A DNA stretch of 64,000 bases. Origin: Syntrophorhabdaceae bacterium (GTDB lineage Bacteria; Desulfobacterota; Syntrophorhabdia; Syntrophorhabdales; Syntrophorhabdaceae). The stretch lies in the NCBI GenBank assembly GCA_036504895.1, contig DASXUJ010000062.1:62001-126000 (forward strand). Direction: 5' to 3'. The notes below the pieces were generated by a model. That model made no database searches, was not told where the DNA came from, and saw nothing but the letters and a program-made list of their open reading frames with translations. A program made the position numbers and the translations under genes. Positions 1 to 64,000 of this stretch are shown piece after piece. Numbering within the stretch: the first letter of the stretch is position 1; each line of letters begins with the position of its first letter.

Positions 1-67
1 ATATGGGGGAATGGGTTTATCCGGAAGGCGCAGGATCGGACGGGGAGATACCTTAGGGGGGAGTACC

Positions 68-577
68 TTACTTCAGTTTTGACATGGTATGGGCCGCTTT
101 CCTCAGCTTTTTGGGGAGCTTTCTCGGGTTTCCCTTTTTCGGAGAGGACTGGTCATCCTCTTCGATGAAATCATCCCTTTTGCCTGTCATCTCTTCCATG
201 ATCATCAGGTCCAGTCGTTGGGGAAGCATAAAGGCGACCCCCGCCTTCTTTGCTTCATCTATAATCGCGCGGTCCGAGGTAACCACCGCTATATTGCCCC
301 TGCCCTCTCTGATCCAGCCGATAATCACGTCATCGGCGGTCTCGTTTTCTTTTGAGTAGACCACGTCGATGCCAAGATAGTTCTCCCGCTGTCTTCCAGG
401 AGACATGCTGTTGTAGGCATCAAAGACAACAGTAATCCTGGAGCCCTTTTTTTTCTTGTAGCGGGCCAGTCTTTCGAGTACGGTCCGCCTAAGGGTCTCT
501 CCCTGAGACCCGTTCTGAACTCCGGGACTTATGATCTTCATCATGTAGTTATACCCGTCGATCACTATATGGGTCAT
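68..577 (-). CDS. YacP-like NYN-domain RNA-binding/nuclease-like protein
   Basis: The 169-residue product begins with the NYN/PIN-like signature HIVIDGYNYM and has acidic positions at VVFDAYN, NETADD and VTSDRA, the pattern of the YacP (DUF901) family. Family members are putative Mg-dependent RNases. The last 45 residues are Lys/Arg-rich and probably disordered. I start at the ATG at 577, where the domain begins and a G-rich ribosome site precedes it; a longer reading to 616 adds 13 unconserved residues. It is the last gene I see in the long operon, after nusB. The function is known only at family level. Confidence 0.8.
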   Translation of the reverse strand: MTHIVIDGYNYMMKIISPGVQNGSQGETLRRTVLERLARYKKKKGSRITVVFDAYNSMSPGRQRENYLGIDVVYSKENETADDVIIGWIREGRGNIAVVTSDRAIIDEAKKAGVAFMLPQRLDLMIMEEMTGKRDDFIEEDDQSSPKKGNPRKLPKKLRKAAHTMSKLK

Positions 578-645
578 TATATCCCCCAAGCCGGCCCCGT
601 CCGTTTTCCGGGGCATTAGTCGTGTGTATTCTCTTTTTAAGATGA

Positions 646-1122
646 TCAGGAGACTGAAGAGCCCGCCTTTAATGTCCCACTACCTTCGGCCGAAGTGGCT
701 GCGCAGCCCGGCCCCTTCTCTTTGTAGTGATCCCTCATTATTCTGTCGAGTACACCGTTGATAAATTCACGGGATTCATCGCTTCCGTATTTCTTGGCCA
801 GCTCGAGGGCCTCATCGATCGCCACCTTCGGCGGCACATCGGGCGAATAGAGCATCTCATAGATGGAAAGCCTCATGATGCCCTTATCCACATAGGTAAT
901 ACGATCCAACCGCCAGTTGTCGCAGGCATCCTGAATATAGAGATCGATCCTTTCCCTCTCACGGGTCACGCCGAGGAGGATTGATTTGGCATAATTCACT
1001 ACATCCGGCTGATACGGGAAGCTTTCGCAGTATGCAGCCAGAGCCCGCTCGGGATCATTTCCGTAAGTTTCTAACTGGTAAAGCATGCGTAATGCTAATT
1101 CTCTGGCTTTTCTTCTGCGCAC
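646..1122 (-). CDS. nusB: Transcription antitermination factor NusB
   Basis: NusB binds boxA RNA with S10 (NusE) in rRNA antitermination. The product opens VRRRKARELALRMLYQLE, the typical NusB N terminus, and has the conserved C-terminal segment VAIDEALELAKKYG..ESREFINGVLD. I start at the GTG at 1122, which follows the ribH stop in the string TAATGTG; an upstream in-frame start would add 17 unrelated residues. The roughly 20-residue tail after the helical core is unusual and low in complexity. It lies downstream of ribH, the common ribH-nusB pairing, so it is probably translationally coupled. Confidence 0.93.
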   Translation of the reverse strand: MRRRKARELALRMLYQLETYGNDPERALAAYCESFPYQPDVVNYAKSILLGVTRERERIDLYIQDACDNWRLDRITYVDKGIMRLSIYEMLYSPDVPPKVAIDEALELAKKYGSDESREFINGVLDRIMRDHYKEKGPGCAATSAEGSGTLKAGSSVS

Positions 1123-1123
1123 A

Positions 1124-1582
1124 TTAACCTTTCTTGAGCAGGTTAGCCATCTCGATCGCCGTGAGAGCGGCATCGAACCCTTTATTGCCCGATTTCGTTC
1201 CTGCCCGCTCTATGGCCTGTTCGATGGTTTCACTCGTAATAATACCGAAAGCGACAGGCTTCTCATTCTCCAGGGAAACAAGGGCGATGCCTTTGGTGAC
1301 CTCTGAGGCGACATAATGAAAATGCGGCGTGGCGCCTTTGATCACCGCTCCCAGACATATCACGGCGTCCAGCTCCGGCTTTTTGACGAGCCGCTTTGCC
1401 ATAAGAGGTATTTCAAATGCGCCGGGTACTTTATAGATGTCGATCTGTCCCTCTTTCGCGCCGTGCCTTTTTAAGGCATCGAGGGCGCCTTCAAGGAGCC
1501 TTTCCGTAATAAAACTATTGAACCTGCTTACGATAATTGCGAATTTGAAGCCTTTTGCATCGAGTATCCCCTCATAGACCAT
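1124..1582 (-). CDS. ribH: 6,7-dimethyl-8-ribityllumazine synthase
   Basis: This enzyme condenses 5-amino-6-ribitylaminouracil with dihydroxybutanone phosphate to give lumazine, the penultimate step of riboflavin synthesis. The 152 residues match the usual size. Visible signatures are [35 protein letters not shown] with the catalytic His in the HFHYV segment, and [12 protein letters not shown]. It lies between ribBA (10 nt upstream) and nusB (adjacent), inside the ribD-ribE-ribBA-ribH block. I see no FMN riboswitch near the block, so expression probably follows the long operon. Confidence 0.97.
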
Positions 1583-1592
1583 ATATGGCTCC

Positions 1593-2798
1593 TCATATGT
1601 TATTCAAGATATGTCCAAGCTTCTCCTGCTTGGTCTTAAGATAAGCAAGGTTATCTTTGGTCGGCGACATTTCTATGGGCACCCTTTCCACAACCGTCAG
1701 ACCGTAGCCCTCGAGTCCTTTTATTTTCCTCGGGTTATTCGTAATGAGCCTCATTTTTCTGACTCCCAGGTCATTGAGAATTTGAGCGCCGAGGCCGTAA
1801 TCTCTCAGGTCGGGAGAAAAACCCAGGGCAATGTTCGCCTCCACGGTATCATGACCGTTGTCCTGAAGGTTATAGGCTTTTAATTTATTGAGCAGGCCGA
1901 TGCCTCTGCCTTCCTGCCTCATGTAGACAAAGACGCCTTTCTCTTCCTTCTCGATCATCTTCAGGGCCAGTTGAAGCTGTTCTCCGCAGTCACACCTCAA
2001 GGACCCGAGTACATCGCCCGTAAAGCATTCCGAATGGACCCTCACGAGCACCACGTCATCGGGAGTGATATTCCCTTTGACAAGGGCCAGGTGGGTTTCT
2101 TTGTCTACGTCGTTTTCATAGCCCATAAGCGTGAAATCGCCGCCGTAGCGGGTGGGCAGTTTTGTCTCCGTCACCCGTCGCACAAGCCGCTCGTTCTTCG
2201 TCCTGTATTTGATCAGGTCGGCAATAGCCACGATTTTGAGGTCATGTTCTTTCGCGAAGACCTCGAGATCGGGCATCCTCGCCATGGTGCCGTCCTCTTT
2301 CATGATCTCGCAGATGACACCCGCGGGTTTCAGACCCGCAAGCCTCGCAAGATCTACCGATCCTTCGGTATGGCCGACCCTCACCAAAACTCCGCCGTTC
2401 TTGGCCATTAAAGGAAAGACATGACCCGGCTTCGCAAGATCGTCCGGCGTCGTGGCATCGTCAATCGCGACTTGTATAGTCTTTGCCCGGTCATGGGCTG
2501 AAATACCCGTAGTGACCCCTTTCTTGGCTTCGATAGAGACGGTGAACGCGGTATTGTGGGCGGAGGTGTTCTCCCGGACCATCAAGGGAAGCCCGAGGGC
2601 CCTCACTCTCTCTTCCGTGAGGGAGAGACATATGAGGCCGCAGGCATAACGGGCCATAAAAGTAACGACTTCCGGGGTAACCATCTCCGCGGCTATCATT
2701 ACATCGCCTTCGTTCTCTCTATCTTCGTCATCGACAATGATGACCATTTTTCCTTTTCTGATGTCTTCTATTACATCCTCAATATTCGAAATTGCCAT
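1593..2798 (-). CDS. ribBA: Bifunctional 3,4-dihydroxy-2-butanone-4-phosphate synthase / GTP cyclohydrolase II
   Basis: The protein has 401 residues. Residues 1-200 are the RibB half, with the acidic loop [10 protein letters not shown] and the [13 protein letters not shown] segment. Residues 205-401 are the RibA half, with the zinc-binding [15 protein letters not shown] and the [12 protein letters not shown]-binding motif. Together they supply both precursors of lumazine, from ribulose 5-phosphate and from GTP. The start codon follows the ribE stop almost directly (ribE ends at 2800), so the two are probably coupled. All expected catalytic motifs are present, so both halves should be active. 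Confidence 0.97.
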
Positions 2799-2799
2799 T

Positions 2800-3447
2800 T
2801 CAATCCCCTTTTATATATCCATGGTCATAGAGAAATTTCATGTCGAGGCCCCGATTTTTGCCTCCCGCCATGAAATTCTCTATATATTTGCCGATGATAT
2901 CGGTCTCTATATTCAGTTTATCCCGCTGTTTTCTTTCCCGAAGTGTGGTTTTCGATGCGGTGTACGGGATTATGTTAACCGTAAATAAGTTATCATGTCG
3001 ATCGTTCACTGTCAAGCTCACGCCATCAAGGGTTATGGAGCCTTTTCTTACGATTTGTCTTGCCGTGTCGGGACCGACTTCTATCTCGAAACGCAGGGAA
3101 TCACCCGCCCCTTTTATCTCCCTGATCGTTCCGATTCCGTCCACATGGCCCATGACAATATGGCCGCCGAACCGTCCGTCGGACCGCATGGCCCGCTCCA
3201 CATTGATAAGAATGCCCGGCTTCTTCTCCTTCAGAGTTGTCACGTCCAGCGTCTCCAGAGACGCGTCCGCCACAAAGCCGTCGACCGTAATTCTCGTGGC
3301 CGTCAGACATACGCCGTCGATCGCCACACTGTCCCCTTCCACGATACCAAGGGGATCCAAATGGGTGCGAATGGAGAACTCCCATCTTCCCGTCAGCTTT
3401 CTTATATCGGCGATGGCGCCTATATCCTCAATAATCCCTGTGAACAT
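2800..3447 (-). CDS. ribE: Riboflavin synthase alpha chain
   Basis: Riboflavin synthase dismutates two lumazines to riboflavin. The 215 residues begin with [10 protein letters not shown] and show two lumazine-binding barrels: the first has the VDGVCLTAT signature, the second (from about residue 98) has GHVDGIG and [12 protein letters not shown]-terminal helix for trimerisation follows. The first 20 nt overlap the end of ribD, suggesting translational coupling. The length is typical of the family. Confidence 0.96.
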
Positions 3448-4531
3448 AAGCCTCTACGAATATATCTTCTTTGAATCTCTTCACTGCGACAATATCGACC
3501 TTGTGGGCGTCCCGGAGAAAATCGATTCCTTTTCCCCCTATGAGACTCTGGGCATTTTTGCCGCCTATGAGAATAGGCGCATAGAAGATGAGAAGCTTGT
3601 CGAGGAGATTCTCTTTCACGAGGGTGCTGTTCAATTCCCCGCCCCCTTCGACCAGCACGCTCTGCACCTCTCTATTATAGAGCACGTCGCAGACCTGTTT
3701 CAGGGAAACCCTTCCGTTCTCGTCCTTTCCCACCTTTACCACATCCACGCCAAAGGACTTCAACCGCGCCTCTTTATCATGACGGGACTCGTCGGACGTG
3801 AAGATCCACGTGCGGTACTTCTCTGCGGTCTTCACTACATCGCAGGCAAGAGGTATTCTCAACTTGGAGTCAAGGATAATCCTGACCGGTATTTTTTTGG
3901 GTTTTGACACCTTGGGCACGAGGAGCGGGTTGTCCGAGATTACCGTATTGATCCCAATCATCACCCCGTCCGTCACCGATCTCAGCTTATTTACATACCG
4001 CCGCGACTCTTCATTCGATATCCATTTGGAATCACACGTCTTCGTCGCTATTTTTCCGTCAAGACTGGCAGCGGCCTTGAGGGTGAAGAAGGGTCTTTTC
4101 TTCTCCATGTATGCAATGAATGCTTCGTTGAGTTTCCTGGCCTCATGTTCCAGGAGGCCCACTTTCGTATCTATGCCGCCCTTTCTCAGGCTCTCCACCC
4201 CTTTTCCGTTCACCAGAGGGTTGGGGTCGAGCATGGAGACGACCACCTTCCTGACTCCCGCCCTCATGACCGCATCCACGCAGGGAGGAGTCCTGCCCTG
4301 ATGGGCGCACGGTTCCAGATTAATGTACAGGGTGGCGCCGCGGGCCTCTTCTTTCGCCTCATGAAGGGCGATAATCTCCGCATGGGGAAGACCCGCCTTC
4401 CGGTGATATCCCTTGCCCACCACATGTTTTCCTTTTACGAGTATTGCTCCGACCATAGGGTTGGGGGAGGCGGTACCGTGCCCCCTTCTTCCGAGCGAGA
4501 GCGCCATGCGCATGTAATCTTCTTCTTTCAC
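3428..4531 (-). CDS. ribD: Bifunctional diaminohydroxyphosphoribosylaminopyrimidine deaminase / uracil reductase
   Basis: RibD carries out steps two and three of riboflavin synthesis. The N-terminal deaminase (about residues 1-145) has the zinc motif HAEIIAL..PCAHQGRTPPC. The C-terminal reductase has SLDGKIAT and VEGGGELNSTLV. I choose the GTG at 4531, preceded by an AGAGGG ribosome site and giving the usual N terminus KEEDYMRMAL. A GTG at 4570 would add 13 unconserved residues. It follows nrdR by about 50 nt and overlaps ribE by 20 nt. Confidence 0.93.
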   Translation of the reverse strand: MKEEDYMRMALSLGRRGHGTASPNPMVGAILVKGKHVVGKGYHRKAGLPHAEIIALHEAKEEARGATLYINLEPCAHQGRTPPCVDAVMRAGVRKVVVSMLDPNPLVNGKGVESLRKGGIDTKVGLLEHEARKLNEAFIAYMEKKRPFFTLKAAASLDGKIATKTCDSKWISNEESRRYVNKLRSVTDGVMIGINTVISDNPLLVPKVSKPKKIPVRIILDSKLRIPLACDVVKTAEKYRTWIFTSDESRHDKEARLKSFGVDVVKVGKDENGRVSLKQVCDVLYNREVQSVLVEGGGELNSTLVKENLLDKLLIFYAPILIGGKNAQSLIGGKGIDFLRDAHKVDIVAVKRFKEDIFVEAYVHRDY

Positions 4532-4578
4532 GGTAAACCCTCTGCCATGCGAGCCGCGGGAAAGGCTCACATCTGTCG

Positions 4579-5046
4579 TTATTGGCTCTCGTTTTTCTTG
4601 AGAACGAGATCCTTCAGCTCATCCATAAATTCATTGATGTCCCTGAACTGCCTGTATACCGATGCAAACCTCACATAGGCGATCTCATCGAGTTTTCGCA
4701 ATTCATCCATGACCATGGAGCCGATCTCGGAGGACCTGATCTCCTTTTCACCCTTCTCGTTCAGGTTATGCTCTATGCGCAGCACTATTTTTTCGAGGTT
4801 GGTAATACTGACAGGTCTTTTCTCGCACGCCCTTTTGAGGCCTCCGAGTACCTTCACCCCATCGAAGACTTCACGCCTTCCGTCCTTCTTCACCACCAGA
4901 GGCAGCCCCTCCTCGAGCCTCTCGGCCGTGGAGAACCTCTTGGCGCATTTCAGGCACTCCCTCCGCCTCCTGATGGTATCCATCTCTTTGCTCATGCGGG
5001 AATCAAGTACTTTGCTTTCCGGGTGACCACAGTAAGGACATTTCAT
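4579..5046 (-). CDS. nrdR: Transcriptional repressor NrdR
   Basis: NrdR senses dATP/ATP through an ATP-cone and represses ribonucleotide reductase genes. The 155 residues begin with the zinc ribbon [15 protein letters not shown] and a second Cys pair in CLKCAKRF, followed by the ATP-cone [13 protein letters not shown]. The start overlaps the stop of the dCMP deaminase gene (ATGA). Its neighbours (dCMP deaminase, glyA) suit a deoxynucleotide theme. I did not find a clear NrdR box in this window. Confidence 0.95.
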
Positions 5047-5522
5047 GATGAAGTCCCGTCTGCTTTTTCCTGCAATTGCACCTTCTGCACCAGTATACCC
5101 GACTCCTTCACCATATCGGCGGCAAGTTCGTCAGGGTACCCGTCAATGTAAAATATCGTGGTAATACCGGCATTAATCACCATTTTGGTGCATATGGAGC
5201 AGGGGAGATGGGTGGTATAAAGTTGAGCGTCTTTAATCGACGCGCCATGATACGCGGCTTGAATGATCGCATTCTGTTCGGCATGAAGCCCCCGGCACAA
5301 CTCATGTCTTTCACCTGCCGCGACATTGAGTCTCTCTCTCAGGCACCCGCTTTCCGTACAATGCCTGAGCCCCATGGGCGCCCCGTTATAACCCGTAGAC
5401 AGAATCCTCTTGTCTTTCACAATGAGCGCCCCTACGTTTCTTCTCTTGCATGTGGATCTCTTGGATATGATCTGCGCGATCTCCATGAAGTAAGAATCCC
5501 AGCCGGGGCGGGTACTGATCAT
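5043..5522 (-). CDS. dCMP deaminase (ComEB family)
   Basis: The enzyme converts dCMP to dUMP, feeding dTMP synthesis, which here is likely done by ThyX encoded at 59250-59978. The 159-residue product has the zinc signature HAEQNAI and [10 protein letters not shown], and the N terminus [12 protein letters not shown] typical of the family. I start at the ATG at 5522, which overlaps the glyA stop as ATGA; a longer reading to 5561 adds 13 residues that lie inside glyA. It overlaps nrdR by 4 nt. Confidence 0.93.
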
Positions 5523-6775
5523 ATTCCGTATATGGGGGAATAAAAGGGAAACCTCTCGCAAAGAGCTCTGACCCGGGATTTTATTTCTCTGTATACCTCT
5601 TCGTTATTAAGATTCGTCAAAGCCCTGTCCATAAGTTCCGCGATCAGGTCCATTTCGCTTTCCTTCATGCCTCTGGTGGTCACCGCGGGGGTGCCGACCC
5701 TTATGCCGCTGGTCGTGTTGGCCCCTTTTGAATCAAAGGGAATGAGGTTCTTGTTGACCATGATCCCGCTCGGCTCCAGGGCCTCCTGCGCCTCTTTTCC
5801 CGTGATCCCCTTTCCTGAAAGATCCATAAGAAAAAGATGGTTATCCGTGCCCCCGGAGACGATCCTGTAGCCCCGCAGCTCCATATTTCGTGCCAGTCGT
5901 GCTGCATTCACGATTACCTGCTTCTGGTAATCCCGAAACTCTTCGGTCATGGCCTGCTTCAAAGCCACTGCCTTCGCCGCAATGACATGCATGAGCGGGC
6001 CGCCCTGAAGTCCGGGGAATATCGCTGAATCGACGGCCTTTCCGAACTCTTTCTTGCAGAAGACAAGGCCGCCCCTGGGTCCGCGCAAGGTCTTATGTGT
6101 CGTAGTAGTGACGAAATGAGCATGCTCCATGGGACTCGGATGGCACTCGGCGGCTATCAGCCCCGCGATATGAGCCATATCAACCGTGAGGTAAGCGCCC
6201 ACATCGTCTGCTATCTCCCTGAATTTCTTAAAATCGATGACCCTGGGATAGGCGCTTGCCCCCGCGATGATCATCTTGGGCTTCTCCGCCCGCGCAATCC
6301 TCAGGATCTCATCGTAATCAAGCAGCTCGCTCTCGGCGGCAACCTTATAACCGACGGCATTGTAAAATTTTCCCGAGAAGCTGACTCTTGCCCCGTGGGT
6401 AAGGTGACCCCCATGGGCGATATCCATGCCGAGTATCTTGTCGCCTTGATTGAGGACGGCATAGAAAACCGCCATATTTGCCGACGAGCCGGAATGGGGT
6501 TGCACATTCACATGCTCTGCATGAAAGAGCTCTTTTGCCCTTTCTATGGCAATATTTTCAATTTCATCGAGAAATCCGCACCCGCTGTAATACCGCTTAC
6601 TCGGATATCCCTCGGCATATTTATTCGTAAGCACACAGCCCTGAAATTCGAGTATCTCTTCATCGACGTAATTCTCGGACGCAATGAGGATCAGGCTGTA
6701 TTCTTCGCGCTCGATTTCGCTTCGCACCAGCGTATAAATCTGTCGGTCTTTCACATCCTCGCTCTTCATCTTCAT
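5519..6775 (-). CDS. glyA: Serine hydroxymethyltransferase
   Basis: This PLP enzyme interconverts serine and glycine and charges tetrahydrofolate with a one-carbon unit. The 418 residues are of normal length. Visible motifs are [27 protein letters not shown] and the PLP-lysine segment [15 protein letters not shown]. It overlaps rpiB upstream and the dCMP deaminase gene downstream by 4 nt each, so the genes are strongly coupled. The methylene-folate it makes could serve the ThyX encoded near 59 kb. Confidence 0.97.
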
Positions 6776-7227
6776 GGCTTTGATAGATGTTTATCTTCCC
6801 ATTCCTTTATTTTGTCGACTCTCTTCTCATGTCTTCCTCCTTCAAAGGGGGTTTCGAGCCAGACTTTCACGATTTCTTCCGCGAGTCCCTTTCCCATCAC
6901 CCGACCTCCGAGGACAAGAACATTCGTGTCCAGGTGCCGCCGGCTCTGCGTCGCCGTATACAAATCCTGACCGAGGACCGCACGCACCCCTTTCACTTTG
7001 TTGGCCACGACGCTCATTCCGACCCCGGTTCCGCAAAAGAGGATACCCCTCTCGGCAATGCCGTCCGAAACGAGCTTTGCCGCTTTGAAACCAAAATCAG
7101 GATAATCGACCGAGCCTTCTCCGTCAGTTCCTTCATCGGTGCAGCTATACCCCCATTCCTTCAGGAGGTTCTTTACATATTCTTTAAGCTCGTAACCCGC
7201 GTGGTCCGACCCCAGCGCGATCTTCAT
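6772..7227 (-). CDS. rpiB: Ribose-5-phosphate isomerase B
   Basis: RpiB interconverts ribose 5-phosphate and ribulose 5-phosphate, the latter being a RibB substrate. The 151 residues start [15 protein letters not shown], with the His and Asp of the active site, and contain the [15 protein letters not shown] loop with the catalytic Cys. [13 protein letters not shown] is the usual C-terminal motif. The start overlaps the fabF stop and the end overlaps glyA, both by 4 nt. Confidence 0.96.
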
Positions 7228-8465
7228 CCTTCAAATTTCCGGAAGACGAGGGTACAATTGGTGCCTCCGAAACCAAAGGAATTCGACATGGCGGCGCGGA
7301 TTTGGTGACTCCGTGCCGTATTAGGCACGTAATCCAGGTCACACTCCGGGTCCGGGTTCTCATAGTTGATCGTAGGCGGACAGACCTGGTCCCGTATGCT
7401 GAGAACGGAAAAGACCGCTTCCACCGCGCCTGCCGCACCCAACAGGTGACCGGTCATGGACTTGGTAGAGCTCACGGGGACCTTATATGCGCGATCTTTA
7501 AATACTTCTTTAATCGCGATTGTTTCGATGTGATCGTTAAGTTCCGTCGACGTCCCGTGGGCGTTGATATAGTCCACATCCCCGGTGGTCATGCCGGCGT
7601 CTTTCAGCGCCATTCCCATGCACCTGACGAAGCCTTCTCCGTCAGGTGCCGGCGCAGTAATATGATAGGCGTCGCCGTTGTAGCCGTAACCGGCTATTTC
7701 GGCATAAATCGTTGCATTTCGTGCCAGGGCATGATTGAGCTCCTCGAGGATCACTATCCCTGCGCCCTCGGCTACCACAAAACCATCCCTGTCCCGCTCG
7801 AAAGGCCTCGACGCCTTCTGGGGCTCATCATTCCTTCTGGACAGCGCCTTCATCGCATTAAAACCACCCACCGTCAGTGGAGTGAGATTGGCCTCGGTGC
7901 CGCCCGCAACCATAACGTCCGCGTCCCCATACTGGATAATCCTGAAGGCGTCGCCGATGCAGTGAGCGCCCGTCGCGCAGGCGGTCACGATGCAAAGGTT
8001 CGGGCCTTTAATGCCGTGTTCTATGGCAATATGGCCGGGCGCCTCATTGGCAATCAGCATAGGAATAAAAAAAGGCGATATCCTGCCCGGTCCCCGTTCG
8101 AGAAGTATACTGTGATACTTCTCGAGTGTAGGTAAGCCCCCAAGTCCCGTGCCGGCAACGACTCCCACTCTCGTCGCGTCTTCGGACGACATATCGAGTC
8201 TTGCGTCGCCAACGGCGATCTTGGTCGCTCCGAGGACATACTGGATGAAGAGGTCCATCCTCTTCATCTCTTTCGGAGATATAAAATCCTCCGCCTTATA
8301 ATCTTTAATCTCGCCGGCGATTTTCGTATCAAAGCGGGAGGTATCGAATCTCGTGATGGGCGATATGCCGGATTCGCCCTTGAGGATTCTTTCCCACACA
8401 TTCTGATTCCCGGTACCAAGGGGAGTTACGAGACCCACACCTGTTACCACTACTCGTCTCTTCAA
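7224..8465 (-). CDS. fabF: 3-oxoacyl-ACP synthase II
   Basis: FabF is the condensing enzyme of fatty acid elongation. The 413 residues start [17 protein letters not shown]. The catalytic triad is visible as Cys in [10 protein letters not shown], His in [11 protein letters not shown] and His in [11 protein letters not shown]. It follows acpP after 17 nt and overlaps rpiB by 4 nt. It is the only ketoacyl-ACP synthase gene in the window. Confidence 0.97.
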
Positions 8466-8482
8466 TCTAATCCACCCCTTAA

Positions 8483-8734
<252 letters not shown>

Positions 8735-8781
8735 TCATGATAAATAGGGAATTGTCTCCCTACTGCAAAAACGTTATTGTG

Positions 8782-9507
8782 CTACATGTGCAGACCACCG
8801 TTGACACTTATAACCTCACCGGTAATGTAGCTTCCATATTCCGAAAGAAGGAAATAGACCACCCCCGCGACATCGGAGGTCTCACCGAGCCTGCCCAGGG
8901 GGATTGCCCTGAACATCTCTTCCTTCGCCTTCTCGTTCAGCTCGTCCGTCATCTTCGTACGGATAAATCCGGGCGCCACGGCATTGACCCTGATTCCCCT
9001 CTCGCCATACTCTTTCGCCACGCTCTTGGTAAATCCTATGAGCCCCGCCTTGCTCGCCGCATAATTGGCTTGTCCCGCGTTGCCCATGATTCCGACTACG
9101 GAGGAGATATTCACAATTGCCCCGCCCGTCTTTAACATAGGTTTCACAACGGCCCTGGTACAGTTGAAGGCGCTTTTCAGGTTCACCTGCATGACCCTGT
9201 CCCAGTCTTCTTCTTTCATGCGTATGAGCAACTTATCGTTTGTAATGCCCGCGTTGTTGACAAGGCAATCGACCTTTCCCAGCGTCTTTATCACCGAGCT
9301 CACCGCCTCCTCGACTGCGCGAAAATCGGTGACGTCGACATGGACGAATTCGCCTTTGCGGCCCTGGGACCGTATCTCTTCCACGGTCTCCCGTGCATCG
9401 GCGATATCGAATATAGCCACGTCCGAGCCCTTTCCGGCCAGGAATACCGCAATGGCCCTTCCTATGCCCTGTGCGCCGCCCGTAACGATGGTAACCTTGT
9501 CATTCAT
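8782..9507 (-). CDS. fabG: 3-oxoacyl-ACP reductase
   Basis: FabG is the NADPH-dependent ketoreductase of fatty acid elongation. The 241 residues show the Rossmann motif VTGGAQGIGRAIA, the NNAGIT segment, the catalytic Ser in VNISSVVG and the YxxxK pair in YAASKAGLIG. It sits between fabD and acpP, the classical gene order. The protein ends with the usual SVNGGLHM motif. Confidence 0.97.
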   Translation of the reverse strand: MNDKVTIVTGGAQGIGRAIAVFLAGKGSDVAIFDIADARETVEEIRSQGRKGEFVHVDVTDFRAVEEAVSSVIKTLGKVDCLVNNAGITNDKLLIRMKEEDWDRVMQVNLKSAFNCTRAVVKPMLKTGGAIVNISSVVGIMGNAGQANYAASKAGLIGFTKSVAKEYGERGIRVNAVAPGFIRTKMTDELNEKAKEEMFRAIPLGRLGETSDVAGVVYFLLSEYGSYITGEVISVNGGLHM

Positions 9508-9519
9508 TCGACGCTCTCC

Positions 9520-10458
9520 TCAAGCCAGAATGGCTTTCAACCCTTCGATCTCTTCCATCCCTTCGACATTATAACACGGAATCCCCGGCTGAATCCGTCT
9601 TACCAGATTCGTGAGCACTTTCTGGGGTCCCACTTCGATAAAAAGCTCCACCCCTTCCCGGGCCATCCTCTTCACGCTTTCCTCCCAACGGACCGGAGAA
9701 AACATCTGCCTGAAGAGCTTGTCCGCCACTCTCTCCTTGTTCTGCTCCGGGGACGCATCGACATTGCAGACCACGGGATATATCATTTCGCCTTTGGTGA
9801 GGGACTCCAGCTCTGTCCTGAGCTTCCCGGCCCCCTCTTTCATGAGGGGACTATGAAAGGGTCCCGACACGTTAAGAAAAACCGCCTTTTTATAGCCGAT
9901 GCCTTTCAGTTTTTCCACGCATTCTCTGAGCGCTCCGAGATCGCCCGACAGGACTACCTGGTCCGCCGAGTTCAGGTTTGCGGGCACTACCACATAATCA
10001 TCATGCGAGGTCTCTCTCAGCACGGGCTCCACTTTTTCCATATCGGCGCCTATAAGGGCGGCCATCCCGCCTTTGCCCTTCGGGCAGGATTCTTCCATAA
10101 GAAGTCCTCTTTTCCTTGTAATCCTGAGGGCGTCCTCGAATGAGAAATATCCCGAGGCCAATAAGGCCGTATATTCGCCAAGACTATGCCCCGCAAGGAT
10201 AAAAGGGGCAAAGGAGATCTCTTGTGTCAACACCCGCCACGTCGCATAACAGGCAAGGAGAAGGGCGGGCTGAGTATTGAAAGTCTGCCTTAATTCTTCC
10301 TCGGGTCCCTGAAAGAAAAGCTCTGAAATAGGGAAGCCGAGAGTCGAGTCGGCCTTTGCGAAGAGCTCCCGCACCGTGTCGAACCTATCGTACAGCTTCT
10401 TGCCCATGCCCACATACTGAGAGCCCTGGCCCGGAAATAGAACGCCTATTTTTGCCAT
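9520..10458 (-). CDS. fabD: Malonyl-CoA:ACP transacylase
   Basis: FabD loads malonate onto ACP. The 312 residues start MAKIGVLFPGQGSQYVGMG and contain the nucleophile elbow AGHSLGEYTALLASG with the active Ser. The C-terminal half includes GPFHSPLM with the catalytic His. It begins directly after the acyl-CoA dehydrogenase gene with no gap, so the two are probably coupled. Confidence 0.97.
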   Translation of the reverse strand: MAKIGVLFPGQGSQYVGMGKKLYDRFDTVRELFAKADSTLGFPISELFFQGPEEELRQTFNTQPALLLACYATWRVLTQEISFAPFILAGHSLGEYTALLASGYFSFEDALRITRKRGLLMEESCPKGKGGMAALIGADMEKVEPVLRETSHDDYVVVPANLNSADQVVLSGDLGALRECVEKLKGIGYKKAVFLNVSGPFHSPLMKEGAGKLRTELESLTKGEMIYPVVCNVDASPEQNKERVADKLFRQMFSPVRWEESVKRMAREGVELFIEVGPQKVLTNLVRRIQPGIPCYNVEGMEEIEGLKAILA

Positions 10459-11619
10459 CTATTTTCTCTTCTGAGCTGCTTCCTTTATAAGCTCGAGTCC
10501 GATCACATTCCTTTGAATCTGATTCGTCCCTTCGTATATCTGGAGGATCTTTGCATCCCTCATCATCTTCTCCACGGGATACTCTTTCATATAACCGTAC
10601 CCGCCAAACACCTGAATGGCATCCACTACTACTTTCATCGCCACATCGCTGGGGAATACTTTACTCATGGCGGATACTTTCGAGGTGTCCTTGGGATTAC
10701 TATCTATAAAACGGGCAACCGCATACACCAGCGCCCTGGCAGCCTCAACCTGAGTCGCCATATCGGCAAGCATATGCTGTATGGCCTGGAAGGAAGAGAT
10801 CTTTCTGTCGAACTGCTCCCTTTCCTTGGCATACCGGACCGCCTCGCCCAAAGCTGCATGGGCTACTCCCACCGCTTGGGCGCCGATGCCCGGCCTTGTC
10901 TTGTCAAAGGTGCGCATGGTATAAATAAAGCCCATGCCTTCTCTACCTATAACATTTTCCTTCGGAACTTTGCAATCCTGAAATACCAGCTCTCTCGTCG
11001 CGGAAGCCCTGATGCCCAGCTTATTCTCTTTCTTGCCGAAAGAAAATCCTTCCATGCCCTTTTCCAGGATGAAGGCCGTGGCGCCTCTGCCGCCCCTCGT
11101 CTTGTCCGTCTTCGCAATCACCGTGTATATATCCGCTTCTCCACCATTGGTGATCCACTGCTTTGTCCCGTTCAGGATATACTCGTCGCCGACCTTCTTC
11201 GCTTCCGTCCTGATACTCTGCGCGTCGCTGCCCGCACCCGCTTCGGTAAGGCCGAAGGCGCCGAGTTTCTTCCCTGAAGCGATCTGGCTGAGATACTTCT
11301 TTTTCTGTTCTTCCGACCCGCCGATCAGGATCGGGTATGCCCCGAGAAGGCTCGCCGCATAGCTCACGGAGACGCCGAGACAGGCCTTGCTCAATTCTTC
11401 GACCACAATACAGTTCTCAAAACAACCCCCACCCAAACCGCCGTATTCTATGGGTATACTCACACCGAAAAGCCCTGTATCGGCACATATCTTCATAATA
11501 GTCCAGGGGAACTCCTGCTTCTCGTCGAGTTCCGCCCTGATGGGCACGATCTTTTCTTCAGCAACCTTTCGAGCCAGAGCACGGATATGTTTCTGGTCTT
11601 CTGTGAGGAAATAATCCAT
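10459..11619 (-). CDS. Acyl-CoA dehydrogenase
   Basis: This is an FAD enzyme of the short/medium-chain acyl-CoA dehydrogenase family, 386 residues. Motifs are GLTEAGAGSD (flavin and substrate loop), WITNGGEA, and QIYEGTNQIQRN, whose Glu is the usual catalytic base. It lies between plsX and fabD, the place where fabH is usually found. Its stop is directly next to the fabD start. It may act in butyryl-CoA type metabolism or supply acyl-CoA pools; the substrate cannot be read from sequence. An electron-transfer flavoprotein would be needed and is not encoded in this window. Confidence 0.92.
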   Translation of the reverse strand: MDYFLTEDQKHIRALARKVAEEKIVPIRAELDEKQEFPWTIMKICADTGLFGVSIPIEYGGLGGGCFENCIVVEELSKACLGVSVSYAASLLGAYPILIGGSEEQKKKYLSQIASGKKLGAFGLTEAGAGSDAQSIRTEAKKVGDEYILNGTKQWITNGGEADIYTVIAKTDKTRGGRGATAFILEKGMEGFSFGKKENKLGIRASATRELVFQDCKVPKENVIGREGMGFIYTMRTFDKTRPGIGAQAVGVAHAALGEAVRYAKEREQFDRKISSFQAIQHMLADMATQVEAARALVYAVARFIDSNPKDTSKVSAMSKVFPSDVAMKVVVDAIQVFGGYGYMKEYPVEKMMRDAKILQIYEGTNQIQRNVIGLELIKEAAQKRK

Positions 11620-11638
11620 CCTATCTCTCCTTTATCTT

Positions 11639-12631
11639 CTAAAGTGACTCATATTCCTGCATCGTCTCTTTTATGGACTGGTTCAATTTCTTTATGACAA
11701 AATTATTCGCCATGATGACGGCATTCCTGATCGCATGATGGCTCGATTTGCCGTGGCAGATGATGGAGACCCCGTCCACCCCGAGAAGGGGCGCACCACC
11801 GATGGCGGCATAATCGAATCGCTGTCCGATCCGTTTCATCGCATTCTTCAAAACTGCGCTGTCCGGCGTCTGGCCGTCGCCCTCGGCAGCCAATCCTTTC
11901 AGGAACCCCATGAACATCTCGGCTACCCCTTCCGTGATCTTGAGCGCCACATTTCCCACAAAACCGTCGGTTACCACCACATCCACATCGCCGCTGTGCA
12001 TGTCGCTTCCTTCCACATAACCGAGATAATTGAGAGCCGCGTTTTTCAAAATGGCGTGGGACTCCCTCGTCAACTCGTTGCCTTTGGTCTCTTCCGTGGC
12101 ATTGCTCAATAACCCCACTTTGGGCGAATCCAATCCGAAAGCGCATCGGGCGAAGATCTCTCCCATGATCGCAAACTGCACCAGGTGGCCCGGTTTACAG
12201 TCAACGTTGCCGCCCGAGTCTATCACTATTGTGGACCGTCCTCTCGCATTGGGATGAAGGGCTGCGATAGCGGGCCTGTCCACGCCCTTGAGCCTGCCCA
12301 GGGTGAAAATGGCAAAACCCATAGCCGCGCCGGAGTTCCCGGCGGTTACCACCGCCTGGACCTCGCCGGCCTTGAGGAGCTCAAAGGCCATGTTCATGGA
12401 GCAATCCCTTTTTTTCCTCAAGGCAGCTGAGGGGGATTCATCCATGCTCACTTCCACCGGTGTATGCACGATCTCGATAGACCCGTCCTGCACCAGCGGC
12501 CTGAGCCGCTGTTCGTCACCTACCAGGACTATGTCTGCTAACCTCTCGTGGTGTACTGATTCGGCGCCTTTGACAATCTCATGGGGTGCAAAATCCCCCC
12601 CCATGCCGTCTACCGCTATCCTCACCATCAA
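11639..12631 (-). CDS. plsX: Phosphate acyltransferase
   Basis: PlsX makes acyl-phosphate from acyl-ACP for phospholipid synthesis. The 330 residues begin MMVRIAVDGMGGDFAP and include the conserved AVVTAGNSGAAM and GDVDVVVTDGFVGNVALK segments. rpmF ends one base upstream of its start, as in many bacteria. A second Met directly follows the first, so the start is uncertain by one codon. Confidence 0.97.
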   Translation of the reverse strand: MMVRIAVDGMGGDFAPHEIVKGAESVHHERLADIVLVGDEQRLRPLVQDGSIEIVHTPVEVSMDESPSAALRKKRDCSMNMAFELLKAGEVQAVVTAGNSGAAMGFAIFTLGRLKGVDRPAIAALHPNARGRSTIVIDSGGNVDCKPGHLVQFAIMGEIFARCAFGLDSPKVGLLSNATEETKGNELTRESHAILKNAALNYLGYVEGSDMHSGDVDVVVTDGFVGNVALKITEGVAEMFMGFLKGLAAEGDGQTPDSAVLKNAMKRIGQRFDYAAIGGAPLLGVDGVSIICHGKSSHHAIRNAVIMANNFVIKKLNQSIKETMQEYESL

Positions 12632-12814
12632 CTAAGCTTCCTTTACCTCAAGATATTTCTTTCCCTTATACATCCCACACTTGGGACAGACGGTATGAGG
12701 CATTTTCGGCTCTTTGCAATGAGGACAGGAGACCACGGCCACCGGAGTGGCTTTATAATGGGTTCTTCTCTTGTCCCGCTTTGATTGCGACGTTTTCCTT
12801 TTTGGAACGGCCAT
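12632..12814 (-). CDS. rpmF: 50S ribosomal protein L32
   Basis: The 60-residue basic protein starts MAVPKRKTSQSKRDKRR. Two Cys pairs, CPHCKEP and CPKCGMY, make a zinc ribbon, so this is the zinc-binding (C+) form of L32. It sits in the conserved order yceD-rpmF-plsX. Confidence 0.97.
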   Translation of the reverse strand: MAVPKRKTSQSKRDKRRTHYKATPVAVVSCPHCKEPKMPHTVCPKCGMYKGKKYLEVKEA

Positions 12815-12827
12815 GATACTCTCCTTG

Positions 12828-13346
12828 CTAATTTAGAAAAGATTTTAATTTATCGCCTAACAGAGTATGAGACTCCCCGCTGCAACGGCACTCTTCAGTG
12901 TTTCTGTTGCAGCCGCACGTTTCACATAATCCCCTGCAATCTTCTTTGCACAGGGGCCTGATGGGGACATTCAACATGATCTCCTCATATACGAAGGGAT
13001 CGAGTTCTATCTCGTCTCCCTCGTAATAGTAGGTGTCCAGATCCTCCCCCTTCAACTCCAGTTCCGATTCCGAAGGCATGAGCTTCGTCGGCGCGAGCTC
13101 GATGTCGACAAATGCTTCGACATGGAAGTTATACTGCTCAAGGCATTTGCCGCACGTCAGGGTCAATGTACTTTCAACCGGTCCCCTGATGCTCAGTACC
13201 TCACCCTTCTTCCTCACGGTAAGCTCGTAAAGAAGGGGTGATGCGAAGCGAACCGGATCCTCTCCGTCTTCCTTCTCGAACTTCCTTCCTTCGATTTCGC
13301 CCTGCACTTTTACTACATTTTCTATATCTGAAATCCTGATAATCAT
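12828..13346 (-). CDS. YceD family (DUF177) protein
   Basis: The 172-residue protein belongs to the YceD/DUF177 family, which is nearly always encoded before rpmF and has been linked to 23S rRNA accumulation. It has one CGKC pair mid-protein and a Cys-rich C-terminal cluster (CKEDCRGLCETCGC and CRC), suggesting metal binding. The N-terminal half is acidic. It is the first gene of the long operon, about 17 nt after the predicted transcription start, with an AGAGG ribosome site. Confidence 0.88.
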   Translation of the reverse strand: MIIRISDIENVVKVQGEIEGRKFEKEDGEDPVRFASPLLYELTVRKKGEVLSIRGPVESTLTLTCGKCLEQYNFHVEAFVDIELAPTKLMPSESELELKGEDLDTYYYEGDEIELDPFVYEEIMLNVPIRPLCKEDCRGLCETCGCNRNTEECRCSGESHTLLGDKLKSFLN

Positions 13347-13369
13347 AGGACCTCTTTTCGAAATTCGAT

Positions 13370-13398
13370 AATATAATGGGTTTAATCTGCCTTGTCAA
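13370..13398 (-). promoter_or_regulatory. Sigma-70 type promoter for yceD-rpmF-plsX-fab operon
   Basis: On the minus strand there is a TTGACA box (13393-13398), a 17-nt spacer and a TATATT box (13370-13375). The predicted start site, near 13363, is about 17 nt before the yceD ATG. No other comparably strong promoter was noticed before the end of the 13-kb gene run. Confidence 0.85.
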
Positions 13399-13475
13399 GC
13401 AAATTAACCCGTTGTAACCGTTGCCTTTTTCCTTCAATTGCCGGTCAGGAAGCCGGCATTTACGAGTATATGGGC

Positions 13476-13742
13476 TTACGCCTTCTCCTGAATTTCGGCC
13501 ATTTTCCTTGAATATTCAGCCTCATCCATCACAAGGGAGACGACTTTCCTTTTGTCCTTCTCTCCCTTGACGATCGTCACGTCGGTTTTACGGACACAAA
13601 AGACATCCGCAAGGTATTCGGTGAGCTCCTGGTTCGCTTTTCCATCTCGGGGCACAGAGAGCAGCTTCACCTTCAGGGCCCCGTCTTCCCGGGTGATCTC
13701 CTTCCTCTTTGCCCTCGTGATGACCTTAACCTCTATGTTCAT
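13476..13742 (-). CDS. DUF167 (YggU) family protein
   Basis: The 88-residue protein has the family pattern VKVITRAKRKEI followed by LKVKLLSVPRDGKANQELTEYLA, where the basic KANQE stretch is diagnostic. Its biochemical role is unknown. It follows yggT after 26 nt, a common pairing. It is the last gene of the operon that starts with the UPF0280 gene. Confidence 0.88.
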   Translation of the reverse strand: MNIEVKVITRAKRKEITREDGALKVKLLSVPRDGKANQELTEYLADVFCVRKTDVTIVKGEKDKRKVVSLVMDEAEYSRKMAEIQEKA

Positions 13743-13768
13743 CTCTTTCGTCCGTGATCTTGAGGCCC

Positions 13769-14068
13769 TTATCTGAGCCTCATCCCAAGGTCGAGCAGGC
13801 TGTTTACCGCGAATTTCTGCAAAAATATAATCACGATTATTACCAGAAACGGGGCGATATCGAACATGCCGATTCTGGTCGGGAGCATTCTCGAGATCCT
13901 GTATGTCACGGGATCAACCATTCCATAAATGATCCTGACAAGAGGATTATAGGGATTGGGCCTGATCCACGAGAGGATGGTCCGAATTATCACGACCCAC
14001 AGGTAGAGCTCGAGCAACAAATTGACTACATATGCCACGCCATAAATAAAATTTCCCAAAACAAACAT
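13769..14068 (-). CDS. YggT family membrane protein
   Basis: The 99-residue product has two hydrophobic segments (about residues 5-27 and 68-90) flanking the conserved RTILSWIRPNPYNPLVRIIY and VDPVTYRISRMLP motifs of YggT. Members act in cell-shape or osmotic functions in some bacteria. I start at the ATG at 14068, where homology begins; a reading to 14134 would overlap mtaB and add 22 poor residues. Confidence 0.9.
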   Translation of the reverse strand: MFVLGNFIYGVAYVVNLLLELYLWVVIIRTILSWIRPNPYNPLVRIIYGMVDPVTYRISRMLPTRIGMFDIAPFLVIIVIIFLQKFAVNSLLDLGMRLR

Positions 14069-14114
14069 CGGGCCTCCGTATTCACAGGAATGAGGGGGAA
14101 GGCGAGGGAGCCTT

Positions 14115-15386
14115 TCAGGCTTCCAAAACCTCACCTATAAGATTGTCTCCCATTATCTCCTTTATTTTAACCCGGGTAAGATTATTTTCAATATCTTTTT
14201 TCCGGGGGAGGTAAAGAGGGAGGTAATTATCCGTATACCCCCTTACATAATCTCCTTTGTAAACCTTCCCTTCCGGAATGACCCAGGCTTCGGATCCGAG
14301 GAAGCGCCGGAAAAATCTCTTCCTCATCTCCCGATCGAGTGCCCTCAATGCCGAGACTCTCATTTTTTTCGTCCTTGCCGATACTGCGCCCCCCATGGAT
14401 GCCGCCTTGGTCCCCGTCCTGGGGGAAAAGGGAAAGACATGGAGATAGTAGATATCAAGGGAGGAGATAAAACGAAGAGTCTCCTCGAACTCCTCATCCG
14501 TCTCCGTGGGAAAGCCCACGATCACATCGAACCCGATACCGATCTCACCCATGCCTTTCTGCAGCCGCCCGACCATGGCACGTATATATTCGATCCCGTA
14601 GGGCCGTCCCATCAGCCCAAGTATGCGGTCGCACCCGCTCTGGAGCGGGATATGGAGGCTTTTGGCGATCTTTCGCGAGGCCGCCATTATCCCGATCATT
14701 TCAACATCCAGATAAAGGGGGTCTATCGAGCTCAGCCGTATCCTCGGCGGAGTCGGACTTGTCTCGATCTGTCTGAGAAGACCCTTGAGGTCCATATTCT
14801 GCCCTGGATCGAAATATGATGAGATCTCGATCCCTGTGAGGACTACTTCCTTCACTCCCCAGCCCGCAAGGCGGGCGAGGGTCTCCATTATCTCGGGCAG
14901 AGGTCTGCTGCGCGGCTTTCCCCTTCCGAAGGGAACAATACAGTACGCGCAGAAACGGTCGCACCCGTCTTGTATCTTGAAGAAAAAACGGGTCTTGTCC
15001 CGCGGGACCCCATGGATCTCTCCCGCTTCCATGAGACGGTCTCTTCCCGGGGATACGAATGTCCCTGTTTTCCGGAGGTATTCGGCAATCCTGAACTTCT
15101 CATCCTGTCCGAGTACCGCATCGGCGCCGAAGGTCTTACCGGGATATACCTGCCCCTGGCAACCCGTGAGGATGACATGGGCAGATCCGTTCAATCTTTC
15201 CATGCTTCCGATAAACCTCCGCACGTCCCGCTCGGCCCCCTCGGTCAGCGCACAGGCATTAACCACAATGACATCGGCGTCTTCGGGTGAAGCCGGCGAA
15301 AGCCCCGCCTCTTCAAGCCTGTTGGCGATCACATGGGTATCCCACTGGTTTGCCTTGCACCCCGTAGTATGGACGTAGTATTTCAT
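14115..15386 (-). CDS. mtaB: tRNA t(6)A37 methylthiotransferase, MtaB-like
   Basis: This radical SAM methylthiotransferase probably converts t6A37 to ms2t6A37 in tRNA. The 423 residues show three domains: UPF0004 (TGCKANQWDTH, with further Cys in VNACALT and LTGCQGQ for one cluster), radical SAM with CDRFCAYC (about residue 145), and a C-terminal TRAM-like region. I start at the ATG at 15386, giving the typical MKYYVHTTGC; a longer reading would overlap the cysteine desulfurase gene. It is 8 nt downstream of that gene, which could supply sulfur. Confidence 0.9.
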   Translation of the reverse strand: MKYYVHTTGCKANQWDTHVIANRLEEAGLSPASPEDADVIVVNACALTEGAERDVRRFIGSMERLNGSAHVILTGCQGQVYPGKTFGADAVLGQDEKFRIAEYLRKTGTFVSPGRDRLMEAGEIHGVPRDKTRFFFKIQDGCDRFCAYCIVPFGRGKPRSRPLPEIMETLARLAGWGVKEVVLTGIEISSYFDPGQNMDLKGLLRQIETSPTPPRIRLSSIDPLYLDVEMIGIMAASRKIAKSLHIPLQSGCDRILGLMGRPYGIEYIRAMVGRLQKGMGEIGIGFDVIVGFPTETDEEFEETLRFISSLDIYYLHVFPFSPRTGTKAASMGGAVSARTKKMRVSALRALDREMRKRFFRRFLGSEAWVIPEGKVYKGDYVRGYTDNYLPLYLPRKKDIENNLTRVKIKEIMGDNLIGEVLEA

Positions 15387-15394
15387 CCGCCCCT

Positions 15395-16555
15395 TCACTT
15401 CGGCCCGAAGGGCGACATTTCCCTCAGCCTTTTTACTGCCCCGGGAATCACCGAAAGGGCGTAATCCACCTCGGAAGCCGTATTTTCGGGTCCAAGACTG
15501 AACCGTACCGAACTCCGGCAAAGGGCCTCAGGGATTCCCATCGCAGCAAGTACGTGAGATGGGTGGGCCGCTCCGGAAGCACAGGCCGCTCCTGAGGAGA
15601 GGGCAATCCCTTTAAGATCGAGGGCAATAACCAGGGACTCCCCTTCGGCACCCTCAAAACTCAGATTGATCGTATTCGGGAGCCTCCGTTCGGGGTCTCC
15701 ATTGAGTGTCACCTTCTCCACATCGGACATTATTCCCTCAAGCAATTTTTTTCTGAGGGAGTCGATGTTATGGTTTCTCTCCTCGAAATCTCTCCGGGCG
15801 ATTTCGCACGCCTTTCCGAAGCCGGCAATGGAGGGCATATTCTCCGTCCCCGCCCTCCGTCCGCCCTCCTGACCTCCGCCATGGATAAGGTTCTCGATCT
15901 CGAGTCCTTTTCTGATATAAAGAGCGCCCACACCTTTCGGGGCAGACATTTTATGACCGGAGAAGCTCGCGAGGTCCACGCGAAGGGATTCCACATCAAT
16001 CGGCACCTTGCCCAGGGCCTGAACCATGTCCGAATGGAGGAGAACCCCCCTTTCCCTCGCGATCCCGCCTATTTCCGCAAGAGAGGAGACAGCGCCGGTC
16101 TCGTTATTGGCGAGCATGACGCTGATGAGCACTGTTTCCGGCCTGATCGCCGATTTTACCTCATCCGGCTCCACCCGTCCGTATCGGTCAACGGGGAGGT
16201 AGGTGACAAGGAAGCCGGATTCCTCCAGATACCTCATGCTGTTCAGAACGGCAGGGTGCTCCACTACAGTCGTGATCAGGTGATTCCCCCGGTCCCTTTG
16301 CGATCGTGCAGCCCCTTTTATCGCATGGTTATCGCTCTCGGAGCCGCAACCGGTGAACACGATCTCTTCAGGGGCCGCATGGATTATCTGCGCGACCAGC
16401 CCCCTCGCCTTTTCATAATGGCTTCTGACCTTTCGTCCTGCCCAATGAAGGCTGGAAGGGTTCCCGAAGAACTCATCGAGAAAAGGATGGATGGCCCGGG
16501 CCACCTCGGGATGAACAGGCGTAGTGGCGTTATAATCGAAGTAGACCTGCTTCAT
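15395..16555 (-). CDS. Cysteine desulfurase (NifS/IscS family)
   Basis: This PLP enzyme takes sulfur from cysteine. The 386 residues begin MKQVYFDYNATTPVHPE. The PLP lysine is in SFSGHKMSAPKGVG and the active Cys in SSGAACASGAAHPSHVL. I start at the ATG at 16555; a TTG at 16567 would overlap the ferredoxin gene. It is one of two desulfurases in the window, here with NIL-ferredoxin upstream and mtaB downstream. Roles in homocysteine, Fe-S or tRNA thiolation are all possible. Confidence 0.94.
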   Translation of the reverse strand: MKQVYFDYNATTPVHPEVARAIHPFLDEFFGNPSSLHWAGRKVRSHYEKARGLVAQIIHAAPEEIVFTGCGSESDNHAIKGAARSQRDRGNHLITTVVEHPAVLNSMRYLEESGFLVTYLPVDRYGRVEPDEVKSAIRPETVLISVMLANNETGAVSSLAEIGGIARERGVLLHSDMVQALGKVPIDVESLRVDLASFSGHKMSAPKGVGALYIRKGLEIENLIHGGGQEGGRRAGTENMPSIAGFGKACEIARRDFEERNHNIDSLRKKLLEGIMSDVEKVTLNGDPERRLPNTINLSFEGAEGESLVIALDLKGIALSSGAACASGAAHPSHVLAAMGIPEALCRSSVRFSLGPENTASEVDYALSVIPGAVKRLREMSPFGPK

Positions 16556-16559
16556 ATGG

Positions 16560-16967
16560 TCAGTCAAAAAAGACGGTCATCGCCTTCACCGGGCACACCT
16601 TGACGCAAAGCTCGCACGCCACGCACCGCTCGTAATCGAAAAGAACTTTCATGTCGGTCCTGTCTATGTGCAATGCCTCGGGTGCGCAGACCCCGGTGCA
16701 TACGCCGCAGTGTACGCATCTTAATTCATCCCTCTGGATATCCTGCTCTATGGGCTCGGTATCGATATTGAGGCTCTTTATATATTCGATCCCTTTCTCG
16801 AAATTCTCGTCGGTGCCCTCGATCTCCAGCACCATCATGGATTCGTGTCTGGGAGATATATTTGCCCGGAGAATATTGAAGACAAGGTCAAAATCCCGCG
16901 CCAGACGGTAGACTATGGGCTTATCTATCGTATTTCTCTTGAACCTAAGAATAATTCGCTTCTTCAT
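16560..16967 (-). CDS. NIL-domain ferredoxin (homocysteine-synthesis type)
   Basis: The 135-residue protein has an N-terminal NIL domain (residues 1-75, the ligand domain also found in MetN) and two 4Fe-4S motifs: CVHCGVCTGVC and CVACELCVKVC, each followed by a proline or Ala-Pro position. Proteins of this layout work with COG1900 (DUF39) and COG2122 proteins in sulfide-dependent homocysteine formation in methanogens. It is directly downstream of such a COG2122 (UPF0280) gene here. No DUF39 gene is in this window. Confidence 0.85.
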   Translation of the reverse strand: MKKRIILRFKRNTIDKPIVYRLARDFDLVFNILRANISPRHESMMVLEIEGTDENFEKGIEYIKSLNIDTEPIEQDIQRDELRCVHCGVCTGVCAPEALHIDRTDMKVLFDYERCVACELCVKVCPVKAMTVFFD

Positions 16968-17018
16968 GCCGGACCTCGCTTAATTTTTTCACTCTTCCTC
17001 ACCGATTCCTTTCAGCTT

Positions 17019-17741
17019 TCATATCCTCACAAGCTCCATATCTCCCCACATGCCGATATGGTCGCCGAGCACCACGAGAACGGCCAGCACATCCGGGAAA
17101 TTTTTCCCTTCATCGATGGCACGGGAGAGATCCTCTTTCTTCTTCACCATGTTGCCCACTTTCGTGGCAAGCCCGTCGGCAAAAAGCGCCGATCTTGCCA
17201 CTACGCATACCGCGTCCGCCTTGCCGAAGCTCAGAGAGGGACCGACTGTGGCGGAGGAGGTGCATATGCCGTAAGGCCTCTCGTCCGGCCGCACTTTGAT
17301 CCCTATCCGCCCGCTGAAAGGCGAATCGCCCGCGTAGATGAGCACCACCCTCTCCTGCCTGGTGGAAAGAGAGATATCGCCCCCGTTTTCTATCACATAT
17401 TCATCGGAAAATAGCGAAATATCATTGCCCACGTGCTCCGCCAGGGCGCCCGCTACCGTGGCCATGGGTCCCACGCCGAGGGCGGCGGCGGCAACGATCA
17501 TGCGGCGCGCCATAAGGGGAGCCAGGGCGTCGTCTTCAACAGGCGCGAGACTCTCCCTGAAAACCGGCCTTACCCGTATGTATTCTTCGAGCTGATTTCT
17601 ATAAAAGAGCACCCGGTCCTCAATAAACCCGCTCAAATCACCCCTGGTACAGCAAAGCAGGTCCGTCTCCTTTATCTTCACCTCATAACAGTCAAGATCA
17701 GGAGGTTTGCCTGCGTGCCGATAAAATCGTTCTTCATACAT
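17019..17741 (-). CDS. UPF0280 (COG2122) family protein
   Basis: The 240-residue protein matches the UPF0280 family, distantly related to ApbE: GVGPMATVAGALAE, YVIENGGDISL and ATVGPSLSFGKADAVCVVA are visible. Family members have been tied genetically to homocysteine synthesis in Methanosarcina, together with NIL-ferredoxin and DUF39 proteins. It is the first gene of an operon whose next genes are a NIL-ferredoxin and a cysteine desulfurase. No membrane segment is seen. The enzymatic reaction is inferred, not shown. Confidence 0.85.
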   Translation of the reverse strand: MYEERFYRHAGKPPDLDCYEVKIKETDLLCCTRGDLSGFIEDRVLFYRNQLEEYIRVRPVFRESLAPVEDDALAPLMARRMIVAAAALGVGPMATVAGALAEHVGNDISLFSDEYVIENGGDISLSTRQERVVLIYAGDSPFSGRIGIKVRPDERPYGICTSSATVGPSLSFGKADAVCVVARSALFADGLATKVGNMVKKKEDLSRAIDEGKNFPDVLAVLVVLGDHIGMWGDMELVRI

Positions 17742-17836
17742 AGTTGTTTAAATGCGGACCCTGAGCTTCGGGGGCGCTCCCGCCACGGATGCGTCTCGCC
17801 CGGTTTTTTCCGAATTCTTTTAAAGCCGCGGACTTA

Positions 17837-17865
17837 AATATAGCAAGGACGGCCCCGGCTGTCAA
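17837..17865 (-). promoter_or_regulatory. Sigma-70 type promoter for the UPF0280-NIL-nifS-mtaB operon
   Basis: Minus-strand TTGACA (17860-17865) and TATATT (17837-17842) are separated by 17 nt. It is divergent from the promoter at 17885-17913, with only about 20 nt between the two -35 boxes. Confidence 0.82.
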
Positions 17866-17884
17866 ATCAAGGCTATCTCCGGGA

Positions 17885-17913
17885 TTGACATAAGCTCACA
17901 AAAACATTAATTT
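17885..17913 (+). promoter_or_regulatory. Sigma-70 type promoter for the cyclophilin gene
   Basis: Plus-strand TTGACA (17885-17890), 17-nt spacer, TAATTT (17908-17913). The ATG at 17961 lies about 40 nt after the predicted start site. Confidence 0.7.
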
Positions 17914-17960
17914 ATCCGCTGTGCAGATGCGTTAAATAAATATTTCAGAAGGAGACAAAA

Positions 17961-18482
17961 ATGACCCAGTCTTCATTGGCCGCAATAATCCATACCGAAA
18001 AAGGGGACATCAGGCTGAATCTCTTCCCGGACAAGGCCCCCCTTACGGTCCTCAATTTTGTAAACCTGTCCAAAAGAGGATTCTACGACGGACTTATTTT
18101 TCACCGGGTTATTCCCGATTTCATGATTCAGGGCGGCTGCCCACTCGGCACCGGGACAGGCGGGCCGGGATACCGGTTTAATGATGAATTTTCCCGGGAC
18201 CTGAAGCATGACAAACCGGGCGTCCTTTCCATGGCGAATGCAGGACCGAATACGAACGGGAGCCAGTTTTTCATCACCCATGTCCCCACTCCCTGGCTGG
18301 ATCAAAAACATGCCGTCTTCGGCTCTGTAATGGATGAGACGGACCAGAAAGTGGTTGACAGCATCAGGGCGGGCAATAAGATCACATCGATCGCCATAGA
18401 AGGCGACTATGCGGCCCTTATGGAGGATCACAAGGATATTCTCGATAAGTGGAACGCCGCGCTCGAGGCTGCCGGAAAGTGA
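17961..18482 (+). CDS. Peptidyl-prolyl cis-trans isomerase, cyclophilin type
   Basis: The 173-residue protein is a single cyclophilin domain without a signal peptide, so it is probably cytoplasmic (PpiB-like). The active-site segment [33 protein letters not shown] and the substrate Trp region [12 protein letters not shown] are all present. An AAGGAG ribosome site precedes the ATG. The gene appears monocistronic. Confidence 0.96.
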
Positions 18483-18508
18483 CAATTCCCTGAATGGCTC
18501 AAATATTT

Positions 18509-18532
18509 CCGGGTTGCGGATTCGCAGCCCGG
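18509..18532 (+). terminator. GC-rich hairpin after the cyclophilin gene
   Basis: A 10-bp stem (one T-G pair) with a GATT loop lies 27 nt after the stop codon. It has no following T run, so it could be a weak terminator or an mRNA 3'-end stabiliser. Confidence 0.4.
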
Positions 18533-18637
18533 ATGATGAGACACCTCCCTTCGCATTTATGATATACTCAAAGAAATGAAAAATTCAGGGATCGCCGTGC
18601 CCTCGGCGCGTTACCTTCTCCCCCATGGGGACCGCCC

Positions 18638-19828
18638 ATGACGATTACGGACCGGACCGATCTTCTCACCCGTCTGGAATCGGGTTATGCCCTGCCGGCC
18701 CTTTCCGTTATCGCCATAAAACTGGTGGAAATCGCATCCGACGAGAGATGCTCGGTAAATGACCTCGCCGACCTTATCGAAAAGGACCCTTCCCTCACCG
18801 TGCGCCTTCTCAAGCTTGCAAACAGTGTATTTTTCAGGGGTAGTCAACCTATTGTCGCCGTGCGGCAGGCGGTCATGAGGATAGGTTTCCGCCAACTGAG
18901 GATTATGGCCCTTTCCCTCTCTTTGAGGGATACCTTTCCCATGGGTAGGGTGGGCTCGGTCGATTACGAGAGATTCTGGCAAAATTCCCTGTACAGGGCC
19001 TTGATCGCCAGATCCCTGGCCCGGCACCTCACTATTTGCGATCCTGAAGAGGCTTTCGTGGGAGGCCTTACACTGGGGATAGGCTTTCTCGTGTTTTTCG
19101 ACCTATTTCTGAAAAAGAAAGCGATAGAGATCGACCGCGACCTCGATACCCTCGAAAAGCTCCTCTTATGGGAAGCGGACAACTTCGGAATCAATCACCG
19201 AGAAGTGGGCGAGGCAGCCCTCAGATACTGGCGTTTTCCGGAAGAGATCGTCATATGCCAGCGCGGGCACATGAGGGAGACTACGGTGCCCCTCGCCCGC
19301 GTCTGTGAGCTTGCCAGAGTCCTCTCAAACACGCTCGTGCGCAAATCATCCGATTTCCAAACTTTTTTCGTGGAGGGGGAGGTGTCTTTCGGCCTCACCT
19401 ACGAGACCATCAATGATATACTCTGCACCACCTTCGAAGAGGTTCAGGATATTGCGGAAAGCCTGAGGATCGAGATGAATAAGGAAAAGGACCTCCTCGG
19501 TCTTATGGAAAAGGCGAATCATGCTTTGAGCCTCTTATCCGAGAGGATCGCAGGGCTCCGGTCGGACCCTCCCCTGCCTTCCTTCGAAAGCCTGTCGGAC
19601 ACGCCTGCGGGTCAGGCGAGTAACATTTCCGAGACCCTTCAGGCGGTGGCCCACGAGATCAGAAACCCGCTGGTAGCGGTGGCGGGATTCGCACGAAAGC
19701 TCGCGGCGACCGTAGACCCCGGCTCAAAAGGAGGGCAGTACGCACGCATCATTCTCGAAGAAGCCCTGCGACTTGAAACAGCCCTATCCGAAATGACCGC
19801 GGAGAAACTCGAGACTGCAATGAAATGA
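18638..19828 (+). CDS. HDOD-domain signalling protein with C-terminal HisKA phosphoacceptor, no kinase domain
   Basis: The 396-residue protein starts with an HDOD domain (about 10-210; ALPALSVIAIKLVEIA, DPSLTVRLLKLANS, AVMRIGFRQLRIMALS). A linker of about 100 residues follows. The C terminus is a HisKA dimerisation/phosphoacceptor segment with H-box AHEIRNPLVAVAGFA, His at about residue 339. The gene stops about 60 residues after the H-box start, so there is no HATPase_c domain, and no continuation follows before the convergent gene at 19873. It may receive phosphate from another kinase. The start is supported by a GGGGA ribosome site. Confidence 0.85.
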   Translation: MTITDRTDLLTRLESGYALPALSVIAIKLVEIASDERCSVNDLADLIEKDPSLTVRLLKLANSVFFRGSQPIVAVRQAVMRIGFRQLRIMALSLSLRDTFPMGRVGSVDYERFWQNSLYRALIARSLARHLTICDPEEAFVGGLTLGIGFLVFFDLFLKKKAIEIDRDLDTLEKLLLWEADNFGINHREVGEAALRYWRFPEEIVICQRGHMRETTVPLARVCELARVLSNTLVRKSSDFQTFFVEGEVSFGLTYETINDILCTTFEEVQDIAESLRIEMNKEKDLLGLMEKANHALSLLSERIAGLRSDPPLPSFESLSDTPAGQASNISETLQAVAHEIRNPLVAVAGFARKLAATVDPGSKGGQYARIILEEALRLETALSEMTAEKLETAMK

Positions 19829-19872
19829 AGATGGCGGCCCTATTCCTCCGGCGTCATAAAAAACCTCTATTC

Positions 19873-20700
19873 CTAAATTGTCCCGATGACGAGGATAATA
19901 CTGATCACACCCACGGCGAGAGCCGCAAAACCCACTACATAAGAGAGGATGGTAAGCCACGGGGCCGGAGGCGCACTCCGTAATGACTCCAGCCTGCCCT
20001 CACGGCTCAACCTGTCATACTCTGACGGCCGCTCCTCCTTCATCTCCCCCTCACTTATCCTACCGGTAAAAATCACCGGGTCGAGAGGAAATTTATCCCC
20101 TCTTAGATGGGTATGGCCGAAGTGAAAGATAAAGATAAAGCCCGTGGCAAGCAGGGCCTCATCACTATGGACGACTGCCGCGATGTTGAGTATCCACCCT
20201 GGAAAGAAGCGCGAGAAAAACTCGGGGAACCAGAGGAAGAGTCCGGATATTCCTATCATCCCCACCCCCCAGAAAACCGCCCAATAATCGAACTTTTCCC
20301 AGTACGTCCACCTGTCGAAGCGCGGTTTCGGGCCCCGTCCCAGAAACCATTTTATGTTGCTCCCCATGTCTTTGAGATCCTTGATCCCAGGCACCATGGA
20401 ATTGGGACCCAGGATGAAGCCAAAAAGGGGCTCGGTCGATCTATACCTGAAGAAATGGATGAGATACACGAGATGGGCGGCAAAATACCCGAAGGTAAGA
20501 AGGGCACAGACCCGGTGGAGAAGGCCTGCCCTTTCAAAGCCACCAATAAAAGAGACGAAATGAGGGGCCCACGGACTATCGGAATACTTCAAAGGCAGGC
20601 CCGTCACGGCAAGGCCGAGAAAGCTCACCATGACGATAAGGTGCATGATCCGGTGAACGCCGTTGAAACGGATAAAATAGGTTTCTCCGGCATCTTTCAT
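19873..20700 (-). CDS. Membrane cytochrome b subunit (formate dehydrogenase gamma / thiosulfate reductase type)
   Basis: The 275-residue protein has about five hydrophobic helices with candidate haem-ligand histidines (HRIMHL near residue 15, LLHRVCALLTFGYFAAHLVY, HSDEALLATG, FIFHFGHTHLR). It is likely the quinone-reactive subunit that passes electrons to or from the 13-haem cytochrome encoded upstream. Its ATG at 20700 overlaps that gene's stop as ATGA, which is why I prefer it to an in-frame start at 20820. One further hydrophobic segment is at the C terminus. Confidence 0.83.
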   Translation of the reverse strand: MKDAGETYFIRFNGVHRIMHLIVMVSFLGLAVTGLPLKYSDSPWAPHFVSFIGGFERAGLLHRVCALLTFGYFAAHLVYLIHFFRYRSTEPLFGFILGPNSMVPGIKDLKDMGSNIKWFLGRGPKPRFDRWTYWEKFDYWAVFWGVGMIGISGLFLWFPEFFSRFFPGWILNIAAVVHSDEALLATGFIFIFHFGHTHLRGDKFPLDPVIFTGRISEGEMKEERPSEYDRLSREGRLESLRSAPPAPWLTILSYVVGFAALAVGVISIILVIGTI

Positions 20701-22046
20701 TCCTTCCTCCTTTTCCCGCGCCTTCCATGCCTTTCGATCCACGATCTCGGAAACCAGAGGATCGTGTGGATCCCGAAAAATCCGAATACCGCGATCAAAA
20801 GAGCGGTCATAAAAACCCACACATAATAAAATATCGGATTATCATCTTTTTTTCGGTAATCCACATGGGCGACGTAGGTAGTAAAACTCTTGTTGGCCTT
20901 CGGGTGGCATTGCGCACAGGTGGCGATGATATTCTTTTCCGAGATCTTCGAGCCCGGGTCCGACCGGGGCAGCACATCATGGGCGCCGTGGCAATCGGCG
21001 CATTTTGCAACCCGGGTAAAGCCGAGGTTCGTAATCTTACCGTGATAAGAATGGTGATAGGTTTCAAGGGGTTTTTTATGGCAGCTCCCGCATTCCCTGA
21101 TGGCTTCGAGCATCCACGCAGTGGCTTTGACCGGTTTTATCTCGTGGGGGAGATGACAGTTCGCGCAGCTCGGGGCGGCCTTATTGCCCTCTTTCACCTG
21201 TTGGGCGTGAATACTCTTTCCGAAGGCCTTCTCTTCCGCCTCGTGACATTTCCCGCAGGTCACGGAGATATTGGCGAAATAGATCTGCGATGTGCGGTCG
21301 GTATGAGGTTTTATTGCATGGGAGCCATGACAATCGCTGCATGCGGCGGAAACGGGAATGCCCCCCTTGGTGAGGGCCTGGCCGTGGATACTGTCCAGGT
21401 AAAGCGAGTTTTCCGCAGGTATGTTATATTTCTTTATCATCTCCGTGTTCGCATGGCATCGTGAGCAGGTCTTCGGGAGGTTGAAAACGTTGACGGCGGA
21501 TTTGGAGTTATCTCTCCCGAGCATTTCGTGAGTCTTTCCATGGCAGTCTTCGCAGATTGCCACCGCCCTTCCGGTCTTTTCGGTTTGTGCGTGAATGCTT
21601 TCCTTATAATCCTTCACCACACCTGAATGGCAGGCGCCGCATGTCGAAGGGGTAAGGGCTTTCGCGTTCTCCACATTGTGATAGCCGTGACACTCCCTGC
21701 AGGTGGCTTTCTCTTTCTTCCCCTGCCCGTGGACGCCCAGGCGGTGTTGGTTGAAGGCGGCGCCATGGCATGATTTGCAGGCCTTTCCATGTACCTTCTC
21801 GGGGTGGGGAAGCTCTTTGATATCATGGCACTCTACACAGGCAAGCGATTTGTGCACGGATTTGTCGAATATTTCCTTGTGGAAAAAAAGGGAGACTGTC
21901 TTATTGCCGGGGCCTTTTTTGGTAAGTTCTTTTTCTCCATGACACCCCATGCAGTCATCATTGGAGATTTCGGCGCCATAGCCGTTACCCCAGAGCAATA
22001 CCAGAAACAGCAGGAAAAGACCGCTCCACACCGTGCTCTTTCTCAA
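20697..22046 (-). CDS. Thirteen-haem c-type cytochrome with C-terminal membrane anchor
   Basis: The product of about 449 residues contains 13 CxxCH haem-binding motifs (for example CMGCH, CVECH, CKSCH, CRECH, CGACH, CEDCH, CSRCH, CSDCH, CGKCH, CANCH, CGSCH, CADCH, CAQCH), plus many additional His residues for distal ligands. A signal peptide ends near GNGYGA, and a hydrophobic segment (YYVWVFMTALLIAVFGFFG) close to the C terminus anchors it. I prefer a TTG start at 22046, about 9 nt after an AAGGAGG site; a GTG at 22067 would place that site inside the gene. It is translationally coupled to cytochrome b. Confidence 0.88.
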   Translation of the reverse strand: MRKSTVWSGLFLLFLVLLWGNGYGAEISNDDCMGCHGEKELTKKGPGNKTVSLFFHKEIFDKSVHKSLACVECHDIKELPHPEKVHGKACKSCHGAAFNQHRLGVHGQGKKEKATCRECHGYHNVENAKALTPSTCGACHSGVVKDYKESIHAQTEKTGRAVAICEDCHGKTHEMLGRDNSKSAVNVFNLPKTCSRCHANTEMIKKYNIPAENSLYLDSIHGQALTKGGIPVSAACSDCHGSHAIKPHTDRTSQIYFANISVTCGKCHEAEEKAFGKSIHAQQVKEGNKAAPSCANCHLPHEIKPVKATAWMLEAIRECGSCHKKPLETYHHSYHGKITNLGFTRVAKCADCHGAHDVLPRSDPGSKISEKNIIATCAQCHPKANKSFTTYVAHVDYRKKDDNPIFYYVWVFMTALLIAVFGFFGIHTILWFPRSWIERHGRRGKRRKE

Positions 22047-22166
22047 GGCCCGCTTCCTCCTTCGCACTTACACCGTTCAAGTTTATACCATTTTATTTTT
22101 TCTGACAATTATTTTGAGAGGGGCTTTCCTGTGAAGGCGGTAAAACGCAGGGGTATCGGTCGCGCT

Positions 22167-22517
22167 CTATGCGAATGTATCGAGGGTATACTCCAGGGTC
22201 TCGTCCTGTGCCCTCACCGCTTTTACATATGCCTCGAGGCCTCTTTGGGCAATGATCATCTGTGGGATCTCCTGTCCCGGGGTCGTGTCCGAGACATCGG
22301 CAAAAAGTCCATTGGAACCCTGGCCTATCGATCCCGACGAGGTGAGGTTGATTCCGGAATTCTCGCCCCCTGAGAGGGCTGTCCTTTCCTTCTCCGAAAT
22401 AGCGCTCACCCTCAGATTGTTGATCGATGATGAGGCGGCGCCGTAAAACGAATTCTCGAGCTTCTTGAGTGATCCTACACTCATGCTCATCAGGTAGGGA
22501 TAAATTCCGCTTATCAT
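22167..22517 (-). CDS. Small protein resembling a flagellar rod/hook C-terminal tail
   Basis: The 116-residue protein has no signal peptide. Its last 35 residues (IPQMIIAQRGLEAYVKAVRA, then DETLEYTLDT) resemble the C-terminal helix of flagellar rod proteins such as FlgB/FlgC/FlgG. The N-terminal part (ISGIYPYLMSMSVGSLKKLE, then a Ser/Gly-rich stretch) lacks the usual rod N-terminal helix with its ANNxANxxT motif. No other flagellar gene is in the window. The ribosome site is weak, so the start is uncertain. Confidence 0.5.
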   Translation of the reverse strand: MISGIYPYLMSMSVGSLKKLENSFYGAASSSINNLRVSAISEKERTALSGGENSGINLTSSGSIGQGSNGLFADVSDTTPGQEIPQMIIAQRGLEAYVKAVRAQDETLEYTLDTFA

Positions 22518-22618
22518 CTATCAATTCTAGCAGAAGAAGAGCCGCTCCGCTGTGATATGGGTCACATTACGAAAAAAAATTACATCATTTGAAATATATC
22601 GGGCCATTAAGAAAAAAC

Positions 22619-24046
22619 TTAGATCTTTTCGCCGTCCGGTGTATCGGAGTCGGGGAAAATTTTTCCCGGGTTGAGCAGACCTTTCGGATCGAAGGCGTTC
22701 TTTACCCGTTTCAAAAGCTCCAGTTCGGTCCGGCTCATCTGGAGGTTCATATAATTTTTCGCCGTAATCCCGACCCCGTGCTCCCCTGTCAATTTTCCAC
22801 CCATGGAGACCGTCTTCCGGTAGATTTCACCGAGCAGTTCGTGAGCCTCCTCCGTCTCCGCGAAATTCTTTTTTCGATACTGGATCGTCACATGGAGGTT
22901 TCCGTCACCCCCATGCCCGAAGGTAGCGACCTTTACCGACTTTCCCGCCTCACTCTCTCTGATTGCCCGGACGAGAAAAGGCAATTCGTACCGGGGCACC
23001 ACCACATCCGCTTCCAGATGGTCCTTGCCTTTCGCCTTGAGGGCCGGAAGGGCCTCACGTCTTATTCTCCAGAGTTTTTCCCCTTCCCGGTCGTCCAGCG
23101 CGAGCCTTGATTCTATTACGCCCTTCATGCTCCGAGCCAGCTCGAGGATATGGCCCGCCTCCTCATTTACGGCGCCCTCGTGATTTCCGTCAATCTCGAC
23201 CAGCACAAGCGCCGCGGCATCTCTCCTCAGGAATTCGGCGCCCGGAAGGTAATCGCCCACACAGTTTATCGTCACATCGTCCATGAATTCTATGGCGCAT
23301 GGGACAATACCCTTTTCAAAGACGGATGCCACAAAGCGTGCGGCAACGATAAGGTCGTCAACATATATAATGCAGGTGCGGCGGTACATAGGTCTGGGAA
23401 GCACTTTGAATATTATCTTCGTAATCACGGCAAGGGTGCCCTCGGAGCCGGTAAGAAGGGCTGTCAGATCATACCCCGTCACGTTTTTCACGGTCCTGCC
23501 GCCTGCGTTGATAATCTCGCCGCCGGGAAGCACGGCTTCGAGGCCGAGCACGTAGTCTCTTGTAACGCCGTATTTTACGGCTCTCGTATATCCTGCATTC
23601 TCCGCCACGTTTCCACCGACCGTGCTTTCTACCGTGCTCGAGGGGTCGGGGGGAAAGAAAAGATTGCGCTCCCTGAGGGCCTCCTGCAGGTCGGCGGAGA
23701 TAACCCCGGGCTCCACTACCACCTGCATGTTTTTCTCATCGATCGCGATAATTTTGTTCATTCTGATCAGGGAGAGGACCGCCCCGTGCCGGACAGGCAG
23801 GGCGCCGCCCGAAAGCCCTGTCCTGCCGCCCTGGGGCGTCACCGGCATCTCCATGCGGTATGCGAGCTTCATGATCCCCGACACTTCTTCAACGTTCTCC
23901 GGCAGAAGGACGATGTCAGGCGCAAAACGCATCTCAGTGGCATCATAACAGTAGTGGGAAAGACCTTCTTTGTCGGCCACCACCTGACGCTCCTCGAGAA
24001 GAGAACTTACCTGCGTGAGGAATGATTGAATTTTATCCTGCCCCAT
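22619..24046 (-). CDS. FAD-linked oxidase, glycolate oxidase GlcD / D-lactate dehydrogenase family
   Basis: The 475-residue protein has the FAD-binding PCMH domain (VTPQGGRTGLSGGALPV; GGNVAENAGYTRAVKYGVTR) and the C-terminal FAD_oxidase_C domain (ATFGHGGDGNLHVTIQYR; GGKLTGEHGVGITAKNYM). It oxidises a 2-hydroxyacid, probably glycolate or D-lactate; the substrate cannot be decided. No Fe-S partner (GlcF or LldE type) is adjacent. The start has a good AGGAG site 6-8 nt upstream. Confidence 0.93.
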   Translation of the reverse strand: MGQDKIQSFLTQVSSLLEERQVVADKEGLSHYCYDATEMRFAPDIVLLPENVEEVSGIMKLAYRMEMPVTPQGGRTGLSGGALPVRHGAVLSLIRMNKIIAIDEKNMQVVVEPGVISADLQEALRERNLFFPPDPSSTVESTVGGNVAENAGYTRAVKYGVTRDYVLGLEAVLPGGEIINAGGRTVKNVTGYDLTALLTGSEGTLAVITKIIFKVLPRPMYRRTCIIYVDDLIVAARFVASVFEKGIVPCAIEFMDDVTINCVGDYLPGAEFLRRDAAALVLVEIDGNHEGAVNEEAGHILELARSMKGVIESRLALDDREGEKLWRIRREALPALKAKGKDHLEADVVVPRYELPFLVRAIRESEAGKSVKVATFGHGGDGNLHVTIQYRKKNFAETEEAHELLGEIYRKTVSMGGKLTGEHGVGITAKNYMNLQMSRTELELLKRVKNAFDPKGLLNPGKIFPDSDTPDGEKI

Positions 24047-24199
24047 CTTATCTCCTGTGACCGGTATTTTTTGAGTTTAGCCGATAAGATGGAAGGTTTC
24101 CATATTTTTCAACTGTAGCCCCTCAATTTGAATCGAAGACTGCAATTCACGCGGGGCACGGCCGGGGAAAAACCGTGTCCGCAGGTTTTTCACACTCTA

Positions 24200-24228
24200 T
24201 TGACAAGGCGGAGCCCACTCGGTACAAT
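24200..24228 (+). promoter_or_regulatory. Sigma-70 type promoter upstream of the Ahb/Lrp-like gene
   Basis: Plus-strand TTGACA (24200-24205), 17-nt spacer, TACAAT (24223-24228). The predicted start is near 24235, leaving a leader of about 125 nt before the ATG at 24360. Confidence 0.8.
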
Positions 24229-24359
24229 CAATACTTGCGCAGTCCTTTACTGCTCATCCTTCACTGCCTGGGCTGATGAGACAGGATATCAGGATTTTAT
24301 CGACAGGGAGACGGTTTCTTCTATTCGACGGTCCCTGCTTCATTATAGCGCGGTATGCC

Positions 24360-24803
24360 ATGGACGAGAAAGACAGGAAAATACTTAATCTCATACAGGA
24401 AGAGTTTCCTTTAACCGCGGAGCCCTTTGTCGAGATCGGAAGAGAGGCGGGCATAACCGGGCAGGAGGCCCTCCAACGGGTTAAGAAGGCGAAAGACGAA
24501 GGACTTATCAGGCGGATCGGACCAATCCTCGAACCGAAGGAGCTCTCTTTGGTGAGCATCCTCTGTGGGGTCTACGTTGAGGAGGGCATACTCGCGGATG
24601 TGGTGGGACAGATCAATGCCCATAGCGGCGTTACCCATAATTATGAGCGGGAAGGGAGGCTCAATGTCTGGTTCACCGTCACCGCGAAGACTTGGGAAAG
24701 TATCGAGCGTTTCCTCAATACCCTTGAAGAGCGCTATTCTCTCACCATATACCGATTTCCCAAGAAAAGAGTCTTCAAGATAAAAACCTTTTTCCCTCTC
24801 TGA
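24360..24803 (+). CDS. Siroheme decarboxylase subunit-like (AhbA/AhbB; Lrp/AsnC family)
   Basis: The 147-residue protein has an AsnC-type helix-turn-helix (DEKDRKILNLIQEEFPLTAE) and the Ahb/NirDLGH pattern: LIRRIGPILEPKEL, VTHNYEREGRLNVWFTV, and a basic C terminus KRVFKIKTFF. Such proteins decarboxylate siroheme to didecarboxysiroheme in the alternative haem route. AhbA and AhbB normally act as a pair; only one is here. I start at the ATG at 24360, matching the family N terminus; in-frame codons upstream code for unconserved residues. Haem supply would suit the nearby 13-haem cytochrome. A role as a plain Lrp-like regulator is less likely. Confidence 0.78.
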   Translation: MDEKDRKILNLIQEEFPLTAEPFVEIGREAGITGQEALQRVKKAKDEGLIRRIGPILEPKELSLVSILCGVYVEEGILADVVGQINAHSGVTHNYEREGRLNVWFTVTAKTWESIERFLNTLEERYSLTIYRFPKKRVFKIKTFFPL

Positions 24804-24873
24804 CGGAACACCCGCAGAGGCATTCCGCGACAGGGTCAAAACTCTTCACCACCCAGGACAAGGAGCGAATTAC

Positions 24874-27447
24874 ATGGTTCAAGGCATGGAAAAAATAAAC
24901 GGGAACTCTGAGGGCGCCGCAGGGAAACGCATCTTTCTTGTAGACGGCAACTCCTACCTCTACAGGGCCTTCTACGCCACACCGCACCTTTCGAATTCAC
25001 AAGGGCTGCCGACAAACGCGACGTATGCGTTCATGAACATGATAAGGAAGCTGCTCAATGAGGAAAAGCCCGACAGGCTGATCGTCATCTTCGATTCCAA
25101 GGGCCCCACATTCCGCCAGGAGATCCTCGATACTTATAAAGCCCACAGACCGCCCATGCCGGGCAATCTTTCCGCTCAGATACCCTATGTAAAGAAAGTC
25201 ACGAAGGCCATGGGCCTTCCCGTGGTAGAAAAGGAGGGAATCGAGGCCGACGATATCATCGGCACCATAGTGGAGCAATTGAAAGGCCGGAGCGCCATGA
25301 TCTTTATCGTGACCAGTGATAAGGATCTGATGCAGCTCGTATCGGAAAGGGTCTTCATTTACGATTCCATGAAGGGCCTCCTCGTGACGGAAAAAGAGGT
25401 GGAAGAAAAACTTGGCGTAAGGCCTTCCCTCGTGGTCGATTATCTCGCCCTCGCGGGGGATGCTTCGGACAATATTCCCGGAGTCCCGGGCATCGGAGAG
25501 AAGACGGCCCGGGAGCTTATCACCAGGTATGGCGACGTCGAGCATATCTACGAGAACATCGCAGATATCACCAAACCCGCGCTCAGGCGCAAGCTCGAAG
25601 AGAATCAGGATTTCGCATTTTTGAGCAAAAACCTCGCCACCCTGAGGCTTGACGTGCCCCTGGAAGAATCGATCGACGATCTCGTCATGACCGAGCCCGA
25701 CCTTGCCGCCTTGAGGCATCTCTACAGGGAGCTCGAGTTCACCGCGCTTTACCGGGAGATGCGGGTGGAGACGGAGGAAAGAAAGCAGTGGCCTCCCCTC
25801 GCCCTCTCTGACCTCGACATGAAGCGGATGGCCATCGTGGCGATCATGCATGGAAAGGACCCGAGAGAGACACGGCTCGCCAGGTTTGCCGCATTCGACG
25901 GAAAAGGCATATTCTATTCGGAAGATGAGGCGGACCTACTCTCCCTTCTCGGCAGCGCGGAAGAGCTGGTAACCCATAACCTGAAGCCCTTCCATTTATT
26001 GGCAGCCAACCGGAACGTGACCCTTCCGGAGCGCTGTTTCGACACCATGCTCGCCACGTACCTCGTCAACCCCCTCAGGAAGGACTACTCGGTGGTCTCG
26101 GTCATAGAGGAATATCTCGATGTGGAGCTTTCATCTCATGACGCGAAACTGGCCCTCCTCGACAGCCCGCCCTATCTTTTCGACTTAAAGAGCCTTCTTT
26201 CGGAGAAAATGGAGGAACAGGGGCTTTTGGATCTTTATGACGAAATCGAGCTCCCCCTCGTGGCAGTGCTCGCTGCCATGGAGAATTATGGCGTAAAAAT
26301 CGACAGGAGCATTCTGGCGGGCCTCTCAAGGGATTTCGACGGGAGGCTCAATAGCCTCATGAAAAATATCTTTGACCTCGCGGGTGAATCGTTCAATATC
26401 AACTCACCCCAACAGCTCTCCCGTATTCTCTTCGAGACGCTGAAGCTGCCTCCCACGAAGAAGACCAAGAAAGGATTTTCGACCGATACGGACGTCCTCC
26501 AGTCCCTCTCCGTCCTCCATCCCCTCCCGAAGGAGATACTCCAATACAGGACCCTTACGAAATTGAAAAGCACTTATGTGGATGTCCTTCCCACCCTGAT
26601 AAATCCGGCTTCCGGGAGGATCCACGCCTCTTTCAACCAGATGGTGGTCGCCACGGGCAGGCTCTCCAGCACCGATCCCAACCTCCAGAATATCCCGGTC
26701 AGGGGGGAGGAGGGAATGAAGATCCGCCGCGCCTTCGTCCCCGAAGAGGGATTTCTGCTCCTCTCATCGGATTATTCCCAGATCGAGCTCAGGATCCTCG
26801 CCCATATCTCCGGAGACGAGATCCTTATCGATACCTTCCGGAGAGGTGAGGACGTCCATGCCCGCGTGGCGCAGGAGGTATTCGGAGTGGGGCCCGACGG
26901 GGTAACGGGCGACATGCGCCGGAGCGCAAAGGTGATAAACTTCGGGATCATCTACGGCATAAGCGGATACGGCCTCTCAAAGGAGCTTGGCGTTTCTCCC
27001 CGGGAGGCGCAGGATTATATCGACGAATATTTTGTGAGATACAGGGGAGTGAAGCGCTATATCGACGGCATAATAGAAGAGGCCCGGGAAAAAGGCTTCG
27101 TCACCACCATGCTGGGGCGGGTGCGGTGCATTCCCGAGGTGAAAAACCACGATGCGAACATACGGCAATTCGGGGAAAGACTTGCCATGAACACCCCTAT
27201 TCAGGGAAGTGCCGCCGATATCATCAAACTCGCCATGGTACATATATGGCGGAAACTCGCCTCCCTCGGCCTCGGCTCGCACCTTATCATGCAAATCCAT
27301 GATGAATTGGTAGTGGAAGTGAAAGAATCGGAGTCGCTTCTCGTGGAGAAACTGGTCAGGGAAGAGATGGAGCGTGTGGTCCCCCTCTCCGTGCCCCTCG
27401 TAGTAAACATCAAGAGAGGCAGGAATTGGGCGGAAGCCGACGAATGA
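24874..27447 (+). CDS. polA: DNA polymerase I
   Basis: The 857-residue protein has a 5'-3' exonuclease domain (about 15-310; FLVDGNSYLYRAFYA, EADDIIGT, LAGDASDNIPGVPGIGEKTA), a central 3'-5' exonuclease-like domain, and the polymerase domain (motif A LSSDYSQIELRILAH, motif B RRSAKVINFGIIYGISGYGL, motif C MQIHDELVVEV). The central domain lacks the usual FDTETT-type motif, and NLKPFHLL stands where NLKxDxxxL is expected, so proofreading is probably lost. An AAGGAG site 8 nt before the ATG supports this start. Confidence 0.97.
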   Translation: MVQGMEKINGNSEGAAGKRIFLVDGNSYLYRAFYATPHLSNSQGLPTNATYAFMNMIRKLLNEEKPDRLIVIFDSKGPTFRQEILDTYKAHRPPMPGNLSAQIPYVKKVTKAMGLPVVEKEGIEADDIIGTIVEQLKGRSAMIFIVTSDKDLMQLVSERVFIYDSMKGLLVTEKEVEEKLGVRPSLVVDYLALAGDASDNIPGVPGIGEKTARELITRYGDVEHIYENIADITKPALRRKLEENQDFAFLSKNLATLRLDVPLEESIDDLVMTEPDLAALRHLYRELEFTALYREMRVETEERKQWPPLALSDLDMKRMAIVAIMHGKDPRETRLARFAAFDGKGIFYSEDEADLLSLLGSAEELVTHNLKPFHLLAANRNVTLPERCFDTMLATYLVNPLRKDYSVVSVIEEYLDVELSSHDAKLALLDSPPYLFDLKSLLSEKMEEQGLLDLYDEIELPLVAVLAAMENYGVKIDRSILAGLSRDFDGRLNSLMKNIFDLAGESFNINSPQQLSRILFETLKLPPTKKTKKGFSTDTDVLQSLSVLHPLPKEILQYRTLTKLKSTYVDVLPTLINPASGRIHASFNQMVVATGRLSSTDPNLQNIPVRGEEGMKIRRAFVPEEGFLLLSSDYSQIELRILAHISGDEILIDTFRRGEDVHARVAQEVFGVGPDGVTGDMRRSAKVINFGIIYGISGYGLSKELGVSPREAQDYIDEYFVRYRGVKRYIDGIIEEAREKGFVTTMLGRVRCIPEVKNHDANIRQFGERLAMNTPIQGSAADIIKLAMVHIWRKLASLGLGSHLIMQIHDELVVEVKESESLLVEKLVREEMERVVPLSVPLVVNIKRGRNWAEADE

Positions 27448-27481
27448 GCCGCCCTCCATGACCAGGAAAGGAACTAGCTGA

Positions 27482-28456
27482 TCATCCTATCCTTATTCTC
27501 GGGTCCGCTACCGCATACATGATATCTGCAAGAAGGTTGCCCAGGAGGGTGAGGAAGGCCCCGATCACGAGGATGCCCATGATGGTCGGGTAGTCCCTCG
27601 ACATGACGCTCATGAAGAAGAGCTGCCCCATACCGGGAATGGAAAAAATGCTCTCCATTATTACACTTCCTCCGATCAGACCCGGTACCGACAGGCCGAA
27701 TATGGTGATCACGGGAAGGAGCGAGTTCCGAAGCGCATGCTTTCTCAGGACCATCCGCTCGGGAAGCCCTTTCGCATAGGCGGTGGTGATATACTCCTGC
27801 CGCAACACTTCGAGAAGACTGTTCTTCATATACCGGGACACTCCCGCGAGACCGCCGATAGACGAGCAAAACACGATGATGACAAGGTGCTTCACGAGGT
27901 CGATGCCCTTCTCGAAGAAAGAAAGGTCTGCAAAGTCGAATGATTTTATCCCCGATATGGGCAGCACTTCCAGATAGACCCCAAAAAAGAGCATGAGCAG
28001 GAGGGCGAGCCAGAAATGGGGCATGGCGTAGCCCGCAAACACGAACGCGCTCAATCCTTTATCAAGCCAACTGTCTTTATACCGCGCCGAGTATACCCCT
28101 ATGGGAATGCCCACCATGAAGAAGAGGACCGTCGATAAAAGCTCGATTGTGATCGTAATCGGGAGCCGCTCCGCAATTTTGTCGATAACAGGTCTTCTGT
28201 CGGGGGCGAAAGAAGGGCCGAAATCGAGCCGCACGATCCTCTTGAGCCAGAGGAAGTACTGGATATGAAGCGGTTTATCGAGCCCGTAATAGGCCTTTAT
28301 CCTGTCCCTCACTTCCTTGGTCACTTTGGGGTTCATCTCCGCTTCGAGCACGCTCGGCTCTCCCGGCGTCAGGTGGATCACTGCGAAAGAGATGATCGAT
28401 ATACCCAGCAGCATGGGGATCATGAAGAAGAGACGTTTAAGGAGATAGCGCAGCAC
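27482..28456 (-). CDS. Peptide/nickel-type ABC transporter permease (DppB/OppB family)
   Basis: The 324-residue membrane protein starts MLRYLLKRLFFMIPMLLGIS and has six hydrophobic helices. The cytoplasmic EAA-type loop ITTAYAKGLPERMVLRKHALRN is clear. Its first bases overlap the end of the binding-protein gene. No second permease (DppC) or ATPase follows: the next gene is the convergent polA, 34 nt away. The rest of the transporter must come from elsewhere. Confidence 0.93.
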   Translation of the reverse strand: MLRYLLKRLFFMIPMLLGISIISFAVIHLTPGEPSVLEAEMNPKVTKEVRDRIKAYYGLDKPLHIQYFLWLKRIVRLDFGPSFAPDRRPVIDKIAERLPITITIELLSTVLFFMVGIPIGVYSARYKDSWLDKGLSAFVFAGYAMPHFWLALLLMLFFGVYLEVLPISGIKSFDFADLSFFEKGIDLVKHLVIIVFCSSIGGLAGVSRYMKNSLLEVLRQEYITTAYAKGLPERMVLRKHALRNSLLPVITIFGLSVPGLIGGSVIMESIFSIPGMGQLFFMSVMSRDYPTIMGILVIGAFLTLLGNLLADIMYAVADPRIRIG

Positions 28457-30071
28457 TCTTTTTATACCTCCTCTGGTTCTCCGGCACGTACCATTTTATA
28501 AAATCATAGGTAATTCCCGCCGGGGCGGGTTCTATTCCCTTGAAGCGCTTGTGGACCGCAGTATTGGCATAAGGGATAAAAAGAAACGTGTAGGGCTGCT
28601 CCTCGGCAAGGATCTCCTGCACCCTGTCGAGATACTTTTTCCGTTCTTTCCTGTCCAGGGTATGGCGCGACTTCACGAGCATCTCGTCCACCTCGGCATT
28701 TTCGAAAGAGATGAAGTTAAGCTCCTTTTTGCCCTGTTTCGATGAATGCCATATATCGAACAGATCGGGATCCTGAGGGATCGTCCATCCCAGGATGACC
28801 GCTTCAAAATTCTTCTTGTCGATGAATTCATTTATAAAAGCGGCCCACTCGATCACCCTGATCTTGAGCCTTATCCCCACGTCCGAAAGCCTCTTCTGAA
28901 TAAGCTCCGCGCACTTGATCCTCACGTCGTTGCCCTGGCTCGTCAAAACGGTGAATTCAAAGGGGGCGCCGTCCTTGCGAAGTATCCCATCGGGTCCCAT
29001 CTCGAAACCCGCTTCCTTGAGGAGCGATGCCGCCTTCTCCTTATTGTATCCGTATTTCTTCACATTCCCGTTGTAAGACCACATATCGGGCTTTATGGGA
29101 CCGTCGGCTTCAATGCCCTGGCCGAGGAGGATTCCGTCGACGATCTCCTTCTTGTCGATCGCATAGGTGATCGCCTGACGCACCCGTTTATCCTTAAAGT
29201 AGCGGTGCTTAAGATTATAGCCCATATACACATAGGAAAAGGCGAGGAACTTGAATTTATTGAATTCCCTTTTGAATCGGGGATAATCGGTCTGCCTTAC
29301 CGCCTGCATGGGGGTCAATGCCGCCATGTCGATGCCGCCCTGCTTCAGCTCGAGAAAAGTGGTCGCCGTGTCGGGCACCACGCGCATGACGTAACGGTTA
29401 AGATAGGGCCTGCCTTCGAAATATTTTGGATTGGCGGAGAGAATGAGCCGGTCCCCCGCGATCCATTCACTGAACATATAGGGGCCGGTACCAATGGGCG
29501 CCCTGCGCAGGGGAGATGCGGTGATATCCCGTCCCTCAAGCAGGTGCCTCGGCATTATTGCCGCGTTCCAGCTTATGAGCGCCGGAGCGAAAGGTTTCTC
29601 GTAGGTGACTTTGAACGTATAATCGTCAAGGACCTGAGCTTCCTTTACGAGCTTGAAATCTCCGGAATAGGCGGTCGGCGTCTTCTCGTCCACCGTGACC
29701 CGGTAGGTATACATGACATCATGGGCAGTGAAGGGCCGGCCGTCGTGCCAGGAGACATTTTTTCTGAGATGAAAGGTTATGGAAAGATTATCTTTCGATA
29801 TATCCCACGACTCAGCCAGGTCCCCCACGATATCGAGGTTTTTGTCATATTTGACGAGCCCGTTAAAAACAAGTCCGCTTATCTGGTGGGAAGGCTGATC
29901 CGAAGCGAGGATCGGAATGAGGTTCGACGGCTCTCCTGTTGAAGACGTGATAATAGTATCGCCAAATGACGCCTTCCCCGGATCGTCATAAAAGCCGATT
30001 TCCTTCGGTTTGCCGCAGGAAAGACAGAAGAAAAGGACGAGGGCCCATATAATCCATAATTTCGGGAACAT
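28437..30071 (-). CDS. Extracellular solute-binding lipoprotein (SBP family 5; peptide-type)
   Basis: The 544-residue protein has a lipoprotein signal (MFPKLWIIWALVLFFCLSC, lipobox LSC with Cys19 before GKPKE). The family-5 pattern is clear: LVKYDKNLDIVGDLAESW, FHLRKNVSWHDGRPFTAHDV and GTGPYMFSEW. It captures peptides or related solutes for the permease encoded downstream. It overlaps that gene by 20 nt. The ligand cannot be told from sequence. Confidence 0.93.
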   Translation of the reverse strand: MFPKLWIIWALVLFFCLSCGKPKEIGFYDDPGKASFGDTIITSSTGEPSNLIPILASDQPSHQISGLVFNGLVKYDKNLDIVGDLAESWDISKDNLSITFHLRKNVSWHDGRPFTAHDVMYTYRVTVDEKTPTAYSGDFKLVKEAQVLDDYTFKVTYEKPFAPALISWNAAIMPRHLLEGRDITASPLRRAPIGTGPYMFSEWIAGDRLILSANPKYFEGRPYLNRYVMRVVPDTATTFLELKQGGIDMAALTPMQAVRQTDYPRFKREFNKFKFLAFSYVYMGYNLKHRYFKDKRVRQAITYAIDKKEIVDGILLGQGIEADGPIKPDMWSYNGNVKKYGYNKEKAASLLKEAGFEMGPDGILRKDGAPFEFTVLTSQGNDVRIKCAELIQKRLSDVGIRLKIRVIEWAAFINEFIDKKNFEAVILGWTIPQDPDLFDIWHSSKQGKKELNFISFENAEVDEMLVKSRHTLDRKERKKYLDRVQEILAEEQPYTFLFIPYANTAVHKRFKGIEPAPAGITYDFIKWYVPENQRRYKKSAALSP

Positions 30072-30131
30072 TGCGCTTATTCTAACAAAAGGAGCGCCTC
30101 AAGTAAAGGAATCTCGGGGAGTCCTCCTCCA

Positions 30132-30506
30132 TTACGCCTTCTCGATCCTGATGTGCGCCGCCCCCTTCTCTTTCCTGAGCTCTTCCGCCCGGCCGAGGAT
30201 CTTCCCCACCATATTGACCGCACCGGCAGGCACGGGGTCCTCTCCGGTGCTCAAAGGGGTGGGGCCGAAGAAGATCGCCAGGGCGGCCCCCGGCGGCCAA
30301 TATCCGATATCTCCGACTTTCACCGCCGTGGTAGCCCCCTCATCCAGCCCCACGGAGATCGGTATCTCGAAGTAGAATTCATCACCCCATCTATTGATAT
30401 CTTTTTCAATGGGAAGAATCTCCGCAATGGACCTAGCGCAGGCAGTATCGAACAGCTCGCCGCGAAGGGAAGTCTTTCCTATAGTGATTGTAACAGGGAC
30501 CGTCAT
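30132..30506 (-). CDS. Cyclophilin-like fold protein (TM1367 type)
   Basis: The 124-residue protein resembles the small bacterial cyclophilin-like (TM1367/DUF369-type) family: the LFDTACARSIAEILP, WGDEFYFEIP and VKVGDIGYWPPGAALAIFFGPTPLS segments fit. Isomerase activity is uncertain. I start at the ATG at 30506, with a GGGAGG site 4 nt upstream; an in-frame reading to 30572 would include this site. It is single and on the minus strand. Confidence 0.8.
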   Translation of the reverse strand: MTVPVTITIGKTSLRGELFDTACARSIAEILPIEKDINRWGDEFYFEIPISVGLDEGATTAVKVGDIGYWPPGAALAIFFGPTPLSTGEDPVPAGAVNMVGKILGRAEELRKEKGAAHIRIEKA

Positions 30507-30732
30507 ATTACCTCCCGGGACTAATTCCCTCAACCCTTTTAATACCTCCCCCGTACGAATGTCAAGAAGCATTTATCTCCGCGCCTCTCGCGAGGATTTT
30601 GGTTTACTATCATCTGCCCCTGGGATAATATCTAATGCGCGGGCGGTGACTTGTCCTCCCATTAAGAATCGGGCCCGAATTGCGATAAAAACAATGGAGT
30701 CTTCCGGGAAGATCCAATATAAGGAGAAGAAC

Positions 30733-31122
30733 ATGAGACGATCCATAGAGGCTATCCTTTTGTGCTCCTTTGTAGCCCTTTTATGTATGGCGGTACTGCC
30801 CATGAATGCCCGCGGCCAGGATAAGCGCTGGGTTCATTTCACCTTCGACAAGAACCTTCAGAATACAGATTACTACTACGATCGCGAGACGGTGAGGTAT
30901 TTGTCGGATAATAGGGTGAGCGTATGGCTTAAAATCGCTTCGCCCCAAAGCGAGGAACTGCTTCATCTGGAGATAGAATGCTCCGGCTCCATGTTCCGCA
31001 CGATCGAGCCCTATAAGCCCCTCTTCGGGAGCCCGGTCAAGACATCTTATGCCCAATACGGCTGGCTCGAAGTCCCTCCGGATTCCGAGGTTTTTCTGCT
31101 CAAGAAGGCCCTCTGCAGGTAG
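30733..31122 (+). CDS. Small secreted protein, surface-adhesin E-like
   Basis: The 129-residue product has a signal peptide (hydrophobic core AILLCSFVALLCMAVL, cleavage probably near NARG-QD). The mature part has W-V-HFTFD..N.DYYYDRETV..LSDNRVSVWLKI and a late Cys pair (IECSG and ALCR). The YYYD..V....VWLK pattern recalls the surface-adhesin E-like domain seen in many proteobacterial periplasmic proteins. The start is set by AAGGAG 6 nt before the ATG. Function unknown. Confidence 0.75.
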   Translation: MRRSIEAILLCSFVALLCMAVLPMNARGQDKRWVHFTFDKNLQNTDYYYDRETVRYLSDNRVSVWLKIASPQSEELLHLEIECSGSMFRTIEPYKPLFGSPVKTSYAQYGWLEVPPDSEVFLLKKALCR

Positions 31123-31486
31123 AATATTCCGGAGGCGCCCAAAGCCCGCGCCCCAAATGAAAATCACGGATCAGATCAGGGAAAATAACGGACAACCTGC
31201 GTCACACGGGGAAAGGGAAGCTCTGCCGGATCAGTTTGAGGAGATTGTACCTCTCCCGCAGGGACAGTTTGAGATAGAACTTGCTTGTGATCAGGATATG
31301 GATAATCTTTTTCATAGCGTGCAGCTCAGGCATCGGTACCCCCCTATGTCGGCGCTGCCGGGGCACGATCTTCAGGCAAATCCCGGCTTGGTACATTATC
31401 GGCAGTTCTTGGATAAACTTTAGCCGATAGGGGCCTTTCCGGGAAAAATAGGGTATTTAATTAGTTACGAAAACCAGCAGGGGGGA
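31123..31486. other. Intergenic stretch without a supported gene
   Basis: The 364 bp between two convergent genes have short open frames on both strands. On plus there is an 88-codon frame from 31156 without a clear ribosome site; on minus there is a 37-64-codon frame around 31202-31396. Neither resembles a family I know. No terminator with a T run was seen. Confidence 0.5.
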
Positions 31487-32269
31487 TCATTTGAATTTAT
31501 GGTGGTCCTTGTTCTTCTGATAGAGCATCTTGAGTCCCCTCAGGGTAAGCATCTCATCGACTTCGTCTATGGTCAGAGATTCTTTGAAAATAAAACTGGA
31601 TAAACCGCCTGTGGCGATCACGTAGGGAGTGGTCCCGACCTCTTCCTTCATCTTGCTCACTATTCCGTCGACAAGACCCACATATCCGTAAATAATTCCC
31701 GCCTGCATGGCATGGACCGTATTCTTGCCTATGAGGCTTTTCGGTTTGATGAGCTCGACCCTCGGGAGCTTGGAGGCCCTTTCGAAAAGCGCTCCCAGAG
31801 ATATCATGATTCCGGGAGCGATGGCGCCTCCCGCATATTCTCCTTTTGCGGTAATGTAATCGAAGGTGGTGGCCGTCCCAAAATCTACGATGATAAGAGG
31901 TTTTTTATACTTCTCATACCCTGCCACCGCATTGACGATCCGGTCGGCTCCCACTTCCTGGGGGTTCTCGTAAAGAATGGGCATACCGGTCTTGATGCCG
32001 GGCTCGACCACGAGAGGCCTTATCCCCACATACTTCCGGCAGATTATCTCGAAAGGTATGAGCATGGGCGGCACCACACATGAGATAATGGCGCTGTCGA
32101 TGTCCGTGAGCTTTATATTTTCGAAATTGAGAAGGCTGTTTAAAAGGATCGCGTTCTCATCAACCGTCTTCTGAATCGAGGTGCTGAGCCTCCAATGGTT
32201 GACGAGGTTATCCTCGTCGTATACTCCGAAAACAATGTTCGTATTACCGATATCGATTACAAGTAGCAT
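31487..32269 (-). CDS. coaX: Type III pantothenate kinase
   Basis: CoaX phosphorylates pantothenate, the first step of CoA synthesis. The 260 residues start [19 protein letters not shown] (phosphate loop); [28 protein letters not shown] and [16 protein letters not shown] are the family motifs. It follows birA after 3 nt, a very common birA-coaX pairing. A Lys-rich tail follows. Confidence 0.97.
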
Positions 32270-32272
32270 AGG

Positions 32273-33235
32273 CTAATAATTCACATCCCCCGCAATTATC
32301 TTTTTCAGCCGGCCCCCTTCTTCGAGGACTACCGCACCGTCCCGGTCTATGCCCACGCATATGCCCCGGTTCACTTCACCCATCTGGACTATCTCCAGGT
32401 ACTTCCCTTTTATCGCCGCCCGATCCTGCCAGATCCTGCAGATCTCCGATTCGCCTTGAGTTTTGAAAATCTCGTAATATCGTTCCAGGTTGGAGAGTAG
32501 CTTACCACAGACTTCGGCTCTTTCAAAGACCTTTCTTGTCTCCATCGAGAGGGAGGTGGCCTTCTGCCTGATCTCTTCAGACATCCCCCCTACTTCCATA
32601 TTGATATTGAGCCCTATGCCTACGATTACGAACCGCACCATCTCCGCTTCCGTCGACAGCTCGAGAAGGGTGCCACAGACCTTCTTTCCGTGAATCAGCA
32701 CGTCGTTGGGCCACTTGAGCGCGGGTTCGGTCCCTAAATCCTTTATGGTGTCATAGACCGCAAGAGACGAGAGAAACGTTATAGGATAAATACGGGAGGG
32801 ATGGACCTGGGGCCGAAGGATAACCGACAGGTAAAGGTTCTTCCCCTCCGGAGAGAACCAGACCCGTCCGAGCCGGCCTTTCCCCATGCCTTGCGATTCG
32901 GCGATCACTACGGCGCCTTCAGGCTCCCCATTGAGGGCGAGCTGGAAGGCCAGAAGGTTGGTCGAATCGACTCTATCTTTATAAATCGACTTGTGGCCCA
33001 CGTACCGTGTGTCGAGGAAACGATCGATCTCCCAGGGGTAAAGCCGGTCGGGACCCCGCACCAGCATATAGCCTTTGCCTTTCGCCTTAGTCACATTGTA
33101 GCCCAGCTCGTCGAGGTGGTTCACATATTTCCAGACCGCAGTCCTCGAGATGCCGATTTTGCGTGCAATGTAGTCTCCCGAGACAAAGCCCTCGGTTTCC
33201 CGGAGAAAGGTCAACAGCTCCTTAATTCTGTCCAT
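32273..33235 (-). CDS. birA: Bifunctional biotin-protein ligase / biotin operon repressor
   Basis: BirA attaches biotin to carboxylases. The 320 residues have an N-terminal winged helix ([28 protein letters not shown]), so it may also be a repressor. The catalytic domain has [19 protein letters not shown], with a GMGKGRLGR biotinoyl-AMP loop in place of the usual GRGRRGR, and LKWPNDVLI. Its start overlaps the end of the EF-G-like gene by 14 nt. No biotin genes are nearby. Confidence 0.95.
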
Positions 33236-35291
33236 TTTCTATTTTGTCGTAGTGAGAGAAGAACATGGTGAAAGAGGCCCTCCCCTGAGAGAGTGAGCGC
33301 ACGTCCGTCGAATAGCCGAACATCCTCGTGAGCGGCGCATTCGCCTGTATGACCGTGATCTTGTCCTTTGAATTGACATCCGTGATCTGGCACTTCCTCG
33401 AATTCAGGTCGCCGATGATCTCACCGAGAAATTCATTCGGTGTAGTGACCGTAAGAGACATAAAGGGAACGAGAAGCACGGGTTTAGCCTCGACGCATGC
33501 CTTCCTGAAGCCCTCATAGGCCGCCATCTTGAGGGTAAGGCGCGCGAACTCCGGACTGCTCGTGGAGGCGTCCAGCACGTCGACCTTTATATCCGTCAAG
33601 GGAAAGCCTTTGAGGATCCCTATATGGGAGGCCTCCGTGATGCCCTCTTCGAGGGCGCTGATGTAGGGATATGCGAGGCTCTCCTCTTTCAGGTGGGCGT
33701 GCACCACGTTACCCTGGCCCCTTGCATTGGGAGAGATCCGGAGAGAGACCCACCCCCTGGGAGTGGATGAACCCGCGGTTCCGGCCACGCCGGTAAGTAC
33801 TTTCTCAAAAGCATGCTCCACCAGGGCTTCTCTTTCTATGGTCTCTTTGTAGACCACCTGCGGCCTGCCCACGTGAAGCTCGATATTGAACTCTTCTTTT
33901 ATCCGCCTCACCACCACGTCCAGGTGAAGCTCCCCCATGCCGGAGACCACTGTCTGATAGGCGTCCTCATCCGTTCTCACTACAAATGTAGGGTCTTCCT
34001 CCGCGATGCGCTGGAGGGTGAGAAGGAGTTTCTCCTGGTCTGCGTTCTTCCGGGGCTCCACTGCAATGGAGATAACGGGTTGATATACTTCTATCTGCTC
34101 GAGCACCAGGGGTTTTGCCCCTACCAGGGTATGGCCCGTGGAGGTCTCCTTGAGTCCCACAATCCCCACGATCGCGCCGGTTCCTGCCTTTTCGATCCGT
34201 TCCCTGTGGTTGGCATGCATTTTAAAAATTCTGGAGATTTTTTCTTTCTTGTTGATGTTGACATTGAGGATATCATCCCCGACCTTTATCGTTCCCCCGT
34301 AGACCCTGATGTAAACGAGTTTTCTCCCCTCCTGCATGACCACTTTGAAGGCCAGCGCCGTAAAATCCTCGTCGTCCCTCGCCTCACGCTCCTCGATCTC
34401 TCCTGTCTGAGGATTTATCCCTTCGACGGAAGGTACATCTAGGGGAGAAGGAAGGTATCTCACGACCGCATCCATGAGGGGCTGAACGCCTTTATTCTTC
34501 AACGCGCTTCCGCAGAGGACGGGTACGCATTTCAAGCCTATGGTCCCTTTTCTCAGGACCTCGTGGATAAGGGCCTCTTCTACGGTCCCCCCTTCGAGAT
34601 AGATCTCCATAAGCCTGTCGTCCAAAAGGGAGAGTTTCTCGAGAAGCCGCTCCCGCTGTTCATGGACCGCCTCCTCATACTCCTTCGGGATCGATATGGA
34701 GTTATAAGTCGCGCCGGAGTCCGCTTCATCCCAGACTATGGCTTGCATGGTAATGAGATCCGCGACCCCGTAGAATCCGTCCTCTCTTCCGAGAGGTATC
34801 TGTATGGGGATAGGATTTGCCCCGAACTTCTCTACAATCGAATCGATCACGGAAAAATAATCGGAGCCGAGGCGATCCAGCTTATTTATAAATGCGAGTC
34901 TCGGCACGTGGTACCTGTCCGCCTGGTGCCACACCGTCTCCGACTGGGGCTCCACACAGCCCACCCCGCAAAAGACCGCTACCATGCCATCAAGAACCCG
35001 GAGCGACCTTTCCACCTCAATGGTGAAATCCACGTGTCCCGGAGTATCTATAAGCTGTATCTCATGACCGGCCCATTCAAGAGTAGTAACCGCGGAGGTA
35101 ATGGTAATGCCCCTCTCCTGCTCCTGGGGAAGGTAATCCATGGTAGCAGTGCCTTCATGAACTTCTCCGATCTTATGGGTTTTGCCGGTGTAGAAAAGGA
35201 TACGCTCCGTCACGGTTGTCTTGCCCGCGTCTATATGGGCGGCAATTCCGATGTTCCTTATCTTTTTAAGGCGCTCGACTTCTTTTTTCAT
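33222..35291 (-). CDS. Elongation factor G paralogue
   Basis: The 689-residue GTPase has the EF-G layout: G1 [11 protein letters not shown]2 [12 protein letters not shown]3 [17 protein letters not shown]4 NKLD, and domains II-V. It is not next to rpsL, rpsG or tuf, so it is probably a secondary EF-G (EF-G2 type), perhaps for ribosome recycling or stress. I use the ATG at 35291; an alternative TTG at 35321 would lie within the promoter. There is no ribosome site and the predicted transcript starts within about 2-3 nt of the ATG, so it may be leaderless. Confidence 0.9.
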
Positions 35292-35299
35292 AACGTGAA

Positions 35300-35328
35300 A
35301 ATATGACCTATTACCGGTCAAAAGTCAA
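35300..35328 (-). promoter_or_regulatory. Promoter for the EF-G paralogue-birA-coaX operon
   Basis: Minus-strand TTGACT (35323-35328), 17-nt spacer, CATATT (35300-35305). The expected start site is near 35293, only about two bases before the ATG at 35291. Confidence 0.65.
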
Positions 35329-35584
35329 TATTAACGCGTTGCCGTGTTAAGGCGTTGCCGCCAGGTGCGACCGAAGACGGAGATTGGCCTTTGCCTCTCT
35401 CGAGGAGATTAATTCCCGGATCGACACCGTCCTATCGAGGGGTCACAGTCTCAACAATCAGGCCGGGAGTATCATGAGGCGGGCCGCCGGGCTTTTGCCC
35501 GATAGCCCTTCACTTTTGAAAATCATTCGAAATTTGGGGAGTTCTCGATCGAAGGCCCTAAGGGACGAGAGCGGCCTCCGTCCT

Positions 35585-36352
35585 TTACTTTTCCACCGCC
35601 TTGAGATCCTTTTCTCTGTCCGGCGTTAAATCGGCTTGATAAAAATCCCGATCCGAGGGAATAATGAGGGTGAATTCCGTGGTATCATCTATCTCCAGCG
35701 TGGCTTTCTCCACTGCAAAGTCGAGCACATGCCCCCCGGCGGACCGGTCCGCCGTGATGAAGTGAAGGTGATAGCCGGGAACGTTTACTCCTTTCACATA
35801 AGGAGGACAACGAAAACCTACGATCGTGCCTTTTACATTCTTTAAGGTGAAAAGAGGCTGCGTCTTTACCACCTCTTTCAACGGCTTATACGGCTTTTCC
35901 TGGGCGGGAACGCTCCGGGTCTTCACGATGCGAAAAACGCCCGATATCTTGATCGCATAAAACATATTAAGGGTAGGAAGCATTCGATCGGCTACATTTG
36001 CGACCCCCGCAAAATCCATATCCTTGTCGAGAATAACGGTGCGATCCGCCTCGAAATATGTCACCGCGGCAAAGGGCGTCTTCGTCTCCATGCCCGGCCT
36101 CTCGACCGCCCCCCGTCCGTTAATCCGGTAAAATTCTCCGTCTACCAGCACCATTTCACCGTCAAGGGAATTGTAGGTACCCACTCCGAAGTCGCCTTTC
36201 CCTTTTAGGGCCCCAAGGGTGGTCTCCCCGTCATAAATACCTGTCATCAGGGCATCTATAGTCGAGATCTGGGTGAGCGTATCCTGCCCGGCATAAGAGA
36301 GTCCTGTTGCGGTAAAAACTAAAACCAAAACATACACAATGAATCGTCTCAT
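35585..36352 (-). CDS. Exported alpha-acetolactate decarboxylase
   Basis: The 255-residue protein matches acetolactate decarboxylase (BudA/AlsD), which converts acetolactate to acetoin. The zinc-site histidines are in PGYHLHFITADRSAGGH, with the conserved VGFRCPPYVKGVNVPG just before. LDGEMVLVDGEFYRI is the conserved N-terminal motif. An N-terminal signal peptide (FIVYVLVLVFTATGLSYA) predicts export, unusual for a cytoplasmic fermentation enzyme but known for some homologues. No acetolactate synthase gene is near. It appears to stand alone. Confidence 0.88.
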   Translation of the reverse strand: MRRFIVYVLVLVFTATGLSYAGQDTLTQISTIDALMTGIYDGETTLGALKGKGDFGVGTYNSLDGEMVLVDGEFYRINGRGAVERPGMETKTPFAAVTYFEADRTVILDKDMDFAGVANVADRMLPTLNMFYAIKISGVFRIVKTRSVPAQEKPYKPLKEVVKTQPLFTLKNVKGTIVGFRCPPYVKGVNVPGYHLHFITADRSAGGHVLDFAVEKATLEIDDTTEFTLIIPSDRDFYQADLTPDREKDLKAVEK

Positions 36353-36430
36353 TTGCAGTTCACCTTTTCTGTTATTTTACCACAGAAACCAAAGCGATCG
36401 AAGGCCGGGAGGTTGGACCGAGGCCTCTCT

Positions 36431-38035
36431 TTACCCATCGATTGTAAGCCCGAAGATTCGGTCCGCTATAGTCCGGCAATGTTCCGATATGAGCTCCAGG
36501 TTCATGAGAATGTCGACAAACAGCGGACCCGCCTCGGCCTTACAGAGTTTGGTGTAGAACCTCTTCAGATGCTCATCCGTGGCTTCCCTGACTTTATCCC
36601 TTATCTCCTCGTGCCTTACCATCACGACCCTTATGAGCTCCTCGTCCCTTTTCACGATGAGAGATGACGTATCTTCTATATTTCTGAGGACCAATCCTCC
36701 TATCTCGTCTATTTCAGAGTAGGCCTGATCGGTAAAGACGGCTTTTCTCTTGTACTTCGATTCCCCCGCCTCCATAATATTTGTGGAGCGGTCACCGATC
36801 CTTTCTATGTCATCCACAATCACGGAAAAAGCGAATAATTTCCTTGATAATCCGGGAGACAGGTCTCCGCAAGAAGTATTCCACAGGAATTGTGTAATCT
36901 CCGTCTGAAGGTTATCCACCACGAGCTCCACATACATGATGTCTCTTTTCCGGGTTTCACTCCACGAGGGGATGAGCGTGAGACTTTCCGAGAACATCCT
37001 TCCCGCAAGGAATATCTCCCTGGAGAGCTCCTTGTTCACACAATCCAGGGCCTCCTGCGGGATTGTGAGGCATTTTTGGTCGAGGTATTCCGGCCAAAGC
37101 GGCAGAGTCTCTTCTTTGCCCGGGACGATTGCCTCCACAACCCATGCAAAGGGTTTGAGGAGACCTATGAAAAGAATAACTATGAGGAGGCTGAGGATTA
37201 CATGACTCAGGGCAATCTGTTGGGCTACCTCGGAAGAAAGGGCCTTGAGCAATACGACAAAGAGGGGGAATAAAAGAAGGGATACCCCTACCCCCGATAC
37301 CTTGAAAAGGAGATGGGCCAGGGCGCTCCTCTTGCCGGCCTTATTCATGAAGAGGCTGCCCATGATGGCTGTAGCCGTGGTCCCAATATTCGCCCCGAAT
37401 ACGACCGGAAGAGCACCTTCAATCGATATGAGCCCCTGTTGTCCGAGGATTATAAGAATGCTTACGGGGATGGCGGACGCATGCACCACTGCCGTAAAAA
37501 TAATGCCTATCGCCAAACCGAGGAGGGGATTTTCGGTTCCCCTGAAGAAGCGTATAAAGGTCTCGCTCTCTTTCAACGGAGCAGCGGCATCGCCTATCAG
37601 GCCGAGGCCGAAGAAGATGAGACCGAAATAGACGACCATCTCGCCCGCAGATTTCCATCTCTCCACACCGATGCAGAAGATGAGGACACCCGTCAGAATA
37701 ATCCATGGAGACAGGTCGGTCACATTCCATACCACTAGCTGGGCCGTGAGAGTGGTTCCTATATCCGCGCCTAATATTATGCCGAGGGAATGGTAAAAAG
37801 TGATGAGGCCCGCGCTCACGATGCTCACGGTGAGAAGAGTGGTGGCAGAACTACTCTGAAAAACCGTGGTGGCGGCAATGCCGGTGACCAAGCCGAAAAA
37901 CCGGTTCTTTACCGAAAACTTTATAAAATTGCGGATCCTGCCGCTGAAGGCGCCCTCCATTCCCGAGCTCAGCTTCAGCATACCGAAGAGAAAGAGGGCA
38001 AGTCCGGTGATGAAAAGCAGAAGACTCCCTACCAT
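36431..38035 (-). CDS. Na/Pi cotransporter family protein with PhoU-like domain
   Basis: The 534-residue protein has an N-terminal Na/Pi symporter region of two inverted repeats, each with the QSSSATTLLTVSI / VHASAIPVSILIIL type motif and about eight hydrophobic helices to residue 310. A C-terminal PhoU-like helical domain follows (residues 340-530). It probably carries phosphate with sodium, the PhoU part being regulatory. It is the third gene of a run after the FAH and tRNA-binding genes. Confidence 0.9.
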   Translation of the reverse strand: MVGSLLLFITGLALFLFGMLKLSSGMEGAFSGRIRNFIKFSVKNRFFGLVTGIAATTVFQSSSATTLLTVSIVSAGLITFYHSLGIILGADIGTTLTAQLVVWNVTDLSPWIILTGVLIFCIGVERWKSAGEMVVYFGLIFFGLGLIGDAAAPLKESETFIRFFRGTENPLLGLAIGIIFTAVVHASAIPVSILIILGQQGLISIEGALPVVFGANIGTTATAIMGSLFMNKAGKRSALAHLLFKVSGVGVSLLLFPLFVVLLKALSSEVAQQIALSHVILSLLIVILFIGLLKPFAWVVEAIVPGKEETLPLWPEYLDQKCLTIPQEALDCVNKELSREIFLAGRMFSESLTLIPSWSETRKRDIMYVELVVDNLQTEITQFLWNTSCGDLSPGLSRKLFAFSVIVDDIERIGDRSTNIMEAGESKYKRKAVFTDQAYSEIDEIGGLVLRNIEDTSSLIVKRDEELIRVVMVRHEEIRDKVREATDEHLKRFYTKLCKAEAGPLFVDILMNLELISEHCRTIADRIFGLTIDG

Positions 38036-38093
38036 CGGCCCCTTAGATCGTCATTGTGCCCGCCGCGCAGGCGCCCGGTATTCCGCCTGCCCT

Positions 38094-38423
38094 TCACGAG
38101 ATTTTGCTGCCGTTGACGATATCCTTGTCCAGGGTAAGGAGTACGACGGAAGATTTATCTTCGGTCGAGGCTGCGAGAAGCATTCCATGAGAGAGTATGC
38201 CCCGCAGCTTTCTCGGTTCGAGATTTGTCACCACTACGATCTTCTTGCCGACCAGCTCTTCTTTTCCATAGAAAGGCTTGATGCCTGCCACGATGGTCCT
38301 TTCTTCGCCTATATCGACAGTCAGCTTGTAGAGCTTGTCAGCCCCCTCCACCTCTTCGCATGATCTGATCTCGGCAACCCGCAAATCCATGGTCTGAAAT
38401 AGATCGAACGTGATATTTTCCAT
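38094..38423 (-). CDS. Stand-alone tRNA-binding OB-fold protein (MetG C-terminal type)
   Basis: The 109-residue protein is a single tRNA-binding domain like the C-terminal part of methionyl-tRNA synthetase: FMDLRVAEI-like start (TMDLRVAEIRSCEEVEGADKL), IVAGIKPFYGKEELVGKKIV, NLEPRKLRGILSHGMLLAA. It could be a trans-acting MetRS subunit or a Trbp111-like tRNA chaperone. The ribosome site GGGAGGAAGG precedes the ATG. It lies 25 nt from the FAH-family gene. Confidence 0.9.
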   Translation of the reverse strand: MENITFDLFQTMDLRVAEIRSCEEVEGADKLYKLTVDIGEERTIVAGIKPFYGKEELVGKKIVVVTNLEPRKLRGILSHGMLLAASTEDKSSVVLLTLDKDIVNGSKIS

Positions 38424-38448
38424 TACCTTCCTCCCATCCGGAAAAATC

Positions 38449-39054
38449 CTATATTATTCTGTTCCTCAGAACTCCGATACCTTCGATCTCCACCTCCACC
38501 TCGTCCCCCCTCGCCATTGGCCCAACCCCCGGCGGCGTGCCAGTGATGATCACATCCCCCGGCAGGAGAGTCATGATATCCGACACGAAGCTCACGATCT
38601 CAAAGACGTTGAAGATCATGTTTTTGGTGTGAGAGTGCTGCCTGATCGCTCCGTTGACTCTGGTCAAAATCTCGCAATTGCCGGGGTCGATGTCCCGAAC
38701 GATGCGGGGCCCCAGGGGGCAGAAGGTATCGAAGGATTTGGCCCTCGTCCACTGTCCGTCTTTTCTCTGCATGTCCCTGGCTGTGACGTCATTCGCGCAG
38801 GTATATCCTGCGATATGCGCGCCCGCCTCTTCACGGGTCACCTTTCTGGTCCTGTCTTTTATCACTATGGCCAATTCCCCTTCATAATGCAGCTCCTCCG
38901 ACTGAGGGGGAAAGACGATCGCTTCTCCGGTCCCTATTACAGAGGTCGAGGGCTTAAGAAAGATAAGCGGATAATCGGGGACCATCATATTGAGCTCTTT
39001 TGCATGATCGTGATAGTTGAGCCCGATAGCGACTATCTTCGTGGGCTGAAACAT
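38449..39054 (-). CDS. Fumarylacetoacetate hydrolase family protein
   Basis: The 201-residue protein has the FAH fold signature: [16 protein letters not shown], metal ligands in [24 protein letters not shown] and [18 protein letters not shown]. Members include acylpyruvases, oxaloacetate tautomerase/decarboxylase and hydroxymuconate isomerases; the substrate cannot be chosen from sequence. The length is that of short single-domain members (YcgM type). Confidence 0.88.
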
Positions 39055-39211
39055 CTTACCCTCCTTGAGAAAACTTCAGACTCCCCTTTTTTCGGTCCTT
39101 GCCCCGCCCCCGCGCATGAGAGGACTTAGGACTTCAAAGTGCAGGACTGCAATTATTTTAGGCTGGGAGATGATGGTTTGTAAACCCTTTTCACCCTGAT
39201 ATGGGTCCCTA

Positions 39212-39664
39212 TCATTTCTTTCTCGCCTGATTTATATAAAAAAAGACAAGGATGGCGGCTATCACGACCATGGCGCCGATAAGGAAGAGTGCGGTTTTTT
39301 CCTGACCCAGATAAGTAACCATTTTAAGATATAAAAGCACGCAAAATACCCCCAGTGCCATGAGTGTCAGGGGCGCTGGCCAACGGACCGGCTGTCTTGC
39401 CGGTGAAGGAAGGACGCCTTTCCTGCGAGGAGTATCCGGTGGTACGTCATCAGGGGCGGGATTCTGAGGAAGGGGCTTTAACCTCCTGCCCAGGAACAGA
39501 TAAATGAATACCCCGAAGGGCGCAAAAACAACCACGATCAGCCATAGTATCTTGCTTAACTTCGTGAAGGCGCTTCTGAAGATATCGACGATGGCCCATA
39601 TGGAAAGAACGAGTGAAAAAAAGACAAATATGATGAGTGAAGGGGGCAGGTTTTGGGTTTCCAT
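39212..39664 (-). CDS. PLDc_N-domain membrane protein
   Basis: The 150-residue protein has a PLDc_N-like N terminus: one helix (LIIFVFFSLVLSIWAIVDIF), then KILWLIVVVFAPFGVFIYLFLGRR, as in cardiolipin synthase N-terminal regions, but no phospholipase HKD domain follows. A proline-rich linker and two more hydrophobic helices end the protein. The role is unknown. It has a weak ribosome site. Confidence 0.7.
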   Translation of the reverse strand: METQNLPPSLIIFVFFSLVLSIWAIVDIFRSAFTKLSKILWLIVVVFAPFGVFIYLFLGRRLKPLPQNPAPDDVPPDTPRRKGVLPSPARQPVRWPAPLTLMALGVFCVLLYLKMVTYLGQEKTALFLIGAMVVIAAILVFFYINQARKK

Positions 39665-40012
39665 TATCTGTGCACCTATATGAACCTAAAGGGAACGCTC
39701 AGTCAAGACAATTCTTAGGTCCCCTCTTCGGCGTCTGTTATTTCTGCAAACGACGAAAGCTCGCGCGCTGCGATGGGTCGTCAATACCCCTCCGATCAGG
39801 TCCCGGCTGCTTTGAAACCCAAATATGGCATAAAGGTCGTCACGAAAAACCCCTGATTTGCATCGGCAGTTACGAGTATATCAAACCCCCCGAACATAGT
39901 CAAAGCACCGGGGGCCGTATCATTTCACGGGAGTGGATTCAAGATAAGAACGATTTACACAGACTCTGTCCGGTCGGACAGAGAAGGGATTGCAAAAGAA
40001 AAAGGGCGGGCG
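39665..40012. other. Intergenic stretch with one hairpin
   Basis: No gene is supported in these 348 bp. A hairpin at 39964-39983 (8-9 bp stem, CTCTGTCC paired with GGACAGAG) lies just after the end of the gene at 40013-41014. It lacks a clear T run, so it is at best a weak terminator for that minus-strand gene. Confidence 0.5.
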
Positions 40013-41014
40013 TCAGAGTGCCAGGTCTATCTTCTGTGTGGTACCGACCGTACCATCTTCCCTGAGATAGATACCGGTCTTCTGAATCTTTGCCTCGGTT
40101 TCGTTTCCATCGTCTTTTATTTCAAAAGGAGTAGAAGCGCTTCCCGTATAAAGGGCGCCGATATTCAGCTCAGAGAGCCTCTGCAGGGATTCGCTTTCAC
40201 CGTCGCTCCTCCAGACACTGAGCCTGGCGAACGCTGAATCTCCTTCGTCGATCCAGCCGTTTTTATCCTCATCATACGCTGCAAGCTCTCCATATCCGTC
40301 ACCGCTCGAAGGGCCGAACAGCTCCGATCCGTCATCCACGATGCCGTTTCCGTTCTTATCGATTACCAGAAAACCGCTCGCGCCGCCGGGTACCGGCATC
40401 TCTTCATCGCTACCATCCATATCGATATCGAATTTGATTCTCTTACCCGACAGATCCACCGGACCCAGGCCGAGGTTGACCACCAGGGGGTCTTTGAGTG
40501 CGTCCCCCGCGCGCAGGTCAATGCTCTCCGAGATACTATAGGACCGTTCCATAAGGAGAGAAACGGAGAAGGCATACTCTTTTCCATCCGCCGTGATCGT
40601 GCCTTTTGCGCTGAAGGCCGTCTGTTCCTCTTCGGTATATGTCTCTATCGAGGAATAGGCGAGACCCCACCCTTCCCTTGCATTTGCCTGATCCGTCTGG
40701 GCTTCAGCCCCTGACGGGCCGCGACCTTTTCCGTCTTTACCGGGAACCAGGATCTTGATATCCTTTCCCGTAAGATTTGCGATGAGCCGGGCAAGAACGT
40801 AATATCTCGGCTCGATATAAGGGTCTGCATCGCTGACCTTCTTCTTTGAAGAGGATCTCGAAAGCTCCAGGCCTGTGGGTGAAAGTATTGCTTCATCCCC
40901 GTTCTCCGCGAGCGCGCTCCGGTTATCCCAGAAATGAAGGTCCTCCGTCTTTTCGTAAACCTTGGAGAGGCGATGGTCCGAAGAAAATGTTATGGAAGAT
41001 TGGCTCACCCTCAT
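40013..41014 (-). CDS. Protein with EF-hand-like calcium loops, unknown function
   Basis: The 333-residue protein has no signal peptide. Three Asp-rich loops resemble EF-hand/dockerin calcium sites: DIDMDGSDEE, DKNGNGIVDDGSELFG and DEDKNGWIDEGDSAFARL. The G-ELFG...YGELAAYDEDKNGWI..D..F..L.VW arrangement also appears in large secreted RTX-like proteins, here as a stand-alone. The N-terminal third is Ser-rich. The C terminus contains EIKDDGNETEAKIQ and IYLREDGT. No signal or type I secretion genes are nearby. Confidence 0.7.
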   Translation of the reverse strand: MRVSQSSITFSSDHRLSKVYEKTEDLHFWDNRSALAENGDEAILSPTGLELSRSSSKKKVSDADPYIEPRYYVLARLIANLTGKDIKILVPGKDGKGRGPSGAEAQTDQANAREGWGLAYSSIETYTEEEQTAFSAKGTITADGKEYAFSVSLLMERSYSISESIDLRAGDALKDPLVVNLGLGPVDLSGKRIKFDIDMDGSDEEMPVPGGASGFLVIDKNGNGIVDDGSELFGPSSGDGYGELAAYDEDKNGWIDEGDSAFARLSVWRSDGESESLQRLSELNIGALYTGSASTPFEIKDDGNETEAKIQKTGIYLREDGTVGTTQKIDLAL

Positions 41015-41088
41015 AATGGGGTTATCGCCATAACAGGGATAAACTTAAGTTATTTCTCCTATTCCATAAGACCGCTGCTGATTCCCTT

Positions 41089-41667
41089 CTATTCCGAAAG
41101 CACGAAAATCCCGGTCTGGGCAAAGAGATTGGGAAAAAGGCTTACCCTCCCCTTCTTCCCCAGATAAATTGCCCTTTCGATTCTGATGGCCCTCTTCCTG
41201 CAAAAATCGGTGAAGTCGGTGAGGCTCAGGAAGTGCAGATTGGGTGTATCGTACCATTCATAGGGAAGGGACGGGGTGACGGGCACTCTGCCATCGAAAA
41301 AGATCTGCATTCTCGATTTAATATACGCAAAGTTGGGGATCCCCACAATCACTTTCCTCCCCACCCGAAGCGCCTCTTCGAGCACGGTGGCCGGTTTCCT
41401 GACCTGCTGGATGGATTGATTGAGAATCACATAATCGAATGATTTATCCGAATATTCGGGGAGCCCGGTATCGATATCATCCTGAAATACGCTGAGACCG
41501 CGGGCCACGCAGGCAAATATCGCCTTATCGTCAATTTCTATTCCCTGGGCTTTTATCTTTTTTCCTTTTACAAGCAGGAAGAGGAGGTCGCCGTTTCCAC
41601 ACCCGAGATCGAGGACTGAAGATCCTTCCTCCACAATCTGAAGGATCGCCTCATGGTCGGGGCTCAT
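41089..41667 (-). CDS. metW: MetW, methyltransferase-like methionine biosynthesis protein
   Basis: The 192-residue protein has the SAM-binding signature [15 protein letters not shown] and the MetW motifs [17 protein letters not shown] and [12 protein letters not shown]. MetW accompanies MetX in many proteobacteria and is thought to assist or activate homoserine acetylation/succinylation. It overlaps the metX stop by 4 nt. It is the last gene of the cysK-metW operon. Confidence 0.93.
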
Positions 41668-42785
41668 ACCTGCTGCCCTGCCCTGGCGAGAAAATGGGTG
41701 ATGAGATGGCTCTGCTCCGATACCTCGACGAGGAACGCGTCATGGCCGTAGGTGGAATTGAGCTCGCAATAGATCGCCTCTACCCCGGCCTTCTTGCATG
41801 CCCGTGCGATCTCCTGGGACTGATAGGAAGGATAAAGCCAGTCGGATTTGAAGGCGATGATGAGAAATCGGGCGTTTATGCCTTTCAGCAAGTTGTGGAG
41901 GCCCTGGCCGTTCGAAAGGTCGAAATAATCTATGGCTTTCGTGACATAAAGATAGGAATTCGGGTCAAAGCGTTTGATGAAGTTATCTCCCCTGTAATGA
42001 AGGTACCCTTCCACCTCGAAATCTGCCCCGAACTTGAGGGGCTGCTTTTCTTCCCTGAACCTCCTCCCGAATTTTTCGTTCATCGACTCATCACTCATGT
42101 AGGTGATGTGCCCCACCATTCTGGCCACACTCAAGCCCTTTACCGGAAGCCGGCGGCCGTAATATTCCCCTCCGTTCCAATGGGGGTCCGCCATGATCGC
42201 CTGCCTGCCCACTTCGTTGAATGCAATCTGCTGAGGCGAATGGACCGCGGTAGTGGCGATGGGTATGGCGGATCGTATTTTATCGGGGTGGGCGACGGCC
42301 CATTGGAGGACCTGCATGCCTCCCATGGAGCCGCCCGCCACGGACAGGAGCCTCTTTATCCCGAGGTGCTCCGTCAGACGGACCTGGGCGTTTACCATAT
42401 CCCCAATGGTGACAATGGGGAATTCAAGCCCATAGGGCCTTCCTGTCTTGGGATTCGGCGATGACGGGCCTGTCGAGCCCCGGCAACCTCCGATCACGTT
42501 GGAACAGACCACAAAATACCGGTTTGTGTCAAAGGCCTTCCCGGGACCGATCATATTGTCCCACCAGCCGGGGTTTTTGTCGCCTTTGTGAAATCCCGCG
42601 GCGTGGGCATCGCCGGTCAGCGCGTGGGTAATGAGGACCGCATTCGATCTGTCCTCATTGAGCGCCCCATAGGTCTCATACTCGAGGGTGACGGGACCGA
42701 GCACCTCTCCACTCTCGAGCTTAAGCTCGGCAAAGGTAAAGTGCTCCGGCTCCACAAGCCCTATGCTCCCGTCACGGGTCGTCAC
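41664..42785 (-). CDS. metX: Homoserine O-acetyltransferase (or O-succinyltransferase) MetX
   Basis: MetX activates homoserine with an acyl-CoA. The 373-residue alpha/beta hydrolase shows the nucleophile elbow [15 protein letters not shown] and the catalytic His in [20 protein letters not shown] and [14 protein letters not shown] are family motifs. The acyl donor, acetyl- or succinyl-CoA, cannot be set with confidence by eye. It sits 3 nt after metY and overlaps metW. Confidence 0.94.
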
Positions 42786-42788
42786 GAA

Positions 42789-44087
<1,299 letters not shown>

Positions 44088-44099
44088 TTAGGCCTCCCC

Positions 44100-44546
44100 T
44101 TATATGTAATACATGCCGCATTCAGCCCCGCCCTTGGCGTTTTCCATGGCAACGATATCCTCGAGCGTATAGCTTGCGAGCACCTCTTCGATTTTACTGC
44201 TCAACTCTCCCCAGATGTCTCTCGTGGAGCAGGCCCCCGACTTCGCGCACGTCCCGGGATCTTTCACGCAGTCTACCAGGCTAAAAGGTCCTTCCAAAAC
44301 CGTGATAATTTCCGAGAGCCTGATCTGACCCTCAGGCTTGTTGAGAAGGTAGCCGCCTTTTCTTCCCCGTATGGTTCGCACCAAGCCTCCCCGCTGAAGC
44401 TGGGTCGCGATCTGCTCAAGGTACTTATCCGAGATCTCCTGTCTTTTTGCAATCTCCGACAGGAAGACGGGCAGCCCGCTCTTGCCGTGTATCGCGAGAT
44501 CGATAAGCGCCCTGAGGCCGTATCTGCCTTTCGTTGAAATCTTCAT
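44100..44546 (-). CDS. Rrf2-family transcriptional regulator
   Basis: The 148-residue protein has the Rrf2 winged helix (KISTKGRYGLRALIDLA; SEIAKRQEISDKYLEQI; GLVRTIRGRKGGYLL) and a three-Cys cluster CVKDPGTCAKSGAC similar to the Fe-S site of IscR. It may sense Fe-S or O-acetylserine/cysteine status as CymR does. It lies between cysK and metY, so it probably autoregulates this operon from the promoter at 45642-45670. I start at the ATG at 44546 (TTG/ATG alternatives lie 9 nt upstream). Confidence 0.9.
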   Translation of the reverse strand: MKISTKGRYGLRALIDLAIHGKSGLPVFLSEIAKRQEISDKYLEQIATQLQRGGLVRTIRGRKGGYLLNKPEGQIRLSEIITVLEGPFSLVDCVKDPGTCAKSGACSTRDIWGELSSKIEEVLASYTLEDIVAMENAKGGAECGMYYI

Positions 44547-44566
44547 AATCCCCACACCTCAAACCG

Positions 44567-45562
44567 TTATATCAGACCGCTTGATGCGGTTGCACTCTCA
44601 ACGCCGGAAAACATGCCCTCAAAGAGTGGGGTGGAAAGATAGCGCTCCCCCGCATCCGGCAGGATGACGACTATTGTTTTCCCCGCACTGCCTGGTTCCC
44701 TGGCGATCCGGACCGCAACTGCGGCGGCTGCGCCACAGGAAATACCGGAGAGAATGCCTTCCTCGCGCGCAAGGCGGCGCGACATCTCCATCGCCTCATC
44801 GTTCGTCACCTGTTCGATCCTGTCCACGAGCTCGAGGTCGAGTACCTTAGGCACGAAGCCTGCGCCGATACCCTGGATCTTGTGGGGACCCGGCTTCAAG
44901 GGCTCTCCATTCTTCGTTTGGGTGAGGACCGGCGAGTGGGTAGGCTCAACAGCCACGGATATGATCTTCTTCCCTTTGGTTTTTTTGAAATAGCGGCTTA
45001 CCCCCGTAATGGTGCCGCCCGTGCCCACGCCCGATACAAGGATATCCATGGCGCCGTCGGTGTCGTTCCATATTTCCACCGCGGTAGTCGTCTCATGGAT
45101 GGCGGGATTTGCAGGGTTCTCGAATTGCTGAGGCATAAAATAGCGGGACGGATCGCTCGCCGCCACTTCCGTCGCCTTTTCTATTGCCCCTTTCATGCCT
45201 TTTGCCGCATCGGTGAGGATCAGGTTCGCCCCGAAGGCCTTGAGAATCTTCCTGCGCTCGATGCTCATCGTTTCCGGCATGGTAAGGACGATCCCGTATC
45301 CGCGGGCTGCCGCCACATACGCGAGAGCAATTCCCGTATTGCCCGATGTAGGTTCGATGATCGTCATACCGGGTTTAAGTACCCCTCTCTTCTCCGCGTC
45401 CCACACCATGGCCGCCCCGATCCTGCACTTCACGGAATATGCCGGGTTCCTGCCTTCCACCTTGCCGAGAACCGTCGCCTTCGCGCCGTCAACTATCTTG
45501 TTGAGGCGGATGAGAGGCGAGTTGCCTATGGAATAAGAATTATCGTCGAAAATCCTTCCCAT
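44567..45562 (-). CDS. cysK: Cysteine synthase A
   Basis: CysK makes cysteine from O-acetylserine and sulfide. The 331 residues have the PLP lysine in [31 protein letters not shown], and [16 protein letters not shown]. An AAAGGAGGAG ribosome site precedes the ATG. It is the first gene of the operon and has a leader of about 70 nt. Confidence 0.96.
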
Positions 45563-45641
45563 ATCACTCCTCCTTTTTGTGGTACTATATGTAATATATA
45601 TTTTCTTTATCTTTTTTAAAGTCTACTATGTACCTAGATCA

Positions 45642-45670
45642 AGTATACTTTAAGTGAGAAAGTCTGTCAA
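45642..45670 (-). promoter_or_regulatory. Near-consensus promoter of the cysK-rrf2-metY-metX-metW operon
   Basis: Minus-strand TTGACA (45665-45670), 17-nt spacer, TATACT (45642-45647). The -10 box is inside the perfect palindrome AAGTATACTT, a possible operator for the Rrf2 protein of this operon. Confidence 0.85.
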
Positions 45671-45713
45671 GATTAATTATAACAAAATCAACGGAATCGG
45701 GTACCACGAGGAA

Positions 45714-45737
45714 TGAAAAAGGGGTCTTGACGACCCC
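45714..45737 (-). terminator. Rho-independent terminator after the Sec-ThiF operon
   Basis: On the minus strand a GGGGTC/GACCCC hairpin with a 5-nt loop is followed by a run of five T. It closes the transcript of the two genes at 45785-47340, before the cysK promoter. Confidence 0.75.
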
Positions 45738-45784
45738 CTGAATGTGTCCTTATTCCGATTTCCTTCCTTTGGAGCCGCTATTGA

Positions 45785-46141
45785 TCATCCCCCGGAGAGC
45801 ATACTGAATCGAGGCGCCTCCAGCATTTCTATCTCCTCGACGCCCTTCTCCTGGTTCCTGTGGAGAAGCGAAACCAACGCCTCATAGCTGTGGATCTGCC
45901 ACCCATTGACTACCCGCCAGATATTCGGGTCCTTCCAGTCCCACGCCTGCGCTTCTTCAATATTGACGATCTTTTTCTCTTTCGTCTCACCATCGAATAC
46001 CCGTAATCGTATGGTCAGCTCCTTCGCATCGATAACCGCGCCATTCGAGCTTTCACCAAACACCACGGCGGATGCCATTTTGAGGTCGTCTCCCTCATCC
46101 GCCGCATTGGCGCCAAAAAAACTATCCCTGATTTCTGCCAT
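45785..46141 (-). CDS. Conserved-looking hypothetical protein downstream of the Sec-ThiF gene
   Basis: The 118-residue acidic protein has no signal, no Cys and no family I recognise. It has a predicted beta-rich centre (AVIDAKELTIRLRVFDGETK) and an aromatic stretch (AWDWKDPNIWRVVNGWQ). A strong GGAGG site precedes the ATG. It is 53 nt from the true end of the Sec-ThiF gene and shares its terminator, so it may be a partner or substrate-presenting protein of that enzyme. Confidence 0.65.
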   Translation of the reverse strand: MAEIRDSFFGANAADEGDDLKMASAVVFGESSNGAVIDAKELTIRLRVFDGETKEKKIVNIEEAQAWDWKDPNIWRVVNGWQIHSYEALVSLLHRNQEKGVEEIEMLEAPRFSMLSGG

Positions 46142-46194
46142 TCCTATTCCTCCAAAATCATTTATTCGCAGCTCGTAGAAGCGCGTTTTCTCAG

Positions 46195-47340
46195 TTATAA
46201 AAGGGCCTCGGGAACGTCGCCCTTCATGAGTCCTTTGATGACAGGGGTCTCACCGCACAGGGGGCACTGGGCATTTATTCCCGTCTCCATAAGGCTGACG
46301 GAGAGCCTCAGGGCATTCATGACAAAAAATTTACCTATCATGGGTGTGCCGATCCCGAGAATCAGCTTTAAAACCTCGGTAGCCTGAACCAGGCCAACCT
46401 GTCCCGGGACAACGCCCAGGACGCCTGCCTCACTTCAGGTAGGTGTGAGGTGGCGCGGAGGTGGGGTGGGAAAAAGGCACCTCAGGCAGGGGCCTCCTTT
46501 CTTCGGCCAGAATACGCCTGCCTGGCCGTCGAAGCCTACCGCCCCGCCGAATACATAGGGTTTTCCAGCAAAATAACATGCGTCATTGAGGAGGAACTTC
46601 GTATCGAGGTTGTCGGTAGCATCCATGACGATGTCGAAGGCTTCAATAATTTCAGAGGCATTCTCCCGGGTCAGGCGGCCCCTGTAGGGGATCACCTTTA
46701 CATCCGGGTTAATCTCTTCTATGAAATCCACGGCCGAGTCGACCTTGAGCCTCCCTATGTCGCCCGTTCCATGGATTACCTGGCGGTTGAGGTTCGAGAG
46801 GTCTACCCGGTCGAAATCGACGATGCCCAATGTGCCTACGCCCGCTGCGGCAAGGTAGGGCAGAGCGGAAGATGCAAGACCCCCCGCGCCCACTACAAGG
46901 ACTTTGGCATTCAAAAGTTTAAGCTGCCCCTCTTCACCGATCTCTTTGAGGAGCATATTCCTGCTATAGCGGTTCAACTGGTGGACCGTAAGCCTGCCAT
47001 CCGATATGATCTCACCCCCCCTGCTCAACCACGCATCGTAACCTCCCGCCAGAGAGCGGGCATTGGCAAAACCCATTTCTCTCAGTTTTGCGGCGACGGA
47101 GATCGATCGGTCGCCTACCGCGCAATAGACTATGATCGGCGTTGAGGGGTCCGGAGAAAGTTTATTCCATTCCCCTTCGATGAGACCGGGGGCAATAAAG
47201 CGAGCCCCCCTGATGTAGCCGAGGTAAATTTCCCTGCTGCCCCGTATATCGATCGGTATTGTCCTGCTATCGCGGGCAAGCAACTCCCTTGCATCCTCGA
47301 CCGTGATTTCCTGTTCCGGGGGAACTACCGGTTTTTCCAT
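46195..47340 (-). CDS. Rhodanese-ThiF/MoeB fusion with in-frame TGA read as selenocysteine
   Basis: The 381-residue product would be a sulfur-carrier adenylyltransferase. Residues 10-115 form a rhodanese domain with loop CAVGDRS (Cys73). Residues 120-381 form the ThiF/MoeB domain: VVGAGGLASSALPYL, DFDRVDLSNLNRQ, adenylation Asp243 in DATDN, and zinc pairs CLRC (285/288) and CPLC (near 361). Codon 302 is TGA (46435-46437), between HLTPT and SEAGVLGVVPG, exactly where MoeB/ThiF have Cys (E. coli MoeB Cys187, ThiF Cys184). The second zinc pair lies after the TGA. A bSECIS-like hairpin follows. I start at the ATG at 47340; ATGs at 47349 and 47412 are alternatives. A cysteine-to-stop pseudogene is the other reading, less likely given intact downstream coding. 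Confidence 0.85.
46401..46422 (-). promoter_or_regulatory. Candidate bacterial SECIS element
   Basis: Thirteen nt after the TGA, an 8-bp stem (GTCCTGGG with CCCGGGAC, one T-G pair) closes a 6-nt loop CGTTGT. The loop's second base is G, at +22 from the TGA, which fits the usual bSECIS rule (G among the first two loop bases, 16-37 nt downstream). Confidence 0.75.
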
Positions 47341-47532
47341 GTCTCTCATCCTATTATGCCGGAATTGACGCTGTCGGTAGATACCAGGTCTTTTCCGTAT
47401 GAATTTGCTCATCGTATGTGACTTAAAGCGATGTAAACGGCCGAACCACCAAAAGAAATCGTTCCTTCGCGCCGCAATTTATGAGGAAGATCTTCCCGAA
47501 CCTCCCGTCCATTTGCGCGCACACCGCCTATG

Positions 47533-47561
47533 TATATACCAATTCTTCATATTAGTGTCAA
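47533..47561 (-). promoter_or_regulatory. Consensus-like promoter of the Sec-ThiF operon
   Basis: Minus-strand TTGACA (47556-47561), 17-nt spacer, TATATA (47533-47538). The leader before the ATG at 47340 would be about 185 nt and includes a possible 29-codon small frame. Confidence 0.75.
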
Positions 47562-47570
47562 CTAACACTA
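47553..47570. promoter_or_regulatory. Inverted repeat overlapping the Sec-ThiF -35 box, possible operator
   Basis: TAGTGT and ACACTA are perfect inverted copies separated by 6 nt. The repeat covers the -35 box of the promoter at 47533-47561, so a bound repressor would block it. The cognate regulator is unknown. Confidence 0.5.
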
Positions 47571-47743
47571 TCACAGTACTATGGTTTAATTTGAATCCAG
47601 AGTGTCGAGCGGGCGGAGCCTGAAATAATTTATTCCATCGGAACAAATTTCATAAAATGGAGGCATCCTGTGATAGAATAAGACGAAAGTTCTAATGCAA
47701 AGTCGCCCTCGGGGTGACGAATTATTCAATGAGGAGGAGTCCT

Positions 47744-48001
47744 ATGGCGCAAAGATGTGTGCTTGGTCTGCTGGTCACCAACAGGGTGGAAAATGTTCCC
47801 GAGGTCCAAAGAGTCCTTACCGAGTATGGCTGCAATATCAAATCGAGGATCGGTCTTCATGAAGTGAATGAAAACCTTTGCTCTCCCGCCGGACTTATTC
47901 TACTGGAATTATACGGCGCCGAGGCTTCTTATGCGCAGGTAGAATCGGCGCTCAGGCAGATAAAGGGGCTTCAGGTCCAGAAGATGGTATTCGAATCCTA
48001 G
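47744..48001 (+). CDS. TM1266-like small ACT/NikR-fold protein
   Basis: The 85-residue protein (AQRCVLGLLVTNRVENVPEVQ, then LTEYGCNIKSRIGLHEVNEN and LRQIKGLQVQKMVFE) resembles the TM1266 family, often labelled iron-only hydrogenase system putative regulator. The ATG at 47744 has a strong GGAGG site 7 nt upstream; a GTG 30 nt earlier is a poorer start. No hydrogenase gene is in the window. It is divergent from the Sec-ThiF operon. Confidence 0.75.
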   Translation: MAQRCVLGLLVTNRVENVPEVQRVLTEYGCNIKSRIGLHEVNENLCSPAGLILLELYGAEASYAQVESALRQIKGLQVQKMVFES

Positions 48002-48134
48002 GATGAGGTAAGAACCGACAGGCTTTCCGGTAGCCATAGGGGGCCGTAAATTAAGGATTTGGAAAGCTTGGAAGGACTCGCTGACGGGACCGTGGATGCA
48101 AACCCGCCGAGCAGCAGGGTCTTGCCCGAATGAG

Positions 48135-48488
48135 TTACATATCCGTCTTCATTCTCTTTATCGCGCATTCCTCACAACGGAAACAAGTTCCATCCTTGAC
48201 GCCCTCGGCCTCACAGCATTTGGAGCCTGCAATCCTGTAGCATTTTCCGACGCGTCCGCACTCGGTACAGACGGCACGGGGCTTTACCTCCCACGGCACG
48301 GGCAGCACCCCGGACGAGAATATGAGCCGGTCGATGAAGTAGACCATGGCCCCCATGAGTGCCTGGCTCACCACCATCGCCAGGTACACATCCTCGATCC
48401 CGAAAATCTCCCTCACTTTGTTGAAAAAAAGTGCGCCCGGCACCGCCAGCACGGTCCACCGCAATACGTACAAGAGATATTTGGCCAC
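48135..48488 (-). CDS. Small membrane protein with Cys-rich tail
   Basis: The 117-residue protein has two hydrophobic segments (residues 5-25 and 35-58) and a C-terminal cluster of eight Cys (CTECGRVGKC, KCCEAEG, CFRCEEC), probably binding zinc or Fe-S. I do not recognise the family. It follows thiH after 66 nt on the same strand and may be in the thi transcript. Confidence 0.65.
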   Translation of the reverse strand: MAKYLLYVLRWTVLAVPGALFFNKVREIFGIEDVYLAMVVSQALMGAMVYFIDRLIFSSGVLPVPWEVKPRAVCTECGRVGKCYRIAGSKCCEAEGVKDGTCFRCEECAIKRMKTDM

Positions 48489-48554
48489 CTCGTCCTCCTT
48501 CTTTTACCCTCCCCGCATCGGCTTATCCGCGGTATACGGGCAGGTCCGGAACTT

Positions 48555-49610
48555 TTAAGCCTGTGCGATGTTCCGCCAGTCGGTTACTACCGGGTCATAG
48601 CCTTTCTTGATGAGCATCTCTTTGATTTCCACGAGGCTCCGGGGGTCGTGGACCTCGAACTGCCCGTCCCCCTGCGCTTTTTCCCTGTCGGCATATCCCC
48701 CGACACTGGTAAGAGAGCCCGCGGACATCTTGGTAACGCCGAATTCGATGATGCGATCTCTGAAAGAGGGGCTTTCCCTCGTGGAAAGGTTTATGCCTGC
48801 CCTCGGAAAAAGAAGCCTCCCCACGGACACTATTTTAACCATATCTCGGTCGTTCACTTCGAAATATCGGCCTTTATCCGCAGGCACGGGTCGTATACGG
48901 GGGAAAGAGAGGGTATATTCCACGCCCGGGTAATCCTTTTCCAGAGAGTGTACATGGGCGAAAAACCTCGGTACTTCCTCGTGCCACTCCGTGAGGCCAA
49001 GGAGGGGGCCCATACCTAAATGTCTGAACCCGGCCTCCGCCATTCTTCCGGGAGCGAGATAGCGGTAATCGTAATCCTTTTTCGGACCCGCGAGATGAAG
49101 CTCGTCGTACCTCTCCCGGTCATAGGTTTCCTGGAACATGGTCACTCCGTCGGCGCCCGCGTGAAAAAGGGAGGCATATTCTTCGGTTTCGAGGGCATAT
49201 ACTTCAAGTGACACGTTCGGGAAATATCTCCCCGCAATGACGACCGCCTCCTTGATGTATGACGGTGGGGAATGAAAACGGGATTCGCCGGTAAGCATGA
49301 GACAGCTGCGTATTCCCGTGGAGGCCAGGGCCTCGCACTCCCTCTCTATCTCGGAAAGGGTGAGCTTACTCCTGACCACGCGGGTGCGGGCCGCCTGAAA
49401 TCCACAGTAGACACACCGGTTCCGGCAATAGTTGGAGATATAAAGGGGCGCATAGAGGCTTATCACCCGGCCGAAATACTGACGCGTGACTGCCCGGGCG
49501 GCCCCGGCAAGTTCCTCGAGAAGACCCCTGTCTTCATTCCCGAAGATGAGCTTCAAATCATTTATCTTCAAGCGGAGCGGGTCAAAATGGGCAAATCTGT
49601 TATGTGTCAT
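48555..49610 (-). CDS. thiH: 2-iminoacetate synthase
   Basis: ThiH is the radical SAM tyrosine lyase that makes dehydroglycine for thiazole synthesis in anaerobes. The 351 residues contain the cluster motif [10 protein letters not shown] and ThiH motifs [10 protein letters not shown] and [18 protein letters not shown]. The start overlaps thiG by about 11 nt. Confidence 0.94.
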
Positions 49611-50376
49611 AAAGAAACCCCGTCAAGGGAGAGGAAGGGCTCGCATGGGCGCACTCCCGTCCCGGTCCCGCGAGATAAGCCATTCTTCCCGCTTCTATCC
49701 CTTTTGCAAAGGCAACGGCCATGGCAACAGGGTCCCCTGCCACGGCAACCGCAGTATTGACGAGCACTCCATGGGCGCCCATTTCCATGGCTTCCGCCGC
49801 ATGAGACGGACGTCCTATGCCTGCATCGACGATGATGGGCACTTCAGTGATTTCATCGATGAGCACTTCTATCAGGGTACGCATCTTCACCCCCTGATTC
49901 GAGCCGATAAGGGAGCCCAAAGGCATAACCGCCGCTGCTCCCGCCTTCACCAGCGCTCTGGCCGCATAGAGATCGGGATGCATGTAAGGAAGCACCACAA
50001 ATCCCTCCGAAGCGAGGACCTCCGTTGCCTTTATCGTCTCCGAATTGTCAGGCAGAAGATAACGGCTGTCGTTGATAACTTCGATCTTCACCCAATCTCC
50101 GTACCCGGCCTCACGTGCAATACGGGCGATCCGTATTGCTTCCTCGGCATTTCGCGCACCCGAGGTATTCACGAGGAGCGTTACATCCTCCGGCACAAAG
50201 GAGATGATATTCTCTTCCGACTGTTCGAGGTCGATACGCCTGAGTGCCACCGTCACCACCTGCGTCCCCGATCGTTCTATAGTCTCCCGCATTATTTCTT
50301 TGCTCGCAAATTTTCCCGTTCCGAGAATAAACCTGCTCTTGAGATATTTCCCGCCAATTTTCAGCACGTCTTCCAT
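49600..50376 (-). CDS. thiG: Thiazole synthase
   Basis: ThiG joins deoxyxylulose phosphate, dehydroglycine and ThiS thiocarboxylate to form the thiazole phosphate. The 258-residue TIM barrel shows [38 protein letters not shown] and [23 protein letters not shown]. It lies 2 nt after thiS and overlaps thiH. Confidence 0.96.
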
Positions 50377-50378
50377 CG

Positions 50379-50579
50379 CTATCCGCCTCCCACCAGGGAT
50401 ACGAGTTCAAGGGAATCACCGGAAGAGAGAAGCGTCTCTTTCCATAAATCCCGCCCCATTACTCTCCGGTTCAACTCGGCGATAACCCCCTCAGGCTTTA
50501 CCCCTGTTCCAAGGATAAAATCGTGGAGGCTCGCCCCTTCCGGTACGTCCCTTTCCCTGCCGTTAACCTCTATTTTCAC
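50379..50579 (-). CDS. thiS: Sulfur carrier protein ThiS
   Basis: The 66-residue ubiquitin-like protein ends VSLVGGG, the diglycine tail that is adenylated and thiocarboxylated. The ATG overlaps the thiE stop as ATGA. No adenylyltransferase gene is in this cluster; the Sec-ThiF protein at 46195-47340 is the nearest candidate. Confidence 0.93.
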
Positions 50580-51166
50580 TTCTCCCCGCCTCTGATCCGT
50601 TTGAGTAGCTCCCCGGCTTCGCCATAGGCCCGTACCACCCCGACGGTCTTTGCCCCTGCTTCCAGCACCTCGTCAATATTGGTAAGGTCTATACCTCCGA
50701 TTGCGACAAAAGGTATGTCAAGGTGCGCGGCCGCCTCTCTCACGTACGGAAGCCCCACTGCCGGCCGTCCCGGCTTGGTTGGTGTGGCAAAAACGGGCCC
50801 TACGGACACGTAGTCCGCCCCTTCCCGCACGGCCAGCATCGCCTGTTCCAGAGAATGGGTGGTCTTCCCCACGATCATCTCCGGGCCCGCGATCGTCCGA
50901 GCCTCCCTGGTTGACATGTCCTGTCCTATGTGGACCCCGTCCGCCCCGGTTTTCTTCGCCAGCTCAGGATTATCATTAAGAATGAAAAGAAAGGGCTTGA
51001 CCTTCTTATACGCCAGAATTTCATGGGCCTTCCGGATTATCTCATCCTCATCACTCTTCTTGTCGCGGAGCTGTATGATTGATGCGCCGTCCTCCACTGC
51101 CTTGATCAGCACCCCGACAGAATCGGAAACAATATACAAGTCTCTCGTAAAGGGTTCTTTCTTCAT
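50576..51166 (-). CDS. thiE: Thiamine-phosphate synthase-like protein (ThiE/TenI family)
   Basis: The 196-residue TIM barrel has IIQLRDKK, FILNDN, GADGVHIGQD and VSVGPVFATPTKPG, which are ThiE active-site motifs. The related TenI tautomerase shares the fold, so its exact role is uncertain because a second ThiE gene exists at 58516. I start at the ATG at 51166 (family N terminus); in-frame codons upstream are unconserved. It is the first gene of thiE-thiS-thiG-thiH. I see no TPP riboswitch upstream. Confidence 0.85.
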   Translation of the reverse strand: MKKEPFTRDLYIVSDSVGVLIKAVEDGASIIQLRDKKSDEDEIIRKAHEILAYKKVKPFLFILNDNPELAKKTGADGVHIGQDMSTREARTIAGPEMIVGKTTHSLEQAMLAVREGADYVSVGPVFATPTKPGRPAVGLPYVREAAAHLDIPFVAIGGIDLTNIDEVLEAGAKTVGVVRAYGEAGELLKRIRGGEK

Positions 51167-51317
51167 TGCGCAAGCCTCCCATGCAGTCGTGTGCATTAAT
51201 TTATAGCGCAAAAAAGCAGAGAAATAAAGGTCGCCATTGACACAGGGGACGGACGAAACGAGTCCACCATCGTGCGCGGGAGTCAAGGAACTCTGGAAAT
51301 GGGACATCCCTTAAGGG

Positions 51318-51323
51318 TATATT
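51318..51323 (+). promoter_or_regulatory. Possible -10 box for the cystathionine gamma-synthase-like gene
   Basis: TATATT follows the palindrome CCCTTAAGGG; a weak TGGAAA lies 18 nt upstream as a -35 box. The support is only moderate. Confidence 0.4.
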
Positions 51324-51367
51324 AATAGTGTCTGCCGGATAAGCCCACAATAAAAGCGGGCACGATA

Positions 51368-51400
51368 AAGAACAGTCCTTCCATGTATCGGACTGTTCTT
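51368..51400 (+). promoter_or_regulatory. Perfect 11-bp hairpin in the leader of the gene at 51422
   Basis: AAGAACAGTCC and GGACTGTTCTT pair exactly around an 11-nt loop. It sits about 12 nt before the ribosome site and 22 nt before the ATG. It may be an operator or a leader structure; there is no T run for termination. Confidence 0.55.
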
Positions 51401-51421
51401 AAGGCAATTTAAGGAGCGTGA

Positions 51422-52573
51422 ATGAAGTACCGAACCAGGATTTTACATACAGGAAGAGACAGGGACCCTCACACGGGGGCATCGAGCATCCCCATTTATC
51501 AGTCTTCTACATTCGCACAGGACGATCCGGAAAAATTCGGCAACTATGTATACGCCCGGGGCTCGAATCCGACCCGGGAAGCGCTCGAACATACGATCGC
51601 GCTCCTGGAGAGCGGGTCCAGGGGATATGCCTTCTCGTCCGGCATGGCCGCCATATCCTCGACCTTTCTTCTTCTGAAGCCGGGGGATCACGTGGTGGTG
51701 GCGGAGGACGTCTATGGCGGGACTTATAAAATACTCACCACCCTTTTCACGCGCTGGGGACTCGACCACACCTTCGTCGATATGACATTTCCCGACCGTA
51801 TCGAGAAGGCACTGACATCGAATTCCAAGGCGATCTTTGCGGAAACCCCCTCCAATCCTACTCTTAAGATCACGAACCTCCCTGCGGTCGTGGAGATAGC
51901 CCGCAGGAGGGGGCTTCTTACCATCATAGACAATACCTTCATGAGTCCCTATTTTCAAAGACCGATCGAATTGGGGTTCGATATCGTGCTCCACAGTGCA
52001 ACGAAATTCGTGGGAGGACACAGCGATGTGATAGCAGGTCTCGCGGTCACCGGTGATAAAAAATGGGGCACCCGACTGGGAGAGATTCAGACTTATTTCG
52101 GATCGGTTCTCGGGCCTCAGGATTCATGGCTTCTCCTCCGGGGTATCAAAACCCTTTCGGCAAGAATGGAGGCACAGCAAAAAAGTGCGGAGATGATGGC
52201 AAACTGGCTCTCCGGACATCCCGCCGTGAAGCACGTCTATTATCCCACCCTGCCCTCCCATCCCGGCAGAGAGATCCACTTGCGGCAGGCTACGGGCGGG
52301 GGGGCCGTGGTATCTTTCGAATTAGCGGACGGCAAGGCTGCGAAGCACGTGCTGAGGCGGGTAAAGCTGCCCCTGATGGCGGTAAGCCTCGGCGGTGTGG
52401 AAAGTATACTTTCCTACCCCGCAACCATGTCCCATTCTTCCATGTCACCCGAAGAGAGGGGCAGAAGGGGCATCTCGGACGGGTTGGTCCGGTTCTCGGT
52501 AGGTCTCGAAGATCCCCTCGATCTTTGTGACGATCTGGAGCAGGCTATGAAAGGCCTGAGCCCTGCAAAATAA
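51422..52573 (+). CDS. Cystathionine gamma-synthase / gamma-lyase family PLP enzyme
   Basis: The 383-residue protein has the family signature with PLP lysine in [19 protein letters not shown] and YARGSNPTREALEHTIA near the N terminus. The length is typical of MetB, MetC and cystathionine lyases, shorter than MetY. It could run transsulfuration in either direction; sequence by eye does not decide. AAGGAG 5 nt before the ATG. It is a single gene. Confidence 0.92.
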   Translation: MKYRTRILHTGRDRDPHTGASSIPIYQSSTFAQDDPEKFGNYVYARGSNPTREALEHTIALLESGSRGYAFSSGMAAISSTFLLLKPGDHVVVAEDVYGGTYKILTTLFTRWGLDHTFVDMTFPDRIEKALTSNSKAIFAETPSNPTLKITNLPAVVEIARRRGLLTIIDNTFMSPYFQRPIELGFDIVLHSATKFVGGHSDVIAGLAVTGDKKWGTRLGEIQTYFGSVLGPQDSWLLLRGIKTLSARMEAQQKSAEMMANWLSGHPAVKHVYYPTLPSHPGREIHLRQATGGGAVVSFELADGKAAKHVLRRVKLPLMAVSLGGVESILSYPATMSHSSMSPEERGRRGISDGLVRFSVGLEDPLDLCDDLEQAMKGLSPAK

Positions 52574-52622
52574 GAGCAAAAAGGTCGGGGTTGAAGGGGG
52601 AAAAGATCTTCCTTCTGTTGGT

Positions 52623-53297
52623 CTAGGATCTTATTTTTGCTAAAATCTTGGGGTGCCGGAACTCCCTCAACGCGTCGGAAGCAATCCAGCGGGCGGAACC
52701 CGGTCCGAGACCGCGGATGCGCAGGGCTGTCTCGACGGCGGCTTGATTGAGCCTTCCGTTCCTCTTTCCGATCTGTCTCAAGGCCCAATTTATTGATTTT
52801 TTCACGTAATTACGTTCGTCGGTGGCCTGGCTCTCTATTAGAGAGAGAAACCCGAGGAATGGGTCATCGCCCGCTTTCTTGTCATGAACGGAGAGGGTCG
52901 CCATGAGCACAAAACCCGCCCTCTTCACGAACTCTCCCTCTTCCCGACTCCATGCATGCGCCTTTGTATATGCAAAGGGAGTGGCCCTGAAGAGGTTGTT
53001 ACAGGTAAGATCACATATGTCCCACGAGTCGAAATCGGCTGCCCAATTTTCCATCTGCTCCTCCGTCCGCCCCGCCATGTCGATGAGGGCGGCGACGATC
53101 CGCGCCTCATGGATGGCCTATTCCCAGAGCCTTAGCGCCAGGTCATGGTTACGGCCCAGTCCCTTTGCCATTCCCCTAAGCTCTCTTACGGAAACTCCTA
53201 ACGTATTGTCGGGATTGATGCCGAACCTCGCCATCGCCGCGACGTTTACCGCATTGGCCCTGACATGTAATTCCCGTATGATCTGATCGTACGACAT
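52623..53297 (-). pseudogene. AlkD-like DNA alkylation repair gene interrupted by one TAG codon
   Basis: The frame runs from an ATG at 53297 (GGAGGAAGC ribosome site) for 225 codons. Codon 60 is TAG (53118-53120), at LALRLWE-stop-AIHEARIVAAL, where family members have LWETGIHEAR. Both sides are otherwise intact: FGINPDNTLGVSVRELRGMAK before; FDSWDICDLTCNNLF, YVKKSINWALRQIGKRN and APKHPKI-like C terminus after. The family (HEAT-like repeats) excises alkylated bases. One point mutation (TCG or TGG to TAG) would explain it. Read-through, pyrrolysine or a sequence error are alternatives. Confidence 0.82.
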
Positions 53298-53507
53298 GCT
53301 TCCTCCCCTCCATTCATTCTACCACAAAAGGAGACTTTTGGACGTCCTCAATCGGACCCGTCTTCGCCAAAATCAACGATCAATTTTTCAGTTTTGAACT
53401 CTCTCAACGAGTCTCAAAAAAGAGGGAGGCCCCACCCTTGACGACCGGCCTTTTCATCACCACTATATATAGAAGATGCCACTAACATTGATGAAGGAGG
53501 TAACATA

Positions 53508-53693
53508 ATGGGAACGCTTCAGGAGAAGGAAATCAGGGGACTGCAGCTTAAGAACAAGGAGATCGTGTGCTCTGCGTGTGCGACCGATGAGGAGAGGGCG
53601 GAAGCCACTGAGTTCCCGGCAGAGGACGTGATTCACGATCAGTATCCCTGGTTTTGCGTAAGGTGCAAGAAGAAAGTGGAAAAACCCGCGTAA
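53508..53693 (+). CDS. Small two-CxxC protein
   Basis: The 61-residue protein has two Cys pairs, CSACATDEE and CVRCKKK, 30 residues apart, probably a zinc ribbon. The AAGGAGGTAACATA ribosome region is very strong, and a good terminator follows about 70 nt after the stop, so I think it is a real, well-expressed single gene. Function unknown. Confidence 0.75.
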   Translation: MGTLQEKEIRGLQLKNKEIVCSACATDEERAEATEFPAEDVIHDQYPWFCVRCKKKVEKPA

Positions 53694-53764
53694 TGTCCAT
53701 TCTCATCGCTTCCCGGGGATTAGTCCGGGACGCGCGGCTTATCACGACAGGCATTGTTGCTATC

Positions 53765-53795
53765 CCTCGCCTCTGATAAAGAGGCGAGGTTTTTT
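53765..53795 (+). terminator. Rho-independent terminator for the small CxxC gene
   Basis: A perfect 9-bp stem (CCTCGCCTC with GAGGCGAGG), 7-nt loop, followed by six T. It points plus-strand and lies just before the end of the convergent ABC permease gene. Confidence 0.88.
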
Positions 53796-53800
53796 GTAGT

Positions 53801-54547
53801 TCATACCTGTATCCTCGAAAAGAGGTAACTCCCGAACGCCATTATCGCCGCTGCAGTCAGAACCAATATCCCCAGATCCGTCATCAGACCGAACTGCGAA
53901 CCGTGAGTCAAAATGCCCCTCAAGGCGTCCACGCCGTAAGCGAGCGGATTGAGAGAGGAGACGATGACTACGGGCCGGGGCAGGCTCTGCATGGGGAAAA
54001 GGGCCCCGGACAGAAAAAAAGTAGGCATGACCAGGAAGTTCATAATGAGCTGAAATCCCTGCATATCTTCGATCACGCAGGCGACGGCCGTACCGAAGGC
54101 GGTAAAGGTTACGGCAATGAGCGCCATAAATACGAGGGCCAGGGGTACCATGGAGGGGTCCACCGGCCGAAACCCGAATATGAGGGCGAGTAAGAAGACA
54201 AGCATGCCCTGGAATATGGCCACCGTTGCCCCGCCGAGAGTACGACCGATCATGATCCTCATCCTGGACACCGGCGCCACGAGTATCTCCTTCAGGAATC
54301 CGAACTGTCTGTCCCATAAGACCTCCATACCTGCAAAGGTCGCGCTGAAGAGGATGCTCATGGCGATAATGCCGGGGGCGAGAAATTCTATATAGTTCCC
54401 TCCCCCTGCCTTCGTGTAGATAGGACCGAAACCGTATCCGAGGGCGAGAAGAAAAAGGAGCGGCTGTCCGAGAGAGCCTACGATCCTTGCCTTTGACCGC
54501 CAATATCTTTTCAGTTGTCTTAGCCACAATACGTAAATAGCTTTCAT
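53801..54547 (-). CDS. ABC-2 type transporter permease (DrrB-like)
   Basis: The 248-residue protein has six hydrophobic helices and the ABC-2 membrane motif near ALYPMQSLPRPVVI-like segments (GALFPMQSLPRPVVIVSSLN, NPLAYGVDALRG). It pairs with the ATPase encoded upstream, overlapping it by 4 nt. It likely exports a lipid-like compound or drug. There is no substrate clue nearby. Confidence 0.92.
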   Translation of the reverse strand: MKAIYVLWLRQLKRYWRSKARIVGSLGQPLLFLLALGYGFGPIYTKAGGGNYIEFLAPGIIAMSILFSATFAGMEVLWDRQFGFLKEILVAPVSRMRIMIGRTLGGATVAIFQGMLVFLLALIFGFRPVDPSMVPLALVFMALIAVTFTAFGTAVACVIEDMQGFQLIMNFLVMPTFFLSGALFPMQSLPRPVVIVSSLNPLAYGVDALRGILTHGSQFGLMTDLGILVLTAAAIMAFGSYLFSRIQV

Positions 54548-55356
54548 CTCCGCTTGCTGAAAAACCTCCTTCGCACCCGCATCCGCTCGGGGCTGCTCGA
54601 CTCTTCAACCCGTATATCACGTCCCGTGAGAGCAATAAAGGCGTCTTCCAGACTGGGAGTCCGCGTTTCTGCCATCAGTTCCTCCGGACTGCCCTGGACG
54701 ATAATTCTGCCATGGTCGATAATTGCGATCCTTTGGGATACCCTTTCCGCTTCCTCCATATAATGAGTGGTGAAAAAGACGGTAATCCCGCGGGACCTGT
54801 TAAGGTCTTTTATATAATCCCAGATCAGGCTCCTCGTTTGAGGATCGAGCCCTAGCGTAGGCTCATCGAGAAAGAGGATGACCGGGTGGTGGAGGAGTCC
54901 CCTTGCGATCTCCAATCTCCTTTTCATGCCTCCGGAAAAATGTTTGACGAAGTCTTCCCTCCGGTCCCACAACTCCACGATCCGAAGGAGCTCTCCTATT
55001 CTCTGACGCCTCACATCCCGGGGAATATTGTAAAGTATGCCGTGATACTCCATGTTCTCGAAGGCGGTCAACTCCTCATCGAGGCTCGGGTCCTGAAACA
55101 CGATACCGAAGGTCTGCCGCACTTTGTGCGGCGAGAGGGTGGGATCGAAACCATTCATGCGTATTCTGCCGGTAGTGGGGTGCAACAGGGTTGTCAGCAT
55201 CTTGATGGTAGTCGATTTTCCTGCTCCATTGGGACCCAGGAATGCAAAGATTTCTCCGGACTTGACTGCAAAAGATATGTGATCGACCGCGACAACATCC
55301 TTAAATGTCTTTGTCAGGTCTTCTACGGAGATTATCTCATTCACGGGTGGTGCCAT
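54544..55356 (-). CDS. ABC transporter ATP-binding protein (DrrA-like)
   Basis: The 270-residue protein has Walker A GPNGAGKST, signature HFSGGMKRRLEIA, Walker B VILFLDEPTLGLD and the switch His in FFTTHYMEEAERV. A basic C-terminal tail follows the fold. It energises the permease encoded directly downstream. Confidence 0.95.
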   Translation of the reverse strand: MAPPVNEIISVEDLTKTFKDVVAVDHISFAVKSGEIFAFLGPNGAGKSTTIKMLTTLLHPTTGRIRMNGFDPTLSPHKVRQTFGIVFQDPSLDEELTAFENMEYHGILYNIPRDVRRQRIGELLRIVELWDRREDFVKHFSGGMKRRLEIARGLLHHPVILFLDEPTLGLDPQTRSLIWDYIKDLNRSRGITVFFTTHYMEEAERVSQRIAIIDHGRIIVQGSPEELMAETRTPSLEDAFIALTGRDIRVEESSSPERMRVRRRFFSKRR

Positions 55357-55640
55357 TCTCCTTTATTCTATCATATGTGCCGGGGCTGTGATATCATTTA
55401 TCTTCCCTTACCTCTTTACATCAAAGGTCCCTAAACCCTACATTATATAAGCATATCCTGAGAAGTTTCCCATCGCAGGCCATAAGGGCGCATCGTTAAA
55501 GAGGGATTGCGGGGGAAGCAAACCTATGGTAAAGATATGATCACGGGTTATTACGAACGGCTCAGAAGCCGCGAACAGACTTGACGGCAAGACGATTTGC
55601 TCTTTAAAGTAAAAGATCTTCTTCGAAAGGAGTGTGCACG

Positions 55641-56477
55641 ATGTGGGAATATACTGATAAAGTTCGGGAGTATTTTCTGAACCCGAAGAATGTGGGTGAG
55701 ATAGAGAATCCTGACGGCGTGGCGGAAGTAGGCTCCATCGCCTGCGGAGATGCCTTGAAGCTCACTTTCAAAGTAGACGAGAATAAAAAAATCGTGGACG
55801 CCAAGTTCAAGACCTTCGGCTGCGCGAGCGCAATCGCTTCAGCGTCGGCCCTTACCGAGATGGTAAAGGGTATGACCATAGAAGAGGCGGGGAAGATCAC
55901 CAACCAGGATATCGCCGATTTTCTGGGCGGGCTTCCGGCGGAGAAGATGCATTGTTCCGTCCTGGGCCAGGAAGCGCTGGAAAAGGCAATCGAGAGCTAC
56001 CGCGGGACCGCCTCCCCGAAAAAAGAAGGGCAGATAGTGTGCGAATGCTTCGGCGTAACCGATAAAGAAATCGAAAAAGCCATCAAAGAGAACCATCTCA
56101 CCACCGTTGAGGAGATCACTAATTATACTAAAGCCGGCGGCGGGTGCAGAAACTGTCATGAGAAGATACAGGCCATCATCGATCAGATCTATGCCCAGCC
56201 GAAACCTGACGCCCCTCCTGCGGAAAAACCCCGGCTCACCAACATACAGAAGATCCGCCTCATTGAAGAGACTATCGACAAGGAGATCCGGCCGTCGCTG
56301 AAACATGACGGCGGCGATATCGAGCTTGTGGATATCGTGGGAAACCGGGTGCTCGTGGCGACACGGGGCGCATGCGCCGTCTGTCAGGCGTCGCAGCTCA
56401 CGCTCAAGGGGTTCGTGGAGATCAAGTTGCGCGAACTGGTCTCGCCCGAACTGGTCGTTGAGGAGGTGTCGCAGTGA
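55641..56477 (+). CDS. nifU: NifU-type Fe-S scaffold protein
   Basis: The protein has three parts: an IscU-like N terminus (EVGSIACGDALKLT, TFGCASAIASAS, MHCSVLG with the three scaffold Cys), a BFD-like [2Fe-2S] domain (CECFGVTDKEI, GGGCRNCHEKI) and a NifU C-terminal domain (IRPSLKHDGGDIEL, GACAVCQASQLTL). The ATG at 55641 is 8 nt from AAGGAG; a GTG at 55632 abuts that site. It overlaps the nifS-like gene. No nitrogenase gene is nearby, so it is likely the housekeeping assembly system. Confidence 0.94.
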   Translation: MWEYTDKVREYFLNPKNVGEIENPDGVAEVGSIACGDALKLTFKVDENKKIVDAKFKTFGCASAIASASALTEMVKGMTIEEAGKITNQDIADFLGGLPAEKMHCSVLGQEALEKAIESYRGTASPKKEGQIVCECFGVTDKEIEKAIKENHLTTVEEITNYTKAGGGCRNCHEKIQAIIDQIYAQPKPDAPPAEKPRLTNIQKIRLIEETIDKEIRPSLKHDGGDIELVDIVGNRVLVATRGACAVCQASQLTLKGFVEIKLRELVSPELVVEEVSQ

Positions 56478-57652
56478 AAACAGTCTATCTCGATAACAAT
56501 GCAACTACCCGGGTTGCTCCCGAGGTCCTTTCGGAGATGACCCCCTATTTCAGCGAGCTCTACGGCAACCCTTCGTCCATGCATAGCTTTGGCGGCCAGG
56601 TGGCAAAGAAGCTGAGCGATGCCCGATTGAAAGTGGCGGGCATCATCGGCGCGGAGCCCGATGAGATCGTTTTCACGAGCTGCGGCACCGAGAGCGACAA
56701 TACGGCGATTCTCTCCGCCCTTGCAGTCAATCCGGACAAACGCCACGTGGTGACGAGCCGGGTGGAGCATCCTGCTGTGAAAGTGCTGTGCGAGCATCTG
56801 AGAGAGAAGGGATATAATGTCACCGAGCTCGATGTGGACACGGACGGCAATCTTGACATGGACCAATATGAGAGGAGCCTCACTGCGGACACGGCCGTGG
56901 TCAGCATCATGTGGGCAAATAACGAGACGGGTGTAATATTCCCGGTTGAGAAGGCGGCACAGGCGGCACGGGAGAAAGGCATCATCTTTCATACCGATGC
57001 AGTCCAGGCAGTCGGTAAAATGCCTATAAACATGAAGGAAAACGCCATACACCTGCTCTCCTTTTCGGGCCATAAGCTCCATGCCCCTAAAGGTATAGGA
57101 GTACTCTATATCCGCAGGGGAACCCGTTTCTCACCTTTTATGATCGGGGGTCACCAGGAAAAGGGGAGGAGGGGAGGCACCGAGAATACCCCGAGCATCA
57201 TAGGTCTCGGGGCCGCATGCGAGCTTGCGGCGCAAAAGATGGAAGACGAGAACACGAGGGTCCGGAGCCTTCGCGACAGACTCGAAAAGGAGCTTATCTC
57301 CCGCATCCCCAATCTCAAGGTGAACGGAGGCAAGGCGCCGCGCCTTCCCAACACCACCAACATCAGCTTTGAATTTATCGAGGGTGAGAGCATCCTTCTC
57401 CTCATGGACCAGTTCGGCATATGTGCATCCTCCGGCTCCGCCTGCACCTCGGGGTCTCTCCAGCCTTCCCATGTGCTGCGGGCAATGGGCGTGCCCTATA
57501 CCATGGCCCACGGATCGGTCAGGTTCAGCCTGAGCACCTATAACAGCGAAGAAGATATCATGCTCGTAATCGAAAAACTCCCGGCCATTGTCGAGCGGCT
57601 GAGGGGCATGTCGCCCTATTGGGCCGAAAGCAATGTGTGCGCGCCTGCATAA
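56474..57652 (+). CDS. nifS: Cysteine desulfurase NifS
   Basis: The 392-residue PLP enzyme has the lysine in SFSGHKLHAPKGIGVLY and active Cys in CASSGSACTSGSLQPSHVL. Its GTG start overlaps the nifU stop and has a GGAGG site. It supplies sulfur for NifU clusters, and perhaps for thiazole synthesis, as the next genes are thiM and thiE. Confidence 0.95.
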   Translation: MKTVYLDNNATTRVAPEVLSEMTPYFSELYGNPSSMHSFGGQVAKKLSDARLKVAGIIGAEPDEIVFTSCGTESDNTAILSALAVNPDKRHVVTSRVEHPAVKVLCEHLREKGYNVTELDVDTDGNLDMDQYERSLTADTAVVSIMWANNETGVIFPVEKAAQAAREKGIIFHTDAVQAVGKMPINMKENAIHLLSFSGHKLHAPKGIGVLYIRRGTRFSPFMIGGHQEKGRRGGTENTPSIIGLGAACELAAQKMEDENTRVRSLRDRLEKELISRIPNLKVNGGKAPRLPNTTNISFEFIEGESILLLMDQFGICASSGSACTSGSLQPSHVLRAMGVPYTMAHGSVRFSLSTYNSEEDIMLVIEKLPAIVERLRGMSPYWAESNVCAPA

Positions 57653-57682
57653 AAAATATAGAAACAGAATCAGGTGAAAATC

Positions 57683-58501
57683 ATGGCTGAAGACAGCTAT
57701 TCCGCCACCACGGTGGAAATATTGCGGGAGATCAGGAGACGCCGCCCCCTGATCCACCATATCACAAATTTTGTAGTCATGAATACCACCGCAAACGTGA
57801 CTCTCGCCGTAGGGGCATCCCCCATTATGGCCCACGCGAATGAGGAGATGGAAGCTGTCTCCGCCATCTCCGATGCCTTAAACCTGAATATCGGCACCCT
57901 CACGCTTCAATGGGTAGAGTCCATGATCGTGGCCGGACTCGCTGCGGGCGCGAGAGGAATACCAATTATCCTCGATCCCGTGGGCTCGGGCGCAACCCCG
58001 CTCAGAAGCTCCGCCACAGCCCGGATCCTCAAAGAAGTCCCCGTAACCGTGGTGAGAGGCAATGCGTCCGAGATCATGTCCCTTTTCACGGACGGGGAAG
58101 TCAGGATTAAGGGCGTTGACTCCCTGGAATGCGTTGATAACGTGCGTGACGGCGCCCGACGGCTGGCAGGGAGATTGAAGAAAGTCATCGCCGTTACCGG
58201 AGAGGTCGATTTTGTGACCGACGGAGAAAAGTCCTTCGAGGTGCACAACGGCCATCCCATGTTCGCCCGCGTGACCGGGACGGGATGCGCTGCCACGGCG
58301 GTAGTATCCTGTTTCAACGCGGTCGTGACCGACCCTCTCCTTGCCACCGCCGCTGCCCTCGCGTATTATGGACTTGCGGGAGAGGAGGCTGCACGCCTTT
58401 CACAGGGACCGGGGAGTTTCCAGGTAGCCCTTTATGACATACTCTACAGCCTTCCGGAAGAACTTATGCTCGAGCGGCTCAGGATAAAGGCCATCACATA
58501 A
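57683..58501 (+). CDS. thiM: Hydroxyethylthiazole kinase
   Basis: ThiM salvages hydroxyethylthiazole by phosphorylation. The protein of about 272 residues has VHHITNFVVMNTTANVTLA-like segment (IHHITNFVVMNTTANVTLA), LDPVGSGATPLR, RGNASEIMSL and the anion-hole ARVTGTGCAATAVV. The ATG at 57683 with AGGTG upstream is preferred over a GTG 9 nt before. It is followed by thiE after 14 nt. Confidence 0.94.
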   Translation: MAEDSYSATTVEILREIRRRRPLIHHITNFVVMNTTANVTLAVGASPIMAHANEEMEAVSAISDALNLNIGTLTLQWVESMIVAGLAAGARGIPIILDPVGSGATPLRSSATARILKEVPVTVVRGNASEIMSLFTDGEVRIKGVDSLECVDNVRDGARRLAGRLKKVIAVTGEVDFVTDGEKSFEVHNGHPMFARVTGTGCAATAVVSCFNAVVTDPLLATAAALAYYGLAGEEAARLSQGPGSFQVALYDILYSLPEELMLERLRIKAIT

Positions 58502-58515
58502 ACGGCCGCGGATAG

Positions 58516-59250
58516 ATGCTGAAAAGCGACACGGATATGGGCAAAAGGAACGACACAAACGAGGTTCACGGCACGCGGCGGAAACCTTCCCCCCACGACT
58601 ACAGACTCTATTTCGTCACCGATTCCCGCTTGCATAAAGGCTATTCCGTCCTTGAACAGGTAGCCCTCGCCCTCGAAGGAGGGGTAAAGATTATCCAGAT
58701 AAGGGAAAAAGAGATGGTCCCCGGCGATTACGCGGCATTGATCTCGGCGGCGCTCATGTTGACGCGGCAACACGGGGCATATCTGATCGTCAACGATCTC
58801 CCTGCAATCGCGGCGTCAACGGGCGCGGACGGGATCCATCTGGGGCAGGATGATATGGCCGTCAAAGCAGCCAGAGAATTGTTGGGGCAGGATGCGATAA
58901 TCGGCATATCCGTCAAGACCCCGGAAGAGGCGGTGAAAGGCGAGAAAGACGGGGCCGACTATATCGCGGTAAACGGGGTTTTCCCCACCTCCACGAAAAG
59001 GGACCTCGGATATTGTCCCGGGCTTGAAGGGGTGACGCGGATTTGCCGGAGCACCAGTCTTCCCGTGGTCGGAATCGGAGGCATCACCCTCCACAACTGC
59101 CGCTCCGTTTTAGAGGCCGGAGCGCAGGGCATTGCGGTAGTCACCGCCCTTACCATGGCTGAGCACATCCCCACCGCGTGCAGGAACTTATGGGAACGCC
59201 TTTCGGATGAAAGGCAGTTGTCCGGGTCGCAAGTCCGGAAAGGTCCGTGA
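58516..59250 (+). CDS. thiE: Thiamine-phosphate synthase
   Basis: The 244-residue enzyme joins pyrimidine and thiazole phosphates to make thiamine phosphate. Motifs IIQIREKEM, LIVNDLPAIAA, GADGIHLGQDDMA and NGVFPTSTKRDLG are present. It has an extra 25-residue N-terminal stretch and a basic tail. Pairing with thiM supports a true ThiE role. The stop overlaps the thyX start. Confidence 0.93.
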   Translation: MLKSDTDMGKRNDTNEVHGTRRKPSPHDYRLYFVTDSRLHKGYSVLEQVALALEGGVKIIQIREKEMVPGDYAALISAALMLTRQHGAYLIVNDLPAIAASTGADGIHLGQDDMAVKAARELLGQDAIIGISVKTPEEAVKGEKDGADYIAVNGVFPTSTKRDLGYCPGLEGVTRICRSTSLPVVGIGGITLHNCRSVLEAGAQGIAVVTALTMAEHIPTACRNLWERLSDERQLSGSQVRKGP

Positions 59251-59978
59251 TGGAAACAAAGCTGAAGGTCCTGTTGATCAGCCACACCCCCATGCCGGAA
59301 ATGACGATCGCCGCTGCCGCCCGCCTCTGCTACCGGTCCGGAGACATTGAGACCCTCAAGGACGACAGGTTGGCAGGTCAAACAAAGAACTTTCTCTCAA
59401 AAATCATGGGGATGGGCCATATGAGCCCCGTAGAGCATGTCTCTTTTACCTTTGCCGTCGAAGGCATCTCGAGGGCCTGCTCCCACCAACTCGTCAGACA
59501 CCGCATCGCGTCATACAGCCAGCAATCGCAGAGGTATGTGGATAAAACCGGCGGTTTTCACTATGTAGTGCCCCCTTCCATAGGAGGCGACAAGGAATTG
59601 AAGCGGCGCTTCGACTCTTTTATGCGGGAGACGCAGGAGTTCTATGACTATCTCGTCCGGATGCTTGAAGAGCAAGGGCGTACAGGTGAATCGGTCCGGG
59701 AGGACGCCCGGTTCGTGCTGCCCAATGCCGCGGAAACGAAGATCATGGTCACCATGAACGCCCGGGAGCTCCTCCATTTCTTCACCCAGCGGTGCTGCAA
59801 CCGTGCCCAATGGGAGATACGGGCCATGGCAACGGAGATGCTGAGGCTCGTGAAGGCGGTTGCCCCTACCCTATTCGCCGGCGCAGGTCCGGGATGTGTG
59901 AGCGGCCCCTGCCCGGAAGGCACTTACTCCTGCGGAAAAATGAAAGAGGTGAAGAAGCGGTTCAGGTCCCTGTCGTGA
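59250..59978 (+). CDS. thyX: Flavin-dependent thymidylate synthase
   Basis: ThyX makes dTMP from dUMP using FAD, NADPH and methylene-folate. The 242 residues have the signature RHRIASYSQQSQRY and downstream LPNAAETKIMVTMNARELLHFF. The ATG at 59250 overlaps the thiE stop (TGATG). A C-terminal Cys-rich tail (PGCVSGPCPEGTYSCG) is usual for the family. It ends the nifU-thyX operon. Confidence 0.96.
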   Translation: METKLKVLLISHTPMPEMTIAAAARLCYRSGDIETLKDDRLAGQTKNFLSKIMGMGHMSPVEHVSFTFAVEGISRACSHQLVRHRIASYSQQSQRYVDKTGGFHYVVPPSIGGDKELKRRFDSFMRETQEFYDYLVRMLEEQGRTGESVREDARFVLPNAAETKIMVTMNARELLHFFTQRCCNRAQWEIRAMATEMLRLVKAVAPTLFAGAGPGCVSGPCPEGTYSCGKMKEVKKRFRSLS

Positions 59979-60010
59979 GCCTGCCGATTATTGCTATAGG
60001 TTAATCAAAA

Positions 60011-60038
60011 GGGCGGCCCTGCGTGGGCCGCCCTTTTT
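60011..60038. terminator. Strong bidirectional terminator
   Basis: GGGCGGCCC and GGGCCGCCC form a perfect 9-bp stem with a 5-nt loop; T5 follows on plus and four A precede, giving T4 on minus. It ends nifU-thyX and also the protease gene on the other strand. Confidence 0.9.
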
Positions 60039-60056
60039 AACTTACTTCAGGATCTG

Positions 60057-62084
60057 CTATGGTTTTCTCTGGGTGACGGTAAAGACTTTCTTCGTATTCT
60101 TCTGCTCAAGTATCACGTTAATCTTACCCACCCGGGCTTTCCCTGCATTGGATGATACGTCATAGGTAACCGTGCCGGGACCGGCTCCGAAAGCACCGGA
60201 GGTTATCTGGAGCCATGCGGCAGCCGCTCCGTCTACTGCGGCAGTCCATGAGCAATCAGCAGGGTTGGTAGTGATTGCGAAAGTATTACCCGGATGGGCG
60301 TTTGCATCAAATGATGCCCTCGGTGGGTTCAGGGCCTGCATGGTGCAGGGCCTGCCCCGCTGAGTGACGCTGAGCGCAGCTCCGCCTATATCAACGGTTA
60401 CCGGTCCTCTTTCCACAGAACTTGTGTTTGCTGCAGCCGTGATTTTCACTGTTCCCCTATTGTTCCTCCATGTGACGTTGGAATAAGTGAGCCATGCTTC
60501 CGTCGGTGTCACCGTCGGCTGGGGACATCCAGTTCCTCCACTGGCGGTTATCCTCGCCACCGTTGATCCTCCGTTAAAATTGAGTGTTACACTTGAAGAG
60601 GACGTGATGGAATAGGCGCAGGTCGGCGCCTCGGTGGTGACCCAAGAGGTGCCTTCGCCTACCCTGGATATGCCCCAACCTATATTCATGTAACCGGCAA
60701 TTCCCCAGTTCGGACCCCAGCTATTGCGAAGGATCCAGTATCCTCCGTTATTATTGTTCCAGCCCACGAGGATGATTTGATGGTTCGTCGAACCGCCGCA
60801 CTGCGAGGTTTCATTGGTCCTGAAAACGCCGTTGCTATACGTATCCCAGCCGTCACCGGCACATACTCCTGCGGTGATCGGGCCATAGGTATAGATCGCA
60901 CTCTTTATTTGGTCAACCGTGGGAATGGTCCACTCGGAGCCGGTAACGAATTGCCAACTATCCAAAATATAGGGTTTGGCATAATTGGTGGGGCAGGTTC
61001 CGTTGCTTTCGGTATAGGGTTTCACCGATTCGAGGACAGCCCCCGGAGCGCCTTGATTCATACCGGCGGTGTCATAATGGTAGATATGCGCCGTGAGTCC
61101 GCCATCACAATCCCAACCCGATTCGTTGCACGATATCAGGTACTGCTCGGAAAGATCGATCGCCTTGGTGGCCTGTCCGGTTTTCGCAAGGGCCGATTCC
61201 ATAATACCTACCGTCCCAAAGGACCAGCAGCTCCCGCAGTTCCCCTGATTGCGAACCGCCGGGACGATGTTCTGGTTCCGCCAGTCAAAGCTTGCGGGCA
61301 GCGCAGTTTTCACTTTCGGAAAGATTTCTGTTTTTACGGCTCCCGCTGGTACGGATGCCTCACCCTGCGGGGCAAGAGGATTGCTCAAATCGAGTTTCGA
61401 AGACATAGACGAAACTTTAAGCCTGATCTGCCTCGCTACGGGCTCATTTTCCCACGACCGGCCGTAAAGAAGTTTCACGGTTTGATTACCGGCTCCCCTT
61501 GGAGCAAGGCTGATAATCTGCCGCTGGGGTACTCCGTAACCCCGGGTGTGGGTCTCGTACACATTCGCGGCCGTCGTGGTCATGCCGCTGTCCGCGGTGA
61601 CATGCCATCTGTAGCCGGTGGACGGGTTTGATTCGAGAACGACCACCACCTCCCCATTCGCAGGGGGACTTTCAATAGTCATTTCCGTCACGCCGCCGAG
61701 TACATTAAATTCGGGTTTTGCGGTGGAATAAAGAAATTCGCGGAAACTCCCGACAGTGCCCTTACCTGATGCGGTGAGCGCATAGGCGACGCCTTTTTCA
61801 TCACTGCCGATCACCTTTTTTTCCACTGTGATGCCCTTGGACTTCAGTTTAGAAACGAGCGCATTTATCGAACGTTGCGTGGCAACCTTCATTCCTATCT
61901 CCGCCGCTTCACTGTCAGAGACCGTTATCTGTGCCTCGAGGGACCACTCGGCAGCCGGAGACGCCGCCGCACCGGTTTCTGCAGACGCTGCAAAACTATT
62001 ACCCGACCAAAACAATGACAAAACAAGCATAATGATGCAATACCCGATAACGGAACTGCCCCTTCTCTTCATCCGTCTGATCAT
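60057..62084 (-). CDS. Secreted papain-family (C1A) protease fused to a chagasin-like inhibitor and BACON-like domains
   Basis: The 675-residue protein has a signal peptide (to about residue 33), an unassigned domain (45-135), a chagasin-like I42 inhibitor domain (about 135-228) with its three loops NPSTGY (153-158), GYGVPQ (182-187) and RSWEN (209-213), then a C1A peptidase (261-490) with Gln280, Cys286 in NQGNCGSCWSF, His435 in STNHQIILVGWN and Asn454 in LRNSWGPNWG. Two BACON-like beta domains end it (488-578, 579-675). The start at 62084 has a G-rich ribosome site. Probably exported and self-restrained. It is flanked by a terminator and by rpoH. Confidence 0.88.
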   Translation of the reverse strand: MIRRMKRRGSSVIGYCIIMLVLSLFWSGNSFAASAETGAAASPAAEWSLEAQITVSDSEAAEIGMKVATQRSINALVSKLKSKGITVEKKVIGSDEKGVAYALTASGKGTVGSFREFLYSTAKPEFNVLGGVTEMTIESPPANGEVVVVLESNPSTGYRWHVTADSGMTTTAANVYETHTRGYGVPQRQIISLAPRGAGNQTVKLLYGRSWENEPVARQIRLKVSSMSSKLDLSNPLAPQGEASVPAGAVKTEIFPKVKTALPASFDWRNQNIVPAVRNQGNCGSCWSFGTVGIMESALAKTGQATKAIDLSEQYLISCNESGWDCDGGLTAHIYHYDTAGMNQGAPGAVLESVKPYTESNGTCPTNYAKPYILDSWQFVTGSEWTIPTVDQIKSAIYTYGPITAGVCAGDGWDTYSNGVFRTNETSQCGGSTNHQIILVGWNNNNGGYWILRNSWGPNWGIAGYMNIGWGISRVGEGTSWVTTEAPTCAYSITSSSSVTLNFNGGSTVARITASGGTGCPQPTVTPTEAWLTYSNVTWRNNRGTVKITAAANTSSVERGPVTVDIGGAALSVTQRGRPCTMQALNPPRASFDANAHPGNTFAITTNPADCSWTAAVDGAAAAWLQITSGAFGAGPGTVTYDVSSNAGKARVGKINVILEQKNTKKVFTVTQRKP

Positions 62085-62223
62085 TTTTCCCCCCAGGAAT
62101 TCGGCCGTAATTCTGATATTCTCATCGGCAGCCTTTTTATAAAATGTGTGTATTGGCACTCTGACTTTGTCGGAGAATTATTGCTTTTTTGGCAGCTGAA
62201 TCCTCCGCGACATTCATCCTAGA

Positions 62224-62252
62224 AGAGTATCGTGATTAGTCTAATTTTTCAA
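62224..62252 (-). promoter_or_regulatory. Possible promoter of the protease gene
   Basis: Minus-strand TTGAAA (62247-62252), 17 nt, TACTCT (62224-62229). The -10 box is poor. The remaining 62160-62416 bases hold no gene I can support. Confidence 0.4.
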
Positions 62253-62416
62253 GTGCTTTGACGAAGATGCCCGTCATGATTGCCCTCGCCTCAAGGCATG
62301 GACACGATCTCTTGTCAATAAAGGAAGTTCGTTCTGTGCCTGGATAAATCATACACAGTCAATCATATTTACCGGTGGGAAAAATTGATCGTAGGGCGTG
62401 CACCCCATACGGAACA

Positions 62417-63316
62417 TCATCCCATCTTCGCCATCTGGGACTGGAACTGCTCTTTAAACTTCTTCAGCACTTTGTTTTCTATCTGCCGTACCCGCTCGCG
62501 AGAGATTTGAAATATTTCGCCGATCTCCTGAAGGGTCAGGGGCTCTTCGGCAAGGGTTCGCTGGTCGAAAATAAATTTTTCTTTATCGTTTAAACCGCCT
62601 TTAAATTCCGTGACTTTCTTCGAGAGCCTTTCCGATTCCTCTTTGCGGCTCACGATCTCCTCCACGTCCTCGTCCGTTTTCATGGTATCCATGATCGTGT
62701 CGTCGCTTCCGTCATGGACCGGCGCTTCGAGGGAGATGTCCGTAAAGGCCAATCGCTGCTGCATGCAGTCGACTTCTTCCTCTTTCACTTCCAGGATGCC
62801 GGCGAGCACTTTCGGCTCCGGATAAACACCCAGGGCCTCGAGCTTCTGCTTCTCCTTGTTCAGCCGGTAGAAAAGTTTGCGCTGGCCCTGTGTGGTCCCT
62901 ACCTTTACAAGACTCCATGAGTCCATTATATGCTTTAGAATATAGGCCCTGATCCAGAAGGAGGCATAGGTAGAAAATTTAGTGCCTTTATAGGGATTAT
63001 ATTTTTTCACTGCGTGGAGGAGTCCCACGTTTCCCTCCTGGATTAGATCCAGAATATTTAAATAGGAGTTGTAATATTCCAGGGATATCTTAACCACAAG
63101 CCGCAGATTGGCCATCACAAGCCTCTGGGCTGCATCGAGGTCCTGGTTTTCAAAAGCGAGGCGTGATACTTCGAACTCCTTTTCCCGCGACAGGACCGGG
63201 TATTTCGATACCTCCGCAAGGTATGTCTTCAACGGATCAAACGGGATTGGGAGGTCCTGGCTCTCCTTCTTCCCGGAATGTTCCTGAGGGGTCTCAGCGC
63301 TCATATCGTCAGTCAT
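62417..63316 (-). CDS. rpoH: RNA polymerase sigma-32 factor (heat shock)
   Basis: The 299-residue sigma factor has region 2 (ANLRLVVKISLEYYNSYLNI, then DLIQEGNVGLLHAVKKYNP), region 2.4 FSTYASFWIRAYI, the RpoH box QRKLFYRLNKEKQKLEALG, and region 4 helix-turn-helix (LTLQEIGEIFQISRERVRQIE). The box separates it from RpoD and RpoS. The leader of about 160 nt from the promoter at 63483 could carry a temperature-sensing structure. Confidence 0.94.
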   Translation of the reverse strand: MTDDMSAETPQEHSGKKESQDLPIPFDPLKTYLAEVSKYPVLSREKEFEVSRLAFENQDLDAAQRLVMANLRLVVKISLEYYNSYLNILDLIQEGNVGLLHAVKKYNPYKGTKFSTYASFWIRAYILKHIMDSWSLVKVGTTQGQRKLFYRLNKEKQKLEALGVYPEPKVLAGILEVKEEEVDCMQQRLAFTDISLEAPVHDGSDDTIMDTMKTDEDVEEIVSRKEESERLSKKVTEFKGGLNDKEKFIFDQRTLAEEPLTLQEIGEIFQISRERVRQIENKVLKKFKEQFQSQMAKMG

Positions 63317-63482
63317 CTCTTACGAATCTCCTTACCGACAGGACGGCCTTTCCCGTCGACCCGGTGAACCTTTATTCCAAGGTCTTCCGACTCGCCGGCG
63401 CCGGCCTGTGTAGTTACGGTACCCGGTAACGAGCACCGGTCTGCCCCTCCCGACCTGGCCCGTCCTCACACGACTTTTACAG

Positions 63483-63511
63483 AATATAAGCACCTTTTTT
63501 GGGGTTGTCAT
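63483..63511 (-). promoter_or_regulatory. Promoter of rpoH
   Basis: Minus-strand ATGACA (63506-63511), 17 nt, TATATT (63483-63488). The predicted leader to the ATG at 63316 is about 160 nt. Confidence 0.7.
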
Positions 63512-63691
63512 GAAAGATTAATTCGAATAATAACTTTTTTTCACTCGGGGGAGTGGTCCGAAAAAGACACAATTTGCGGAGAGAGGTTCAATCTATCGAC
63601 GCTGGGGGTATGAGGCCGATCTGCAGTTCAATTGCGTTTGATGCGGCGCCGGCCGGTCTCGGAAGATTGAAAACCGGCCTTATTCCTCCCG

Positions 63692-63871
63692 TTATTCCTT
63701 ATCTTCCTTTTTTACCGGTTTGTCGCCTTCTTCGGGCTCGTGCACCGATTTCTTGAACCCCTTGATAGCCTTGCCTACCGCCCCGCCGATTTCCGGAAGC
63801 TTTCCCGCCCCGAAAATAAGAACTACTATTACAAGAATGATGATAAGTTCAGGCGCGCCGAGTCCAAACAT
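63692..63871 (-). CDS. tatA: Sec-independent translocase protein TatA
   Basis: The 59-residue protein has the N-terminal helix ([20 protein letters not shown]) followed by the Tat hinge and amphipathic helix [20 protein letters not shown] and an acidic/basic tail. It forms the Tat pore for folded proteins. The ATG at 63871 has AAGGAG upstream. No tatB or tatC gene is in the window. It is short enough to be missed by size cut-offs. Confidence 0.93.
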
Positions 63872-63903
63872 TTATTCGCTCCTTTTTTTACGTTTATCGA
63901 TAT

Positions 63904-63932
63904 ATAATAGTACCGTAAATTAACCCGGTCAA
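63904..63932 (-). promoter_or_regulatory. Promoter of tatA
   Basis: Minus-strand TTGACC (63927-63932), 17 nt, TATTAT (63904-63909), about 30 nt before the tatA ATG. Confidence 0.7.
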
Positions 63933-64000
63933 CAGGTTATTTTACGGGTATGGCTCTGTCCCTTCCCTTTATCCCGTGATTGTAGTCCTTTCCCCTTAGA

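Follow-up and report, generated by a model that had tools for sequence, protein, structure and literature searches.

A minus-strand gene row in the window (the whole stretch of 64,000 nucleotides that was analysed) places a UPF0280 protein and a NIL-domain ferredoxin beside a cysteine desulfurase and a MtaB-like tRNA methylthiotransferase. The question raised by this locus is whether the first two proteins belong to the DUF39-dependent route to homocysteine, from which methionine is made, or share a different sulfur task with their neighbours.

The gene row and its proteins

The genes lie head to tail in the following order.

17019..17741, minus strand: UPF0280/COG2122 protein, putative sulfur-trafficking partner of DUF39 (PRK04334.1-3, PDB 2o34, alignment)
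16560..16967, minus strand: NIL-domain ferredoxin, putative sulfurtransferase electron-transfer subunit (Pfam NIL and Fer4; two CxxCxxCxxxC motifs)
15395..16555, minus strand: NifS/IscS-type cysteine desulfurase (open reading frame opens at 16567, likely ATG at 16555; TIGR03402)
14115..15386, minus strand: MtaB-like tRNA methylthiotransferase (open reading frame opens at 15521, likely ATG at 15386; TIGR01579, TIGR00089)
13769..14068, minus strand: YggT-family membrane protein (open reading frame opens at 14134, likely ATG at 14068; PF02325, 2e-16)
13476..13742, minus strand: YggU/DUF167 protein (PF02594, 1.8e-20)

The likely ATG starts of the NifS, MtaB-like and YggT genes were taken from the translations; with these starts the long apparent overlaps of the open reading frames vanish, and the intergenic gaps from UPF0280 to YggU are 51, 4, 8, 46 and 26 bp. 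The row is presumably co-transcribed. No Rfam match at gathering scores to an RNA control element was found in the window or in locus L002. The original prediction had placed UPF0280, NIL-ferredoxin, cysteine desulfurase and MtaB in one row, and the open reading frames and their domains bear this out, with MtaB as MtaB-like.

The NIL-ferredoxin, a protein of 135 amino acids, joins a Pfam NIL domain (E 3.2e-17) to a two-cluster ferredoxin with both cysteine motifs present in the translation, and the genome holds no second one at E<=1e-15. The desulfurase displays an Aminotran_5 domain (Pfam, 3.2e-79), matches the NifS model TIGR03402 at 2.2e-156 (520 bits, below the cut-off of 531) and retains the catalytic-loop cysteine when aligned to a solved cysteine desulfurase, PDB 9wep. 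The methylthiotransferase has Radical_SAM and UPF0004 domains (Pfam) and scores over the cut-off of TIGR00089. Its best equivalog is MtaB TIGR01579, at 343 bits under a cut-off of 357, and it is therefore termed MtaB-like.

The UPF0280 protein has no Pfam match at E<=0.001. It does match NCBIfam PRK04334.1-3 (2.8e-79; 266 bits, just below the cut-off of 271) and PDB 2o34 (1e-37). An alignment of 15 sequences displays 31 invariant residues and 18 nearly invariant columns, with no cysteine among either set. As there is no invariant cysteine, the protein itself probably does not hold sulfur on a cysteine, and the idea of UPF0280 as a cysteine-persulfide carrier is weakened. Adjacency of UPF0280 and NIL-ferredoxin is not chance: UPF0280 matches gave 39 loci from other genomes, and in 33 of these the two genes lie within 2.5 kb on the same strand, 32 of them at most 0.4 kb apart.

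The DUF39 partner

The original prediction called for a genome search for DUF39 (COG1900), whose absence would have told against it. DUF39 (HcyBio) is present, full length, on another contig of the same genome (E 5.9e-148). There is one full-length copy each of DUF39, NIL-ferredoxin and UPF0280 in the genome; with DUF39 present, the three-protein homocysteine set is complete. DUF39 carries two near-invariant cysteines (one shared by 17, the other by all of 18 aligned sequences), which were equated with Cys54 and Cys131 of Methanosarcina acetivorans on the strength of conservation rather than an alignment to MA1821; their spacing is 87 residues here versus 77 there. The protein is not of the MMP16 type, as its score against the MMP16/ComF model is 96 bits, far under the cut-off of 364. 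A C-terminal CBS domain as in M. acetivorans MA1821 was not found, HcyBio being the sole domain at E<=0.01; the CBS domain is not counted as defining for the bacterial form of DUF39.

The partnership extends well beyond this genome. In a phylum sample of 148 genomes, each at least 98% complete, DUF39 is found in all 100 carriers of full-length UPF0280, UPF0280 in 100 of the 102 carriers of DUF39, and neither gene in 46 genomes (Fisher p 2e-36). That every full-length UPF0280 carrier in this sample has DUF39 argues against a separate main task, and the "different sulfur task" that had been offered as an option is thus unsupported as the main role. All three genes are present in 47 of 60 genomes (this genome and 59 relatives). 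Among the best 80 of the 560 named loci, 15 have the three side by side, with titles that include Clostridiales, Dehalococcoidia, Atribacteria, Chloroflexi and Dictyoglomaceae. The three-protein set has been shown genetically in Desulfovibrio vulgaris: mutants of all three genes (DUF39, NIL-ferredoxin and COG2122) are rescued by methionine, and the fitness of COG2122 and DUF39 mutants is correlated at r = 0.98 (PMC5764234). The original prediction tied the route to methanogens; the partnership with DUF39 holds, but methanogens are not alone in having the route, given the Desulfovibrio work and a match of the DUF39 family model in the control genome of Synechococcus elongatus.

Genes for a second route to homocysteine

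Genes for the usual, homoserine-based route lie contiguously 24 kb from the UPF0280 operon, with a further gene beyond them.

41089..41667, minus strand: MetW (TIGR02081, 245 bits, over cut-off)
41664..42785, minus strand: MetX, homoserine O-acyltransferase, acetyl versus succinyl unsettled (PRK00175, 519 bits, over cut-off)
42789..44087, minus strand: MetY, O-acetylhomoserine sulfhydrylase (TIGR01326, 654 bits, over cut-off)
51422-52573: MetB/MetC-like gene (best model cystathionine beta-lyase, below its cut-off)

MetX falls under two other cut-offs (TIGR01392, 467 of 500; MetX_succinyl, 464 of 560). MetW, MetX and MetY each exceed at least one NCBIfam cut-off, and there is no notable difference from the known O-acetylhomoserine sulfhydrylation system. 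NCBIfam matches thus confirm metX, metY and a MetB-like gene as first noticed, the last with the sub-cut-off model given above. The genome encodes both routes, with the DUF39 set complete and MetW-MetX-MetY 24 kb from the UPF0280 operon. Gene content supports the suggestion that the two may coexist.

Both routes in one genome are not rare, since 26 of the 102 DUF39 genomes in the 148-genome sample match MetY, 19 of them over cut-off. The 46 genomes lacking DUF39 include 30 with a MetY match, 29 over the curated cut-off, so that MetY and DUF39 tend to be alternatives (p 7e-6 for matches, p 3e-7 over the curated cut-off). In the 60 near genomes MetX is found in 16 and MetY in 14 at the thresholds used, and DUF39, MetX and MetY occur together in 10, this one included. 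MetX-MetY is patchy in the host family.

Proposed scheme and comparison with known systems

The UPF0280 protein and NIL-ferredoxin are very probably two of the three parts of aspartate-semialdehyde sulfurtransferase (L-ASST), with DUF39 as the third, MetX-MetY as a second route, and the NifS-type and MtaB-like proteins not required. The chemistry is drawn by analogy from work on Desulfovibrio and Methanosarcina. Most likely, UPF0280 would help sulfide reach a DUF39 cysteine (probably Cys72) as a persulfide, using no conserved cysteine of its own. DUF39 would then hand the sulfur to aspartate semialdehyde to form homocysteine, with electrons provided by the NIL-ferredoxin, whose NIL domain would sense methionine. 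MetX-MetY would provide the cell with its other, homoserine-based route. NifS and the MtaB-like protein, the neighbours of the UPF0280-NIL-ferredoxin pair, have sulfur chemistry in common with it, but the pair would not depend on them.

The same three families are found in D. vulgaris Miyazaki F (DvMF_1464, DvMF_0262, DvMF_0044), where the genes are also apart as judged by locus tags. Unlike that strain, the present genome carries MetX/MetY as well, and the UPF0280-NIL-ferredoxin pair stands here in a row with NifS, MtaB-like, YggT and YggU genes. M. acetivorans has the same parts, L-ASST (MA1821-MA1822) and MA1715, plus a second, orthogonal methionine pathway, and is a precedent for both routes in one genome (PMC12068725); its control genome also matches PF01837 and TIGR01326. 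Here, unlike in M. acetivorans, DUF39 and NIL-ferredoxin are on different contigs. MA1715, the UPF0280 protein, is described there as involved in sulfur trafficking for L-ASST (PMC12068725). Its mutant, as retold in PMC5764234, recovers when given additional sulfide, cysteine or homocysteine, which is counted against the proposed explanation. The literature search found no paper on DUF39-ThiI-like or UPF0280-MtaB neighbourhoods, and for Syntrophorhabdus with homocysteine only papers that look unrelated.

The role of the desulfurase

The original prediction had linked the pair to a sulfur donor enzyme. NifS lies beside NIL-ferredoxin in 34 of 41 assessable family and order genomes, a count based on 42 genomes with NIL-ferredoxin, this one included, of which one (G043) could not be judged because of contig ends; the 34 include one gene cut at a contig end (G029) and one with a stop inside the match (G038). 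At this site NifS is decayed in G001 and absent in G012, G013, G015, G021, G023 and G025. G001, of the same genus, has DUF39; neither MetX (E<=1e-40) nor MetY (E<=1e-100) gave a match there. With 7 of 41 genomes lacking NifS or keeping only a remnant, the gene looks optional; NifS as the needed sulfur donor is rejected, and the linkage marks no needed step.

Alternative readings

It is possible, though rather doubtful, that only one homocysteine route works, with MetY scavenging sulfur compounds or making cysteine, or with the DUF39 set as a leftover. The tendency of MetY and DUF39 to be alternatives (26/102 versus 30/46) and the lack of a MetX or MetY match in most near genomes speak for this reading. 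Against it, the genes are all of full length and keep their conserved residues, MetW-MetX-MetY is contiguous, DUF39, MetX and MetY co-occur in the 10 genomes mentioned, and a second pathway is said to explain why M. acetivorans has no methionine phenotype on loss of L-ASST (PMC12068725).

Other readings turn to tRNA. In this family DUF39 is accompanied by an MBL hydrolase and a ThiI/MnmA-like PP-loop protein, as UPF0280-NIL-ferredoxin is by NifS and the MtaB-like protein. It is improbable that the sulfurtransferase, in both its halves, is tied into the sulfur modification of tRNA, with UPF0280 a general sulfide helper for homocysteine and tRNA thiolation.

A further reading, that the operon is mainly a sulfur relay for tRNA modification in which NifS and UPF0280 give sulfur and NIL-ferredoxin and the MtaB-like protein use it for the methylthio group, homocysteine being a second use or none, is very unlikely: full-length UPF0280 is never without DUF39 among the 100 carriers (at least 98% complete), and the D. 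vulgaris UPF0280 mutant is rescued by methionine (PMC5764234). The relay is favoured by the position of UPF0280 30-93 bp from MtaB-like genes (tblastn, about 37% identity), with no NIL-ferredoxin between, in 3 of the 80 named loci mentioned (L092, L097, L098), by a UPF0280 gene within 23 bp of an MtaB-like gene in G050, by the ThiI/MnmA-like PP-loop gene adjoining DUF39 in 22 of 22 family loci examined, and by G002, which retains the operon with no DUF39 detected.

Several genomes count against the L-ASST explanation, and G002 in particular fits it poorly. G002, of the same genus and 93% complete, keeps MetX/MetY and the whole UPF0280-NIL-ferredoxin-NifS-MtaB set. Its contig is unbroken at the site that holds the DUF39 block in G000 and G001, and the block is missing there; DUF39 may sit in unassembled DNA. 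UPF0280 and NIL-ferredoxin of G002 display no faster change, and constraint is unrelaxed. Its ThiI-like match adjoins a BioB-like gene, as in G000:C104, and is for that reason judged to be the other paralogue. The operon is also kept, with DUF39 not found, in G029, G031 and G033. These absences may be assembly gaps, as the G029 contig ends within the neighbouring gene and the ThiI-like neighbour is likewise not found in G031 and G033. Loss of DUF39 in four genomes was not accepted as proof of another role, since only G002 has a continuous neighbourhood without it. Further exceptions are G052 (85% complete), with UPF0280 but neither DUF39 nor NIL-ferredoxin, and G003, G039 and G048 (90, 84 and 79% complete), with DUF39 but no full UPF0280 or NIL-ferredoxin.

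Significance

The L-ASST reading describes a known route, mostly of anaerobes, and the finding is for the most part ordinary; what is unusual is the setting among genes that bring sulfur into tRNA. If UPF0280 does act as a general sulfide helper, this would explain why G002 keeps it with no DUF39 detected, and a part in tRNA modification, if true, would provide a protein that has no invariant cysteine with a role that can be tested. The pathway is now documented in the host family, a near neighbour of Syntrophorhabdaceae, its UPF0280 component still being without a Pfam model match. There is one genus in which two homocysteine routes come and go between species, with genomes that have both, DUF39 only, or, as far as assembled, MetX/MetY only.

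Gene content of the putative operon and its DUF39 partner

The UPF0280 (COG2122) gene of the window heads a row of six genes spaced by 4 to 51 bp when likely ATG starts are taken. The corresponding DUF39 (HcyBio) gene lies elsewhere in the same genome (G000).

13476-17741, minus strand: UPF0280, NIL-ferredoxin, NifS-type desulfurase, MtaB-like methylthiotransferase, YggT and YggU, in transcription order
G000:C10:29243-30322: DUF39 (PF01837), sole match in the genome
L002:9479-12428 (fetched stretch of G000:C10): DUF39, then a ThiI/MnmA-like PP-loop gene, then an MBL hydrolase gene

The original prediction of UPF0280, NIL-ferredoxin, desulfurase and MtaB genes in a row, as a probable operon, was correct in gene content and order, with the last gene better termed MtaB-like. 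The NIL-ferredoxin translation displays two CxxCxxCxxxC motifs, and the desulfurase retains its catalytic-loop cysteine. YceD lies downstream of YggU, followed by PlsX at a greater distance. No tRNA genes were found in the window, and no known RNA elements in the window or L002.

A genome search for DUF39 had been proposed as a check, its absence to count against the assignment; one match is present on contig C10, and therefore that refutation does not arise. HcyBio is the only domain found in this protein, whose score is far under the MMP16 cut-off. Two DUF39 cysteines are conserved in 17/18 and 18/18 aligned sequences.

Co-occurrence of the three proteins

The phylum sample comprised 148 genomes of at least 98% completeness, G000 included; the UPF0280 and DUF39 searches are taken to cover the same genomes, as number and handles agree. 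UPF0280 profile matches (E ≤ 1e-15) occur in 102/148. With G067 and G157 left out as partial, paralogue-type matches of less than 75 bits, DUF39 is present in all 100 remaining carriers. DUF39 is found in 102/148 genomes, G157 and G179 being the two without a full UPF0280, and neither gene is found in 46. Of 560 named loci, the 80 best include 15 in which DUF39, NIL-ferredoxin and UPF0280 are neighbours.

A nearer sample of 60 genomes (G000 and 59 relatives; counts include fragments at contig ends) has UPF0280 in 52, NIL-ferredoxin in 52, DUF39 in 50 and all three in 47. At E ≤ 0.001 UPF0280 reaches 53/60, counting G003, which is paralogue-type only. UPF0280 and NIL-ferredoxin are found without DUF39 in G002, G029, G031 and G033, UPF0280 by itself in G052, NIL-ferredoxin by itself in G045, and DUF39 without full UPF0280 or NIL-ferredoxin in G003, G039 and G048. 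Published Desulfovibrio vulgaris genetics (PMC5764234) are consistent with a joint role of the three proteins.

Neighbours of DUF39

The ThiI-like gene adjoins DUF39 in 22/22 examined host-family loci, which represent 22 of the 33 host-family genomes with a DUF39 match; contig ends cut two loci. Outside the family it is inside the fetched stretch in 5/25 loci, 0.9 to 2.8 kb from DUF39. In a sister family, three genomes have the MBL gene immediately after DUF39. Pfam names are from relatives' copies: ThiI + NFACT-R_2 for the PP-loop protein (L073, G019) and Lactamase_B for the MBL protein (L077, G001). The G000 proteins share 55% and 73% identity with these, respectively. Genes associated with tRNA sulfur thus flank both halves of the system, MtaB-like by UPF0280 and ThiI-like by DUF39, an arrangement that is suggestive only. 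In four loci outside the host family (L092, L097, L098 and L056), UPF0280 adjoins an MtaB-like gene (by tblastn only) with no NIL-ferredoxin between them.

Sulfur transfer and the operon desulfurase

In Methanosarcina acetivorans, a persulfide on a DUF39 cysteine was indicated by earlier work, as recounted in PMC5764234. PMC12068725 describes Cys54 of the aspartate-semialdehyde sulfurtransferase (L-ASST) as essential, has the ferredoxin subunit give electrons, and ascribes sulfur trafficking to MA1715, the UPF0280 protein. An alignment of 15 UPF0280 sequences (window gene at 17019-17741) has no cysteine among its 31 invariant and 18 nearly invariant positions. A conserved cysteine of UPF0280 is therefore unlikely to be the site that carries the sulfur; the pattern is at odds with a persulfide borne by UPF0280 itself.

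A distant UPF0280 paralogue of 271 amino acids (L071:4554-5369, on G000:C74) displays 30% identity over query residues 59-204. It sits between a 508-amino-acid ferredoxin-type protein and a 190-amino-acid protein. The former presumably resembles 6-hydroxynicotinate reductase, with what we take to be an amidohydrolase-like gene close by. Similar weak matches turn up in many of the 60 nearer genomes.

Of the 41 genomes in the family and order that could be assessed, 34 have NifS after NIL-ferredoxin and six have none there. In G001, of the same genus as G000, that position contains only a NifS remnant, with many stops and spread over several frames.

L033:1577-2752 (G001 operon locus): decayed NifS, interrupted by in-frame stops; the NIL-ferredoxin and MtaB-like genes on either side are intact
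55632-57652 (window): NifU and NifS, a second sulfur locus, both exceeding NCBIfam cut-offs

G001 has DUF39, and MetX/MetY are undetected there; the DUF39 route therefore seems to do without the operon desulfurase, although G001 carries another NifS gene. The NifU-NifS pair of the window perhaps serves Fe-S assembly in general, which would make the operon NifS dispensable.

Two encoded homocysteine routes

The original prediction that two homocysteine routes may coexist is supported at the gene level, as G000 carries the DUF39 set together with the genes of the homoserine-based route.

41089-44087 (window): MetW-MetX-MetY

Among the nearer 60 genomes, MetX (E ≤ 1e-40) is found in 16, MetY (E ≤ 1e-100) in 14, and DUF39, MetX and MetY together in 10. 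In the 148-genome set, MetY (E ≤ 1e-120) is matched in 26/102 genomes with DUF39 (19 exceed the curated cut-off) and in 30/46 without it (29 exceed it). The two routes tend to replace each other, yet they often coexist. DUF39 and MetY are both matched in each control genome, M. acetivorans and Synechococcus elongatus. Loss of L-ASST in M. acetivorans gives no methionine phenotype, which PMC12068725 attributes to a second, orthogonal pathway; the control-genome matches agree with this. By gene content, G000 likewise has a second pathway beside L-ASST.

A rhodanese plus ThiF/MoeB-like protein (window 46435-47412) is encoded near MetXYW and CysK. It scores under the best model's cut-off and is a possible further sulfur-carrier route.

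The genomes of the genus differ, as assembled and at the thresholds used: both routes are found in G000, DUF39 alone in G001 and MetX/MetY alone in G002. An ABC-F gene, a sensor kinase gene (in pieces in G001) and a rubredoxin-like gene lead into the MBL, ThiI-like and DUF39 block in G000 and G001; in G002 the same order continues into other genes on a single contig, with no DUF39 block. The absence of DUF39 from G002 may represent a recent loss, a gene within missing sequence or a second role for the kept genes. UPF0280 and NIL-ferredoxin are complete in G002, which keeps the 31 invariant UPF0280 residues, but by construction, as it is one of the 15 aligned sequences. Compared with outgroups, both proteins show a slightly higher mean identity than the G000 and G001 copies: 58.9% vs 56.6% and 58.0% for UPF0280 (36 outgroup loci), and 73.3% vs 72.4% and 72.0% for NIL-ferredoxin (30 loci). 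For the two genes pN/pS is 0.11-0.25, with silent sites saturated.

The row from UPF0280 to YggU is a local variant of gene arrangement. The pathway itself is already known; what is added is one further host, with a second route present.
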